A DNA stretch of 55,505 bases from Verrucomicrobiota bacterium (GTDB lineage Bacteria; Verrucomicrobiota; Kiritimatiellia; RFP12; UBA1067), in NCBI GenBank assembly GCA_022704145.1, contig JAKJGY010000007.1, positions 1 to 55,505 on the forward strand. The letters run 5' to 3'. Positions 1-55,505 of the stretch are shown piece by piece (the first letter of the stretch is position 1; every line of letters starts with the position of its first letter). The notes beneath the pieces were generated by a model that did no database searches, was not told the origin of the DNA, and saw only the letters and a program-made list of their open reading frames with translations. A program made the translations under genes and the position numbers.

Positions 1-1318
1 AGACTTTGTCACCGCCTGCGTCGAGGACAGAGCTTCCGCGCTGCGCCTGCTCACCGCGCGAAAACCGTTCACATAGAAACGCCCTGGTGCCGCAACAAGG
101 ACACTTTGCGCCGGAACGAGACATTGTACCCGCTGAGATTCGCTTGTCATGCTCGCGCTTTTGAGCTGCGTTACCACCCTTCGGTTCCACTTCATTGCGG
201 ATGCCAAACCGCACTCCTGTTTTGTCGTCGTTAGGCTCTATGGTAAGGAGCGTTCGATAATTTGTTTTTTTTGAGAGCCAAAGCGTTTTGAGAAGTGGAA
301 GCGTGGCTCGGCAATTCTTGCAGTTTACTGCGCGAGCCCAAAGGTAGGCTACGGTAGGCTTGGCAATCCAACGAGGGTTGCATGCCTTTTCTAAATACTC
401 GGGTGTAAAGTCTCTGTTTAGGGCATCGATGTCAGGGGCTCCATCCTCCGTGAGAGGGACAAGCTGCATTTCGCGCCGCTCGTAGGGTTGCGGGTTCTTA
501 TTATCGAGCGGTTCAAAGTCGGCGTAAGTAGGATAAAACTTGCCGAGTTCCATGCGAGCGTTATTGTTAATCCAGCGGCCCCACGCCCTCACATGCCAGG
601 CAAGGTCGGCTTTGGGCGCACGGCCAGAGTCGACTTTCACCCATTCGGGAAAGATGCCCGCTTCAGCCTCAGTCTGTTTCTTTGTTTTTTTGGTTCGGCC
701 GACAAGGTGCGGATGCGCCTTGTAGAAGTCATTCATGAACGCTTCGTTCTCCAGAATAAAGTCCGGCAGTGGGTGGGTTTTGCCGGCGAGTTTCTGCGGG
801 TACTCCAGCGTGCATTTCTGGATGAACCAGGCGACGGGATTGATGTCCACGGAAGTCGCCTCGCAGCCGAGTCGCATCGCTTCGAGCGGGATCGCGCCGC
901 CGCCTGCGAACGGGTCGAGCACTTTTGGGGCGCGACCACCAAAAGCCTTAAGGATCTCCTGGCGAAGCGACTCCAGCGCTTCTTTATTTGACGTTTCCCG
1001 TCCCCAATGCAGGATACCGCCCTCGGTCTCTTCCTTTTCGCGTTCAACCACGCTGCCATCGGGCATCTTCTTGCGCTCGTGGTTTTTGACCACCCTGCCG
1101 CCTATCCGCTCGCAGAGTTCTTTGCGTTTCTCGGCGGTCCCAGGGTCAGGCAGGAGGGTGGCAAGGAGGGCGGCGCGGCAGGCGGCTAGCGGACGGCGGG
1201 CTGGCCAGATGTGCAGCGTGGAGATGTGGCCGTGCCGCACATTCTTCTCGTGGACGGAGTCCAGCGAAGCCTGTTTTAATGGAAAGGCGTGTTCGATGAG
1301 GCGGGAGGTGTCGTTCAT
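1..1318 (-). CDS. DUF1156-type adenine-specific DNA methylase (C-terminus cut by window edge)
   Basis: The frame stays open from an ATG at 1318 to base 1, so at least 439 residues are present and the C-terminus lies outside the window. The N-terminus has the DUF1156 signature: an HISTLHIWPARRPLAACRA stretch near residues 31-49. An SAM-binding motif I (DPFAGGGAIPLEA, about 135-147) follows, with an acidic motif II (SVDINP). Near the window edge a CPCCG zinc-ribbon-like motif appears. The catalytic NPPY/DPPY motif is expected in the missing part. The ATG overlaps the TGA of the upstream gene by the ATGA arrangement, so translation is probably coupled. By family it should methylate adenine in DNA, acting as the modification arm of a defence operon. 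The substrate and the system type are inferred. Confidence 0.85.
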   Translation of the reverse strand, partial: MNDTSRLIEHAFPLKQASLDSVHEKNVRHGHISTLHIWPARRPLAACRAALLATLLPDPGTAEKRKELCERIGGRVVKNHERKKMPDGSVVEREKEETEGGILHWGRETSNKEALESLRQEILKAFGGRAPKVLDPFAGGGAIPLEAMRLGCEATSVDINPVAWFIQKCTLEYPQKLAGKTHPLPDFILENEAFMNDFYKAHPHLVGRTKKTKKQTEAEAGIFPEWVKVDSGRAPKADLAWHVRAWGRWINNNARMELGKFYPTYADFEPLDNKNPQPYERREMQLVPLTEDGAPDIDALNRDFTPEYLEKACNPRWIAKPTVAYLWARAVNCKNCRATLPLLKTLWLSKKTNYRTLLTIEPNDDKTGVRFGIRNEVEPKGGNAAQKREHDKRISAGTMSRSGAKCPCCGTRAFLCERFSRGEQAQRGSSVLDAGGDKV

Positions 1319-2064
1319 GGGATGACCTGCGGAGGTTCTACGGTTTTTACGAATGCCATGATGAGGTTGTCGATGATTTTCGGGTACGAGGTGTTGAACC
1401 CCTGTCCGGTGACTTGAAAGGTTGTTCTGTCGCACTGGTCAAACATGGCTTTTATCTTCATGGACAGGTCGACAAACAGCTCAAACTGCTTGCCTATGCC
1501 CTCTGGAACTTGCGGAAGACGATATTTGCCGCTCTTGGTAAAAAACTCGGTCGCGTCTTGAGTGAAGAAACGCACGGTGTACTGCCGGTCAATAGGGGCG
1601 ATGAGGTGTGGCAGGATATGGGCCAGCGTCTTGGCGTTCGCGACCAGCGTGGAATCGGAAATGGATACGCGCAACCGTCCGTAGACGTCCTCCAAGCCGC
1701 GAAGAAGCGCTTTGTAATGCATAGGCGTGACGTTTTTGAACCGTTCGTTCCGCAGGGCCGTCAGTTCCGGCCGGCAAGCAAGGATGTTGGAACGGAAGAC
1801 GTCAAACTCGACCAGTTTGGCCTTCGTGTCTTCTGGATCGCCCATGCGGTGCATGCCCCAGGAAGCGAGCGTGGCGTAGATCATTTCGATGTGCCTGTCG
1901 CCCAGGAAATCCGCCGCCTGCGCGAGCAGCGCTTGTCGGTGGAAGTAGACCGACGGACCGCCGAAATCTTGAAGGACGGTAACGGACAAGTCGTAGTAGC
2001 GTGGCAGGTCGGCCAAAAGAGCCTCGGCATTACGGACGTTCAAGCCTATGCGTTTTGAACCCAT
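1315..2064 (-). CDS. Conserved-looking protein of unknown function in the defence operon
   Basis: A 249-residue soluble protein with no signal peptide or membrane segment. I do not recognise a domain. It is mixed alpha/beta in look, with many aromatic and basic residues (for example KNVTPMHYKALLRGLEDVYGRLR). Its stop overlaps the start of the DUF1156 methylase (ATGA), and its start lies 25 bases after the end of the NYN gene, so it belongs to the same transcript. The intimate coupling with the methylase suggests a partner or specificity role, but that is inference only. Confidence 0.75.
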   Translation of the reverse strand: MGSKRIGLNVRNAEALLADLPRYYDLSVTVLQDFGGPSVYFHRQALLAQAADFLGDRHIEMIYATLASWGMHRMGDPEDTKAKLVEFDVFRSNILACRPELTALRNERFKNVTPMHYKALLRGLEDVYGRLRVSISDSTLVANAKTLAHILPHLIAPIDRQYTVRFFTQDATEFFTKSGKYRLPQVPEGIGKQFELFVDLSMKIKAMFDQCDRTTFQVTGQGFNTSYPKIIDNLIMAFVKTVEPPQVIP

Positions 2065-2089
2065 GATGTTTTCCTACGTGTTCCAAGCG

Positions 2090-2713
2090 CTACCAGCTTG
2101 GCGGTTTGTGGAAGTTGCCTTGTTTATCGGTCAAGACCGGCGGAAACTGGCTCGCCTGCAAGGCGGCTTCGCGAATGTGCTTGTAGAAGCGGGCCGTGGT
2201 CTGGAGCGTCTTGCAGGCCTTTAGCTGCGGGTTGAGCACGCCGACTGGTTTGTGGAATTTTGTTTGGACAAACTGAATGGGCGCTTTCAGGTCGGAATCA
2301 CCGCTGATGATGACCGCGCATTCGAAGGCGTTATCAAACGCGTCGGTGAGCAGGTGGGTCGCCAGATTCACGTCGGAACCCTTTTCCTCGGTCTTTACGA
2401 CGTCAATAAAGCGCTTGCCGTTAGGCAAGGGCTTGACCAGCGGCATGCTGACCACGTGGGTCAGATAATGGCCGAAAATGATCTGGAGGTTGGGGAGGGT
2501 CTGGAGCGCGCGAAGGTAAACTAGTTGGCGCATCGGCTGTGACGGGTCATCGGGCCGGGCGTGTACTCGGGCCGTGAAGTACTTGAAGCCGATCACCGTG
2601 TTGGTTGGGATCATCACGCGGCAGAGCGCCTGCAGATCGAGCCACTTGTAGTGCGTGCCCTTGACGGCTCCGTAGTAGAGGTTGAAGCCGTCCACATAGA
2701 CCATGGTCTTCAT
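2090..2713 (-). CDS. NYN domain (PIN-like RNase fold, LabA/DUF88 type) protein
   Basis: A protein of 207 residues from the ATG at 2713, which has a GGGAGGGG ribosome binding site 6-8 bases upstream. An in-frame upstream start at 2737 is less likely. It begins MVYVDGFNLYYGAVKG, the first acidic strand of NYN domains. The middle has EEKGSDVNLATHLL and the end of the fold CAVIISGDSDLKAPIQ, giving the spaced Asp residues that bind metal in this PIN-like nuclease fold. By family it probably cuts RNA. Its ATG overlaps the stop of the 49-residue ORF upstream (ATGA). Its place between a helicase and a DNA methylase suggests a nuclease effector of a defence system, which is an inference. Confidence 0.85.
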   Translation of the reverse strand: MKTMVYVDGFNLYYGAVKGTHYKWLDLQALCRVMIPTNTVIGFKYFTARVHARPDDPSQPMRQLVYLRALQTLPNLQIIFGHYLTHVVSMPLVKPLPNGKRFIDVVKTEEKGSDVNLATHLLTDAFDNAFECAVIISGDSDLKAPIQFVQTKFHKPVGVLNPQLKACKTLQTTARFYKHIREAALQASQFPPVLTDKQGNFHKPPSW

Positions 2714-2859
2714 AACGGCCCCTCCCGGAAAAAGCAAGAGCCGACCCTTTCGGAACGGCTCCGCGCCCCTTCGCCGAAGCTAACGGGGTTGTTTATGCGA
2801 TCACTATATGCCAAAACCGTGCGGTCTGTCAATTCAAAGCGAGTCAATTTTTTGCTCAT
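2710..2859 (-). CDS. Small ORF (49 residues), translationally coupled on both sides
   Basis: The ATG at 2859 lies one base after the TGA of the helicase gene, with GGAGAG inside the helicase end as a ribosome binding site. The TGA at 2710 overlaps the ATG of the NYN gene (ATGA). The predicted product starts MSKKLTRFELTDRTVLAY and is basic, with no recognised domain. The second half reads like low-complexity sequence. It may be a real small regulatory or antitoxin-like protein, or only a translated spacer that couples the helicase and NYN genes. The start and stop placement is the main evidence. Confidence 0.45.
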   Translation of the reverse strand: MSKKLTRFELTDRTVLAYSDRINNPVSFGEGARSRSERVGSCFFREGPL

Positions 2860-2860
2860 T

Positions 2861-5800
2861 TCACTCTCCTTCACAGACCTGGTCGACTTGCGACTTTGCA
2901 ATTAACACGCTGCCCTTGGCCTTAGCCAACAGGTTCTCGAACGGGTCTTGCACGCGAACGAGCCGAGGGCTGGGGGTGGCGCAGTCGTAGACGGCGTAAA
3001 GCCAGTAGCTTTTGCGCAAGTTACAGGCCTTGGCCCATTCGTTGGCTGTGACTTCGACAGCGCCGGTTGCGGCGCGCCCTTTGACTTCGATGCAGCGCTT
3101 CTCGCCGTCGGCCCTGACAGCGAGTAGGTCGAAGCCTGGGTTGTCCGGCAGGCCCGCGCGACGGGCGAGCTCGGGTGTGTGAACCGCAAGGACCTTCGCG
3201 CCGGCGGCTTCTTCGTAGGCTTGCGCCAGCCTCATGGCCACGAGTTCGACCGCAGCCTCCTGCTGTTCGAGGTCGGCCGGGAGCGAGGAGGGAACGACAA
3301 GGGCATGCGCGATGAAAGTAACAGTGCCGGGCGCGATCAGCTCAGGCTCGCGGCGCAGAACGGCGAGCACGTTGTCGCGTTTGCTGGCGAGTTCGCGTTG
3401 CTGCCGTTTTACGTCTTCCAGCGCCTCTTGGGCCTTGCGATTGCCTTTGCGGGCCTTTTCGGCATGCTTGACGCGGGCGGTGAGCAGTTCGGCTTCCTGA
3501 TAGTCGCAGCCACGGCGGATAAAGCCTTCGCGCTCGGGGACGGTGGCGAGGAGCGCCCTCTTCTTTTCGAGCGCAAGCTCGCGGGCGACGCGTTCGGCCA
3601 AGAAGGCACGCGCCTGTTCCTTTTCCTCGCGGGCGGCTACGGCCAGGCGCTGCGCCGAGGCGGGCAGACCCCTTCCGCCTTTGAGCAGGAGCAGATGTTC
3701 GACAGGGCAGAGTTCGAGCTCTGCGCCCTCGTACTGTCGCACGCCGACAAGGCTGCAATCCAGCAGTTCTTCCCGTTCCAGCTCAGGCAGAGTAGAGTCG
3801 GCTTTACGGACAACCGAGAGCAGGGCCAGATGGAAGAGGTAGGGCTTGTCAGCGACCGAGTCAACAAAGAGCGCTCCTCGCGAACCGGCTTCCGAGAGCC
3901 GTTCTGTGACAAGCTCCCGGAAACGCTCGAAAACGGGCTCGCCTGGATGTATCCAGATGGCCTCTTTGCTGTCTGCCGGGCGCAAGAACGAGAAACGGTC
4001 GCGAAGTTCCTCGGGGTACTGTTCGAGAACCGAGAGCAGGGGGTCGAGCGCGTCAGGGCGGAGCGCACGAAGCGAGAAGACGCCGTCGAGAGCACCTTCG
4101 AGGGCTATGTCGACCAGCGGCGCGGCCTGCTGGAGGTATTGCCGGGTGTAGCCGGGCATGAGGCGGAAGTAGGCTTCCTGTTCGATTTTGAGGCGCAGGC
4201 CGGGGAGTTCGCGGGCGACATCGCCACCGGAACCGTAGAGGGCCTTTTCACGGGAGTCGAGAGCTTCAAGCTGTTCCGCGGTGAGGCTGCCTGCCAGTTG
4301 GAGCGCCACAGCATCGGCGTCTTCCGTAACGGCGAGTTCCATGTAGTGCTTGAGGGAGACGCCGCTGTAAAGGCGTCCGATGCAGTCGTAGACCTTGTCG
4401 GAACGAAGCTGCTTGCGGATGAGCTCCAATTTGTCGAGCAGCGTTTTCAAGACCTTGCCTTCGCGGGTCTTGGGCGCGACCAGGTTCATGATGAGCACCG
4501 GATCGTGCTTCTGTCCGTAACGGTGGATGCGGCCCATGCGCTGTTCAAGGCGGGCGGGATTCCAGGGGATATCGTAATTGATCATGAGCCAGCAAAACTG
4601 CAGGTTGATGCCTTCCCCGGCCGCATCGGTGCAGATGAGGAAGCGGGCTCCGCCTTTGTCGAGGGGTTTGCGGAAACGGGCGACCTCTTCCTCGCGCAGC
4701 GTGTAGTGCATGCCGCCGTGAATCTGCGCGACCTGGCCGGTATAGCCGAGTCCGCTGAGGCGTTTCACAAGAAACTCCAGCGTGTCGCGGTGCTCCGTGA
4801 ACACGATCAGTTTCTCTTCAAGGAACTTGGGGGACGTGAGGATTTCACGCAGCTTGTCGAATTTCGATTCGTGCCCGTCTTCGTAGACTTTGCGTGCGAG
4901 CGCCAGCAGGTTGAGAACCTGTTCACGTTCGGCCAACAGGTCAAGGAGTGAGGCCGCAACGACGCCTTTGAGAAGGCGGTCTTCGGCCTCTTCGTGCGCC
5001 TCGCCTGTTTCCTCGTCGCCTTCGTCATCCGCGGTCGTGGTATCGAGGAGATCCTTGTCGTGAAGTTTCGACTGCAGGGTGGCGAGCTGCTCCGTTGAGA
5101 GGCGACCGCTTTGGACATCATCGATATAGCCGTCGAGTTTTTCGAGGCGGCGCTCGAAAGAACGCAACAACGCATATGTGGAGCTGACGAGGCGGCGCTG
5201 GAAAACACTCATCGCCAGGCGCGCCGCCTCGCGATTGAGGAGCTTGGCTTTGTTATAAACAAAACGCAAGTAGTCGGTGGTTTCGTCGTATAGCTTCTGC
5301 TCGCTGACTTCGCCTTGGGAAAGGTCGAAGCCGAGGGTATCGGACAGGCGTTTGGGATAAAGCGGGCGGCCGTCGAGATGGACCATTTCCTCTTTCGTCC
5401 GTCGAAGGAAATGTGCCCGCCGTTGCTCGGGCGGATAGTTGTCGAAAGCGTCGGGGGACGCAAGCATTTCGGGTTCGAGCAGACGCCAGATCGCGTAGTA
5501 AGGGTAGTCTTTGCCCATGTGCGGCGTGGCCGTCAGGAGCAGGAGGTGAGTGGCGCTCCAGCCGAGTTTCCAGGCGTGCTCCGAAGTCGGGACGCCTGCG
5601 AGCGCCTCAGCAAGGCGATAGCGGTCGGTTTTGCGAAGGCGCAAGTCGTTGCCGCGGTCAGCGCTCAACTTGTGCGCCTCATCGAAGATGACAAGATCGT
5701 AGGGAATGACATCCGGTTCTTGAAGGCGCGCGAAGACACGGGGACTGGCGAGGGTGTCGATGCTGAGGATCAGCCGGTCGCTGGCAGCGCCGGAAAAGGG

Positions 5801-6451
5801 GTTTTCGGTTCGGACGTCGTTGCCGGAGACAATCCGGAACGGCAAGCTGAAAAGGGTCAATAGCTCCCGTCGCCAGTTGCCGATGAGGCCGGCGGGTGCG
5901 ACAACCAGAATACGACGCAGCAATCTCCGGGAGAGCATTTCGCGGAGATAGAGGCCGGACATGATCGTTTTTCCTGCTCCGGCGTCGTCTGCTAGAAGAA
6001 AACGGAGGCGCGATTGTCGAAGCAGGTGCTCGTAGACCGCAAGCCGCTGATGCGGCAAAGGGTCAATACTCGAGATCTCGGTGGCGAAGACCGGGTTCAT
6101 GAGGTGGCCGAAGGAGAGCCGCTCACCTTCGGCCAGCACTTTTACAGTATCGGGGTTGGCGGTGAAATCGAGCAGCGGTTCAAGCCGTGGGGAAGGCGTC
6201 GAAAGGGGCTCGTCCTTATCAGCGGTGGGAGTGGCGGTGAGTTTGCGCAGTTGGGACCAGTAGACTTTCGAGGGTTTGGTCTGGTTGTTTTCCCAGCGAT
6301 TAACAGTGGCGAAAGAGACGCCAAGGCGTTCAGCAAGGGCCTGTTGGGTAAGCGAGAGGCGTCCGCGCAGGCTTTTGATTCGCTCCGCGTAGTCGTTTTC
6401 AGGGGATTGACCCAGTTCGCTTTGTGCCTTTGGAGTCATAAGAAGGTGCAT
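2861..6451 (-). CDS. XRE-HTH / SNF2-family helicase / DUF3883 fusion, defence-type
   Basis: About 1196 residues from the ATG at 6451. An in-frame TTG at 6505 is unlikely because it lies inside the predicted -35 box; an ATG at 6439 is the other option. Order of domains: XRE helix-turn-helix (about 22-70, SLTQQALAERLGVSFATVNR); SNF2/DEAD-like ATPase with a Q motif (LPHQRLAVYEHLL), Walker A ADDAGAGKT (about 154-162) and DEAH (about 257-260); helicase C domain with ICTDAAGEGINLQ and ARLEQRMGRIHRYGQ; a long charged coiled region; and a C-terminal DUF3883-like domain with FDLLAVRADGEKRCIEVKGR, a PD-(D/E)xK-type D...ExK core. The ATPase resembles DrmD-type helicases of DISARM. It leads an operon with NYN and DUF1156 genes. 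The HTH probably represses its own promoter. Confidence 0.9.
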   Translation of the reverse strand: MHLLMTPKAQSELGQSPENDYAERIKSLRGRLSLTQQALAERLGVSFATVNRWENNQTKPSKVYWSQLRKLTATPTADKDEPLSTPSPRLEPLLDFTANPDTVKVLAEGERLSFGHLMNPVFATEISSIDPLPHQRLAVYEHLLRQSRLRFLLADDAGAGKTIMSGLYLREMLSRRLLRRILVVAPAGLIGNWRRELLTLFSLPFRIVSGNDVRTENPFSGAASDRLILSIDTLASPRVFARLQEPDVIPYDLVIFDEAHKLSADRGNDLRLRKTDRYRLAEALAGVPTSEHAWKLGWSATHLLLLTATPHMGKDYPYYAIWRLLEPEMLASPDAFDNYPPEQRRAHFLRRTKEEMVHLDGRPLYPKRLSDTLGFDLSQGEVSEQKLYDETTDYLRFVYNKAKLLNREAARLAMSVFQRRLVSSTYALLRSFERRLEKLDGYIDDVQSGRLSTEQLATLQSKLHDKDLLDTTTADDEGDEETGEAHEEAEDRLLKGVVAASLLDLLAEREQVLNLLALARKVYEDGHESKFDKLREILTSPKFLEEKLIVFTEHRDTLEFLVKRLSGLGYTGQVAQIHGGMHYTLREEEVARFRKPLDKGGARFLICTDAAGEGINLQFCWLMINYDIPWNPARLEQRMGRIHRYGQKHDPVLIMNLVAPKTREGKVLKTLLDKLELIRKQLRSDKVYDCIGRLYSGVSLKHYMELAVTEDADAVALQLAGSLTAEQLEALDSREKALYGSGGDVARELPGLRLKIEQEAYFRLMPGYTRQYLQQAAPLVDIALEGALDGVFSLRALRPDALDPLLSVLEQYPEELRDRFSFLRPADSKEAIWIHPGEPVFERFRELVTERLSEAGSRGALFVDSVADKPYLFHLALLSVVRKADSTLPELEREELLDCSLVGVRQYEGAELELCPVEHLLLLKGGRGLPASAQRLAVAAREEKEQARAFLAERVARELALEKKRALLATVPEREGFIRRGCDYQEAELLTARVKHAEKARKGNRKAQEALEDVKRQQRELASKRDNVLAVLRREPELIAPGTVTFIAHALVVPSSLPADLEQQEAAVELVAMRLAQAYEEAAGAKVLAVHTPELARRAGLPDNPGFDLLAVRADGEKRCIEVKGRAATGAVEVTANEWAKACNLRKSYWLYAVYDCATPSPRLVRVQDPFENLLAKAKGSVLIAKSQVDQVCEGE

Positions 6452-6475
6452 GATGCTCAGTGGCGCAACGCCAAC

Positions 6476-6505
6476 AATATAACAGGTGTTATAAGCAGCC
6501 GTCAA
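6476..6505 (-). promoter_or_regulatory. Predicted sigma70-type promoter of the helicase-NYN-methylase operon
   Basis: On the minus strand, TTGACG (6500-6505) is followed after 18 bases by TATATT (6476-6481). The expected transcript start is around 6469, leaving a leader of roughly 18 bases before the ATG at 6451. This spacing rules out the upstream TTG start for the helicase. Confidence 0.6.
6478..6493. promoter_or_regulatory. Perfect palindromic operator candidate over the -10 box
   Basis: TATAACA-GG-TGTTATA: two perfect 7-bp arms around a 2-bp centre. It overlaps the predicted -10 box of the operon and lies between -35 and -10. The first protein of the operon has an XRE helix-turn-helix, so autorepression is the natural reading. 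Binding itself is inferred. Confidence 0.65.
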
Positions 6506-6923
6506 GTTGACACGCGATATTACGCCAGATACCGCGTTTGACGGGAGTCGCTGAAACCATGTTTCAGGTATTATTCGAACGCATCTCGTTTGAATGCCAG
6601 GGTGATTTCGAAGTCACACTTTTGCCCAGCGTTGTCTGCATTATAAGTTGAACGTCAGCGTGTTACATAGACAATGTATCCGGTCGCGGCATTATTTGAC
6701 AAACAGTTAATGGAGGTGTTAGCCTTATCATTTCACGGGACCGAGGAATTCGGTGAGCGGTAGAAAATTAATTTAAATCTGTGTACGATAGCAAACGTCC
6801 GCACGAAAATCTAACCGGAAAAATTGCAATTTTTTTCGTCGGTTCTGTTGCGGCTTGACCGCTCAGCTTGTAAAAAAAGCCCGTTATTTGCCAAGGGAAA
6901 TACCCGGCAGTTAGGAGCAGTCG
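6506..6923. other. Non-coding, AT-richer stretch upstream of the defence operon
   Basis: No convincing gene is seen. The stretch is much less GC-rich than the DNA to its right. It holds a TTGACA near 6698 without a clear partner -10 box, a short inverted repeat around 6574-6595 (TTCGAACG...CGTTTGAA), and an AT-rich palindrome (AAAAATTGCAATTTTT at 6819-6834) flanked by AACCG/CGGTT at 6813-6844 that could form a hairpin. It may mark the edge of an acquired island. Confidence 0.4.
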
Positions 6924-7172
6924 ATGCAATCAATAAACACTCGTTCCCCGTCCTCTACGGGATCTCGACGCCGCCAGGCCGGACCGATCATCCCTTCCCC
7001 ACGCGCGCGCCGTCCCTTTTTGGCTGGATCGTCCGACTCGCAGCGTCGGACATACGAGCCCTGCGTCCTGAGAATGGCTGGCGCGCAAAGGACGCCCGTC
7101 ATGCCTGATCCGCCACCTCGACCGGCAGGCCCGCCTCCGAAGGGCGGCCGTAAAAACAAAAAAGACCAATAA
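6924..7172 (+). CDS. Possible small basic protein (82 residues), weak
   Basis: An ATG at 6924 has AGGAG six bases upstream. The product is rich in Arg, Pro and Gly and ends PPPKGGRKNKKDQ. No domain is recognised. Against it: the last codons and the stop lie inside the terminator of the tRNA on the other strand, so the Lys-rich tail may only be the copy of its U-tract. Kept because of the good ribosome binding site. Confidence 0.25.
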   Translation: MQSINTRSPSSTGSRRRQAGPIIPSPRARRPFLAGSSDSQRRTYEPCVLRMAGAQRTPVMPDPPPRPAGPPPKGGRKNKKDQ

Positions 7173-7188
7173 AACCGAGGTTTTATGG
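7151..7188 (-). terminator. Rho-independent terminator of the tRNA-Met gene
   Basis: Read on the minus strand, a stem built from CCATAAAACC and GGTTTTATTGG (7166-7188) is followed by TCTTTTTTG and more T residues (7151-7165). It begins about 10 bases after the encoded CCA of the tRNA. Confidence 0.75.
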
Positions 7189-7198
7189 GCCTTTAAGA

Positions 7199-7274
7199 TG
7201 GTGGCGGGTGAGGGTCACGATCCCCCGACCTGCGGATTATGATTCCGACGCTCTACCAACTGAGCTAACCCGCC
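7199..7274 (-). tRNA. tRNA-Met (anticodon CAU)
   Basis: A full cloverleaf of 76 bases including an encoded CCA (7199-7201). The acceptor GGCGGGT pairs with ACCCGCC, the D arm is GCTC-AGTTGGTA-GAGC, and the anticodon loop is ATCATAA, so CAU. The anticodon stem has a T-C mismatch at pair 27-43. The T-arm is GGGGG-ATCGTGA-CCCTC: the loop differs from the usual TTCGAAT, with A54 and T58 in place of T54 and A58. Elongator tRNA-Met is most likely. A CAU tRNA-Ile, whose C34 becomes lysidine, cannot be excluded from sequence alone. Confidence 0.85.
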
Positions 7275-7288
7275 GAAAAAGTCTTTTT

Positions 7289-7318
7289 ACTTTACCTGAT
7301 CTGGCCGGGGGGTGTCAA
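7289..7318 (-). promoter_or_regulatory. Predicted promoter of the tRNA-Met gene
   Basis: On the minus strand TTGACA (7313-7318) lies 18 bases before TAAAGT (7289-7294), which in turn lies 14 bases before the first tRNA base at 7274. Confidence 0.55.
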
Positions 7319-7410
7319 TGCTGTCTGCGGAAATTTCGCTTTACCGCGTTGCCGCACCCTTCATGACACCGCGCAGGGCCCCGGCAGCGGCCTGAGGCGA
7401 GGCAAGCGTC

Positions 7411-9300
7411 TCAGACCGGCAAGGGCTGGCCCAGAAAATCCGCGAACGCGCGCAACAGCTCGGTCTCGTCCGACGTCAGGAAGCCGTCCTCCCGCACCAC
7501 GCGGGCGCAGGCCGCCAGCAGCGCGCCCTTGTCCGCCGGGCTCAGGCCGTCCAGCCGCTCGAAAGCCGCCTGCAGCGCCGCATACGCGCACTCCGCGCGC
7601 GACGGGAAGGGCGCGTCCGCCGCGCCGAACGCGGGCGCCTGCGCCGCGCCCGCGCGCCACGCCGCCTCGGCGGCCGAGTCGTCCGCGGGCTGGCCGGCGT
7701 ACGCGAGCGCGGCCAGCGCCACAGCGGCCTCGGCGCGCAGCGCGGCCGGCGGCAGGAGCCGCCGGCGGCCCTCAGCCGCGCCCAGGCGGCGCGCCACACG
7801 CCCCTGCAGCGTCTGCTCGAAAAGCGACAGGCTGCCGTCGGATTCGGACAGCTCGCGCACCAGCCGGACGCAGGTCGCGCAGCCGGCCGAGCCGCGTTGC
7901 CGCACGCCCTCGACGGCCAGCTCCGCCACCATACGCCGCACCGCCGGGTCGGCCGAGCGCAAGGCGGCGCGCCACGCCTCAGCCTGGGCGGCCACCGGCT
8001 GCCCCTCCAGCGCCACAAGCCGCCCGCGCTGGCGCTGCCGCAAGGCCGCGTCATCCCCCAGCAGCAGCGCGTAGAGCAGCGCCGCCGCCGACTCGGGCTG
8101 TGCCGCCGCCTCGCGCAGTTCGGGCGGGAGCCCGCGAGCGAGCGCGAGCGCCTCCGGCTCGTGCTCCGGCGCGGCGGCCGGGCGCCCGTCCGGCGCCGGC
8201 GCGCCCCCGGCCAGCTCGGCGGACGGCCGGGCCCAGGCGCGGAAGTCGCCGTCAAAGTCGGGCTCGATCCTGCGGATACGGGCCACCAGCGGCGGATGTG
8301 AGGCGAAGAGCCCGTCGAACCCCGACGCCGAGGCCGGCGCGAACAGCAGGTGCGCCAGCTCCAGCCGCCTGGGGCTCTGTATCGCGTTGCCGGAGCGCTG
8401 CGCGCCGATGCGCTTGAGCGCGCCGGCCAGCCCTGCGGGGTGACGTGTGAACTGCACCGCCGAGGCGTCCGCCAGGTATTCGCGCTCACGCGCGACCGAA
8501 CCCTGGATCAGCCGGGCGAAGAAGACCCCCACGCTCCCGATGACCCACAGCGCCAGCCCGGCCAGGAAGAGCACGAGCACGATCCCCCCGCCCCCGCCCT
8601 TACGCCGTCCGGAGGAGATCCGGACACGCCCGAGCACGCGCATCAGGCCGAGGCCGATCTGCGAGGTGACGAGGATGCCGAAGAGCACGCCGATCAGCCA
8701 ACTGTTCAACCGCATGTCGCCGTTGAGGATATGGCTGAACTCATGCGCCACAACCCCCTGCAGCTCGTCGCGCGAGAGCCGCGACAGCGCCCCGCGCGTG
8801 ACCGCCACGGCCGCGTCATGCAGGCCGAACCCGGCGGCGAAGGCGTTCACGCCGCGCTCCTCGTCCAGCACGAACACGCGCGGCACCGGCACGCCTGAGG
8901 CCAGCGCCATCTCCTCCACCACGTTGAGCAGGCGGCGCTCGCCCGGCTCGCACGTGCCGGGGACCACCTCGCGGCCGCCTGCCGAGCGGGCGACTGCGGC
9001 GCCGCCCTCCGCGAGCGAGGCCCGGCGGAAGAGCGTGCCCCCTCCGATCACCAGCAGGCTGGCGCCTGCGGTGACCAGCAGCCACAGCGGATCCCACGCC
9101 AGCACACGGAACGGCGCCGCGGCCGCCGAGCGGCCGCTGTCGGGGTCGTGCGCGGAGCCGAGCTGGCCGAGGGCCACGGCGGCCACCCCGCGCGACGCGA
9201 TGTAGAACGCGGCGACGATCAGGATCACGGCCAGCGCATAATAGACCAGCAGCAGGCGCGTCCTGCGCCGGGCGGCCTCCTGGTGATCGAAGAACTTCAT
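7411..9300 (-). CDS. M48-family membrane zinc metallopeptidase (HtpX-like) with long C-terminal extension
   Basis: A 629-residue protein. Two N-terminal membrane segments (about 16-36 and 71-90) precede the M48 peptidase domain with the zinc motif HEFSH at 186-190, the gluzincin signature of this family. Two more hydrophobic segments follow after the motif (about 200-220 and 240-262). HtpX proteases are about 290 residues, so this protein has an extra C-terminal half: an Ala-rich helical region and a final 45-residue part (LSPADKGALLAACARVVREDGFLTSDE) resembling TerB-like helical domains. It lies 11 bases after a lemA gene in one operon, a pairing often seen for M48 peptidases. The likely role is membrane protein quality control. 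Confidence 0.85.
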   Translation of the reverse strand: MKFFDHQEAARRRTRLLLVYYALAVILIVAAFYIASRGVAAVALGQLGSAHDPDSGRSAAAAPFRVLAWDPLWLLVTAGASLLVIGGGTLFRRASLAEGGAAVARSAGGREVVPGTCEPGERRLLNVVEEMALASGVPVPRVFVLDEERGVNAFAAGFGLHDAAVAVTRGALSRLSRDELQGVVAHEFSHILNGDMRLNSWLIGVLFGILVTSQIGLGLMRVLGRVRISSGRRKGGGGGIVLVLFLAGLALWVIGSVGVFFARLIQGSVAREREYLADASAVQFTRHPAGLAGALKRIGAQRSGNAIQSPRRLELAHLLFAPASASGFDGLFASHPPLVARIRRIEPDFDGDFRAWARPSAELAGGAPAPDGRPAAAPEHEPEALALARGLPPELREAAAQPESAAALLYALLLGDDAALRQRQRGRLVALEGQPVAAQAEAWRAALRSADPAVRRMVAELAVEGVRQRGSAGCATCVRLVRELSESDGSLSLFEQTLQGRVARRLGAAEGRRRLLPPAALRAEAAVALAALAYAGQPADDSAAEAAWRAGAAQAPAFGAADAPFPSRAECAYAALQAAFERLDGLSPADKGALLAACARVVREDGFLTSDETELLRAFADFLGQPLPV

Positions 9301-9311
9301 GGGCGTCCGAA

Positions 9312-9908
9312 TCAGAAGCGGACTTGCGGGGCCTGGCGCTCGGCGGGCGCCTCCACCTCAAACAGGCACGCTTCGGCGAAGTTGAACGACGAGGCGATCA
9401 GGCTGCTGGGGAAGACCTCGCGGCCGGTGTTATAGGCCATGACCGCGTCATTATACGCCTGTCGCGCGAAAGCGATCCGGTTCTCCGTTGAGGTGAGTTC
9501 CTCCTGAAGCTGACGCATGTTCTGGTCGGCCTTCAGCTCAGGATAGCGCTCGACCACCACCAGGAGCCGGTCGAGCGCGCCGCGCAGCGCCCCCTCCGCG
9601 CCGTTCAGCGCCCGCACCGCCGAGCCGTCGCCGGGCGCGGCGGCGGCGGTGCGCGCCGCCGAGGCCGCCTGGTTGCGCGCGTTGACCACCGCCTCCAGCG
9701 TATTCCGCTCATGGGCCATGTAGCCCTTGACGGCCTCCACCAGGTTCGGGATCAGATCATAACGCCGCTTCAACTGCACATCGATCTGCGCGAAGGCGTT
9801 CTTAAAACGGTTCCGCAGCAGGACCAGTCGGTTATAGATGCCCACAGCCCAGAAGACCGGCAGCAGCAAAACGGCCAGCACCACACCCACGCTCAACAGA
9901 CCGCGCAT
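9312..9908 (-). CDS. lemA: LemA family protein
   Basis: A 198-residue protein with one N-terminal membrane segment (about 5-25) and the LemA core: NRLVLLRNRFKNAFAQIDVQLKRRYDLIPNLVEAVKGY, then a helical bundle ending VMAYNTGREVFPSSLIA, which matches the YN...FP..L..S motif of the family. GGAGG lies 9 bases before the ATG. It is the first gene of a two-gene operon with the M48 peptidase. LemA proteins are membrane anchored with the helical domain outside the cytoplasm; their exact function is unknown. Confidence 0.9.
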   Translation of the reverse strand: MRGLLSVGVVLAVLLLPVFWAVGIYNRLVLLRNRFKNAFAQIDVQLKRRYDLIPNLVEAVKGYMAHERNTLEAVVNARNQAASAARTAAAAPGDGSAVRALNGAEGALRGALDRLLVVVERYPELKADQNMRQLQEELTSTENRIAFARQAYNDAVMAYNTGREVFPSSLIASSFNFAEACLFEVEAPAERQAPQVRF

Positions 9909-9987
9909 AAGTCAAGACCTCCGCGCCCCCGCACACCACGCCTCACGCCGTCCCGGAGGCACGGACGGCGGAGGGGACCGAAAAGGG

Positions 9988-11733
9988 TCAGAACCCCGGG
10001 GGGATCGGGGGGCGCGCGACAGGGGCGCCCGCCTTCTGCAGGGCCTGCGCCTGCACCGCCTGCGTCAGGGCCGTGACCGCCTTGACCTCGGACGGCGGCA
10101 CCAGCAGGGCGCCCAGCATCTCGCCGCCGACCGTCCAGCCGGTGAAGATCACACCCTCGCCGGGGGGGATGCCCTTCGCGGCCGCGGCCAGCTCAGGCTG
10201 TGCCGCAAGGCCGAGGCCCATCAGCCCGCCGAGCGAGAGCCGCCCCATATTGTGGGGCGCGCCGGAGGGGGAGAGCACCGTGCGGATGCGCTCCGCCTCG
10301 GCGCCGGGCCGGGCCGGGGCGCGCACGCGTTCCGCGACCGCCTCGATCAGCGCGGGCGAGCCCATACCGAACAGCAGCGCCTGGGCGGTCGCCGCATACT
10401 CGTAACCGCCGCTGAACAGCTTCATCATCTCACGCATCGACGCCACGCTGGACTTGGCCGCCGCGTCAGCCTGCTCGGGCGGCAGGTTAGGCGGCAGGCC
10501 TGCGCGGGCGGCCTTCTCCAGCGCCACCTCATCGAAATCGGTCTTCCAGGAGTACACCGTCAGCCCCTTGGCGGAGCGCTTGGTAGGCTCAGGGAAAGTC
10601 AGGCCCGACTTCCCCATCAAGGTCTGGTACACGGGCGTCTTCATCAGGGCGAGCTGCTCGTTCAGGTAGCCGGCCGGATCGGCCACATTCATGAACCCCT
10701 GGACCGGCAGCGTCCCGTCGGCGCCCGGCGCGCCAGCGGTGACGGCGAGCGGCGCGCCGAGCAGACGGATCGAATGGCCCATGACGCTGGCCAGCTCGTT
10801 GGTCTGCATCGTCGCGTAGAGCGGCGAGGCGGTCAGCATGCGCACATAGAAGTCGGCGATCTGGCGCTTGAACCGCTCCGGCACGGCGCCGCCGCCCGAG
10901 GCGAAGCTGAGGAACGAGCCCTTCTCGACAAACGCGAGCTGCGCCGCCGTCGCGGGCTTGGCGCCGGCCACCAGCGCCGCCATGTCGGTGCCGGCCTTGG
11001 GCGCGAGGCGCGAGCGGATGAAAAGGCCCTCGGTCTGGATGTTCAGGCTCAGATGGTAGGCGTCGACCTGGCGGAACAGTTGACCGTAGAAGTCCAGCGC
11101 CCCGCTGACCGCCTGCCGGCCCTGCTCGGCCGCCGGGTTCGGGTTGGCCTGCGCCGCCGCCATCGTCTTCTTGAAGGAGTCCAGCAGGGGCACCATCGCC
11201 GACGGCGCGACCGAGACCCGGATGGCGCCCGGCATCGCCGGCATGGGCGGCAGCCGCTCCAGGCCCGCCGCGAGGCATGCGGCCGGGTCGTCCGCCTTGA
11301 GCACGAAGAACAGGCGGCCGCCCGCCTCCTTCGCCGCCATCCCGTTCTCCAGCGTGTAGACGCCGCCCACCGGCGCGGGCAGGGCCGCCTCCGCGCCGCC
11401 CGCGAGCGCCTTCAGGTACGCCTCGGCCGTGCCCGACGGCGTGACCTCGACCACCAGGCCGGTCTTATTCTCGCCCAGGTTCAGAATGTGCAGCGCCAGC
11501 GGCTTGTCGTTGTTCATCTGCGCCGCGCCGGGCAGTCCGGCGCCCATCATCATCGGCAGCGCGCCGAGCTGCGGCGCCTGGAAGACCTCCGCACCGGTGA
11601 ACAGTTGCTTCTGGAGAACCGAGAAGCTCTCCACATAGACCGAACAGAGGCGTGTCGCCGAGACCGCGCTTTGGACGAGCCCGGCCGACAGAACCAGAGC
11701 CGACAAACAAGGACGCACGAGACGTGTCTTCAT
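9988..11733 (-). CDS. Secreted or lipid-free periplasmic protein of unknown function
   Basis: The ATG at 11733 is preceded by GGGGAAAGG, giving 581 residues; an in-frame start farther up (11814) looks non-coding. A signal peptide is clear (MKTRLVRPCLSALVLSAGLV, cleavage probably after AVSA). The rest is an Ala- and Leu-rich soluble protein with no recognised domain, somewhat like DUF3352-type periplasmic proteins in style. It shows repeated LxxGxxPA patterns and a Pro-rich tail (GAPVARPPIPPGF). It lies upstream of lemA on the same strand with an 80-base gap. Confidence 0.7.
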   Translation of the reverse strand: MKTRLVRPCLSALVLSAGLVQSAVSATRLCSVYVESFSVLQKQLFTGAEVFQAPQLGALPMMMGAGLPGAAQMNNDKPLALHILNLGENKTGLVVEVTPSGTAEAYLKALAGGAEAALPAPVGGVYTLENGMAAKEAGGRLFFVLKADDPAACLAAGLERLPPMPAMPGAIRVSVAPSAMVPLLDSFKKTMAAAQANPNPAAEQGRQAVSGALDFYGQLFRQVDAYHLSLNIQTEGLFIRSRLAPKAGTDMAALVAGAKPATAAQLAFVEKGSFLSFASGGGAVPERFKRQIADFYVRMLTASPLYATMQTNELASVMGHSIRLLGAPLAVTAGAPGADGTLPVQGFMNVADPAGYLNEQLALMKTPVYQTLMGKSGLTFPEPTKRSAKGLTVYSWKTDFDEVALEKAARAGLPPNLPPEQADAAAKSSVASMREMMKLFSGGYEYAATAQALLFGMGSPALIEAVAERVRAPARPGAEAERIRTVLSPSGAPHNMGRLSLGGLMGLGLAAQPELAAAAKGIPPGEGVIFTGWTVGGEMLGALLVPPSEVKAVTALTQAVQAQALQKAGAPVARPPIPPGF

Positions 11734-11906
11734 ATAGCCTTTCCCCGCAACCGCACAGGCGGCCGCATTCCGTTTATGCGCTTCAGTATGCGGCCAGACG
11801 CCCCGCCCTGTCAAACCGGAACGGCTGGGGTGTCATGGGAATAAGCGGCAAGCTCCTGGAGCGCTTAAGCCCTCTTCAGGCACGTGACTTCGACCCCTTC
11901 CTGATG

Positions 11907-11912
11907 TACACT
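11907..11912 (+). promoter_or_regulatory. Possible -10 box of the alcohol dehydrogenase gene
   Basis: TACACT lies 29 bases before the ATG at 11941. No good -35 box is seen at the right distance (GTGACT is nearest), so this is weak. Confidence 0.3.
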
Positions 11913-11940
11913 GGAGCCCATCCAGTCAAGGAGCCTACAC

Positions 11941-13101
11941 ATGACCAACTTCACCTATCACAATCCGGTCAGACTCGTCTTCGGCAAAGGCATGATCGCC
12001 CAGCTCAGGGAGCTGATCCCGGCGGGCGTCAAAGTCCTGCTGACGTACGGCGGCGGGTCGATCAAGAGGAACGGGGTCTACGAGCAGGTGCGGCAGGCGC
12101 TGGCCGGGCATGAGGTGGTCGAGTTCGGCGGCATCGAGCCCAACCCGCGCTATGAGACCTGCCTGAAGGCCGCGGCGCTGGCCAAGGCCGAGGGCGCCGG
12201 CTTCCTGCTGGCCGTAGGCGGCGGCTCGGTGCTGGACGGCACCAAGTTCATCGCCGTGGCGGCACGCTACGGCGCGGGCGACCCGTGGGAGATCATGGAG
12301 GGCAGGAAGCCCGTCACCGAGGCGCTGCCGCTGGGCGCGGTCCTGACCCTTCCCGCGACCGGCTCGGAGATGAACACCTACGCGGTGATCTCGCGCGACT
12401 CGACCGGCGAGAAGCTGGCGTTCGGTTCGCCGCACTGCTACCCGCAGTTCTCGATCCTGGATCCCGAGACGACCCTCTCGCTGCCGCTGCGGCAGGTCGA
12501 GAACGGCATCGCCGACACCTTCGCGCACGTGATGGAGCAGTACCTGTGCGCGATCGGCCGCGCGCCGCTGACCGAGCGCCTGGCCGAGGCGGTGCTCAAG
12601 ACGCTGGTCGAGGAGGCCCCGAAAGTGAAGGCGCGCCCGGACGACTACGAGGTGCGCGCAAGCCTGATGTGGTGCGCGACGGTCGCGCTGAACGGGCTGC
12701 TCGGCTGCGGCGTGGCCGCGGAGGACTGGGCCACGCACATGATCGGCCATGAGCTGACCGCGCTCTACGGTATCGACCACGGGCGCACGCTGGCGGTCAT
12801 CATGCCAGCCGTCCACCGTTACCAGCTCGCGCGCAAGCAGCCGCGCCTGGCCCAATACGCCAAGCGCGTGTGGCACATCGTCAGCGGCGACGAGGCGGAG
12901 CGCGCCGCGCAGGCCGTCGCGAAGACCGAGGCTTTCTTCAGGTCGGTCGGCGTGCCGACGCGCCTGTCCGAATACGGCCTCGACGCCGAAGAGGCGGGCC
13001 GACGGGTGGCGGAGCGGCTCGCCAAGCGCGGCGTCACGCTCGGCGAATACGGCGACCTCGGCCCCGAAGCGGTGCGGGCGATCATCGCGCTGGCGCAGTG
13101 A
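11941..13101 (+). CDS. yqhD: Iron-containing alcohol dehydrogenase, YqhD-like (NADPH-dependent aldehyde reductase)
   Basis: 386 residues, the normal length for the family. The N-terminus FTYHNPVRLVFGKG is typical of YqhD/butanol dehydrogenase proteins. The nucleotide-binding motif is GGGS (around 93-97), and the metal ligands are expected at Asp192 and His196 (ADTFAHVMEQ), His266 (ATHMIGHEL) and His280 (GIDHGRTLAV), matching the D-H-H-H pattern of YqhD. AAGGAG stands 8 bases before the ATG. By family it reduces aldehydes with NAD(P)H, useful in fermentation or detoxification. It is transcribed towards the GH16 gene, with only 21 bases between the stops. Confidence 0.85.
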   Translation: MTNFTYHNPVRLVFGKGMIAQLRELIPAGVKVLLTYGGGSIKRNGVYEQVRQALAGHEVVEFGGIEPNPRYETCLKAAALAKAEGAGFLLAVGGGSVLDGTKFIAVAARYGAGDPWEIMEGRKPVTEALPLGAVLTLPATGSEMNTYAVISRDSTGEKLAFGSPHCYPQFSILDPETTLSLPLRQVENGIADTFAHVMEQYLCAIGRAPLTERLAEAVLKTLVEEAPKVKARPDDYEVRASLMWCATVALNGLLGCGVAAEDWATHMIGHELTALYGIDHGRTLAVIMPAVHRYQLARKQPRLAQYAKRVWHIVSGDEAERAAQAVAKTEAFFRSVGVPTRLSEYGLDAEEAGRRVAERLAKRGVTLGEYGDLGPEAVRAIIALAQ

Positions 13102-13122
13102 CGGCGGACGGCCCGACGCGGG

Positions 13123-14958
13123 CTACCGAGGGGCGCCGGCCCCGCCTCCCGCAAGGTCGGCCCGCTGCCACACACGCACGTAGTCGATGAGGAAGTCGTC
13201 GGGGAGCCGGGCGTCGTCGAGCCAGTCGTTGTCCCAGCCGCCGGCCGGGAGCGTGAACATGATGTGCCCGGGGACGCTCATGATGCGCTCGTTCTTCCAG
13301 CGGCCGATCTCCCGGCCCTGACAGTAGAACACCAGCTCGCCGGGGGTCCAGAGCAGGCCGGAGGTCACGAAGCCGTCCTTGTCAGGCGTGTAGTAGACCG
13401 CGTGCGAGCCGTTGGACTTGTGCTCCTTGCCGTAGCCGTCCCAGTGGGTGGCGATGTTGAAGCGGTTCACCCCCCAGCGGGTGAGGTGCTCCATGATGTC
13501 GAACTCCATGCCGCCGTTCTTGGTGTCGGAGCGCTGCCACTGCGGGCCGTCTCCGCCGCGCTCGGGCATCATCCAGAAGGCCGGCCAGAGGCCGGGCGCC
13601 GTGGGCAGCTTCATGCGCGCCTCGAAGTAGCCGTAGCGCTGCGTGAACTTGCCGTAGCTCTCGAGGAAGCCGGTGGCGTAATCGCTCTCCTTGCGGGCGG
13701 GGTCGTCGTTGTGGTGGCCGCGCCGCTTCATCAGGCGCAGGTGGGCCATGCCGTCCTTGACGAAAGTGGTCTCCTTGGAGAAGTGCGTGACCTTGTCCCA
13801 GTAGTTCTCGCCGTAGAAGCTCCACTTGTTGGTGTCGACCGCATCGCCGTCGAACTCGTCGCGGAAGGTCAGCCTCCACTCGCCTTCGACCGGCGGGCGC
13901 TGCCCGAGCCACGCGGGCGCCTGCGGCGGCGGCGTGGCCACCGCGACGCGCTCGACGACCAGCGCGGCCTCGCCCTCCGCGGCGTCGCGCCTGAGGATAA
14001 GCGTGACGCCCGCGGCGGTCTCGCTGGTGAAGCGCGTGCCGCTCTTCTTCTCTTCGCCGTCCCAGAGCTGGTCGCGCAGGAAGGGGACGACCGTCTCCTG
14101 CCGCGCGCCCGGTGCGAGCGTGGCGGTGAACGAGTCGGTCGGCCCGCCGTTGCTCTCAAGCGTCAGGTTCACGGTCAGCGCCGCAGGCCCGTCGTTGCGC
14201 AGCGTGACGCGCGCCTCGTTGCCCGCGCGCAGGTTCCAGCGTCCCGCCGGCGGCTTGAGGGCCACGCGCCCCTCGCGCTTGCCCGCCGCCAGAGTGACGC
14301 GCAGTGTGCCGTTGGAGGCGGAACCGCTCCAAGCGGCGGCCGCGTCGCGCGTCTCGACGAGCGCGGCCACGCCCTCCTTGGCGCTCAGCAGCACGCCGCC
14401 GGGCGGCACGACGCGGACGCTCTTGGGGTCGACCGGCGGCTTCTCGCCCGCCGCGCCGTCGGCCGCGAGGGACTCGACACGGAAGACGGCGGGCGCGTCC
14501 TTGACCTTGCCCGCGAAAAGCAGGAGCTTCGTGACGGCGGCGGCGTTGAGCTTGTAGGCGGGCTTGTGGCCGAACGAGTGGCCGAAGATCACCTTCACGA
14601 CGCCCGTCGCGCCGGGCTGGAGGTAGAGGTTCTCCGCGTTCCACGGGTTGGCCTTCCAGTCGCCGTTGTCATCCACGCGCAGGCAGACCGTGACGGGCTT
14701 CGCGCCCAGGTTGCGTACCGAGGCCGCAACGTGGCCGTACGCCGCGAGATCCCAGGTCTGGCCGGAGGCGGGCGTGAGCGTGACACCGGGATAGCCCTCG
14801 TCACCGGGCTGGACCGTGACGGTCAGGCCGTCGGCGGCGCGCGCGTGGGCGACCTGCGCGGAGCTGGGCGCGACCTGCGCGTCAAGCAGCGAGCGCGGCG
14901 CGGCGCTGGCGGTCGAGGCGGCGAGCAGGGCGAGAGAGAGGCAGAGGGTCAGGCGCAT
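13123..14958 (-). CDS. Secreted glycoside hydrolase family 16 protein
   Basis: 611 residues from the ATG at 14958, which has AAGGAAA upstream; the in-frame start at 14988 is less likely. A signal peptide ends near ASTASA. Residues about 20-350 look like two beta-sandwich modules without recognised family. The GH16 domain covers about 361-601, starting WRLTFRDEFDGDAVDTNKW and holding the catalytic motif EFDIME (about 485-490: nucleophile Glu, helper Asp, acid/base Glu). By family it cuts beta-1,3 or beta-1,4 glucans or galactans. The FWMMP and HIMFTLPAGGW stretches line the substrate cleft in such enzymes. The exact polysaccharide cannot be told. Confidence 0.9.
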   Translation of the reverse strand: MRLTLCLSLALLAASTASAAPRSLLDAQVAPSSAQVAHARAADGLTVTVQPGDEGYPGVTLTPASGQTWDLAAYGHVAASVRNLGAKPVTVCLRVDDNGDWKANPWNAENLYLQPGATGVVKVIFGHSFGHKPAYKLNAAAVTKLLLFAGKVKDAPAVFRVESLAADGAAGEKPPVDPKSVRVVPPGGVLLSAKEGVAALVETRDAAAAWSGSASNGTLRVTLAAGKREGRVALKPPAGRWNLRAGNEARVTLRNDGPAALTVNLTLESNGGPTDSFTATLAPGARQETVVPFLRDQLWDGEEKKSGTRFTSETAAGVTLILRRDAAEGEAALVVERVAVATPPPQAPAWLGQRPPVEGEWRLTFRDEFDGDAVDTNKWSFYGENYWDKVTHFSKETTFVKDGMAHLRLMKRRGHHNDDPARKESDYATGFLESYGKFTQRYGYFEARMKLPTAPGLWPAFWMMPERGGDGPQWQRSDTKNGGMEFDIMEHLTRWGVNRFNIATHWDGYGKEHKSNGSHAVYYTPDKDGFVTSGLLWTPGELVFYCQGREIGRWKNERIMSVPGHIMFTLPAGGWDNDWLDDARLPDDFLIDYVRVWQRADLAGGGAGAPR

Positions 14959-15035
14959 AGAGTTTCCTTGTGTATAATCAAACAACACGACGACGTCCGA
15001 CTGCAGTCGGCGGCTGTCGGAGGCTGTCGAGCGGG

Positions 15036-18000
15036 CTATTGGACGGAGAACAGCGTACCGCGCGCGGACGAGGTCAGCGCGACGTCGTTGCCATCGCCGC
15101 CCAGATACGTGATTTTGAACGTGCGGCCGCTTGCCGTGAAGGCGCCGCCCTCCGGCAAGCCGGCGAAGGCGCCCTCGATCAGGTTCGAACCTTGGTTGTC
15201 AATGATCGTGAGCGGGGCGCTGAGCGCGGCCCCGCCACCGGGCAGCAGCTCGACCTCGAGTGCGGCATCTGCGAGCAGGACGCGCGCGTCGGAGTTTGTG
15301 AGCACGGCCTTGCCGTGGCCGGTCGCCGAAATGCCGATCCGGAGCGTGCCGCCGGCGGCGAGCCGCAGGTGGCGTCCGAGCGTCAGCGCGCCGGGCTGGC
15401 CCGCCGCCGCGCCGGGCGCGAGCGTGCCGCCCTCGACATTGACTGTGCGTGCGAGCGTGCCGCTGCCGGCAAGCGTGCCGCCCGCGCGGACTAGCGCCGC
15501 GCTGGCGGACAACGCGCCGTTGACTCGCAGCGTGCCGCCGTCCACGAAGGTGTGGCCGGAATACGTGCAGGCGGAAACGATGACCGCCTCGCCCGCGCCG
15601 CGTTTGTACAGGTTGTTCCGGTTGCTCACGTTCTTGGTGGACGTCATCACGGCGTTCGTCAGCGCCGCCTCGACTGTGCCCGACTCCAATGTGAAACTGT
15701 ACGCACCGAGTGCGCCGCCGCCGACGCTGTCGGTGACCGTACCGGAGGCCAGCGTGAAGTTGCCGAGGGCTGACGCGAAGCCCGCGATGTCCAGCACGCC
15801 CGTGCCGGTCACGCTGACGGGCGAGACACTGCGGTTGGAGGCGTTGCCCGCGCTATTCATGGGGCCGAGCGCGGCGGCGTGGCCGAACTTCAGCGTGCCG
15901 TCCGAGACGGTCACAGGGCCTGCCAGGGTGTTGTTTCCGGAGAGTAGCAGCGTGCCTGCGCCGGTCTTGTTCAGCGCGCCGTAGCCGGAGACGACGCCGG
16001 AGACCTCCAGCGTGCCGTCGTCGGTCTGGAAGGTGCCGCCGTTGGCGTTTAGCGTCACGGTCTTCGTGGTCGTGAAGCCTGCGGTGGTCTGGAGCGTACC
16101 GCCGTTGAACGACAGGTTGCCGGTGCCCAGGCACCCGTTGGCCTGGACGGCCACCTTTCCGCCAAGCAGGTAGGTCATCGTGGTGTGGTTGTTGTTCGCG
16201 TTGGTCAGGACCAGCGTGCCCGAACCGGCCTTCTGCACGAAGCCGCCGCTCAGCCGGGAGCCGATCTTCAGGACGCCTTCGCCGTGGTGGTGGACGCAAA
16301 GGCCGCCGGAATAGACGATACTCTGACCGTTGATCTCATAGTCGTCCGCGCCCAGGAAGAGCAGACCGCCCGCGTTGAGGGACAGGTTGCCGCTGGTCAG
16401 GGTCAGCGATTGCCCGGTGCCGTCGGTCATCAGCTTGAGGGTGCGCATCGAGGCCGTGCCGAGCGTGGCGCTGCCCGTGTGAGCCACGTTCTGATCCGTG
16501 CCGGGCGCGGCGAGCGTGGTGTAGCCGGAATAGGCCGTGATGCCGCCGCCGCTGACGGTCGCCCAATCCGTGCCGCCGACCGTGGCGTAACCCGTCCCGA
16601 GGATACCGCTCGTGTTGCCCGAGGTGGTCGAGGCGACGCCGTCCTCGAAGTCGATCAGGCCGCCGTTGCTTCGGGTGATGGCGCCGAGGGCGATTGTGGA
16701 GGTCCCGCCGTCCGTGCGTCGGATGCGCGTGTGGCCGACATCGAGCGTCGTGCCGCCGCCCGCGCCGAGCGTCTGGCTGAAGCTGCCGCCCTTAAGCTGG
16801 AGGTCGACCCCGCCGAGGACGAGCGCCGTGACCGTGTTGGTGCCGGCGGTGAGGCGGCTCGCGCCTGATGAGGTGTAGTCGAGGATCGCGGCGCCGCCGC
16901 GGAGCGAGGTCGCGCCGAGCAGGTCGCTGGTGCCGGCCAGCGTCAGCGTGCCTGACCCCGATTTGGCAATACCGCCCCAGAGGTTGGGGATACCCGTGAG
17001 GACGCTGGTCGAGGCGAACACCGTATTGCCCGGCCCCAGGACGGTCAGCGTGCGGCTGGTGACGCAGTTCACGGTGCCCGCGAAGGTCAGCGTGCCGGAA
17101 GCCTGGTTGACCAGCGTCGCGCCACCGCCGAGGGTGAACGAGCCCCCCAGCGTCAGGTCGTTTGTGCCGGTGAAGCCGAGCGGCCGCCCGCCGTCGTTGC
17201 CTGCGGAGCCTCCGAGCGAGACGCTGTTACTGAGGATCTGGCCGTTCTCCAGCGCCTTCAGGTAGAAGCCTTGGCCGCTGTTTGTGAAGAGCGCCGACAG
17301 GCCGAACGGCGTGATGGTGGCGCCCGGCCCGCCGGGGCCGCCGACCGTGATGGTGTTGAACCCGCTGCCGGGCTCGACGATGATCTCCGTGCTGCGGCCG
17401 ATACTGGCGGCCTCGCCGAAGAGGTTGGCTCCGGTGAGCGTCAGATTCGCACCGCTGCCGGTGAACACGAACTTGGCGCCCTTGTTGGCCGTGTTGTAGG
17501 AGCTGCCGGCGTTGTACTCCCGGATGTCCGCGCTGATGGTGAGATCGGCGCCCGAGGGGAGCGTGGGGCTCTGGGGATTGTTGTTCGGCACGGTAGAGTC
17601 GCACAGCGAGTAGATGCCGGTGATGGTCATCGGCGCGGTGTTGACGATATTGATGGACGGCGCGGCGTACTGCGTGATCGTGAAGGCGGGCGTGCTGCCG
17701 GAGCCCGTCAGGGTCAGCGCGCCGTCGCCGGACCAGTAGGTCGTTCCGCCGTTGATCTTGACCTTGTTGGCGAGGGTACGGGGGAAATCCTCCACCAGGA
17801 TCGTCCCCGAGTTCAGCGTGAACGTCCCCGTGCCGAGCGCGGCGTCGTCACCGAGGCCGACGGTCGAGGTCGAAAGCGTCGTGCCGCCGCTATGCGTGGC
17901 CGGACCGTTCAGGCGGAAACCGCCCGCGCCGCGCAACGTGAGCGTGTGCGCGCCGGTCGCGCCGACGCCGTTCTGAAGGACGGCCGCGTTGGCGCTGCCG

Positions 18001-18482
18001 TTGGTCCAGGTCTGGCTGCCGGTCAGGGAGGCCGTGACGCGCTGTCCTGCGGCGGTGGAGCCGACGACGAGCGGCCCCGCGCCGGCGAAGACCTCAATGC
18101 CGCCCGTGCCGAGACTGAGCGTGCGGTCCGCGCCGCCGCCGGTCAGCGTGACGCCGCCGCTGGCGGATTCCCGGAGCGAGAGTTTCGAAGCGGCCTGATT
18201 CGCGCCGAGAGCGACCGCCTGCGCGCCGGATACGCCGTCGGCGCTGAAGGTCGCGACATCCGCCGCACCGGGCGCGGCGACCGGGTCAGGCGTAGCGGCC
18301 GACTGGACGGTCGACCAACCCTCCACCGGACTCCAGCTCGTCCCCGTACCGTCCCAAAACAGTTCTACCGCCTGCGCGACACCGAGAACCATGACCGCCA
18401 GTGCACCAGCCAACGGCCCCGTATGAACCCGACGGTGTACGCCGCCTTTCGCCAAACAGTGAATCACCACGCGCTTTGTCAT
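15036..18482 (-). CDS. Secreted autotransporter-associated beta-strand repeat protein
   Basis: 1148 residues; AGGAGGGG stands 7 bases before the ATG. An N-terminal signal region is followed by many beta-strand repeats of the form G-x-G-x-L-x-L-x-G...G-G-T-x-x-x (for example GAGTLLLSGNNTLAGPVTVSD and GSGTLTLAGTSDLLG), spread over most of the length, as in the autotransporter-associated beta-strand repeat family. There is no C-terminal membrane barrel. The protein ends ARGTLFSVQ, a tail also seen in two other secreted proteins here. It is likely a cell-surface or extracellular beta-helix. The lacI gene is upstream on the same strand, 147 bases away. Confidence 0.85.
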   Translation of the reverse strand: MTKRVVIHCLAKGGVHRRVHTGPLAGALAVMVLGVAQAVELFWDGTGTSWSPVEGWSTVQSAATPDPVAAPGAADVATFSADGVSGAQAVALGANQAASKLSLRESASGGVTLTGGGADRTLSLGTGGIEVFAGAGPLVVGSTAAGQRVTASLTGSQTWTNGSANAAVLQNGVGATGAHTLTLRGAGGFRLNGPATHSGGTTLSTSTVGLGDDAALGTGTFTLNSGTILVEDFPRTLANKVKINGGTTYWSGDGALTLTGSGSTPAFTITQYAAPSINIVNTAPMTITGIYSLCDSTVPNNNPQSPTLPSGADLTISADIREYNAGSSYNTANKGAKFVFTGSGANLTLTGANLFGEAASIGRSTEIIVEPGSGFNTITVGGPGGPGATITPFGLSALFTNSGQGFYLKALENGQILSNSVSLGGSAGNDGGRPLGFTGTNDLTLGGSFTLGGGATLVNQASGTLTFAGTVNCVTSRTLTVLGPGNTVFASTSVLTGIPNLWGGIAKSGSGTLTLAGTSDLLGATSLRGGAAILDYTSSGASRLTAGTNTVTALVLGGVDLQLKGGSFSQTLGAGGGTTLDVGHTRIRRTDGGTSTIALGAITRSNGGLIDFEDGVASTTSGNTSGILGTGYATVGGTDWATVSGGGITAYSGYTTLAAPGTDQNVAHTGSATLGTASMRTLKLMTDGTGQSLTLTSGNLSLNAGGLLFLGADDYEINGQSIVYSGGLCVHHHGEGVLKIGSRLSGGFVQKAGSGTLVLTNANNNHTTMTYLLGGKVAVQANGCLGTGNLSFNGGTLQTTAGFTTTKTVTLNANGGTFQTDDGTLEVSGVVSGYGALNKTGAGTLLLSGNNTLAGPVTVSDGTLKFGHAAALGPMNSAGNASNRSVSPVSVTGTGVLDIAGFASALGNFTLASGTVTDSVGGGALGAYSFTLESGTVEAALTNAVMTSTKNVSNRNNLYKRGAGEAVIVSACTYSGHTFVDGGTLRVNGALSASAALVRAGGTLAGSGTLARTVNVEGGTLAPGAAAGQPGALTLGRHLRLAAGGTLRIGISATGHGKAVLTNSDARVLLADAALEVELLPGGGAALSAPLTIIDNQGSNLIEGAFAGLPEGGAFTASGRTFKITYLGGDGNDVALTSSARGTLFSVQ

Positions 18483-18629
18483 GTCTGCCCCTCCTGATGC
18501 GGATTCCTAAGCCTCGTTCGAGTGCCGCCGGCGCTCTTGCCCCGTAACCCGTCCATAGGATCGACTTCTTAATACCAGAGATTCAGAACTAATGTACAGG
18601 AGGTTGGCGGGAATCCCGAATTCTTTCAT

Positions 18630-19811
18630 TTATTTCATCGGGACGACCCGACGATGTGCGCTCCTGCGCCCCCGGACTGCCGCAGGGGAGGTATAAGGGG
18701 CGGGCCCAGTCGATTCGCGCACGACCTGTTCGGTGCGGCAGCGGATCTCGCTGCTGCGCCAGATCTCCCGGTTGCGCGCGCCGCCGGAGAGGCTCAGCAG
18801 CAGGAACGCGGCGCAGGCGCCGAGTTCGATCTTCTGGACGTGCAGCGTGGTGAGCGGCGGCGCGGTCAGGGGGGCGGCGTCGATGTCGTCGAAGCCGATC
18901 ACGCTCAGCTCCTGCGGGATCCGCAACCCGGCCATACGGGCGGCCTCGAACACACCGATCGCATAATGGTCACAGGCGCAGAGCATCGCCGTAGGCCGTT
19001 TCCGGGACCTGAGGATCGGCTGGACGCCGTCCGCGATGTCGCGGATGTGGCCGGAACCGGCATAGTGCCAATCGGAACGGACGGGCAGACCGGCCTCCGT
19101 CATGCCGCCACAGAAGGCGAAGTAACGTTCGCGGAAGCTGGGGTTCTCAGGGTTGCCCACGAACCCGATGTCGCGGTGCCCGAGGCTGAGCAGGTGGCGG
19201 AGTGCGGCGGCGGTGCCGCCCATGTTGTCGATCGCCACCACCGGATGCCCGCCGACGCCGAGGATGTCCAGCAGCACCACCGGACACGCGCAGGCGTCAG
19301 CAAAAGTCTGGACCTGGCCGTCGGGCTCGCCAAGGAGCAGTACGCCGCAGTCGCGCGAGACGCGGAAGGGCTGTAGGAAAGCCTCCTCTGTCAGGCTGTT
19401 CCGCACCTGCTGGACGGTCTTCATGCCCTCCGCAGCGAGCACCGAGACGATGCCGTTGATCACATGGCGGTAGAAGTCGGTCACGAGGCGGAAACGTGAC
19501 GAGAAGAAGAGGTTGGTCGTCGCCTCGGTCAGCGGCGCGACCGAGAGGTTACTCGCGGAGAGGATCAGCGGCTCGACCGCCTCGCGCCGGAAAACGATCA
19601 CCTGGACGGTGTTCGCGCGGCGCAGCGAGCCGCGCGGCCGGCCGCGGCGGGGCGCGGGAGAACACTCCGCGTCACGCTCGCTCGCCCGCGCCGCCACCAG
19701 GATGCGCCGCCGCAGCTTGGTGTCCACGCCGGCCGTACCGTTGAGCGCGCGCGACACGGTCGAGGGGGAGCACCCCACACGCCGCGCGATCTCCTGGACG
19801 GTCAGGCTCAT
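18630..19811 (-). CDS. LacI-family transcriptional regulator
   Basis: 393 residues. The LacI helix-turn-helix is at 3-45 (TVQEIARRVGCSPSTVSRAL). The effector domain follows with VIGFDDIDAAPLTAPPLTTL near the C-terminus, the usual hinge-side signature. The linker of about 50 residues between HTH and core is longer and more basic than usual. It follows ppnP by 9 bases, so the two are probably co-transcribed. A 5-bp-arm palindrome over the predicted ppnP promoter suggests autoregulation. The effector is unknown; carbohydrate genes nearby are plausible targets. Confidence 0.9.
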   Translation of the reverse strand: MSLTVQEIARRVGCSPSTVSRALNGTAGVDTKLRRRILVAARASERDAECSPAPRRGRPRGSLRRANTVQVIVFRREAVEPLILSASNLSVAPLTEATTNLFFSSRFRLVTDFYRHVINGIVSVLAAEGMKTVQQVRNSLTEEAFLQPFRVSRDCGVLLLGEPDGQVQTFADACACPVVLLDILGVGGHPVVAIDNMGGTAAALRHLLSLGHRDIGFVGNPENPSFRERYFAFCGGMTEAGLPVRSDWHYAGSGHIRDIADGVQPILRSRKRPTAMLCACDHYAIGVFEAARMAGLRIPQELSVIGFDDIDAAPLTAPPLTTLHVQKIELGACAAFLLLSLSGGARNREIWRSSEIRCRTEQVVRESTGPAPYTSPAAVRGRRSAHRRVVPMK

Positions 19812-19820
19812 GCGCGCCGC

Positions 19821-20138
19821 TCACGCTTTCAGGTAAGAGCAGCAATAGTCGGTGAGGGTGGCGACGTTCAGGCTGAAGCTCGCGTTCGCGGGCACCTCAA
19901 ACGCCTCACCGCCACGCACGGTCTTCCACGTGTCCTTCCCCGGGAGCAGCACCTCCAGCTCACCCGAGAGAATCTCCATGATCTCCCGCTCTTGCGTACC
20001 GAAGGTATACTCGCCCGGCAGCATGATGCCCAGCGTCTTTTTCGAGCCGTCGGGGAAGAGCACGGTGCGGCTGGTGACCTTGCCGTCCCGATAGACGTTC
20101 GCCTTCAGGACGACCGTCACGTTCTTAAACTCGCTCAT
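19821..20138 (-). CDS. ppnP: Pyrimidine/purine nucleoside phosphorylase (DUF1255 cupin)
   Basis: 105 residues, close to the roughly 95-residue family size. A small cupin barrel with the family motifs [34 protein letters not shown] and [11 protein letters not shown]. PpnP splits nucleosides with phosphate to free base and ribose-1-phosphate. AAGGAGG lies 7 bases before the ATG. First gene of a pair with the LacI-family regulator. Confidence 0.9.
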
Positions 20139-20200
20139 GAGAAAACCTCCTTAGCCGTTGCCAGTCAGGAAAGGCGCCTCACGCCCCCCTTACGCGGCAC

Positions 20201-20230
20201 AGGATAGGTCAAAACGGTTCCCGACCGCAA
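20201..20230 (-). promoter_or_regulatory. Predicted promoter of ppnP-lacI
   Basis: On the minus strand TTGCGG (20225-20230) is followed after 18 bases by TATCCT (20201-20206), about 60 bases before the ppnP start. Confidence 0.4.
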
Positions 20231-20235
20231 GCGGT
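20224..20235. promoter_or_regulatory. LacI-type operator candidate over the -35 box of ppnP-lacI
   Basis: ACCGC-AA-GCGGT, a 12-bp near-palindrome that covers the predicted -35 box. The LacI-family gene is the second gene of the same transcript. Size and position fit LacI-type operators; binding is inferred. Confidence 0.4.
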
Positions 20236-20263
20236 TTGCGCGGCGGACACCTGCGCGGCTGAC

Positions 20264-22393
20264 CTACTCCGGGACGCCGGGTCTCGCGCGCGGGCCGAAG
20301 CGTTCGACGGGGATCGTCCGGAAACCGGGTACCAGCCGGTAGACCGCCGCGTCGGGCCGGAGGCGGAAGTCGCCCCCCGCCAGATCGACGAAGCCGGGGT
20401 CATCGGCCGTCACCGCATCCGTCTCATTCGTGACCCAGCGGTTACTCTTCACCTCGCCGCACCGCACGAACAGGTTACGCCGCGAGAGGTTGTCGCGCGG
20501 CGCGCCAGGCTGGGGCTCCATGAACCCCACCAGATGCGGGTAACGCTCGGTGAAAGGCGGCCGCGTGATATCGACCTCCTTGAGCAGCCGCTCCTGCCAC
20601 AGCGGCGCGCGGATGAAATCCGCCCAGCGCTTGTCGTTCCAAGGGGCCGAGCCCAGCGCCCGTTTACACTCGACGAAGATATTGTTCTCCGCCAGGTTCC
20701 CGTGCCCGCCATGCGAGAAGACCGTGCCGAACGAGCCTTTGCCCGGGTCGCCGCAGCGGTAGAAGATGTTGCCGAAAACCACCTCGCCACAGTCGCCGTC
20801 GTCAAAGTACACCGCCGCGTTACCGTGACCGCGCGGGCTGCCGATATCGCGCCAGAGGTTGAAGCGGATCACATTGCCGCAGCAGGAGGGATTACGGCCC
20901 TTATAGAACGCGGCGGCGTCATCGGAAGCGACGCACACGTTGCTGACCACATTATACTCAAACAGGTGGTCGTTGCCGGACACGCTCACCGCCTGATGCG
21001 GCGCCTCGCTGAGGACATTGTGCCGCGCCACATTGCCGACCCCCGCGAGGTGGACCGCGCTGGCATAGGTGAGCTGGTGAACCGCGAAATTGCGGATGCG
21101 CGTGTCCTCAACCACATGTCCGGCGGGCGTCAGGGCGCGCCGGTCGCCGCCGCCCAGATACACGCCGCCTGTGCCCGTATCATGGATGTCGCAGGCCGTG
21201 ACGCAGACTCCGCTGCCGCCCTCCACAAAGACCGCCCGCCGCCGGATATTGCGGAGCACCGCGTGCTCAAGCCGGACGTCGCGGCAGTCGCGGATCTGGA
21301 TCGCGTCGCCCTGCGACTCCTCAAACACCAGCCCGCGCAAGGTCAGGTTCGTGACGCCCTGCAGCGTGACCAGCGGCCCGTCGCGCACGGCGAGCGCGAC
21401 CCGCGCACCCGCGAGCGGCCCCGGCGGCCAGAAGTAGAGCCGGCCGCTCTCCCGGTCGATCACATACTCGCCGGGCTCGTCCAGCTCCTCCAGCAGGTGT
21501 ACGGCCCGCCAGCGCCGCGGCGAGGGGTTGCCCTGCCGTACGCCGTACTGATGCCCCACCGCCAGCGCGATCTCACGCTTGGCCGGGTCGATCGACGCCA
21601 CGCGCAGCGCGTCGTCATACCAGTCGAAACACCAGAAACCGTGGAGCCAGACCCCCTGCCCGACCGGCCAGCGCGCCGGCCGGTCGCCCTCGTATACGAA
21701 CACGCCGCCGCGGTTTTCGGTCGGGCGCGGCTTCTTGGGGTCGGCCGCATCGCTGACCGAGCCGTCATTGCGCATCGTCCCCTTATCGACGATCGTCGCG
21801 ATCGTCGCCCAGCCCGAGTTCGGCCAGCGCGCCAGCGGCATGCGCCGGCCGTCGAAGAACAGCTCCGGCACCGCGAACGGCAGCCGGAAGTTGTCCGCCA
21901 GCTTCGGCGGCCGTGGCAGGCCCAACGCGTCACAGTCGGCAACCCGCACCCCATCCCGTGCGGCGGGCTCGAGCCGCTGCCGCACCGCCTCCTCCGCCAG
22001 GGGCTGAAAAGCGGCCGCCGGGATCTCGCGCGCGCCGCTCAGCACGGCCTTCGCACCGGGTGCGGCCGTGATCACGACCGGCGCGCCCTCAAGCCCGGAG
22101 TCCTGGGCCACAAACGCCACCGCCACGTCGGACGCGTAACGGCCCGCGTGCAGCACGATCTCAGCGCCGCCTGTGAGCGGCCCGCCTTCGCGCGCGGCGC
22201 GCAGCGCGTCACGCGCGCGTCCGAGCGTGGCGAAAGGGCGCGCCAGAGAGCCCGGCCCCCCGTCATCGCCGTCTGGGCGCACGTGGAGGACGACGCGCTC
22301 CGCACCGTAGCCCGCCAGCGCCCCCCACGCCACACTCAGGACAAATACGACACTCGCCGCACGCCACGCATGCGGCCTGACCCCCTTCGGCAT
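20264..22393 (-). CDS. Secreted right-handed parallel beta-helix repeat protein
   Basis: 709 residues with a signal peptide (SVVFVLSVAWGALAGYGA) and GGGAGGGG before the ATG. The start of the mature part, VVLHVRPDGDDGGPGSLARPFATLGRARDALR, is the usual opening of polysaccharide-lyase-like right-handed beta-helix proteins. Later repeats include NLTLRGLVFEESQGDAIQIRDCRDVRLEHAVLRN and VARHNVLSEAPHQAVSVSGNDHLFEYNVVSNV, with Asn/His/Asp-rich turns. Probably a carbohydrate-binding or -cleaving extracellular protein. It starts 27 bases after hydA on the same strand, but its job seems unrelated. Confidence 0.85.
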   Translation of the reverse strand: MPKGVRPHAWRAASVVFVLSVAWGALAGYGAERVVLHVRPDGDDGGPGSLARPFATLGRARDALRAAREGGPLTGGAEIVLHAGRYASDVAVAFVAQDSGLEGAPVVITAAPGAKAVLSGAREIPAAAFQPLAEEAVRQRLEPAARDGVRVADCDALGLPRPPKLADNFRLPFAVPELFFDGRRMPLARWPNSGWATIATIVDKGTMRNDGSVSDAADPKKPRPTENRGGVFVYEGDRPARWPVGQGVWLHGFWCFDWYDDALRVASIDPAKREIALAVGHQYGVRQGNPSPRRWRAVHLLEELDEPGEYVIDRESGRLYFWPPGPLAGARVALAVRDGPLVTLQGVTNLTLRGLVFEESQGDAIQIRDCRDVRLEHAVLRNIRRRAVFVEGGSGVCVTACDIHDTGTGGVYLGGGDRRALTPAGHVVEDTRIRNFAVHQLTYASAVHLAGVGNVARHNVLSEAPHQAVSVSGNDHLFEYNVVSNVCVASDDAAAFYKGRNPSCCGNVIRFNLWRDIGSPRGHGNAAVYFDDGDCGEVVFGNIFYRCGDPGKGSFGTVFSHGGHGNLAENNIFVECKRALGSAPWNDKRWADFIRAPLWQERLLKEVDITRPPFTERYPHLVGFMEPQPGAPRDNLSRRNLFVRCGEVKSNRWVTNETDAVTADDPGFVDLAGGDFRLRPDAAVYRLVPGFRTIPVERFGPRARPGVPE

Positions 22394-22420
22394 CTTCCCC
22401 TCCCCTATCCGATCACCGCC

Positions 22421-24190
22421 TCAACGCTCTTTACGATGGTAGTGCGTGTGCAGCAGATGGTGCGATTTCTCGCCCAGCGGCGTCCCCAGGTACTCTTTGT
22501 AGAGCGCCGCCACATCCGGATTCTCATGCGACTTGCGCATCGCCTTACCCTCGTCCTCGCAGTAGATCCCCGCGATACGCCTGAGCCGGACGGAGTCGTC
22601 GGTGAAGCGCGGCTGGCCGCCGCCGCCGATACACCCTCCGGGGCAGGTCATAACCTCCACGAAGTGATACACCGCGCCGTTGGCCTGGATGTGCTGGAGC
22701 AGGCGCCGCGTGTTCGCCAGCCCGTGCGAGACCGCCACTTTCAGCTCGACACCCTCGAGGAACGACCACTCCTTGCGGGTGCCGGTGATGGTCAGCGCCG
22801 CCTCCTTGATCCCCTCAAGCCCAGACACCGCCTGGACGTGCAGGTTGTCGACCGGCAGCTCACGCCCGGTGACGATCTCATAGGCCGTGCGCAGCGCCGC
22901 CTCCATCACGCCGCCCGTGTTCGCGAAGATGTCCGCCGCACCGGACGAGAGCCCCAGCGGGGCGTCCATCGCCTCCTCAGGCAGGTTCCTGAAGTCGATC
23001 CCGGCCTCCTTGATCATCTTGGCCAGCTCGCGCGTCGTGAGCACGTAGTCCACGTCGCGCACGCCGCTCGCGGTCATCTCCGGCCGCTGCGCCTCAAACT
23101 TCTTCGCCGTGCAGGGCATGACCGAGACCACCACCAGCTCCTCAGGCTTAAGCCCGAGCTTCTGCGCGTAGTAGGTCTTGGCCACCGCGCCGAACATCTG
23201 CTGCGGCGACTTGCACGTCGAGATATTGGGCAGGAACTGCGGGAAATAGAACTCCGCGAAGTTGATCCACCCCGGCGAGCAGCTCGTGAACATCGGCAAC
23301 GCCACCGGCTCCTTACCGACCAGCGCCTTCTTCAGGCGGGTCAGCAGCTCAGTCCCCTCCTCCATGATCGTGAGGTCCGCGGTGAAGTTCGTGTCGAAGA
23401 CACCGTCAAAGCCGAGACGCCGCAGCGCCGCCGCCATCTTGCCCGTCACGCGCGTGCCCGGCTCATATCCGAAGCACTCGCCCAGCGCGGCCCGGATCGC
23501 CGGCGCCGTCTGGACGATCACGTGGAGCTTGGCATTATCAAGCGCCTTCCAGACCTCCGGAATGTGGCTGCGCTCGACGATCGCGCCCACCGGGCAGATC
23601 GCGGCGCACTGGCCGCACTGCACGCAGGCCACACCGTCCATGTCGCGTGTGAACGCCGGGCCGATCACCGTCTGGAAGCCGCGGCCCTGCGGCACCAGCG
23701 CGCCCACCCCCTGCACCTCGCCGCACACCGTCACGCAGCGGCGGCACTTGATGCACTTGGCGTTGTCGCGCACCAGCGCCGGCGTGGACTCGTCCAGCTT
23801 GCGCTTGGCCTTGACCCCCTCATAAGGCAGGCCCGAGACGCCCATCTCGTCGGCCAGCGCGCGCAGCTCGCAGTCGCCGCTGCGGTCACAGGTCTGGCAG
23901 TTGCCGTCGTGCTCGGAGAGCAGCATCTCAACCACATGCCGCCGCGCCGCACGCGCCGCCGAACTGTTGGTGCGCACCACCATCCCCTCCGTCACCGGCG
24001 TCGAGCACGCCGCGACCAGCGTGCGCGCGCCCTCCACATCGACGAGGCAGACGCGGCACGCGCCGATCGCCTCACGCTTCTCCATATTGCACAGCGTGGG
24101 CACGGTGATGCCGACCTGCCGCGCCGCCTGAAGGATCGTCGCACCCTCAGGCACCTGAATCTTCTGTGTGTTGATCGTCACATTGAACAT
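22421..24190 (-). CDS. hydA: [FeFe] hydrogenase catalytic subunit, trimeric NAD(P)-linked type
   Basis: 589 residues from the ATG at 24190 (GGAG upstream). N-terminal 2Fe2S domain (Cys34, 45, 48, 62), a His-Cys 4Fe4S cluster (HDGNCQTC at 94-101, Cys107), two 4Fe4S ferredoxin clusters (CIKCRRCVTVC near 146-156; CVQCGQCAAICP near 189-200), then the H-cluster domain with L1 TSCSPGW (302-308), L2 MPCTAKK (358-364) and L3 TCPGGCIGGGGQP (515-527). All H-cluster cysteines are present. The reaction is reversible hydrogen formation. With HydB and HydC it forms a soluble complex, of a type known in other anaerobes to bifurcate electrons between NADH and ferredoxin. Starts 13 bases after hydB. Confidence 0.95.
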   Translation of the reverse strand: MFNVTINTQKIQVPEGATILQAARQVGITVPTLCNMEKREAIGACRVCLVDVEGARTLVAACSTPVTEGMVVRTNSSAARAARRHVVEMLLSEHDGNCQTCDRSGDCELRALADEMGVSGLPYEGVKAKRKLDESTPALVRDNAKCIKCRRCVTVCGEVQGVGALVPQGRGFQTVIGPAFTRDMDGVACVQCGQCAAICPVGAIVERSHIPEVWKALDNAKLHVIVQTAPAIRAALGECFGYEPGTRVTGKMAAALRRLGFDGVFDTNFTADLTIMEEGTELLTRLKKALVGKEPVALPMFTSCSPGWINFAEFYFPQFLPNISTCKSPQQMFGAVAKTYYAQKLGLKPEELVVVSVMPCTAKKFEAQRPEMTASGVRDVDYVLTTRELAKMIKEAGIDFRNLPEEAMDAPLGLSSGAADIFANTGGVMEAALRTAYEIVTGRELPVDNLHVQAVSGLEGIKEAALTITGTRKEWSFLEGVELKVAVSHGLANTRRLLQHIQANGAVYHFVEVMTCPGGCIGGGGQPRFTDDSVRLRRIAGIYCEDEGKAMRKSHENPDVAALYKEYLGTPLGEKSHHLLHTHYHRKER

Positions 24191-24203
24191 GGCCGTATCT
24201 CCG

Positions 24204-27200
24204 TTAGGCGTGTGTGCATGCGCAAGGTTGCTTGCCGTAGTCGCAGCGCAGGCAACGCTTGGCCTGCCGGACCGCCGTGCCCTCGTTCCACGGCTGCTCG
24301 ACTTCCGCAAAATTCTGCCGCCGCTTCTCCAGCGGCATCGTGTGCAGCTTCTCGCGGGCGTAGACGACCGGATCGGCGTACGGGTCGAACGCCACGCCGG
24401 GATCGCGGTACCCGCGCCAGAAGGGGCGCTCCGGGACGCCCGCCAGACGGGCGTCGATCGCCACCGCCGCGCGCTCGCCCGCCGCGATGGCGTCCGCCAC
24501 CGACGAGGGGCCCGTCACCGCGTCGCCGCCTGCGAACAGCCAGGGCTCGGCCGTAGCGCCCGTGCGCGGATCCGCCTGGATCCAGCCGCGCGTGGTGTAC
24601 GCGACGCCCGCGGAGCCTTGAAGCGACGGGAGGTCCAGCGCCTGGCCGATCGCCACGATCACCTGGTCGACCGCCAGCACCTCGCTGGCCGCATCGGCGC
24701 TGCCCTCAGGACGCCGCCGCCCCGAGCGGTCGAACTCGCCGAGCCGCATCGCCTGACAGCGGACGCCGCTCACGCGGCCGTTCTTGACCTCAAAGGCCTC
24801 GGGGTGCAGCAGCGTGCGCAGCGCCACGCCCTCCTGGAGCGCCTCCTCGATCTCCTCGGCGTAGGCGGGCATCTCCTCACGCGTCCGGCGGTAGATCACC
24901 GTCACGGACTGCGCACCCAGCCGGATCGCGGTACGCGCCGCGTCGATCGCGGCGTTGCCGCCTCCGATCACCGCCACGCGCTTGCCCACCGGCACCGACC
25001 CGCGGATGTTATACTGCCGCAGGAATGACATCGCCTCCGTCACCCCCTGAGCGTCGGCGCCCGGCAGATCCAGCGGCACGCCCTGCGGCGCGCCGACCGC
25101 CAGGTACACCGCCTCGTAGCCCTGCTCGCGCAGGCTGTCCAGCGTGAAATCGCGGCCCAGCGCCTGGCCGGTCTCGATCGCGACGCCCAGATGCTCGATC
25201 ATGCGGACCTCCCGCGCCAGCTCCTCACGCGGCAGCCGGTAGGCCGGGATCGCCTGCACCAGCATGCCGCCCGGCCGCGGCTCGGCCTCGAACACCGTCG
25301 GACGGTAGCCCAGACGCGCCAGGAAGTAGGCGCACGACAGGCCGGCCGGACCCGCTCCCACCACGGCGACCTTGCGCGCGGCGTTCGCCGGGCTCTCATG
25401 AACCTCCGGCACCTGGATCGTCACCTCCTGATCGACCATGAACCGCTTGACGCCGCGGATCGAGACGGGCTCGTCGAGCGACGCCCGCCTGCACTTGTCC
25501 TCGCAGGTGTGGAAGCAGACGCGCGCGCAGACCGACGCGAACGGGTTGCGCTCGCGATGCAGCCGCAGCGCCTCGGCATAGCGCTTCTCGCCCACCAGCG
25601 CCACAAACCCCGGAACGTCCACGCCCACCGGGCAGGCGCTCAGGCACGGCGCGCGCACCAGCCCCGCGCAGACCCCGGCGCGGCAATGCCGGTCGCGGAT
25701 ATGCTCCTCGTACTCGTGGCGGAAATGCCGGATGGTCGAGAGCACCGGGTTCGGCGCCGTCTGGCCCAGCCCGCACAGCGAGGCGCCCTTGATGAACTGC
25801 CCCAGCTCGATCAGCCGGTCGATATCGGCCAGCTCGCCCTGCCCCGCGCAGATGCGCTCGAGAATCTCCAGCATCCGGCGCGTGCCCACGCGGCACGGCA
25901 CGCATTTGCCGCAGGACTCCTCCTGGACGAACTCGATAAAGAACCGCGCCACGTCCACCATGCAGGTGTCCTCGTCCATCACAATCAGTCCGCCCGACCC
26001 CATGATCGCGCCCAGCTCGGCCAGCGGCTCATAGTCCAACGGCACGTTCAGGTGCTCGCGCGGGATGCAGCCGCCCGACGGCCCGCCGATCTGCGCCGCC
26101 TTGAAGTGCTTGTTGTTGCGGATTCCGCCGCCGATATCGTACACCAGCTCGCCCAGCGAGGTCCCCACCGGCACCTCCACCAGTCCGGTGTTCCGCACCG
26201 CGCCAGCCAGAGCGAAGACCTTGGTCCCCTTGCTCTTCGGCGTGCCCATCGAGGCGTACCATGCGCCGCCCTTCAGCAGGATGGCAGGCACGTTGGCATA
26301 GGTCTCGACATTGTTCAGCACCGTCGGATGGCCCCACAGCCCCTTCTGCGCCGGGAAAGGCGGCCGCGGCCGCGGCTCGCCGCGCTTGCCCTCGATCGAG
26401 GCGATCAGCGCCGTCTCCTCGCCGCAGACGAACGCGCCCGAACCCATGCGGATCTCAAGGTCGAACGAGAAGGGCGTTCCCAAGATATTCGCGCCGAGGA
26501 GCCCGCAGGCGCGCGCCTGCGCGATCGCCTTGGACAGGCGCTCGACCGCCAACGGATACTCGGCCCGGACATAGACATAGCCCTGTTGCGCACCGATCGC
26601 GAACGCCGCGATGGCCATGCCTTCGATCACGCTGTGCGGGTCACCCTCCAGCACGCTGCGGTCCATATACGCGCCCGGGTCGCCCTCGTCCGCGTTACAC
26701 AGCACATAGCGCACGGCGTCGGCCGACTCGCGGGTCAGATGCCACTTGAGCCAGGTCGGGAACCCCGCGCCGCCGCGGCCGCGCAGCCCCGAGGCCTTCA
26801 TCTCGGCGACCACGCCCTCCGGCGGCAGCTCCGACAGGACTTTGGCCAGGGCGGCGTACCCGTCACGCGCGATCGCGTCGGCGATGCGCTCCGGATCGAT
26901 CCAGCCGCAGTTCCGCAGCACGACCTGGGTCTGTCGCCTGAAGAACTCGATATCCCCGCGGCAGGGCGCCGGCTGCTTGCCCGAAGCGTCAGCCACCAGC
27001 AGCCGCTCGACCCGCTTGCCCCCCACCAGATGCTGCCGCACGATATCGCCCGCGTCACTCGGCTTGACGCCCTGATAGAAGGTGCGGTCGGCGCCGATCA
27101 GCACCACCGGCCCCATCACGCACGGGCCCATGCAGCCGGTCTCCACCAGCGCCACCTGGTCGCCCAGCTTCTCCATCTCCAGCGCCAGCCTCAGCGCGTC

Positions 27201-27368
27201 GCGCACCTCCTTCGCGCCCGACGCCAGACAGCTTCCGCCGAAGCAGACCAGGATCTGGTTCGCGCCAGCCCCGCCACAGCCCCCGCACGGGGCAGCCGCG
27301 CTCAGGCGGGCGCGCAGCTCGCCCAGCTCCGCCACACTACCGATTCGCTTCAAGACAGGGGTGTTCAT
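24204..27368 (-). CDS. hydB: HydB-type flavoprotein (NuoF-like) fused to a GltD/NfnB-like NAD(P) oxidoreductase
   Basis: 1054 residues from the ATG at 27368, which overlaps the hydC stop (ATGA). Parts: a thioredoxin-like 2Fe2S domain (Cys42, 47, 79, 83); a NuoF core with the FMN/NADH motifs RGRGGAGFP (196-204) and CNADEGDPGAY (224-234); the 4Fe4S motif ESCGKCVPC (485-492) with Cys532; then, in place of the usual ferredoxin tail, a GltD-type module from about 550: Cys-rich 4Fe4S region (CLSACPVGV, CARVCFHTCEDKC), FAD motif GAGPAG (671-676) and NAD(P) motif GGGNAA (802-807) followed by IYRRTREEMPAY. The normal HydB is about 600 residues, so this is a fusion. It could give the enzyme a second pyridine-nucleotide site. 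Confidence 0.92.
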   Translation of the reverse strand: MNTPVLKRIGSVAELGELRARLSAAAPCGGCGGAGANQILVCFGGSCLASGAKEVRDALRLALEMEKLGDQVALVETGCMGPCVMGPVVLIGADRTFYQGVKPSDAGDIVRQHLVGGKRVERLLVADASGKQPAPCRGDIEFFRRQTQVVLRNCGWIDPERIADAIARDGYAALAKVLSELPPEGVVAEMKASGLRGRGGAGFPTWLKWHLTRESADAVRYVLCNADEGDPGAYMDRSVLEGDPHSVIEGMAIAAFAIGAQQGYVYVRAEYPLAVERLSKAIAQARACGLLGANILGTPFSFDLEIRMGSGAFVCGEETALIASIEGKRGEPRPRPPFPAQKGLWGHPTVLNNVETYANVPAILLKGGAWYASMGTPKSKGTKVFALAGAVRNTGLVEVPVGTSLGELVYDIGGGIRNNKHFKAAQIGGPSGGCIPREHLNVPLDYEPLAELGAIMGSGGLIVMDEDTCMVDVARFFIEFVQEESCGKCVPCRVGTRRMLEILERICAGQGELADIDRLIELGQFIKGASLCGLGQTAPNPVLSTIRHFRHEYEEHIRDRHCRAGVCAGLVRAPCLSACPVGVDVPGFVALVGEKRYAEALRLHRERNPFASVCARVCFHTCEDKCRRASLDEPVSIRGVKRFMVDQEVTIQVPEVHESPANAARKVAVVGAGPAGLSCAYFLARLGYRPTVFEAEPRPGGMLVQAIPAYRLPREELAREVRMIEHLGVAIETGQALGRDFTLDSLREQGYEAVYLAVGAPQGVPLDLPGADAQGVTEAMSFLRQYNIRGSVPVGKRVAVIGGGNAAIDAARTAIRLGAQSVTVIYRRTREEMPAYAEEIEEALQEGVALRTLLHPEAFEVKNGRVSGVRCQAMRLGEFDRSGRRRPEGSADAASEVLAVDQVIVAIGQALDLPSLQGSAGVAYTTRGWIQADPRTGATAEPWLFAGGDAVTGPSSVADAIAAGERAAVAIDARLAGVPERPFWRGYRDPGVAFDPYADPVVYAREKLHTMPLEKRRQNFAEVEQPWNEGTAVRQAKRCLRCDYGKQPCACTHA

Positions 27369-27916
27369 GCGTGCTCCTTTTCTCCTGCCGCCAGGGCTCC
27401 GGCCAGGATCTGGTTGACCATCTCGCCGACTCGCGCGGGCTTGACGCGCTGATAGACGGTGTCGTTCACCATGACGACGGGCGCCATGCCGCACGCCCCG
27501 AAACACCTCCCGACCTCAAGCGAGAACTGCCGGTCGGGCGTCGTCTCGCCCACCTCGATCTCCAGCTTCTTCTTGAACGCGTCGAGCACCTCCTTGCCGC
27601 CACGCACATAGCACGCCGTGCCCAGACAGACCCGCACCAGGAACTTGCCGCGCGGATGCAGCGTGAAGAAGGAGTAGAAGGTCACCACGCCCGTGACCTC
27701 GCTCACCGTCTTGCCGAACCCGTCCGCGATCCTGCGGATCACCGGCTCAGGCAGATACCCGTAGATCGTCTGCGCGAGCTGGAGGGCCGGGATCAGCCCG
27801 CCGGGCTTGTCACGGTACTCGCCGATCACCTCGTCCAACTTCTTAAGCTGCTCCTGCTCCGAAGGCTCACAGGCGCACGCACAGGCGCACGGGGCCGTCG
27901 CGGATTGAGTCGTCAT
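27365..27916 (-). CDS. hydC: HydC/NuoE-like 2Fe2S subunit of the hydrogenase
   Basis: 183 residues from the ATG at 27916 with GGGAG 8 bases upstream; a GTG at 27931 is too close to its own GGAGG. The NuoE fold is clear: LIPALQLAQTIYGYLP, TGVVTFYSFFT, and the 2Fe2S cysteines in CLGTAC and GRCFGACGMAP. The N-terminus holds an odd run PCACACACEP, four Cys alternating with Ala. It should pass electrons between HydB and HydA. First gene of hydC-hydB-hydA; its stop overlaps the hydB start. Confidence 0.93.
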   Translation of the reverse strand: MTTQSATAPCACACACEPSEQEQLKKLDEVIGEYRDKPGGLIPALQLAQTIYGYLPEPVIRRIADGFGKTVSEVTGVVTFYSFFTLHPRGKFLVRVCLGTACYVRGGKEVLDAFKKKLEIEVGETTPDRQFSLEVGRCFGACGMAPVVMVNDTVYQRVKPARVGEMVNQILAGALAAGEKEHA

Positions 27917-28029
27917 AGCGGGTTCTCCCACCGCCTCCGTCCGACGCCGGAGGCGAACAGAATAGGCTGCGCGCCCGCCAGCGCGTGCGTCGGCACGCCT
28001 GACCGCGGGCGGCTTTTCCCGGGTTGCGG

Positions 28030-28473
28030 CTAGAGCGACCCCTCGATATATTTCTCGAGGTTACGGATCAGGGCCGTCTGCTCCGTGGCCACAAACTTCA
28101 CCAGATCCCCGATCGAGATGATGCCGAGAATCTTCTCGTGGCTGTCGATCACCGGCAGATGCCGGATCCGCTTCTCGGTCATCAGCGCCATGCACTCATC
28201 GACCGTGTTGTCGGGCGAGGCGTAGATCACCTTCTTGGTCATCGCGGCCTTGACGCTCACTTCCCGCGGCGACTTGTCCGCCAGGATCACCTTGCGGAAG
28301 CAGTCCCGCTCGGCGAAGATCCCGGCAAGCTTGCCGTGCGCATTCAGCACGACCAGTGACCCGATATTTTTGCTGTCCATAAGCTGAATCGCCTCGAACA
28401 CAGACGCTTGCGGCGAGATCGTGACGATCTCCTTGCCTTTTTGCTGTAGAAGCTGGGTCACCGGTGTATTCAC
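28030..28473 (-). CDS. Tandem CBS-domain protein upstream of the hydrogenase genes
   Basis: 147 residues from a GTG at 28473 with GGGAGAGG upstream; the longer in-frame extension to 28596 looks non-coding. Two CBS domains (about 10-65 and 75-140) form one Bateman module, with IGSLVVLNAHGKLAGIFAERD and RIRHLPVIDSHEKILGIISIGDLVK. Such modules bind AMP, ATP or related nucleotides. It lies 113 bases before hydC on the same strand, and may sense energy state for the hydrogenase or act with other partners. Confidence 0.85.
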   Translation of the reverse strand: MNTPVTQLLQQKGKEIVTISPQASVFEAIQLMDSKNIGSLVVLNAHGKLAGIFAERDCFRKVILADKSPREVSVKAAMTKKVIYASPDNTVDECMALMTEKRIRHLPVIDSHEKILGIISIGDLVKFVATEQTALIRNLEKYIEGSL

Positions 28474-28769
28474 TTCGGCCTCTCCCTTAGTTAACGGCGC
28501 TGACGCACCCGTCCGCTTGCCCGCACCCCCGCCCTCCCATGTCCGGCCCGACTCGGTATGACAGGCGTAGCGGAGGCCCGCGATTTCGTACTCCATAAAC
28601 GCCGGATCATGTACCCATCATTACCGTATATCAGAGTGTACGGGAACCTAGGCAAGACGTCAAGAAGCACCGAATTAAAAAATCGCCGGGGGGTCGATTG
28701 ACAAAGTAAGTTAGCCCCCTGGGCTGGGGAAAGGGCGCGGTCAGTCAGCCAGAGGTGAGATGCCCAGAT
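28474..28769. other. Divergent intergenic region
   Basis: Between the CBS gene and the regulator. A TTGACA at 28699-28704 has no clear -10 partner at the right distance. No gene or RNA is recognised beyond the regulator promoter and operator noted next to it. Confidence 0.4.
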
Positions 28770-28827
28770 GGCACCCTTGCCGCCGCCCGCCCCCCTGCGT
28801 TACACTGCTGCCGTAATCAAGGGTGCC
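28770..28827. promoter_or_regulatory. Paired operator half-sites around the regulator promoter
   Basis: GGCACCCTTG (28770-28779) and CAAGGGTGCC (28818-28827) are perfect 10-bp inverted copies. The left one overlaps the predicted -35 (TTGCCG 28777-28782) and the right one lies just after the -10 (TACACT 28801-28806; 18-base spacer). The right copy is itself part of a small palindrome, AAGGG-TG-CCCTT. The distance and symmetry suggest autoregulation by the GntR/LacI-type protein encoded at 28845. Confidence 0.55.
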
Positions 28828-28844
28828 CTTAAGGAACGACCGCT

Positions 28845-29960
28845 ATGCCCAGACAGGCCAAGTATACCGAGATTTTCCACGAGCTGCGCGCGCAGCTCGT
28901 GGAAGGCAAGTTCGCAGACAGGAACCGGCTGCCGAGCGAGGCGCAGCTCGTGCGCAAGTACGGCGTCTCGCGGCCGACCGCGGCCCGCGCGCTGCGGGAA
29001 CTGCAGGCCGCGGGCTTCGTGGAGCGTCGCGCCGGCGCCGGAACCTTCGCGCGCCGCGTCACCGAGTCGGATGCGACCGGCGGCGCGCTGATCGGCCTGC
29101 TGGTGCCCGGCATGGGCGTCACCGAGATCTTCGACGTGATCTGCGGCCGGCTGATCGGCCTGGCCCGCATGCACGACTACAGCGTCGTCTGGAGCGGCTC
29201 CCCCGCCCAACCGGAACCCGAAGCCCCGCCCGCGGAACAGGCCGAGGCCTTCTGCCGCGAGCTGATCGAGCGCAAGGTGCAGGGCGCCTTCTTCGCCCCG
29301 TTCGGCTGGCTCAACGGTCAGGCTCAGGTCAACCGCCTCATCGCGGCCCGCCTGCGCGTGGCCGGCATCCCCGTCGTGCTGCTCGACTGCGACGTGCTGC
29401 CCTTCCCCCAGCGCAGCGACTTCGACCTGGTCGGCATCGACAACTTCGACGCCGGCTACATGCTGACCGAGCACCTGCTGAACCTGGGGTGCCGCAGGCT
29501 GTTCTTCGTGGCCAGTACCCACACGGCCCCCACCGTCGAGGCCCGCTACGCGGGCTTCCGCGAAGCCCTGCTCGCCCACGGCGCCACGGTCGACACCGGC
29601 CCCTGCCCCTCCACCGACCCCACCGACGAGGCTCAGATCACCGCGCTGCTGAACCGCAAGCCCGACGCGTTCGTCTGCGCCAATGACTACAAGGCCGGCG
29701 TACTCATGCGCACGCTCGAGACCCTCGGCTGCCACGTGCCGAACGACGTACGCATCGCGGGCTTCGACGACGTGAAATACGCCACCCTGCTGCGCGTGCC
29801 GCTGACCACCATGCACCAGCCCTGCCGCGAGATCGCCGCCGTCGCCTGGCAGGTCATGCAGAACCGCCTGGCCAACCCAGCGCTCCCGCCCTGTACCGTC
29901 AGCCTGGCCGCACACCTCGTGGTCCGGCAGTCCTGCGGCGCCTACGTGCCGCGACGCTGA
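28845..29960 (+). CDS. GntR-HTH / LacI-type ligand-binding transcriptional regulator
   Basis: 371 residues. A winged GntR helix-turn-helix lies at about 5-72 (KYTEIFHELRAQLVEGKF... RLPSEAQLVRKYGVSRPTAARALRELQ). The rest is a periplasmic-binding-protein-like domain (LIGLLVPGMGVTEIFDVICG, VGIDNFDAGYMLTEHLLNLG, IAGFDDVKYATLLRVPLTTM), the AraR-type architecture that senses a sugar. AAGG is 11 bases before the ATG. It probably controls the plus-strand cluster downstream and itself. The sugar is unknown. Confidence 0.9.
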   Translation: MPRQAKYTEIFHELRAQLVEGKFADRNRLPSEAQLVRKYGVSRPTAARALRELQAAGFVERRAGAGTFARRVTESDATGGALIGLLVPGMGVTEIFDVICGRLIGLARMHDYSVVWSGSPAQPEPEAPPAEQAEAFCRELIERKVQGAFFAPFGWLNGQAQVNRLIAARLRVAGIPVVLLDCDVLPFPQRSDFDLVGIDNFDAGYMLTEHLLNLGCRRLFFVASTHTAPTVEARYAGFREALLAHGATVDTGPCPSTDPTDEAQITALLNRKPDAFVCANDYKAGVLMRTLETLGCHVPNDVRIAGFDDVKYATLLRVPLTTMHQPCREIAAVAWQVMQNRLANPALPPCTVSLAAHLVVRQSCGAYVPRR

Positions 29961-30277
29961 AGACCTGACGCTGACCGAGCACGCAACCCAATCAGTATCC
30001 GCGAATGAACGCGAATGGCCGCGAAACATGGGTTTGGGGATACTTCGCGTTTATTCGCGGATAAGAAGGTGTTCACCGACACCGTTCTATTTGGTGCCGT
30101 TGTTTGTTCGCAAGGCAGTAAGCTGAGCTATCAAGGATGCGACCTGTGCTATCAGGTTTCTTTACATCTTGCCGGTTTTCAAGTTGCGCCTGACAGTTTC
30201 TTCCGCGTAGATTGTGCTCAAAGGACAGGCTGTTCACCCTGACACGCGCGCTGTCCCGCAGTCACGAAAGGCACACC
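29961..30277 (+). promoter_or_regulatory. Spacer with long hairpin and predicted promoter for the first DapA-family gene
   Basis: This 317-base gap has no gene. It starts with a 20-bp-arm inverted repeat (29996-30063) built from CGCGAAT units. Further on, TTGCGC (30184-30189) and TAGATT (30208-30213) are spaced 18 bases and make a possible promoter for the gene at 30278, which has GAAAGG before its ATG. Confidence 0.4.
29996..30063. repeat. Inverted repeat of 10-bp periodic CGCGAAT units
   Basis: Left arm TATCCGCGAATGAACGCGAA (29996-30015) and right arm TTCGCGTTTATTCGCGGATA (30044-30063) match at 19 of 20 positions as an inverted repeat with a 28-base loop. Inside the left arm and loop, CGCGAA recurs every 10 bases (30000, 30010, 30020). 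It may end the regulator transcript or be a dispersed repeat. Confidence 0.8.
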
Positions 30278-31195
30278 ATGCAAACGCTCGGAGAGAAACT
30301 CGGCCACATCGTCGTCCCCCTCGCCACGCCCTTTAAGGAAACCACCCAGGACCTCGACCTCGACGCCGCCGCTGCGCTGGTCGACCACGTCATATCCAAC
30401 AAGCTCTGCGACTCGCTCATCGTGGGCGGCACCTCCGGCGAGTTCAACGCGCTGTCGCTCGACGAGCGGCGCGAGCTGTTCCGCGCCGTCAAGGACGCCG
30501 CCGCCGGCCGCGTGCCGCTGGTCGGCGGCGCCTGTTCCAGCGCCACGCGCGAGGCGGTCGAGCTGGCCCGCCTCTCCGAGCGGCTGGGCTTCGACGCCAT
30601 CATGGCGCTCGGCCCCTGCTACTGCAAGCCGACCCAGGAGGGCGTCTACCGCCACTTCCGCGCCATCGCCGAGGCCACCGCCCTGCCGGTCATGCTCTAT
30701 AACATCCCGATCTTCACCGGCCTCAACGTCGAGAAGGAGACCGTCGCGCGCCTCGCCGCCGACATGCCGAACGTCGTCGGCATCAAGGACGAGGCCGGCA
30801 TCAACCCCACGCAGATGACCGAGTTCCTGCGCGTCACCCCGCCGGGCTTCACCGTCTACAACGGTGACGACATCATGGTGCTGTGCGGCCTCGCCCAGGG
30901 CGCCTCCGGCGTGGTCAGCGGCGCCTCGCACCTCATCGGCCGCCAGATGCGCGAGATGATCGACAAATTCCTGGCCGGGGACATTCTCGGCGCGCGCAAG
31001 ATCCACCTGGCCCTCGACCCGCTCTTCAAGGACTTCTGCCAGAACGGCCGCACCAACGGCATCCCGATCTGGAAGGCGGCCATGAACCTCTGCGGCCTCA
31101 AGGTCGGCCCCCCGCGCCTGCCCCTCGCCCCCGCCACCGAGGCGGAGACCGAGACGATCCGCGGGCATCTGGTGAGGCTGGGGATTCTAAATTGA
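30278..31195 (+). CDS. DapA/NanA-family aldolase (dihydrodipicolinate synthase-like)
   Basis: 305 residues from the ATG at 30278. TIM-barrel enzyme of the DapA/N-acetylneuraminate lyase family: GGTSGEFNALSLDERREL (the phosphate/carboxylate-binding GTTGE-type loop, here GGTSGE), VMLYNIPIFTGLNV with the catalytic Tyr region, and VGIKDEAGINP with the Schiff-base Lys. Such enzymes add or remove pyruvate. Its place behind a sugar regulator, and not with lysine genes, suggests cleavage of a 2-keto-3-deoxy sugar acid, sialic acid or a similar compound. A second, diverged family member lies at 35751. Confidence 0.85.
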   Translation: MQTLGEKLGHIVVPLATPFKETTQDLDLDAAAALVDHVISNKLCDSLIVGGTSGEFNALSLDERRELFRAVKDAAAGRVPLVGGACSSATREAVELARLSERLGFDAIMALGPCYCKPTQEGVYRHFRAIAEATALPVMLYNIPIFTGLNVEKETVARLAADMPNVVGIKDEAGINPTQMTEFLRVTPPGFTVYNGDDIMVLCGLAQGASGVVSGASHLIGRQMREMIDKFLAGDILGARKIHLALDPLFKDFCQNGRTNGIPIWKAAMNLCGLKVGPPRLPLAPATEAETETIRGHLVRLGILN

Positions 31196-31252
31196 GAGTT
31201 GGAAGTTGAACGTTGAGAGTTGAAAGTTCAAGCAAACGCTCAACGTTCAATG
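31192..31252. repeat. Degenerate 7-bp tandem repeats with inverted end
   Basis: Five units in exact 7-bp register: TTGAGAG, TTGGAAG, TTGAACG, TTGAGAG, TTGAAAG (31192-31226), followed by an inverted stretch GCTCAACGTTCAATG (31238-31252). The repeat begins with the stop codon of the DapA-family gene and ends just before the ribosome binding site of the next gene. Confidence 0.8.
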
Positions 31253-31270
31253 GAAAACAGGAGGAAAGCG

Positions 31271-33364
31271 ATGAAACGGACACGCATGACAGCACGGTTC
31301 ATTCTGGGCGCCCTGTTGCTGGGCACCGGCCTCGCCGGCAAGGCGGGAGCGGCGGAGGCGCTCTTCGGCGCTTCCGACGATAATCTACTGCTTAACGACC
31401 AGATCAGTTGGTCGCGCCACAATTGGGGCGTCTTCCCGCAGCTCGCGGTCGGCCTGAACGCCGCCAACCAGCCCTACCGCAGCCTGCTGCGCTTTGACCT
31501 CTCCGGCCTCGGAGCCGAGACCTCGATCACCTCGGCCACGCTCACCCTTGTGACGGACCGGCTCGACAAGCTCCAGCAGGCGAACGGCAACTTCGACCTT
31601 CGGCTCTTCCTTCTGGCCGATTCAAACCAGGGATGGGTTCAGGGTACGAATAACGGAAACACCGCCACCGCCGGAGAGCCGTGCTGGCGCTACCGGCAGT
31701 TCGACACCGCCGGCTGGACCGGCGGGCCGGGCATCGGCAACAGCACTGCCTCGGCCGGCGTCGCGGCCCTGCTGGGCACGGTGCAGGTCGACGTCACCAA
31801 CACGGTCCTCGGACAGGTCTTCACCTTCACCATCGATTCGCCCGAGGGCATCAACGCCCTCACCAACTGGGCCGCGGGCGGCGACAACGCGGGCTTCCTG
31901 CTGGCGACAGACGAGGCTTCTGGCGGCCAGAACGCCATCTACTTCGGCTCGAAGGAAAACACCAACGCCGCGCGCCGGCCCAAGCTCACGGTCCGCACCA
32001 CGACCGGCGACATCGACGTCGGCGCGTCGGACGACACGATCATCTGGAACGGCTCGTTCATCTATTACAGCGCCTACAACTGGGGCCAGCACAACCTGCT
32101 CTGGGCCGGCCTGAACGGCGTCAACTGGCCCTACCGCAGCCTGCTGCGCTTCGATCTCTCGTCCCTGCGCGCGCGCTACACCGCGCTCGAATCCGCCACC
32201 CTGACGCTCACCGTGCGCAACGTCAGCAAGATCTCTGTCGCACGCGGCAACTTCGATCTCAAACTCTTCATGCTGGACGACGCCAACGCCGCCTGGACCG
32301 AGGGCACGAAGAATTCCGCCGTGGCCGGTACGGGCGACTCGTGCTGGGAACATCTCGCCTTTGACACAGTCGGCTGGGCTGGCGGTAAGGGCATCGGAGC
32401 CAACTCGGCCTCGGCGGGCGTCAGCAACCTGCTGGCTTCAGTCACCGTCGACGTCGCGACGGTGACCAACGGCCAGAAGATCGTCTTCACCCTTGACTCG
32501 CCCGAGGCGCTGGCCGCGCTCGAGGCCTGGGCGCGCGGCCGCACAAACGCGGGGCTGCTGCTCGTTTCGGACGAGGCCTCGAACGGCCAGAACGCCCTCG
32601 GTTTCGCCTCGGCCGAACACGCAACCGCCGCCGACCGGCCCGCGCTGGCCGTGACCTACACTGCCGACGAGACCGCCTTCGTCGCCAGCGAGGACAATTT
32701 CATGTATAGCCAATCTAGCTATAGCGATTATAACTGGGGCAATTGGAGCACTCGCCAACTCGCCATCGGGCTGAACAGCGCGACACTCACTTACCGCACG
32801 CTGATGCGGTTTGATTTATCTTCCCTCGACCGGGCGCACAAGCAGGTCAAGTGGGCAACGCTGACGTTGACCCAGGCGGCCAACACGAAGATCGTACCGG
32901 CGAACGGCGCGACTTTCGAGACGCGTCTGCACCTGCTCTCAGGTGCCAACGCGGGCTGGATCGAAGGCACCAAGAGCGCTGCCACTGCCGATACCGGCGA
33001 GAGCTGCTGGAACTGGCAGCGGTACAATACCGTGACCTGGACCGGCGGCGCGGGCATCGGCATCAGCACGAACTCGGCCGGCATAGCGGCGACGCTGGCC
33101 AAGGTGCTTATCAACACGACAACCATCAACGTCGGCACCCAAATCGTGTTCCACATCGAGACCCCGGAAGGCCTCACCGCCCTGGAGCGCTGGGCGCGGG
33201 GGGGGGCTAACGAGGGGTTCCTGCTGACCACCGACGAGGCGTCGTCCGGCCAGAACGCGCTCCTGGTCGGGTCAAGCGAACACGGCACTGCCGCCTACCG
33301 CCCGACCCTGCGCGTGGTGCTCGAACCCAAAATCCCGCAAGGCACATTGATCCGGGTGTTATGA
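31271..33364 (+). CDS. Secreted protein with three DNRLRE-type (CBM96-like) domains
   Basis: 697 residues from the ATG at 31271 with AGGAGG upstream. Signal peptide MKRTRMTARFILGALLLGTG. Three tandem domains of about 210 residues (about 30-240, 245-455, 465-685) share the pattern NWG...GLN...YRSLLRFDLSSL...A.LTL..., ending in WARGGxNxGFLLxTDEASxGQNA. The pattern matches DNRLRE/CBM96-type surface adhesion domains. It has no enzyme domain. The C-terminus is QGTLIRVL, a tail shared with two other secreted proteins in the window. Probably cell-surface polysaccharide binding. Confidence 0.85.
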   Translation: MKRTRMTARFILGALLLGTGLAGKAGAAEALFGASDDNLLLNDQISWSRHNWGVFPQLAVGLNAANQPYRSLLRFDLSGLGAETSITSATLTLVTDRLDKLQQANGNFDLRLFLLADSNQGWVQGTNNGNTATAGEPCWRYRQFDTAGWTGGPGIGNSTASAGVAALLGTVQVDVTNTVLGQVFTFTIDSPEGINALTNWAAGGDNAGFLLATDEASGGQNAIYFGSKENTNAARRPKLTVRTTTGDIDVGASDDTIIWNGSFIYYSAYNWGQHNLLWAGLNGVNWPYRSLLRFDLSSLRARYTALESATLTLTVRNVSKISVARGNFDLKLFMLDDANAAWTEGTKNSAVAGTGDSCWEHLAFDTVGWAGGKGIGANSASAGVSNLLASVTVDVATVTNGQKIVFTLDSPEALAALEAWARGRTNAGLLLVSDEASNGQNALGFASAEHATAADRPALAVTYTADETAFVASEDNFMYSQSSYSDYNWGNWSTRQLAIGLNSATLTYRTLMRFDLSSLDRAHKQVKWATLTLTQAANTKIVPANGATFETRLHLLSGANAGWIEGTKSAATADTGESCWNWQRYNTVTWTGGAGIGISTNSAGIAATLAKVLINTTTINVGTQIVFHIETPEGLTALERWARGGANEGFLLTTDEASSGQNALLVGSSEHGTAAYRPTLRVVLEPKIPQGTLIRVL

Positions 33365-33374
33365 GAAAGAGAAC

Positions 33375-33460
33375 GCTCAACGCTGAACTTCCAACTCTCA
33401 ACTCTCAATTTCGCGTTTTAACTTGAGTGTTGAGCGTTGAGCGTTAAACGTTGAACGTTC
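33375..33460. repeat. Hairpin of inverted degenerate 7-bp repeats
   Basis: On the left, GCTCAAC, GCTGAAC, TTCCAAC, TCTCAAC, TCTCAAT in 7-bp register (33375-33409). On the right, TTGAGTG, TTGAGCG, TTGAGCG, TTAAACG, TTGAACG (33423-33457). The two sides are rough inverted copies, so a long imperfect hairpin can form between the DNRLRE gene and the next gene. Confidence 0.8.
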
Positions 33461-33470
33461 ATTACCGCCC

Positions 33471-34559
33471 ATGACCTCCCTCGAACGAGTCCAAGCCGCC
33501 CTTTCCGGCACGCCGCCTGACCGCGTGCCGGTCGGCCCCTTCGTGGGCGCGGCCGCCGCGCCGCTGGTGGGCGCGTCGCTGCGCGACTACTACACGGACG
33601 GCGCGGTCATCGCCCGCGCCCAGCACGCGCTCTGGCAGGCGGTCGGCCACGACATCCTCGTGACCGCCGCCGACACCTACTACATCGCCGAGGCGTTCGG
33701 GCTCAAGACCACCCACCACGAGCACGCGCTGCCCACGGTGGACGAACCGCTGCTTTCCATGCTGGAAGAGGCTGACGCGCTGCGCCTGCCTGATCCTGAG
33801 GCCGACGGCCGCATGCCGGTCTACCTCAAGGCGCTGGAGGAACTGCGCGTGTTGACCGGCAGCGAGGTCGCGCTGCGCGGCACCGGCACCGGCCCCTTCT
33901 CGCTGGCCGCCTACCTGCTCAGCGAGCAGGCGTTCCTGACGCTGCTCGCCGACCTCGACTGCGGCGAGCGCGGCGAGGAGGACCGCCTGCGGCTGCACCG
34001 CCTGCTGGACCTCATGGCCGACACCACCGCCGCCTTCCTGCGCGCGCAGATCGACCGCGGCGTGCACCTCGCCTACCTGGGCGACTCGCTGGCCTCGGCC
34101 GAGATGATCTCGCCGGCCATGTACCGCGCGTACGCGCTGCCCTATCACCAGAAAGTCTTCGCGTCCGCGAAAGCCCACGCCGCCGCAGCCGGCCGCACGG
34201 TCTTCACGCTGCTGCACATCTGCGGCGCGAACCAGCCCTCGCTGGCCGCGTTCGCCGAGACGGGCGCAGACCTACTCGAGATCGACCACAAGGTGCCGCT
34301 CGCCGAGGCGCGGCGGCTCGCCGGGCCGGCGACCTCGCTGATCGGCAACCTCGACCCTGTGCAGACCTTGCTGCTTGGCACGCCCGAGCGGGTTTTCGTA
34401 GAATCGGGTCGTGCGATCCGTGAGGCGCGCGGCGCCGACGGCCGCTTCATTCTCGGATCCGGCTGTTTCGTGCCGCCCGGCACGCCGCTGGAAAACCTGC
34501 GGCAGATGGTCGCCGCAGCGGAAAAAACGAACAGCGAAGAACACGGAACCACATGGTAG
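33471..34559 (+). CDS. Uroporphyrinogen decarboxylase-family protein (MtaA/CmuA-like methyltransferase)
   Basis: 362 residues, TIM-barrel. N-terminus MTSLERVQAALSGTPPDRVP is typical of the UroD/MtaA family. Also typical are LYGD-like stretch HLAYLGDSLASAEMISPAMYRAY and ICGANQPSLAAFAETGADLLEIDHKV, with GNLDPVQTLLLGTPERV near the end. In anaerobes these proteins usually move methyl groups to or from corrinoid carriers. True heme synthesis is less likely given the neighbours. The last residues are encoded by repeat-like sequence. Confidence 0.85.
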   Translation: MTSLERVQAALSGTPPDRVPVGPFVGAAAAPLVGASLRDYYTDGAVIARAQHALWQAVGHDILVTAADTYYIAEAFGLKTTHHEHALPTVDEPLLSMLEEADALRLPDPEADGRMPVYLKALEELRVLTGSEVALRGTGTGPFSLAAYLLSEQAFLTLLADLDCGERGEEDRLRLHRLLDLMADTTAAFLRAQIDRGVHLAYLGDSLASAEMISPAMYRAYALPYHQKVFASAKAHAAAAGRTVFTLLHICGANQPSLAAFAETGADLLEIDHKVPLAEARRLAGPATSLIGNLDPVQTLLLGTPERVFVESGRAIREARGADGRFILGSGCFVPPGTPLENLRQMVAAAEKTNSEEHGTTW

Positions 34560-34675
34560 CAACTCGCCCCATCTTCATGATTTGCATGGGCATCCTTGCG
34601 TGTAAAGACGGGCAAGCGTTGCACCGCGCCAATCCCGCTTTGCCGCGAGGGGAGGAGACCGGCAAAGCAGAGAGA

Positions 34676-35671
34676 ATGGAACCGTTGATGCGGGGTACGC
34701 TGTGGTGGGTTGGCACGCCCCGGCACTTCACTTGGAAGAAGAGCGACTTTGAAAAGGAAATCCAAGCCCAGATGGATATAGGCTTCGATCTTCTGTGGCT
34801 ATTGGGTTCAAAGTCGGCCATGGATCACACCGATCATACCGACAGCAAACAGGATGTGCTGGAGACCCTCTATAGCATTGCCGACGAAAGAAAGCTGCGT
34901 GTCCTCATTGATCTCATTCCTGGCGGCGGGGATTTGCCCGGCAAACTGCCGGTGGACCACGCGGTCGCCGCCGCACGTGAGCACATCCGCAGACTCGTTG
35001 ACCGCTACGGGCATCACGGCTCATTTTACGGCTGGTATCTCAACAACGAGCTGAATCCGCTCCATCCGTCAGAGCAAACCGTTTCGGCATACTGGCGCGC
35101 GTATTGGAAGGGCGTGGTTGACGAGTGCCGTCGAGCCGCCCCCCGAAGCGTGGTGGCCATCTCGCCGTTCTTCCTGCTGGACGAGAAAGGGGTGCGCGGC
35201 TTCACGTACCTGCGGCCTGAAGAGTATGCCGCGTGGTGGGACGCCACGTTGAAGGAGACGGGAATCGACATCCTCATGCTCCAGGACTCGGGCGAGCATC
35301 TCGGTTTCTTCACCGTAGAGCGGCGCGAACCGTTCTGGGCAGCGGTCGCGGAGGTCTGCCGCAAGAACGGGAAACCCTTCTGGCTCAATGTCGAAACGGG
35401 TGAGGTCGCTGTGTCCGACTGGGGCGAATACCTGAAGCTGGAACGCGAGGCCGCTTCGCAAAGGAAGAGCAAAGAGCCGGGCGAGGGCGTTGTGCCCTGG
35501 CGGTTCACGCCGATCGACAGTCTTGAAAAGAAACTCCGGGCTGCGGCCAAACATGCGGACAACCTTGTCAATTGGGGCTACTACCCTTTCATGGACCCTG
35601 GCGGGGACGTTGAGAGCCGGAAAGCGTACGAAAGCTACAGGGCGTACTACCGGAAGGTTCGCGACAAGTGA
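34676..35671 (+). CDS. DUF4434-type glycoside-hydrolase-like TIM-barrel protein
   Basis: 331 residues if the ATG at 34676 is used; an in-frame ATG at 34553 overlaps the upstream stop, but the first 41 residues look non-coding. The core starts MRGTLWWVGTPRHFTWKKSDFEKEIQAQMDIGFDLLWL. It continues with GWYLNNELNPLHPSEQ and ISPFFLL, consistent with DUF4434, a family with a retaining-glycosidase-like barrel. No signal peptide is obvious. The DNA is less GC-rich than its neighbours. The substrate is unknown. Confidence 0.75.
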   Translation: MEPLMRGTLWWVGTPRHFTWKKSDFEKEIQAQMDIGFDLLWLLGSKSAMDHTDHTDSKQDVLETLYSIADERKLRVLIDLIPGGGDLPGKLPVDHAVAAAREHIRRLVDRYGHHGSFYGWYLNNELNPLHPSEQTVSAYWRAYWKGVVDECRRAAPRSVVAISPFFLLDEKGVRGFTYLRPEEYAAWWDATLKETGIDILMLQDSGEHLGFFTVERREPFWAAVAEVCRKNGKPFWLNVETGEVAVSDWGEYLKLEREAASQRKSKEPGEGVVPWRFTPIDSLEKKLRAAAKHADNLVNWGYYPFMDPGGDVESRKAYESYRAYYRKVRDK

Positions 35672-35701
35672 TTGTCCAATAAGAACGACGTGTTTTAGTA
35701 T
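35672..35701 (+). promoter_or_regulatory. Predicted promoter of the second DapA-family gene
   Basis: TTGTCC (35672-35677) and TAGTAT (35696-35701) are spaced 18 bases. Just after lies GTTGTC...GACAAC (35702-35723), an inverted repeat with 6-bp arms, a possible operator or short hairpin. Confidence 0.4.
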
Positions 35702-35750
35702 GTTGTCATCGTCGTGCGACAACGACGGGTAAACGAGAAAGGCTGACGTG

Positions 35751-36659
35751 ATGGACGCAGGAAAATTGACAGGCATGATCGCGCCGATGGTCGTGCCGTT
35801 TGACGAGGCGGGCGAACTGGACGGGGCGGCCTTCCGTGCGGAGGCGCGCTATCTGCTCGAGCGCGGCGTGGACGGCATCAGCTCCGGCGGCAGCACCGGC
35901 GAGGGGGCGTTGCTCTCGGACGCCGAGCTGTGCCGCTGCCTTGAACTGATCCAAGCCGAGAACACGCGACGCGTGCCGGTTTACGCCGGCGTCATCCGCA
36001 ACTCCACCCGCGAGGTGATCCGCGCCGGGCTCGACGCCAAGGCGTGCGGCGCGGACGCCCTGCTCGTGACGCCGGTCTTCTACCACGGCGCGACCGAGGA
36101 GGGCAACTTCCAGTTCTACCGCGCCATCGGCGAAGCGGTCCAGCTTCCGCTGATCATCTACAACGTGGTGGCCTCGAACCTGATCACGCCGCCGCAGGTG
36201 GTGCGCATCTGCGAGCTGGAGTGGGTCGTCGGCGTCAAGCAGGTCGACCCCGTGCGACTCGCGGAAATCGCCGCGCTGAGCCGGAGCGGCACGCACATCT
36301 ACGCGGCCTGCGACCAGATGCTCTACGGCACCTACACGGCGGGCGCGTGCGGCGCGTTCTCGGCCATGGTCACCATCGCGCCGGAGCTGTGTCAAAGTCA
36401 GTGGCAAGCCTTTCAGCGCGGCGACCAGGCCGAGGCAATGGCGATCCAGCGCAAGATGGTGCCGATCGTCATGACCTACCTGCAGGCGCCCTACCCCGGC
36501 AAGGTCAAGGCGCTGGTGAACCTGCAGGGCCGCTCCGGCGGTCTGCCGCGCCACCCGATCCTGCCGGTGACCGACCCCGAGCTGCTCGGCCGCATGCGCG
36601 CCGCCCTGCACGGCGCAGGACTGACGACCGAAACCGAGGCTCTGCCTTTTAACCGCTAA
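35751..36659 (+). CDS. DapA/NanA-family aldolase, second copy
   Basis: 302 residues from the ATG at 35751; GTG at 35748 directly before it is less likely. AAAGG lies 8 bases upstream. GGSTGEGALLSDAELCRC gives the GGSTGE loop, with LPLIIYNVVASNLI and VGVKQVDPVRL holding the Tyr and Schiff-base Lys regions. It differs a good deal from the gene at 30278, so the two probably use different substrates. It is followed by a BASS-family transporter, suggesting use of an imported keto acid or sugar acid. Confidence 0.85.
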   Translation: MDAGKLTGMIAPMVVPFDEAGELDGAAFRAEARYLLERGVDGISSGGSTGEGALLSDAELCRCLELIQAENTRRVPVYAGVIRNSTREVIRAGLDAKACGADALLVTPVFYHGATEEGNFQFYRAIGEAVQLPLIIYNVVASNLITPPQVVRICELEWVVGVKQVDPVRLAEIAALSRSGTHIYAACDQMLYGTYTAGACGAFSAMVTIAPELCQSQWQAFQRGDQAEAMAIQRKMVPIVMTYLQAPYPGKVKALVNLQGRSGGLPRHPILPVTDPELLGRMRAALHGAGLTTETEALPFNR

Positions 36660-36749
36660 TGTACGCGAATTGACGCTAATGAGAGCGAGGAACTATACGC
36701 TAATGACAGAGTGTCACCATTCGCGTGGATCTGTGTCTATTCGCGGACA
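36654..36749. repeat. Degenerate 10-bp periodic repeat (CGCTAAT/CGCGAAT)
   Basis: CGCTAAT, CGCGAAT, CGCTAAT recur every 10 bases from 36654 to 36680, with another CGCTAAT near 36699. The opposite orientation follows (ATTCGCG at 36719 and again 20 bases later near 36739). The arrangement and unit match the inverted repeat at 29996-30063. Confidence 0.7.
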
Positions 36750-36755
36750 AAAACT

Positions 36756-37796
36756 ATGACTCCATTGGCGGGCACACTTCTGATTATCCTCTTCGCCGCG
36801 CTGGCCGCGCTCGCGCGCTGGGGCCGCGTGCGCGCCCTGCAAGGACTGGGCTTCACCTTCGCGGTCTTCGCGACCGGCGCGGCGGCGTTGACCTTTCCGG
36901 CGCTTTTCACCGCGTGGGGCGGCTTCGAGTTGAAGCGCGCCATCGTGCCGCTGGTGCAGCTCATCCTGTTCGGCATGGGCATGACGCTGACCATTGACGA
37001 TTTCGCGCGCGTGCTGCGCATGCCCAAGGCGATCCTGCTCGGCGTGGCGCTTCAGTATCTGGTGATGCCGCTCTGCGGGTTTCTGAGCGCGCGTGCTTTC
37101 GGTCTCGAGGCGGAAGTGGCCGCAGGCTTGATCCTGATCGGCTCGTGTCCCGGCGGCGTGGCCTCGAACGTGATCACGTATCTGGCGCGCGGCAACGTGC
37201 CGCTCTCGGTCTCGATGACCGCCTGCTCGACGCTGCTCTCGCCGCTGACGACGCCGCTGGCCATGCGGCTGCTGGCCGGCGCGTACGTGCCGATCGCGTT
37301 CCTGCCGATGATGCTCTCGATCGTTCAGATGATTATCCTGCCGCTGGTCGCGGGACTGCTGATCTACCGCTACCTGCCGCGGCTGGCCGCGCGGCTGACC
37401 CGCGTGCTGCCTCTGCTGGCCATGCTCGCGATCTGCGTCATCATCGGCATCACCATCGCCCTGTCGCGCGACGATCTGCTGCGCGTGGGTCTCGCGCTAT
37501 TGGGCGCATCCGCGGTTCACAACGCGCTCGGCTACCTGCTCGGGTACCAGGGCGCGCGTTTGGCCGGGCTTGACAGCCGCGACTGCCGCACCGTGGCGCT
37601 GGAGGTCGGCATCCAGAACGGCGGCATGGCCACGGGGCTGGCCTTCAACGTGCTGCACAGCGCGCAGGCGGCCATGGCTTCAGCGACCTTCGGTCCGTGG
37701 AGCGCGGTCACCAGTTCGGCGTTGGCGTCTTGGTGGCGCCGTGGGAGCGAGTCCAAAGTCAGTCGCTCGGACGAGGCCGCTAGTCGAGCGTCGTAA
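36756..37796 (+). CDS. BASS-family (bile acid:sodium symporter-like) transporter
   Basis: 346 residues from the ATG at 36756; no clear ribosome binding site. About ten hydrophobic segments. Family motifs: GMGMTLTIDDFARVLRMPKAILLGVALQYLVMPL and SCPGGVASNVITYLARGNVPLSVSMTACSTLLSPLTTPL (the sodium-site region), then LEVGIQNGGMATGLAFN near the end. By family it imports an organic anion with sodium, for example a bile-acid-like compound, pantoate or a keto acid. The C-terminus (SRAS) is encoded within a short direct repeat. Confidence 0.9.
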   Translation: MTPLAGTLLIILFAALAALARWGRVRALQGLGFTFAVFATGAAALTFPALFTAWGGFELKRAIVPLVQLILFGMGMTLTIDDFARVLRMPKAILLGVALQYLVMPLCGFLSARAFGLEAEVAAGLILIGSCPGGVASNVITYLARGNVPLSVSMTACSTLLSPLTTPLAMRLLAGAYVPIAFLPMMLSIVQMIILPLVAGLLIYRYLPRLAARLTRVLPLLAMLAICVIIGITIALSRDDLLRVGLALLGASAVHNALGYLLGYQGARLAGLDSRDCRTVALEVGIQNGGMATGLAFNVLHSAQAAMASATFGPWSAVTSSALASWWRRGSESKVSRSDEAASRAS

Positions 37797-37842
37797 GTCG
37801 AGCGTCGGCATTAACCACGAAACACACGAAACCTCACGAAAC
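37782..37842. repeat. Short direct repeats between transporter and sulfatase genes
   Basis: AGTCGAGCGTCG occurs at 37782-37793 and 37796-37807, then CACGAAAC at 37816, 37825 and 37835. The first copy encodes the last residues and stop of the transporter. Confidence 0.6.
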
Positions 37843-37851
37843 GGGGATGCG

Positions 37852-39348
37852 ATGAAAAGAATGCTGGGGCTCACTCTTGGTCTAATGCTAGCGCGGGCGC
37901 AGGCCGCCGTGGCGCCTGCAGCAAGCGAAGCGCGGGCCGCCCGGCCGAACATCCTGTTCGTGCTGACCGATGATCAGCGGTACGACGATCTGGGAGCGGC
38001 CGGAAATACGGTCATCCGGACCCCGAATCTCGACCGACTGGCGGCAAACGGCGTCTTCTTCCGCCAGTCCTATGTGAGCAGCGCGGTCTGCATGGCGAGC
38101 CGCGCGACGTATTTTACAGGCCTGGTCGAGCGGCGGCACGCCTGCAATTTTTACTATCGCAGACTGTCCGGCGAGCTTTGGCGGCAAAGCTATCCGATGC
38201 AGCTTCGCGCCGCAGGATATCGCACCGGTTTTATCGGCAAGTTCGGCGTAAGCGTTGCAGGTCGTGACCCCTCCGCGCTCCAGAGGGACTTTGACTGGTG
38301 GCGCGGCTACGACGGGCAGGGCAAGTATTTCCCGGAAGGGGAAAAAGGGCCGCATCTGACGCGGATCAATGGCGATCAGGCCATCGAGTTCATCCTCGAA
38401 AGCGCCAAAGGCAGCCAGCCGTTCTGTCTGTCTGTCAGCTTTTTTGCCCCTCATGATCCCATGCAGCCTGCGCCAGAGTTTGCCGACTGGTACAAGGGGC
38501 AGACGCCCCCCAGCAAAGACAGCGTGCGCTTTGAGGAAATGGCTGGGTTGCCGGACGCCTATCGCGGGGCGGCTTGGTACGCAAGGATGCACTGGCAGCA
38601 GAACATGTCTACGCCGGAGCGGCGTGCGCAGTACGTGCTTCAGCGGTACCGCCTGATATCGGGCGTCGATCAGGAAGTGGGCCGGATCGTGCGGGTGCTG
38701 GAGCAACAGGGCTTGGCGGACAACACGGTGGTCGTTTTCACCTCGGACAACGGGTTCTATTACGGCGAGCGGGGCATGGCGACCAAATTTTACATGCACG
38801 ACGAGTCCGTCCGCGTGCCGCTTATCGTGTACGATCCCCGTTTGCCTGCCAGCCGGCGCGGACAAGCGGTTGATCGGCTCGTCTCGAACATCGACCTCGC
38901 CCCCACGCTGCTGGATTGGGCCGGCTTGAAGCCGCCCGCAAGCATGCAGGGAAGCAGCCTGCTTCCCCTGATCCGTGGTGATGACGTGACCTGGCGCGAC
39001 GCTGTCTTCTTAGAGAACATCATCAAGGAACGCCGCCCGATGTGCGACGCGATCCGTACGGAGCGCTGGAAATACATTGCCCTGTTCGAGCAGGAGCCGC
39101 TGCAGGAAGAGTTGTACAACCTAGCGGCCGACCCGTTGGAGCTGCGCAACGTTGCGGAAAGCCCGGAGCATGCGGAAACGTTGCGCGAAATGCGCGCACG
39201 CCTTCAGTCCCTGCGCGTGAAGTTGTCAGGAAGCACCACCGGCTTCCCCGAATGGATACAGACCCAGCGCGAGAATGAGGCGAACTGGCAGGACTTTCGA
39301 CGCACTTACTTCAACTTAATCAAACGGACGCAGAAACAGGTTCGATAG
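37852..39348 (+). CDS. Secreted Cys-type sulfatase
   Basis: 498 residues from the ATG at 37852. A signal peptide (MKRMLGLTLGLMLARAQA) precedes the alkaline-phosphatase-fold sulfatase domain. Metal-binding residues are in TDDQRYDDLG (Asp40, Asp41) and the formylglycine motif is CMASR at 80-84, matching C-x-A-x-R, so the Cys needs oxidation by a maturase encoded elsewhere. Further on are YGERGMATKFYMHDESVRVPL and ERWKYIALFEQEP, typical of the family. It probably removes sulfate from a polysaccharide outside the cytoplasm. Confidence 0.92.
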   Translation: MKRMLGLTLGLMLARAQAAVAPAASEARAARPNILFVLTDDQRYDDLGAAGNTVIRTPNLDRLAANGVFFRQSYVSSAVCMASRATYFTGLVERRHACNFYYRRLSGELWRQSYPMQLRAAGYRTGFIGKFGVSVAGRDPSALQRDFDWWRGYDGQGKYFPEGEKGPHLTRINGDQAIEFILESAKGSQPFCLSVSFFAPHDPMQPAPEFADWYKGQTPPSKDSVRFEEMAGLPDAYRGAAWYARMHWQQNMSTPERRAQYVLQRYRLISGVDQEVGRIVRVLEQQGLADNTVVVFTSDNGFYYGERGMATKFYMHDESVRVPLIVYDPRLPASRRGQAVDRLVSNIDLAPTLLDWAGLKPPASMQGSSLLPLIRGDDVTWRDAVFLENIIKERRPMCDAIRTERWKYIALFEQEPLQEELYNLAADPLELRNVAESPEHAETLREMRARLQSLRVKLSGSTTGFPEWIQTQRENEANWQDFRRTYFNLIKRTQKQVR

Positions 39349-39394
39349 AACGTCGTCTACAAACGCGACAGCACGGTTACGAAAGGGGAGAGAG

Positions 39395-42298
39395 ATGACC
39401 AAAAGGATGGGAATCGCACTGATTCTATTGGCGGCGCAGGCGCAGGCCGCCGTGCCGCCAGCGGCGCGTTGGACGCTGGATGTTGTTGACGGCAACAAGG
39501 TCGCGGAGGCCGGCAGCCGGCATCACGGCCAGGCGCACGGTGTGCTGAAAAACGCGCCGGGCGCTGAGGGCCAGTCGCTCGTTTTCGACGGCGAGACGGC
39601 GCTCGTCACCGTGCCGGCCGCGCCGGGACTGAGCATCGGCGAGGGTCCGTTCACGCTGGCCGCCTGGGTCTGTCCCTATGCGCTCGGCAACGGCCAGCAG
39701 ATGATCGCAGCCAAGAACCACTATACCGCTAACCGGCGCGAGTGGGGGCTGATGATCGACAGGGATGACCGAATACGCTTTTATGCGCATGTTGGCGGCT
39801 GGAAGACGCTGGCCTCAAAGACCCAGCCCAAGCCCGGCGTCTGGCACCATGTCGCGGTCACGTTCGAGAAGGGCTTAGGCCGCCTCTACGTGAACGGCAG
39901 GCTGGAGGGCGAGGCTACGGATATGGGTGAGACAATCGCTGCCACGGACGCGCCCTTCTCGCTGGGCGGTGTCCACAACGGCGGCACCCCGACGCAGCTT
40001 CTGCGGGGTGCGCTTGACGAGGTGGCGGTGTGGCGCGCGGCGCTCTCCGCAGAAGAGATCGCCGGGCTCGCGGACAAGCAGCACGCGCCGCACAAGATTC
40101 CAGAAGTCGTGAAGCCGATCGCGCTCTGGAACGGTGGCGAGCTGCCCAAGAGAGCCGATATCCCGGCGCTTCAGGGCGTCGCTTTTCACGTCATCAAGCA
40201 GCAGCGCCCCGACACCGACGGTTGCCATTGGACGCTCGGCGTCGGGCTGGCCTGGCATAAAGACAAGCTCTACGCCTCTTACGGCTTCAACAAGGGCTCG
40301 GAGAACACGCCGACGGAAGAGGCCCACGTGCGCGTCAGCGGCGACGGCGGCAAGACGTGGGGCGCGCCGGTGGTGATGGATCACGGGGAGGGTAATCTCG
40401 GCGTCAGCCACGGCGTGTTCCTGTCGCACAAGGCCACGCTTTGGGCCTTTATGGGAGCGTTCCACGACAAGTTCGAGCGCACCCACACGCGCGCCTACAC
40501 GTTGAACGAAACCACCGGCGCTTGGGAGCCTCACGGCGTGGTGGTCGAGGCCGGCTTCTGGCCGATGCAGGAGCCGCAGAAGATGGCAGACGGAAACTGG
40601 ATTATGGCCGGGGCGCGCGTCTCGCACGGACTCCATGTCGCCGGTGATCTGCCAGCGGTCGCCATCAGCCGGGGGGACGACTTCACCAAGTGGGATCTGG
40701 TGGTCATTCCCGCCGCGCCGGATCTGGGCAAGATCTGGGGCGAGTCCACGGTGATCGTGGAAGGAAAGCGCATCACCAACATCTCCCGCTACGGCGCCAA
40801 GGCACTCGCGCTCGTTTCGTTCAGCGAGGACTTCGGTCGCACCTGGACGTCGACGCGCCCCTCCAACCTGCCGATGGCCACCAGCAAGCCCTACGCCGGC
40901 ACGCTCAGCACCGGTCAGCGTTACTTGGTCTGCACCACCACCGCCGACACCGGCGGCGGCCGCTCGCCCTTGACCATCGCCGTCAGCAAGCCGGGCGAAG
41001 CGACCTTCAGTAGGGTCTTCGTCATCCGCCGCTCGGTTTACCCCGAAGGTCCCGGTGTGTCCGATCCAAAGGCTGATTTCAGCTACCCTTATGCCGTGGA
41101 GCACGAAGGCAAGCTGTATGTCGGCTACACTCACAAGAGCCATGCCGCGAACGAGTTGGCGGTCATCCCGCTTGAGGCGCTCAAGGAACCCGAGCCCGCG
41201 AAGCTCTGGAGCGGCGGCGGCGAGGTGCCGAAGACCGCCGAGGCACCGGTGCTGAAGGGAACCGGTTTTCACGTCATCAAGCCGTATGAGTTCAAGGACG
41301 ACGGCTACCGTTTCCTGCACGGCGTGGCGCTGGCGTTTCACAAGGGCAAGCTCTACGCGTCGTTCGGGCACAACCAGGGCGGTGAGAACACCGACACCGA
41401 GGAGGCGCGTTTGCGCGTCAGCGCCGACGGCGGCAAGAGTTGGGGGCCGGTGGTCACGATGGATGCAGGTAAACCGGGACTAGGCGTCAGCCACGGCGTC
41501 TTCCTCTCGCACGGCGGACGGCTTTGGGCCTTCCATGGCGCGTATGAGGGCACGATGAAGAATGTGCATTCCCGCGCTTACGTGTTAAATGAGGCTGACG
41601 GCACATGGGAGAGCAAAGGTGTTGTGATAGAAGGCGGTTTCTGGCCGCTGCAGGAGCCGCTCAAGATGGCCGACGGCAACTGGATCATGAGCGGCGCGCG
41701 CGTCGGCGACGGCAATCCGGCGGCGGTCGCGATCAGCCGGGGCGAGGATTTCACGCGCTGGGATCTGGTGGTCATCCCCAAGCCGGCCGGCCTCAAGATG
41801 TGGGGCGAGTCAACCGTCTTCCTGGACGGCAAACGCGTGGTCAACATCGCCCGCTGCGACGGCAAGCAGCCCGTGGCGCTCGTTGCGGTGAGCGACGACT
41901 GCGGCCGCACGTGGAGCGAGTCGCGACCCTCGAACCTGCCGATGGCCGCGAGCAAGCCCTACGCCGGGACGCTCAGCACGGGGCAGCACTACCTGATCTG
42001 TTCCACCACGGCCGACGGCGGGAACCGGCGCCACCCGCTGACGATCGCGCTGACGCGGCCGGGGGAGGCGACCTTCTCGCGGGTCTGCGTGATCCGCCAC
42101 GCCCTCTTCCCTGAAGGGCCGGGCGAATCGCATGCGCGCGCCTCGCTCGCCTATCCCTATGCAGTCGAGCACGAGGGAAAGCTCTATGTCGGCTACTCCA
42201 ACTCCGGCGGCGGCGTGGGCCGCGTCGGCGCGAACCGCGAGCTGTGGAATAACAACAGCGCCGAGATGGCGGTTATCCCGCTCGACGCACTGAAGTAA
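39395..42298 (+). CDS. Secreted LamG plus duplicated BNR/sialidase-like protein
   Basis: 967 residues with a signal peptide (MTKRMGIALILLAAQAQA) and GGGGAGAG before the ATG. A LamG/concanavalin-like domain (about 25-225: GPFTLAAWVCPYAL, WHHVAVTFEKGLGRLYVNGRLEG) is followed by two copies of a BNR/sialidase-like six-blade propeller (about 238-600 and 600-967). The copies share VSHGVFLSH, MADGNWIM, WDLVVIP, SNLPMA, SKPYAGTLSTGQ and HEGKLYVGY. The Asp-box pattern S-x-D-x-G-x-T-W appears as SGDGGKTWG and SADGGKSWG. Probably an exo-sialidase-like or sugar-binding enzyme. Confidence 0.88.
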   Translation: MTKRMGIALILLAAQAQAAVPPAARWTLDVVDGNKVAEAGSRHHGQAHGVLKNAPGAEGQSLVFDGETALVTVPAAPGLSIGEGPFTLAAWVCPYALGNGQQMIAAKNHYTANRREWGLMIDRDDRIRFYAHVGGWKTLASKTQPKPGVWHHVAVTFEKGLGRLYVNGRLEGEATDMGETIAATDAPFSLGGVHNGGTPTQLLRGALDEVAVWRAALSAEEIAGLADKQHAPHKIPEVVKPIALWNGGELPKRADIPALQGVAFHVIKQQRPDTDGCHWTLGVGLAWHKDKLYASYGFNKGSENTPTEEAHVRVSGDGGKTWGAPVVMDHGEGNLGVSHGVFLSHKATLWAFMGAFHDKFERTHTRAYTLNETTGAWEPHGVVVEAGFWPMQEPQKMADGNWIMAGARVSHGLHVAGDLPAVAISRGDDFTKWDLVVIPAAPDLGKIWGESTVIVEGKRITNISRYGAKALALVSFSEDFGRTWTSTRPSNLPMATSKPYAGTLSTGQRYLVCTTTADTGGGRSPLTIAVSKPGEATFSRVFVIRRSVYPEGPGVSDPKADFSYPYAVEHEGKLYVGYTHKSHAANELAVIPLEALKEPEPAKLWSGGGEVPKTAEAPVLKGTGFHVIKPYEFKDDGYRFLHGVALAFHKGKLYASFGHNQGGENTDTEEARLRVSADGGKSWGPVVTMDAGKPGLGVSHGVFLSHGGRLWAFHGAYEGTMKNVHSRAYVLNEADGTWESKGVVIEGGFWPLQEPLKMADGNWIMSGARVGDGNPAAVAISRGEDFTRWDLVVIPKPAGLKMWGESTVFLDGKRVVNIARCDGKQPVALVAVSDDCGRTWSESRPSNLPMAASKPYAGTLSTGQHYLICSTTADGGNRRHPLTIALTRPGEATFSRVCVIRHALFPEGPGESHARASLAYPYAVEHEGKLYVGYSNSGGGVGRVGANRELWNNNSAEMAVIPLDALK

Positions 42299-42540
42299 TA
42301 ACAGGAGTCGAAAGTCGTGCCGGGTTGTTCGGGCCGGAGAATATGTGCCCTTACGGCCGTTTCGTTTCCAGAACGCCGTGCGATGTCCTGATCGGAAGGG
42401 ATTCAAGATAACGGCTCGGTGCTCGGTAAGCGGCTGGGCGACGGACACAGAAATGTGCGATGGGCACCCAGAGTGCGGCGGCGCTGCATAGAGGAGTTGT
42501 GCCGTGTTCTGCGGGCACCTTCCGCATGAGTGCCTAGCGT

Positions 42541-43368
42541 TCAAGCGTCACGGCACGTCCCCAGCGCGAGCAGGCCGTAGAAGGTGTGCTCGGCATCGCT
42601 GCTGCGGGCGTCGGGCGAAGGGCCGAAGAGCCCGTCAGCAAGCCAGCAGGCCTCAATGAACGCCAGATCCTCAGCGTGCCCGTCAGCCAGCGCCCGCCTG
42701 CCCGCAGGCGTATCAGCGGCGGCGAGGGCGAAACGCGCGGCGGCAGTGGCCAGCAGGTCGGGCGCGGCGCCCGCGGCCGACGCATACCCGCCGCCGACCG
42801 CGCGCCGCGCCGCGAGCCCCTCCGTTGCGGCCTCGTCCTCCTGCCGCGCGACCGCAGCCAACACCGCACGCGCCGCCAGGCGCGGCGTGGCCGCGCGCGC
42901 CGTATCCGGCAGCGCCAGACGCCGCCAGACGCGGCACGCGACACCGCGGGGCACCCCGCCCGGCAGGAGCGTGTCCGCAAGCATACCCAGCAAAAAGGCC
43001 CCATACGGGTCGCGCGACTCGCCATGCGCCGCCGCCGCCCCCAGAGACAGCCAGCCTGCGAGGGGCGACCGCCAGCCCTCGCGCACCCTCACAATCTCCG
43101 CGCAGCGCGCGTCCATCGGCCGCGTGAACCCGCCGCGGCCGAGGAACTCGCGCAGCGCGCCGCGGTCATACGGTCCGCCCAAGGCCCGCAGGCACAGCCA
43201 CGCGAAGAAGGAGTAGTAGGCGTCCGGGCGCCCGTCCAGACCGGCGAAACCGCCCCCTGCGCACTGGAGCGCACACACCGCGCCCGCCACCTCGGCACGC
43301 GCCGCTGGGAGCAGTCCGGCGGCACCGCGCGCCGCCGCGGCCTCAACCCTCTGGAGCAGATTCGGCAT
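42541..43368 (-). CDS. Prenyltransferase / squalene-cyclase-like (alpha-alpha toroid) protein
   Basis: 275 residues from the ATG at 43368 with GAGGGG upstream. The stretch CALQCAGGGFAGLDGRPDAYYSFFAWLCLRALG carries the G-G-F...D-x-Y-S-x-F pattern of the toroid fold seen in prenyltransferase beta subunits and squalene cyclases. No catalytic DxDD or similar motif is visible. It may have only the fold. The function is unknown. It follows the AsmA-like gene on the same strand with 72 bases between. Confidence 0.6.
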   Translation of the reverse strand: MPNLLQRVEAAAARGAAGLLPAARAEVAGAVCALQCAGGGFAGLDGRPDAYYSFFAWLCLRALGGPYDRGALREFLGRGGFTRPMDARCAEIVRVREGWRSPLAGWLSLGAAAAHGESRDPYGAFLLGMLADTLLPGGVPRGVACRVWRRLALPDTARAATPRLAARAVLAAVARQEDEAATEGLAARRAVGGGYASAAGAAPDLLATAAARFALAAADTPAGRRALADGHAEDLAFIEACWLADGLFGPSPDARSSDAEHTFYGLLALGTCRDA

Positions 43369-43440
43369 GTGCCCCTCAAACAGAAACGGGGGCGCCTCCC
43401 GGTGCCCCCGCAACGTTGCCTTCCGCTGTCCGTCCGAGGA

Positions 43441-44250
43441 CTACTTGAAGAGGCTCTTCAGGCTCTTGGCGGCGTCCTTGGCCGCGCCCGCAGCGCCGTC
43501 CGCCGCCCCCTTCAGCGCGTCCGTGGCGCCCTTGGCAGCGTCAGAGGCCGAACCGCCCACGCCCTTCAGCAGCTCGCCCGCCTTATCGGCCACCTGCGTG
43601 ACCGCCTTCGACAGCCCGCCCAGGATACCGTTCATCACCTCCGACAGGGCGTCGGCAAACGATGTCCCGTCGGAGCCCTTGCCGATATCGCGCAGCGTCA
43701 CCGGCGGCAGAGGCAGCGTCACCGGCTTGCCGAATGTGACCGCCGAAGCGTAGGAGACCTTCGCGCCCTTGAGCGTGAACTCCTCGATGATCACCTTCTT
43801 GCCGGGCTTCTTCTCGCCGTCCTTCGCGGCCTTCTCCTCCTCCGCGCTCTTCTTGGTGCTCGCCAGCATGACGTCAAAGTTGGACTTGCCGTCCTTGACT
43901 TCATACGAGATCGCAGGGGAGTCGATCAGGATCTTGCGCACCACGATCGTGTCGCCCATCAGGGAGCCGAGGTTCAGCCCGACCTCGATCTGGTCGACAG
44001 CGAACGCGTCCTTGTCCGAATACCCTTGCGGGTTTCCGACCTTCACCTGAGAGATCGTCAGGGTGCCGGAGAACGGGCTGAGCTTGACGTCGCCCACCGA
44101 GACCGGCACGCCCAACGCCTTTGGCCCGCCCACCGCCGCCGCCTGCTTGACGGCCGGCCCGATCCAGAGCGGCAGCGTCAGCACGACAGCCAACACCACC
44201 ACATGCAGGATCACCACACCTTTGAGAACACGCTTCACCACGCGATTCAT
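43441..44250 (-). CDS. AsmA-like membrane-anchored protein
   Basis: 269 residues: one N-terminal membrane segment (about 8-30), then an AsmA/DUF748-like part (GVPVSVGDVKLSPFSGTLTISQVKVGNPQGY, VRKILIDSPAISYEV) and a final 60-residue stretch of Ala/Gly/Lys/Asp repeats (SDAAKGATDALKGAADGAAGAAKDAA), likely an amphipathic helix. AsmA-like proteins work in the envelope, thought to move lipids between membranes. It is short for the family. Confidence 0.7.
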   Translation of the reverse strand: MNRVVKRVLKGVVILHVVVLAVVLTLPLWIGPAVKQAAAVGGPKALGVPVSVGDVKLSPFSGTLTISQVKVGNPQGYSDKDAFAVDQIEVGLNLGSLMGDTIVVRKILIDSPAISYEVKDGKSNFDVMLASTKKSAEEEKAAKDGEKKPGKKVIIEEFTLKGAKVSYASAVTFGKPVTLPLPPVTLRDIGKGSDGTSFADALSEVMNGILGGLSKAVTQVADKAGELLKGVGGSASDAAKGATDALKGAADGAAGAAKDAAKSLKSLFK

Positions 44251-44327
44251 AACATACCCCCCTCTCGCTGTTTCTCCGGCTCAGGCGGCACGGAGCGCGA
44301 CATGCCGCGCCCCGCCCGTCCGCCCTA

Positions 44328-45794
44328 TTAGACCGTGTACGTCGAGGCGGCCGTATTTCCGCCGCTCTCCGTCCAGATGTGATGGTAGAACTCACCACGC
44401 GGCTTGTCAACGCGCTCATACGTGTGCGCGCCGAAGTAGTCGCGCTGCGCCTGCAGCAGGTTGGCCGGCAGGCGGGCGCTGCGATACGAGTCGAAGTAAT
44501 TCAGCGCCGTGCTCATGGCCGGCACCGGGATCCCCAGCTCGATCGCGGTCTTGATCACCGAACGCCAGGCGTCCTGCGCCTTGGCGACGACCTTCTTGAA
44601 GTAAGGGTCGAGCAGCAGGTTGGCCAGGGCAGGGTTGGCATCGAACGCCTCCTTGATCTTGCCCAGGAACCGCGCACGGATGATACAGCCCTGACGCCAC
44701 ACCAGCGCGATCTCACCGTAGTGCAGGTCCCACTTGTACTCCTTGGCCGCTGCGCGCATGAGCTGGTAACCCTGCGCGTAGGAGCAGATCTTGGAGGCGT
44801 AGACCGCCTGCTCAAGCTGCTTCACAAAGAGCTTCCGGTCGACCTCAACCTTGGCGGCCGGCCCCTTCAGCACCTTCGACGCCGCGACGCGCTCGTCCTT
44901 GATCGCGGAGAGGCAGCGCGCGAACACCGCCTCGGCGATCTGCGGGATGCCGATGCCGAGATCCAGCCCGGCCTGGGACGTCCACTTGCCCGTGCCCTTC
45001 TGTCCGGCGGTGTCGAGGATCAGGTCCACGATCGGCTTGCCGGTCTCCTCATCCGTCTGCGACAGGATATCGGCCGTGATGTCGATCAGATAGCTGTCGA
45101 GGTCGCCCGCGTTCCACTTGGCGAAGACCTTCTGCATCTCCTTCGCGGACATGCCGAGGCCGCGCGACATCAGGTCGTACGCCTCGCAGATGAGCTGCAT
45201 GTCGCCGTATTCGATGCCGTTATGCACCATCTTGACGAAGTGGCCGGCGCCGTCGCTGCCGATCCACGCGCAGCACGGCGTGCCGTCGTCCACCTTGGCC
45301 GCCACGTCCTGGAAGACGTCCTTGACGAAAGGCCAGGCCTTGATTTCGCCGCCGGGCATGATGGCCGGGCCCTTGAGCGCGCCCTCCTCGCCGCCCGACA
45401 CGCCGGTGCCGATAAAGCGCAGGCCCTTCTCAGCCAGATACTTCGTGCGGCGCACCGTGTCCGGATAGTGGCTGTTGCCGCCGTCGATCACGATGTCGCC
45501 CTTCTCCAGCACGGGCAGCAGCGACTCGATGGTCTGGTCCACGGCCTTGCCCGCCTTGACCATCATCATCACGCGGCGCGGCTTCTTCAGGCTCGCGGCC
45601 AGCTCTTGCAGCGTGCGGCAGCCGATGATCTTCTTGCCGGCGCCGCGGCCGTTGACGAACGCGTCAACCTTCTCGACCGTGCGGTTGAAACATGCGACCG
45701 TATACCCCTTGCTCTCGGCGTTGAGGATCAGGTTCTCGCCCATCACCGCCAGACCGATCAGACCGATATCCGCCTTCTTCGCTTTCTTCGCCAT
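44328..45794 (-). CDS. gnd: 6-phosphogluconate dehydrogenase, decarboxylating
   Basis: 488 residues, the normal length for the long form. [15 protein letters not shown] is the N-terminal nucleotide-binding motif; [42 protein letters not shown] and [15 protein letters not shown] are the family signatures with the catalytic Lys and Glu region. It turns 6-phosphogluconate plus NADP into ribulose-5-phosphate. It follows the SDR gene on the same strand by 54 bases, most of them a repeat array. Confidence 0.95.
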
Positions 45795-45807
45795 TGCTGT
45801 CTTCCTT

Positions 45808-45849
45808 TTCCAAGTTTCCAGTTTTCAGTTCCAAGTTCCCAGTTCCCGT
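45808..45849. repeat. Degenerate 7-bp tandem repeat between SDR and gnd genes
   Basis: Six units in exact 7-bp register: TTCCAAG, TTTCCAG, TTTTCAG, TTCCAAG, TTCCCAG, TTCCCGT. It fills the gap between the SDR stop and the ribosome binding site of gnd. Confidence 0.8.
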
Positions 45850-46706
45850 CACACCCCGCTGTACGCCGAGAAGCCGCCGTCGATCGGCACGACCACGCCG
45901 GTCACGAAGCCGGCGGCCTTGTCGGAGACCAGCCACAGCAGAGCGCCGAGCAGGTCGTCCGCCTCGCCGAAGTGCCCCATCGGCGTGTGCGCCAGGATCT
46001 TGGCCGAGCGCGGCGTCGGCGTGCCGTCCGGGTTCTTGAGCAGCGCACGGTTCTGCTCGGTCACGAAAAAGCCCGGGGCGATCGCGTTCACGCGGATCCC
46101 CGACTGGGCCATGTGCACCGCCATCCACTGCGTGAAGTTGCTCACGGCGGCCTTGGCCGCGCTGTACGCCGGGATCTTGGTCAGCGGCTTGAAGGCGTTC
46201 ATCGACGAGATGTTGATGATCACGCCCGAACGGCCGAGGGCCATCTTCTTCGTGAACGCCTGCGAGGGCAGCAGCGTACCGAGGAAGTTCAGGTTGAACA
46301 CGAACTCGATGCCCTTGGGGTCGAGGTCGTAAAAGGTCACGAAATCGCGGTTTTCCTTGAGCAGGTCGTCCGGATTCAGGTACTCCATCGCGGTCGTGCC
46401 CTTGGGGTGGTTGCCGCCCGCGCCGTTGATCAGGATCGAAACCGGCCCGAGGGTCGCTTCGACCTCCGCGTTCGCCGCCTCCAGGCTCGCCTTGTCCAGC
46501 GCGTTGCACGCCACGGCCATCGCCCGTCCGCCTGCGGCCTTGATCTCGTCGGCCACGCGCTGCGCTGACTCCAGCTTCAAATCGGCCACGGCCACCGCCG
46601 CGCCGCACTCGGCCAAGGCCTTGGCCATGGCGCTGCACAGCACGCCGCCGCCGCCCGTGACCACCGCCACCTTGCCGCTCAAATCCACCTTAAACGGAAC
46701 TGCCAT
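45849..46706 (-). CDS. SDR-family oxidoreductase (fructuronate/mannonate reductase-like)
   Basis: 285 residues with the Rossmann motif TGGGGVLCSAMAKAL (about 17-31), NGAGG strand end, and catalytic Ser-Tyr-Lys (NISSMNAF..., AYSAAK). IRVNAIAPGFFVTEQNRALL and WLVSDKAAGFVTGVVVPIDGGFSAYSGV close the fold. The long insert HPKGTTAMEYLNPDDLLKENRDFVTFYDLD is typical of SDR proteins annotated as D-mannonate oxidoreductase or fructuronate reductase. It lies between the LarA-family gene and gnd, which fits sugar-acid use. Confidence 0.85.
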   Translation of the reverse strand: MAVPFKVDLSGKVAVVTGGGGVLCSAMAKALAECGAAVAVADLKLESAQRVADEIKAAGGRAMAVACNALDKASLEAANAEVEATLGPVSILINGAGGNHPKGTTAMEYLNPDDLLKENRDFVTFYDLDPKGIEFVFNLNFLGTLLPSQAFTKKMALGRSGVIINISSMNAFKPLTKIPAYSAAKAAVSNFTQWMAVHMAQSGIRVNAIAPGFFVTEQNRALLKNPDGTPTPRSAKILAHTPMGHFGEADDLLGALLWLVSDKAAGFVTGVVVPIDGGFSAYSGV

Positions 46707-46734
46707 GTCTACTCTCCTTGTTTTGACTGTTCGG

Positions 46735-46820
46735 TTGGAATGCTGGAAGGTTGGAATATTGGGCTGGAAATCGCTTTTCGTCCCCCATCATTCCACTCTT
46801 CCATCGCTCCATTATTCCAT
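46735..46820. repeat. Degenerate 8-bp periodic repeat in inverted arrangement
   Basis: On the left, TGGAA recurs at 46736, 46744, 46752 and 46765. On the right, TCCA recurs every 8 bases (46792, 46800, 46808, 46816). The two sides are inverted, so a hairpin can form. The repeat reaches into the 3' end of the larA-family gene, giving its last residues and stop. Confidence 0.75.
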
Positions 46821-48089
46821 GAACCTCTCCCGCACCGACCACAGGCCGAGAGCGGGGTTGCTGATGTAGAAAAACTCCTCGCCGTCGGGCAGCACGTTGA
46901 CGCCGTCCCTGAGCGTCGCCGGATTATAGCGCGCCAGCGCCTCCTTGACGTCCGCGTACTTGAAGCCGGCGCCCTCGACCTCGGCGCGCGTCAGGTGACC
47001 CGGCGCGTAGGTGATGCCGAAGCGCCCCTCCGACGAGCCGTGGATCAGGTGCGCGGCCGCGCCGAGGTTGGCCTGCAGGTCGGCGTTGGCGTTGACCGCC
47101 GCGAGCGTGCGGTCGGTGCCGAAATAACCGTATTTCCGGATCAGGGCGTCGATCTGCGCATCCTCGCCGAACTCCTTCACGCCCGGCGCGAGGATCAGCA
47201 GCTCGCCGCCGTCGGCCATCGCCATGCGCGTGCGGTAGACCGCCTTGTTGCCGAGCCACGTGCTCTTAAACTCCGAGGGGTCCAGATAGACGACGCACTT
47301 CTTGAAGGGCTTCGGAACCATCTCGAAGTTGACCTCGAGCGAGAGCGCCGCCGCCCGGTTAAAGACCTCGATGTCCGCTCCGACGTACAGGCCGCGCACC
47401 GCAAGGCCCCCGGTCTGGGCACGCCCGACGACCGTCTGCACGTAGACCAGCTCAGGCAGCAGGTGTCCGAAATGGTCGGAGCCGTAGTTGAACAGCTTGC
47501 GCACCGGCGTGTCGGCGCGCCCCATGATGCGCTCCATACCGTACACCGCGCCGACGAAATGGCTGCGGTTGATCGCCACCGAGCCGCCCGTGCCGACGAA
47601 CACGTTCTTGTTGTAGTTGGCCATGCCGATCACCTCGTGGGGCACGACCTGCCCCAGCGAGAGGATCAGGTCGAAGCCGCCCTCGACCAGCAGCCTGTTC
47701 ACCTGCACCGGCCACTCGAAGTCCAGCTTGCCTTCGGTGATCTCGCGCACATATTCCGGCGGCACGGTGCCCAGCGTCACCACGTCGTTACGCCAGTCAT
47801 GCGGCTTGAAGAGCGCGGGCGGCATGTCGCCGAACATCTCCCGGATCTGGCTCTCCGTCATCGGCGAGTGCGTCCCGAGCGCGGGCAGCACCGCCGCCAG
47901 CCGGTCGCCGTAGTACTCCCAGACATATTGCGTCAACAGGCCGGCCTGCGAGTGGAACCGCGTGAAATCAGGGGGCAGGGCGAGCACCCGCTGACGCGGC
48001 CCCAGCCTGTCCAAAGCCTCAAACAAACCCTTCTTCAACTGGGCGGCGTCGAGCACGTCCGACACCGCGCCACGTCCGTAAAGCAACAT
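46812..48089 (-). CDS. LarA/DUF2088-family protein (lactate racemase-like)
   Basis: 425 residues from the ATG at 48089 (GGAAGGAA upstream); an in-frame extension to 48200 is unlikely. Family features: ALPPDFTRFHSQAGLLTQ, the histidine-rich LGTHSPMTESQIREMFG, and LSLGQVVPHEVIGMANYNKNVFVGTGG, where the nickel-pincer cofactor and catalytic His lie in LarA. The family includes racemases and epimerases of several 2-hydroxy acids. Given the SDR and gnd neighbours, a sugar acid is a likely substrate, which is inference. Confidence 0.85.
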   Translation of the reverse strand: MLLYGRGAVSDVLDAAQLKKGLFEALDRLGPRQRVLALPPDFTRFHSQAGLLTQYVWEYYGDRLAAVLPALGTHSPMTESQIREMFGDMPPALFKPHDWRNDVVTLGTVPPEYVREITEGKLDFEWPVQVNRLLVEGGFDLILSLGQVVPHEVIGMANYNKNVFVGTGGSVAINRSHFVGAVYGMERIMGRADTPVRKLFNYGSDHFGHLLPELVYVQTVVGRAQTGGLAVRGLYVGADIEVFNRAAALSLEVNFEMVPKPFKKCVVYLDPSEFKSTWLGNKAVYRTRMAMADGGELLILAPGVKEFGEDAQIDALIRKYGYFGTDRTLAAVNANADLQANLGAAAHLIHGSSEGRFGITYAPGHLTRAEVEGAGFKYADVKEALARYNPATLRDGVNVLPDGEEFFYISNPALGLWSVRERFME

Positions 48090-48241
48090 GCGCTCGTTCC
48101 TTCCTTTGGGAGAACCATATGATGACACAAAGTTCCGCGCCAAAGCAAGCGCGTCCGCACACTCCGTTTGCGCCTCGCCCCCCATTTTCGCCGTTCCCAC
48201 GCGCCCTGCCGCGTGCTAGACTGAAGATAAAGGAGCCCGCC

Positions 48242-49591
48242 ATGAACCTGACCCGACGCACCTTCTCACGCACCTCGCTCGCCGCCCTCCTCGCCGCCCA
48301 GAACGCCCCGTTCGTCGCCCGGGCGCAGGAGGCCCGCACCTTCCGTGTCGCGCTGATCGGCTCGGGCTGGTGGGGCATGAACATCCTGAACGCCGCGCTC
48401 GACGGCGGCGCGTGCGAGGCGACCGCCCTGTGCGATGTCGATGAGCGTATGCTCTCCAAGGCCGTGGCGTCGCTCGAGAAGCGGGGCGCCCCCAAGCCCA
48501 AGCTCTACAAGGACTATCGGGAGTGCCTCGCCGCCGTGAAGCCTGATATCGCCATCGTCGCCACACCGGACCACTGGCACGCGCTGGCCATGATCGAGGC
48601 CTGCCGTCAGGGCGCGCACGTCTACGTCGAGAAACCCGTCAGCCATACGATCCTCGAAGGACGGGCCATGCTCAGCGCCGCCGCGCGTTACGGCCGGGTC
48701 GTCCAGGTCGGCACGCACCGCCGCGCCTCGCCGCACAACCGCAGCGCGCGCGAGTTCGTGCAGGCCGGCAAGCTCGGCCGCCTCGGCCTGATCAAGTGCT
48801 TTGTGACCTACGGCGGCGGGCCGGAGAAGCCCAAGCGTAACATCGAGCCGCCCAAGGGCCTAGACTGGGATTTCTGGTGCGGCCCGGCGCCCCTGCGCCC
48901 GTTCTGCGGCGACCTCGACAACGCCTGGGGCGGCGGCATTCACCCGCGCGGTTTCCGCATGTTCATGGACTACGCCAACGGCCAGCTCGGCGACTGGGGC
49001 ATCCACTGGGTCGACCAGGCGCTCTGGATCACCGGACGCGAGGCGCCCGTCGCCTGCCACTCCGTCGGCGGGCGCCCGGTCAGCGGCCCTCCGGTCCTGA
49101 CCGCCGAGGAGCAGACCTCCGACGCGCCGGACCACCAGCTCGCGACCTGGACCTTCGCTGACGGCTTCAATATGACCTGGGAGCACCGCCGCTTCGCTGG
49201 CAACCCGCACGAGAAGGGCGAGAACGTCGGCGTGCATTTCTACGGCGAGCGCGGCGTGCTGCACCTCGGCTGGCAGAAAGGCTGGACCTTCTACCCCGCC
49301 AACCCGAAGGAGCCGGTCGTGCAGGAGGACGCCCAGCTCGGGCAGCCCGACGGCCAGAATATCCGCGAACTCTTCGCGGACTTCCTCGACGCGATCCGCA
49401 CCGGGCGCCAGCCGCTCAGCGACCTCGCCGGCGCGCACCGCGCCACCACCCTGTGCCTGCTCGGCAACCTCTCGCTGCGCCTCGGACGCAGCGTCCGCTG
49501 GGACGAGGCCAAGGAGTCGACCGGCGACGCCGAGGCCGACCGCCTGCTGCGGCGCGACTACCGCGGGCCGTGGGTCTACCCCACCGCCTGA
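48242..49591 (+). CDS. Tat-exported Gfo/Idh/MocA-family oxidoreductase
   Basis: 449 residues from the ATG at 48242 with AGGAG upstream. The N-terminus MNLTRRTFSRTSLAALLAA carries a twin-arginine motif (RRTF), so it should be exported folded. The Rossmann motif is ALIGSGWWGMNIL, and VYVEKPVSH is the EKP cofactor-linked motif of the family. The C-terminal beta-sheet domain holds WGIHWVDQALWI and TWTFADGFNMTWEH. By family it oxidises or epimerises sugars with a bound NAD(P), possibly as a periplasmic glycosidase of the retaining redox type. Confidence 0.9.
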   Translation: MNLTRRTFSRTSLAALLAAQNAPFVARAQEARTFRVALIGSGWWGMNILNAALDGGACEATALCDVDERMLSKAVASLEKRGAPKPKLYKDYRECLAAVKPDIAIVATPDHWHALAMIEACRQGAHVYVEKPVSHTILEGRAMLSAAARYGRVVQVGTHRRASPHNRSAREFVQAGKLGRLGLIKCFVTYGGGPEKPKRNIEPPKGLDWDFWCGPAPLRPFCGDLDNAWGGGIHPRGFRMFMDYANGQLGDWGIHWVDQALWITGREAPVACHSVGGRPVSGPPVLTAEEQTSDAPDHQLATWTFADGFNMTWEHRRFAGNPHEKGENVGVHFYGERGVLHLGWQKGWTFYPANPKEPVVQEDAQLGQPDGQNIRELFADFLDAIRTGRQPLSDLAGAHRATTLCLLGNLSLRLGRSVRWDEAKESTGDAEADRLLRRDYRGPWVYPTA

Positions 49592-49611
49592 CAGGTCGCG
49601 CCCCACTGCGC

Positions 49612-49650
49612 AAAAAAGCAGCGGGACGCGGGCCTGGCCCGCGTCCCGCT
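49612..49650 (-). terminator. Strong Rho-independent terminator
   Basis: A near-perfect stem: AGCGGGACGCGGGCC (49620-49634), one base, then GGCCCGCGTCCCGCT (49636-49650), 15-bp arms. Read on the minus strand it is followed by GCTTTTTTGC (T-tract 49612-49617), so it ends the isomerase gene at 49679. The gene at 48242 also ends just before it. Confidence 0.85.
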
Positions 49651-49678
49651 CCGTAATCTCCGCTCCAGTCGGCCGCCC

Positions 49679-50671
49679 TTAACGGTCGAACTGCGCGTCA
49701 AACGCGATCGCGCTCGGCGTGAAGTCCACGCCACGCACGAACTCGCACGCCTCCCGCGCCCCGTGGCAGCGGTCCATGCGCGAATCCTCCCACTCCACCG
49801 AGAGCGGGCCCTGATACTTGACGTCATTGAGCGCGACGATGATCTCCTCGAAGTTGATATCGCCGTGACCCAGCGAGCGGAAGTCCCAGTAACGCCGCGG
49901 GTCAGCGAACTCGGTGTGGCCGCCGAACACGCCGACCGTGCCGTCGCCGTGACCCCACCAAGCGTCCTTCATGTGCACGTGGAAGATCCGGTCCGCGAAG
50001 GTGCGGATGAACTTCACATAGTCCACACCCTGATAGCCGAGGTGCGAGGGGTCGAAGTTGAAGCCGAATGCCGGATGGCCGTCCAGCGCCTCAATCGCGC
50101 GCTGCGCCGACGCGATGTCGAACGCGATCTCCGTGGGATGGACCTCCAGCGCGAAGCGCACGCCGTTCTCCGCGTACACGTCGAGGATCGGCTTCCAGGT
50201 CTTCGCGAACTCCTTATAGCCGTTCGCGATCTGCCCCGGCGTGCAGGGCGGGAAGGAGTAGAGCAGATGCCAGATCGGCGAGCCGGTGAACCCGTTCACG
50301 ACCTTGATGCCGAGGTTCTTGGCAGCCTTGGCCGCCTTCTTCTGCATCTCGACCGCCCACTTCCTGACGGCCTTGGGGTCACCCTTGAGCGCGGGCGGCG
50401 CGAAGATGTAGTGGCGGTCGTCGATGTTGTCGCACACGAGCTGGCCGGACAGGTGGTTGGAGATCGCCCAGCAGCCGAGGCCGTTCGCCTCAAGCACCGC
50501 CCGCTTGTCGTCACAGTAAGCCTTGCTCTTGGACGCCTTGTCCAGCTCGATGTGGTCGCCCCAGCAGCACAGCTCGAGCCCGTCATAGCCGAACCCCTTA
50601 GCCATCTCGCACATCTTCGCGAAAGGCAGATCCGCCCATTGCCCGGTAAATAACGTCACGTTCCTCGCCAT
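49679..50671 (-). CDS. Sugar phosphate isomerase/epimerase (xylose isomerase-like TIM barrel)
   Basis: 330 residues. AP-endonuclease-2/xylose-isomerase-like fold: [36 protein letters not shown] (Glu metal ligand), [16 protein letters not shown] (Asp-His), [16 protein letters not shown] and [11 protein letters not shown], ending [11 protein letters not shown] (Glu). All metal ligands of the family are seen. It faces the Gfo/Idh/MocA gene tail to tail, a common pairing in sugar and inositol breakdown in this kind of organism. The substrate is unknown. Confidence 0.9.
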
Positions 50672-50904
50672 AACTCCTCCTCACTTAGCGTGTTGTCGCG
50701 GGACAGGCCCACCACGCCGGGCCTCGCCCCTCAACCGTACGATGAGGCACACCATAGAACAGACGCCGCCGCAATTCAACCAAAATGTCATCGGACTGCG
50801 CCCCACGGGCGCAGCGCCCTGCCCGCCAAGCTTGATCCGTTGGCCCATATCTGGCATAGTGTGAAACACCTTAAATGACGGATTTGTTCAATAAGGAGGT
50901 ATTT

Positions 50905-53148
50905 ATGACAGGGTCTCGCGCCTGGCTCACCGCCCTCACCCTCGGCCTCGCCTGGTCCGCACACGCCGGCACACGTATCCCGCTGGGCGATACCGCGGCC
51001 TCCGCCTCGACCACCTATCCCAACCGCGACCCGAAGTACGCGGTCAACGGCGCCGGGCTGAGCGGCGACCAGCACTCGAACGCGGGCGACTACGCCACCT
51101 GGATGACCCAGTCCAGCGGGGCGATCTCGGGCGCCTGGTTCCGCGTCGACCTCGGACAGGTCTATCCGCTCGACTCGTTCAAGCTCTGGAACTTCAACTT
51201 CTGGCACGCCACCGTCGCGACCACCAACCGCGGCATCCAGCGCGCCGAGGTCTACCTGTCGAGCGCCTCCTCCAACCCCGGCTCTGATTTCTCCAACACC
51301 GCCGTCTGGACCCGCGTCCTGCCGTCCGTCACCTTCGCCAAGGCGCCGGGCCAGTCGACCTACACCGGCGAGCCGCATGTCAGCCTCGCCGGCCACTCGG
51401 GCCGCTGGCTGGCCCTGCGCGTCCTCGCCAACTTCGGGGGTTCAGGCGCAGACACCGTCGGCCTCAGCGAGCTGCAGGTCTTCGCGAACAGCACGCCCAT
51501 CGTCAACGCCCTCTCCGCGTCTGTCACCAGCGAGACCCAGGCCGTCCTCGCCGGTGCGCTCGCCTACACCGGCGGGGCCGACACCCACGTCTACGCCCAC
51601 TGGGGCACGACCGACGGCGGCACCGTCTCCTCGGCCTGGAGCCAGGTCTCCGCCTTAGGCGTGACCCCCCTCGGCGACATCAGCGCCCCAGTCTCGGTCG
51701 CCCCTGAAACCGCCTATACCTTCCGCTTCCGCGCCATCAACAGCGACGGGACAAGCTGGTCCCAGCCTCTCACTTTCATCACCGCGCCGGTCACGGTCGA
51801 GATGCCCGCCACCGTACTGGAAGGCGCGGGCACGCTCACCGTCACCCTGCGCCGGCCGCAGGCCCTCACCAACAGCGCCCTCACCGTCCGCTACACCACC
51901 GGAGGCACCGCCCTCCCCGGCACCCATTACGCGCCGCTCTCCGGCGTCGCCACCTTTCCCGCCGGAGCCGAAACCGTCCCGCTCGCCGTCACCCTGCTCG
52001 ACAATGTCAGCCGCGAGGAGGACGAGCGCACGCTCACGGTCAGCCTGACCTCCGACGCCTGCCTCGTCACAGAGCAGAGCGCCGCGACCACCACGATCCT
52101 CGATGACGACACCCTACTGGACACGACCCGCTGGAACCGCCACATGACGGTCACCCTCGGCGGCTATACCGGCGCGTCCGCCCTCACCCAGTTCCCAGTG
52201 GCCCTGCGCCTCAGCGAACAGCTCCCCGGCTTCCGCTACGCGGATTTCAGCTCGCCCGCGGACGGCGCCGACCTGCGCGTCACCGACACCGCGACAGGCC
52301 AGACCCTCGCTCACGAGATCGAACTCTGGAACCCGTCGGGAACCTCCGTGGTCTGGGTGTCGGTGGCCACGCTCTCCGGAACAGCCACCGAGCTGACCCT
52401 GCACTGGAAGAACCCCGCCGCCAGCATGCCCGGCTACACCACGAGCGGCAGCGCCTGGGACTACGGGTTCAGCGGCGTCTGGCACCTGGACGCCACCGCC
52501 GCCGCTGACAGCACCCGCGAGGGCAACCACGGCACCGCGTACGGCAACGTGACCGCTATGCCCGGCCTCCTCGGCCAGGCCCTGGCCTTCAACGGCAGCA
52601 ACTATGTGCAGGTGCCCCACCACACCTCGCTCGGCGCCGACGTCGCCACCAACCTCACACTCTCGACCTGGTTCCGGCCCTCAGTCACCCTCCAGCGCAC
52701 CAACGACACCATCCGGCTGATCGAAAAGGGCGACGGCTATTTCTTCATCCAGGGGTACAGCAGCCAAGGCGGCCTGGTCTTCCTCTTCAAGCAGAACGAC
52801 ACCAACCTCACCTCGATCGGCAACGGCGCGGACATCCCCTCCAACGAATGGCACCACGCCTGCGCCACGTATAACGGCGCCACGATGCGCCTGTTCCTCG
52901 ATGGGACGCAGGTCGCCTCCACCAGCCGCACCGGCCCGATCGACGACGACCAGCTTCCCTTGCGTATCGGCTCGGACGACAGCGGCAAGTACTTCAAAGG
53001 CCTCCTGGACGAGACGCGCATCGAACGCACCGCACGCAGCGCCGACTGGGTCAAGGCCTGTTACGACAGTCAGACGGACGGCTCGACATTCGCAACCTAC
53101 GGGGCCGTCTACCGGACGCTCCGAGGGTCGCTGATCGCCATCTTCTGA
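50905..53148 (+). CDS. Secreted F5/8-type C, Calx-beta-like, DUF2341 and LamG multidomain protein
   Basis: 747 residues from the ATG at 50905 with AAGGAGG 7 bases upstream. Signal peptide ends near WSAHAG. Order: discoidin/F5-8-type C domain (about 22-195: NAVNGAG-like AVNGAGLSGDQHSN, WFRVDLGQVYPLDSFKLWN); a fibronectin-like part; a Calx-beta-like region (VEMPATVLEGAGTLTVTLRR); DUF2341 (RWNRHMTVTLGGYTGASALTQFPVALRL); and LamG (SGVWHLDATAAADSTREGNH, WHHACATYNGATMRLFLDG). The protein ends RGSLIAIF, a tail shared with two other secreted proteins here. Likely carbohydrate binding at the surface. A -35 (TTGATC) and -10 (CATAGT) spaced 17 bases lie upstream near 50830-50860. Confidence 0.88.
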   Translation: MTGSRAWLTALTLGLAWSAHAGTRIPLGDTAASASTTYPNRDPKYAVNGAGLSGDQHSNAGDYATWMTQSSGAISGAWFRVDLGQVYPLDSFKLWNFNFWHATVATTNRGIQRAEVYLSSASSNPGSDFSNTAVWTRVLPSVTFAKAPGQSTYTGEPHVSLAGHSGRWLALRVLANFGGSGADTVGLSELQVFANSTPIVNALSASVTSETQAVLAGALAYTGGADTHVYAHWGTTDGGTVSSAWSQVSALGVTPLGDISAPVSVAPETAYTFRFRAINSDGTSWSQPLTFITAPVTVEMPATVLEGAGTLTVTLRRPQALTNSALTVRYTTGGTALPGTHYAPLSGVATFPAGAETVPLAVTLLDNVSREEDERTLTVSLTSDACLVTEQSAATTTILDDDTLLDTTRWNRHMTVTLGGYTGASALTQFPVALRLSEQLPGFRYADFSSPADGADLRVTDTATGQTLAHEIELWNPSGTSVVWVSVATLSGTATELTLHWKNPAASMPGYTTSGSAWDYGFSGVWHLDATAAADSTREGNHGTAYGNVTAMPGLLGQALAFNGSNYVQVPHHTSLGADVATNLTLSTWFRPSVTLQRTNDTIRLIEKGDGYFFIQGYSSQGGLVFLFKQNDTNLTSIGNGADIPSNEWHHACATYNGATMRLFLDGTQVASTSRTGPIDDDQLPLRIGSDDSGKYFKGLLDETRIERTARSADWVKACYDSQTDGSTFATYGAVYRTLRGSLIAIF

Positions 53149-53162
53149 GGCCCGCCGCCCGC

Positions 53163-54602
53163 TCAGACCTCCGCGACCGGCGCGCCGAAGGACTCGCCCA
53201 GCACCGCGTCCAGCCGCCGGCCAAACCCGTTGACCGCGCCTTCCAAGCTCTCCAACCCCAATGAGCCGGGCTGCTCGCCCTGGTCGAGCAACGCCCGCGC
53301 CACCTCCGCCACCGTGACGCTGCCGCCACACCGGCAGAGCAGGTACTCGCCCGGCCGCCCCGCCACCTCGGCCAACAGCCCCGACTCCATCAGATTATCC
53401 AGGATGTCGCGCACGAACCGGTGCGGGATGCCGTGCTTGCGCGCGAAGGCCTCCGCCGCAAAGGGGCCGCCCCCGGGCTCCCGAGCCCGGCGCGCCGCCT
53501 CGCCGCACAGCGCCACCGCAAGAAGCAACCGCGCCCGCACGCTCGCCCCCGAGGCGAACTGCTCCAGCATGTATGTGTCGCGGTTCTGGACCGCAAAGGC
53601 GATCTCCGATCCCAGCAGCACGATCTGCCAGCTCGTGTATACCCACATCAGCAGGATCGGCAACACCGCGAACCCCCCGTACAACGCGCTGTACTTGGCG
53701 ATCCCCACCTGCAGCATCGCGCAGAGCTTGAGCCACCCCGCAAACAGCACCAGCGTCACAAAGCCGCCCGCCAAAGCCGGCACCACCTTCACCCTCGTGT
53801 TCGGCATAAAACCCAACAGGAAAGCGAAGGTCAGCGACCCCACCGTCAGGGTGATCACCGTCTTCAGCACCCCGCTGCGGGTCAGGGCCTGCACCGACGC
53901 CGTGGCGGATTCCCCGACCGCCTTATGCATGACGTCGTGCACCATGCTGGCGACCGGCACCGTCGAGACCGCCATGATCAGGAACGGCAGGATCATGATC
54001 ACAAACAGGTAGTCCGCGACCTTGCGCACCAGTTGCCGCGGCCGCTCCACCCCCCAGACCTGGTTAAAACTGTCCTCCACCTTGCCCAACGTGCCCACCA
54101 CCGACCAGAGCAACATGACCAGGCCCACGCCTCCGAGCGTGCCGAAGCTGATCGAGTTCACCTGCTCGAAAAGCCGGTCCGCCACCTCACGCACCTGCGA
54201 CGAGAACGCCTGCGCCGCCTCCGCCTGCGCCGCCTCCGCCTGCGCCGCCGCAGGCGCGTCCGGGGCCGCCGCCTCCGCAGCCAGCCCGGCCTGCGCCAGC
54301 CACTCGTCCAACTGCCGGTCGAGCTGGGTCTTGGCCATGTCCGCGCCGCCGAACGTGCGCGCCAGCGCCAGCCCCAGCACCAGGATCGGCACCAGCGCCA
54401 TCAGCGAGAAGAAGGTCAGCGAGGCCGCATGCAGCGCGCACTGGTTGCGCCGGAAGCCGATCGCCACCAGGCTCACGAGGCGTAACGTATGAAGCCCCAT
54501 GCGCCGCGCCGCAGGAAGCTCGTGCGCCCGCACCCCCCACTGGCCCTCGCGCAGAAACCACGACATCCGCGCCAGACGCGTCCCGTTCTCTTCACCGTTC
54601 AT
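53163..54602 (-). CDS. YihY/BrkB-family inner membrane protein with C-terminal winged-helix part
   Basis: 479 residues. About six membrane segments. Family features: ALHAASLTFFSLMALVPILVLGLALARTF at the start, and YSALYGGFAVLPILLMWVYTSWQIVLLGSEIAFA near the end of the membrane part. Between segments 1 and 2 lies an Ala/Glu/Gln-rich loop made of AEAAQ repeats, encoded by a 15-bp DNA repeat (about 54205-54250). After residue 360 a soluble tail looks like a winged helix (ARKHGIPHRFVRDILDNLMESGLLAEVAG). The start overlaps the end of the next gene by 11 bases. The function of the family is not known. Confidence 0.88.
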   Translation of the reverse strand: MNGEENGTRLARMSWFLREGQWGVRAHELPAARRMGLHTLRLVSLVAIGFRRNQCALHAASLTFFSLMALVPILVLGLALARTFGGADMAKTQLDRQLDEWLAQAGLAAEAAAPDAPAAAQAEAAQAEAAQAFSSQVREVADRLFEQVNSISFGTLGGVGLVMLLWSVVGTLGKVEDSFNQVWGVERPRQLVRKVADYLFVIMILPFLIMAVSTVPVASMVHDVMHKAVGESATASVQALTRSGVLKTVITLTVGSLTFAFLLGFMPNTRVKVVPALAGGFVTLVLFAGWLKLCAMLQVGIAKYSALYGGFAVLPILLMWVYTSWQIVLLGSEIAFAVQNRDTYMLEQFASGASVRARLLLAVALCGEAARRAREPGGGPFAAEAFARKHGIPHRFVRDILDNLMESGLLAEVAGRPGEYLLCRCGGSVTVAEVARALLDQGEQPGSLGLESLEGAVNGFGRRLDAVLGESFGAPVAEV

Positions 54603-55505
54603 CCGCCCCTCCCTTCCTCACCGCCCCGCCGCCGGCCGGCAGGGGCTCCGCCGCGACCCACGCGCCGACCGTTATCGAGCGCGGCGTGGTCACGCACACA
54701 TACTCGCACGCGCCGCAGCCGGTGCACAGCCCGCCGTCCACCACCACCCGGCTCGCCAGCTCGACCGGATCCCACGACAGGTCCAAAGCCCCATACGGGC
54801 AGGCGCTCACGCACGCCCCGCACTCCCGACCGCGCCCCAGCAGGCACCGGTCATGATCCACCTGCGCCCGTCCCATCGGGCGCACGAACTTGTCCGCCAG
54901 CGAGAAACGCCGGATCGCCCCAGTCGGACACGCCTGCCCGCACGCCCGGCAGCTCTCGTTGCAGTGATCGTCCTCGTAGCTCACCTCGGGCGCCAGCACA
55001 CCGGCCCAGCCCCCGCCCGCCCCGCCGAAACGGATGATGCCGCTCGGGCAGGCGCGCACACACGCCCCGCACCGTACGCACAGCCGCGTGAAACGCTCCG
55101 GCGGCCACGACGCAGGCGGACGTATCGGCCCCCGCGCCTGCGCGCGCCCGGGCCAGAAGACCAGCCGATACCCCGCGCCCGCACCCAGTCCGAGGAACGC
55201 CCGCCGCCCCAGCCCGCCGCCGCTCCGCTCCGCCTGGCCGCCCGCCCGCCGCGCCGCCCAGAGGCGCGCCGGCACCCGCAGCGCGTCCTGTACGGCCCCC
55301 AGCGGGCAGAACCGCCCGCACCACAGCCCCGGCGCCGCCAACGCCAACGCCAGCAACACGGCCAAGCCCGCCGCCGCCGCCCAGTCGAGCGGCTGCGGCT
55401 CGCGCCGCACCACGCCGAACGCCGCATTGAACAGCACCAGCGGATCCAGCCAGCCGAAAAGCGGATACCCCGCCAGCGCCGCGCCCAGCCCGACCGCCAG
55501 CACCC
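54592..55505 (-). CDS. NapH/MauM-like polyferredoxin, N-terminus cut by window edge
   Basis: At least 303 residues; the frame is open to the window edge, so the real start is outside. It has two or more N-terminal membrane segments with a CGRFCPLGAVQD motif (the NapH/CcoG-type cysteine motif), then three 4Fe4S clusters: CVRCGACVRACP, SCRACGQACP and CGACVSACPYG, plus CTGCGACEYVC. It should move electrons between a membrane redox partner and the periplasm or quinone pool. It is co-transcribed with the downstream YihY gene. Confidence 0.85.
   Translation of the reverse strand, partial: VLAVGLGAALAGYPLFGWLDPLVLFNAAFGVVRREPQPLDWAAAAGLAVLLALALAAPGLWCGRFCPLGAVQDALRVPARLWAARRAGGQAERSGGGLGRRAFLGLGAGAGYRLVFWPGRAQARGPIRPPASWPPERFTRLCVRCGACVRACPSGIIRFGGAGGGWAGVLAPEVSYEDDHCNESCRACGQACPTGAIRRFSLADKFVRPMGRAQVDHDRCLLGRGRECGACVSACPYGALDLSWDPVELASRVVVDGGLCTGCGACEYVCVTTPRSITVGAWVAAEPLPAGGGAVRKGGADER

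Follow-up and report, generated by a model that had tools for sequence, protein, structure and literature searches.

A shared C-terminal tail in three proteins of the window

The window, that is, the whole stretch of DNA analysed here (55,505 nucleotides), is one contig of a metagenome-assembled genome (MAG) of a Verrucomicrobiota bacterium, which comprises 4.57 Mb and is 88% complete. Three of its genes encode proteins whose last residues resemble one another. The gene at 15036-18482 lies on the minus strand (the plus strand holds no open reading frame there, a point on which the earlier note is corrected) and encodes a protein with autotransporter-associated beta-strand repeats (PATR), which begins with a predicted signal peptide (approximately 18369-18482) and ends RGTLFSVQ (15036-15062 with the stop codon). 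On the plus strand, a protein with three DNRLRE/CBM96 domains (31271-33364; signal peptide at approximately 31271-31351) ends QGTLIRVL (33338-33364 with the stop), and a protein combining F5/8C-like, Calx-beta, DUF2341-like and LamG regions (50905-53148; signal peptide at approximately 50905-50967) ends RGSLIAIF (53122-53148 with the stop), a slightly divergent copy with Ser in place of Thr and a final Phe. The three tails thus stand at the C-termini as the earlier note had described them, on proteins with unrelated domains, and all three carriers have a plausible N-terminal signal peptide. Also in agreement with that note, the tail is missing from the window's GH16, sulfatase and BNR/LamG proteins.

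Abundance of the tail in the genome

Genes were called with a codon-usage script on 1.12 Mb of the MAG, consisting of stretches around genome-wide pattern matches and a number of arbitrary contigs. Among the 669 proteins with a C-terminus in this gene call, 59 end in G[TS]phi-phi-x-phi-x, compared to 0.28 C-terminal copies expected if the motif were as dense there as in the interior of these proteins. With the tighter pattern GT[LM][IL]x[VLI]x, 42 of 47 occurrences are located at the very C-terminus, and a loose DNA pattern of tail plus stop codon is found in 78 places of the MAG versus 28 for a reversed-pattern control. As 56 of the 59 tails lie outside the window and played no part in defining the motif, what had been noticed in three proteins is real and far larger than claimed, extending to at least 59 proteins of the MAG. 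Since nearly all genome-wide matches were fetched for the gene call, this number should be close to the total for G[TS]phi-phi-x-phi-x; however, variants with other residues at the third position also occur in this genome, such as SRGTSILIH (L023:7679-9112) and PGTRILVQ (L077:538-3450), and the true number of tail proteins is therefore probably higher. A further 75 tail proteins were collected from 11 related genomes, giving a pool of 134 sequences.

The consensus of the pooled tails is G-T-[L>M,I,V]-[I>L]-x-[V>I,L]-[R>Q>K], in which Gly is invariant and Thr is present in 131 of 134 sequences. The last residue is R, Q or K in 104 and F, W or Y in 7 of the 134, and position -9, two residues before the Gly, is mostly Pro or Ala. 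All four codons are in use for both the Gly and the Thr, and the three stop codons follow the tails at similar counts (TAA 47, TAG 44, TGA 43). This variation at synonymous positions and in the stop codons shows that the tail is conserved as protein and not as DNA, and a conserved DNA element was ruled out. The hydrophobic pattern of the tail is that of a beta strand. None of the Pfam and NCBIfam models run on the C-termini of tail proteins covers it. AlphaFold models built from three and seven sequences were weak (mean pLDDT 59 and 50, with values below 50 in the tail) and fail to show the tail packed in a fold; in that of the DNRLRE protein, the tail lies outside the confident fold.

Carriers and their export

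Tail proteins are long and diverse. By BLAST, at least 21 mutually dissimilar groups can be distinguished among their C-terminal 150 residues, and the tail is often preceded by a Pro/Ala-rich linker. PATR repeats were detected in 24 of 44 scanned tail proteins, the other domains being LamG, F5/8C, PA14, CBM96, malectin, PKD and Ig. The earlier description of the carriers as non-enzymatic is mostly right; a single GDSL lipase and a single subtilase with the tail show, however, that enzymes too can have it. Within single proteins, the tail is tied to the terminus and not to the domain. In the DNRLRE protein at 31271-33364, copies 1 and 2 are 47% identical to copy 3 and run into ordinary linkers, and only copy 3 is followed by IPQGTLIRVL; in two proteins of a related genome (G299), the tail likewise follows only the last LamG copy. 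Tail genes have a close upstream neighbour on the same strand less often than other genes (14% vs 32%).

The earlier note had staked its reading on the tail being commoner in exported than in cytoplasmic proteins, and this was borne out by a home-made signal-peptide score: among tail proteins of the MAG with a complete start, 41 of 47 have a predicted signal peptide, compared to 244 of 560 background proteins, which are mostly neighbours of tail genes rather than a random proteome (P=3e-9). In the 11 other genomes, the corresponding numbers are 55 of 68 and 183 of 410 (P=2e-8). The few tail proteins that lack a recognizable signal peptide mostly have broken or missed starts, and several obvious signal peptides were missed by the score. 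At the sequence level, the tail can therefore be described as a modular C-terminal tag of seven residues that occurs throughout the genome on predicted exported proteins.

Distribution among bacteria

Across 388 genomes of the phylum, enrichment of the tail is confined to the class of the window. Among 146 genomes of this class, nine are enriched at P<0.01, with pattern versus control counts of, for example, 31 vs 1 (G000), 34 vs 0 (G098), 15 vs 0 (G132), 13 vs 1 (G020), 10 vs 2 (G002) and 6 vs 0 (G122), and the rest remain near the control level (135 vs 111). Within the family of the window itself, the tail is strong in most genera and absent from all eight genomes of one genus (g4). When a strict, GC-rich version of the pattern was used to scan 84,980 species genomes, the bearers were Kiritimatiellae MAGs and MAGs labelled Verrucomicrobia or Lentisphaerae. 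The tail is restricted to one class, which the names of the bearers indicate to be the Kiritimatiellae, and is patchy within it.

Exchange with PEP-CTERM

The PEP-CTERM/exosortase system (PF07589 and PF09721; Haft et al. 2006, PMC1569441) resembles the tail in several respects: a short C-terminal homology on many unrelated signal-peptide proteins of one genome, a patchy distribution, mostly single-gene transcription units, and homologous clients. Unlike PEP-CTERM, which spans about 24 residues, the tail comprises only seven and has no PEP motif, no transmembrane helix and no basic cluster; PF07589 is not among the matches listed for tail C-termini. The two signals also differ in distribution. 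Thirteen tail-bearing genomes have 0-6 PEP-CTERM matches each, compared to 16-33 in tail-less genomes of family f2 and 10-14 in those of f8. Several of the f8 matches sit on open frames of 900-2200 residues, and the matches listed for tail-bearing genomes sit on frames of approximately 160-380 residues. The two signals are not strictly alternative, since both are scarce in genus g4.

The strongest functional clue comes from homologues of the PATR protein at 15036-18482. Five f8 proteins share its terminal region (BLAST E down to 5e-13), with the common motif F.GLP.G..F......F.I.Y....D..LT. After this region, the f8 homologues end in VIPEPSTLGLVGMVAAAMLLRRRLR-COOH or similar and the window protein in SSARGTLFSVQ-COOH. 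The homologues with PEP-CTERM at the place of the tail come from two tail-less genomes, an apparent swap in which the same client region carries a different tag.

Exosortase (PF09721) itself was ruled out as the machine of the tail, since its presence does not track the tail: the EpsH search found none in the genome with 59 tails (88% complete) and detected it in 15 others, with or without tails. In five genomes of the class (G039, G093, G113, G132 and G142), exosortase domains lie within open frames of approximately 1350-1400 residues, pointing to a giant fusion variant of the enzyme.

Comparison with other C-terminal systems

LPXTG/sortase, GlyGly-CTERM/rhombosortase and MYXO-CTERM likewise act as C-terminal sorting signals of many unrelated proteins. 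In each of them, the motif must be followed by a hydrophobic helix and basic residues, both of which are missing from the tail. To our knowledge, it would be the shortest C-terminal sorting signal, and it does without the usual membrane helix; no description of such a tail was found in the PMC literature.

In shape, the nearest known system is the type IX secretion system (T9SS), in whose C-terminal signals the last residues are critical (PMC11285876). Each such signal is a domain that folds and spans 70-100 residues (PMC11285876), or 40-51 in the shortest cases reported (PMC11969387), whereas the tail stands alone. The type B C-terminal domain (CTD; PF13585, TIGR04131) comes closest, as its last strand can be nearly identical to the tail and its clients are often giant and adhesin-like. 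One such protein from Chitinophagales (L162:5653-7917; CHU_C E=1.5e-17) ends RSGTLILIR, a tail-like last strand that reflects either convergence or a common recognition principle. T9SS CTD models are not among the families listed for the 59 tail C-termini, and this same protein, used as a control, matches PF13585 and TIGR04131. SprA was found in none of the tail genomes (two Bacteroidota controls were positive at E 1e-150 and 1e-221), and no PorV above the cut-off was found in the class, again with positive controls. A canonical T9SS was therefore ruled out as the machine of the tail. PorU-like C25 peptidases are present in tail genomes; they score below the PorU cut-off and are not specific to the tail.

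Interpretation

The earlier note had proposed, from three proteins, that the tail is a sorting tag. Considering the link with export, the unrelated carrier domains, the position after the last domain copy and the PEP-CTERM swap, we infer that this is a strong reading, and it is highly probable that the tail serves as a C-terminal protein sorting signal. The best explanation overall, which we regard as fairly probable, would be a signal for surface export or surface retention that is read in the cell envelope. The predicted signal peptides suggest that a tail protein would be exported by Sec, after which its free C-terminal strand would mark it for an outer-membrane step leading to the surface or holding it there. 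The clients would belong to the class of large surface proteins, rich in beta structure, for which relatives use PEP-CTERM. As a best guess, offered tentatively, the tail may act by beta-strand addition, its hydrophobic T-L-I-x-V strand pairing with an edge strand of a receptor or shuttle barrel in the outer membrane, by analogy with the part that the last strand plays in T9SS CTDs and in the BAM beta-signal. We give about an even chance to a more specific proposal, according to which an undescribed, T9SS-independent envelope pathway of Kiritimatiellae would read this helix-free seven-residue strand, carry or fix dozens of giant surface proteins outside and take the place of PEP-CTERM/exosortase.

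The co-occurring transpeptidase or secretion system that the earlier note had suggested looking for did not emerge: none tracking it was found, and the neighbourhoods of tail genes have nothing in common, with only sulfatases, oxidoreductases, regulators and similar genes recurring. This outcome is what would be expected if the ordinary outer-membrane assembly machinery (BAM/TAM) bound the tail as a stand-alone beta-signal without any dedicated system, because BAM is universal in diderms. Against this explanation, BAM is universal and the tail is not. The G-T-L-I-x-V spacing at the C-terminus does fit the published core of the beta-signal, polar-x-G-x-x-phi-x-phi (PMC10945584), but the tail has one extra last residue that is mostly basic or Gln and seldom aromatic, and mostly carries Pro or Ala at -9, where a polar residue is expected. 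In addition, no beta-barrel models are listed for the C-terminal 150 residues of tail proteins, and this explanation appears unlikely. Alternatively, the protein could be cut at the tail and anchored by a transpeptidase, soluble or in the outer membrane, that works without a T9SS translocon and is perhaps a C25 peptidase of the PorU-like kind. This candidate looked promising in a chosen set of genomes, where 11 of 13 tail-bearing and 3 of 18 tail-less members have C25 peptidases. The source MAG itself encodes one on contig C410 (L108:1643-4354, minus strand), approximately 4 kb from a tail gene, which matches the PorU model NF033707 over residues 177-763 (E=1e-29, below the cut-off), and no SprA was found in that genome. 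Over the class as a whole, however, C25 is present in 79 of 146 genomes and its association with the tail is weak (5/6, P=0.2, or 8/9, P=0.04), the most PorU-like C25 protein tested comes from a tail-less genome, and two genomes with tails (G132 and G353) gave no C25 match. The candidate was therefore set aside, and the idea is quite unlikely.

Explanations in which the tail is not a targeting signal fare less well. Most carriers are beta-rich and the tail resembles a beta strand, so that it could be a structural element, a capping strand that closes beta-rich domains. Against this, the folds that precede the tail are unrelated to one another, and Pro-rich linkers can precede it as well; it invariably stands at the extreme C-terminus, internal domain copies are not followed by it, most relatives lack it, and it lies outside the confident fold of the weak DNRLRE model; a purely structural role is accordingly improbable. 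The idea of a degradation or quality-control tag draws on the fact that short hydrophobic C-terminal tails are classical ligands of PDZ-type proteases. Such ligands usually end in a hydrophobic residue, whereas the tail mostly ends in R, Q or K, and the fact that a sorting signal stands in its place in homologues speaks for targeting, which makes this the remotest of the alternatives. A surface-directed sorting signal thus remains the preferred reading.

C-terminal signals have previously led to new envelope machines, namely from PEP-CTERM to exosortase, from GlyGly-CTERM to rhombosortase and from CTDs to the T9SS. Within a class that has received little study, the present tail marks 59 large predicted surface proteins of a single genome, and these last seven residues provide a precise handle in the search for a receptor. 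It also lets annotators predict surface proteins of Kiritimatiellae polysaccharide degraders, and it raises the testable question of which component at the outer membrane can read nothing more than a C-terminal strand.

A related signature was observed near the C-termini of six large exported proteins of this genome that lack the tail (L057:2565-5306, L062:1008-3167, L089:121-4425, L089:4597-15003, L106:2576-8092 and L108:1643-4354). They end in [RFWSG]xF[FYM][RK][VL], as in AASRFFRVNVSLD, which is probably the end of an Ig-like domain and possibly a second C-terminal class.
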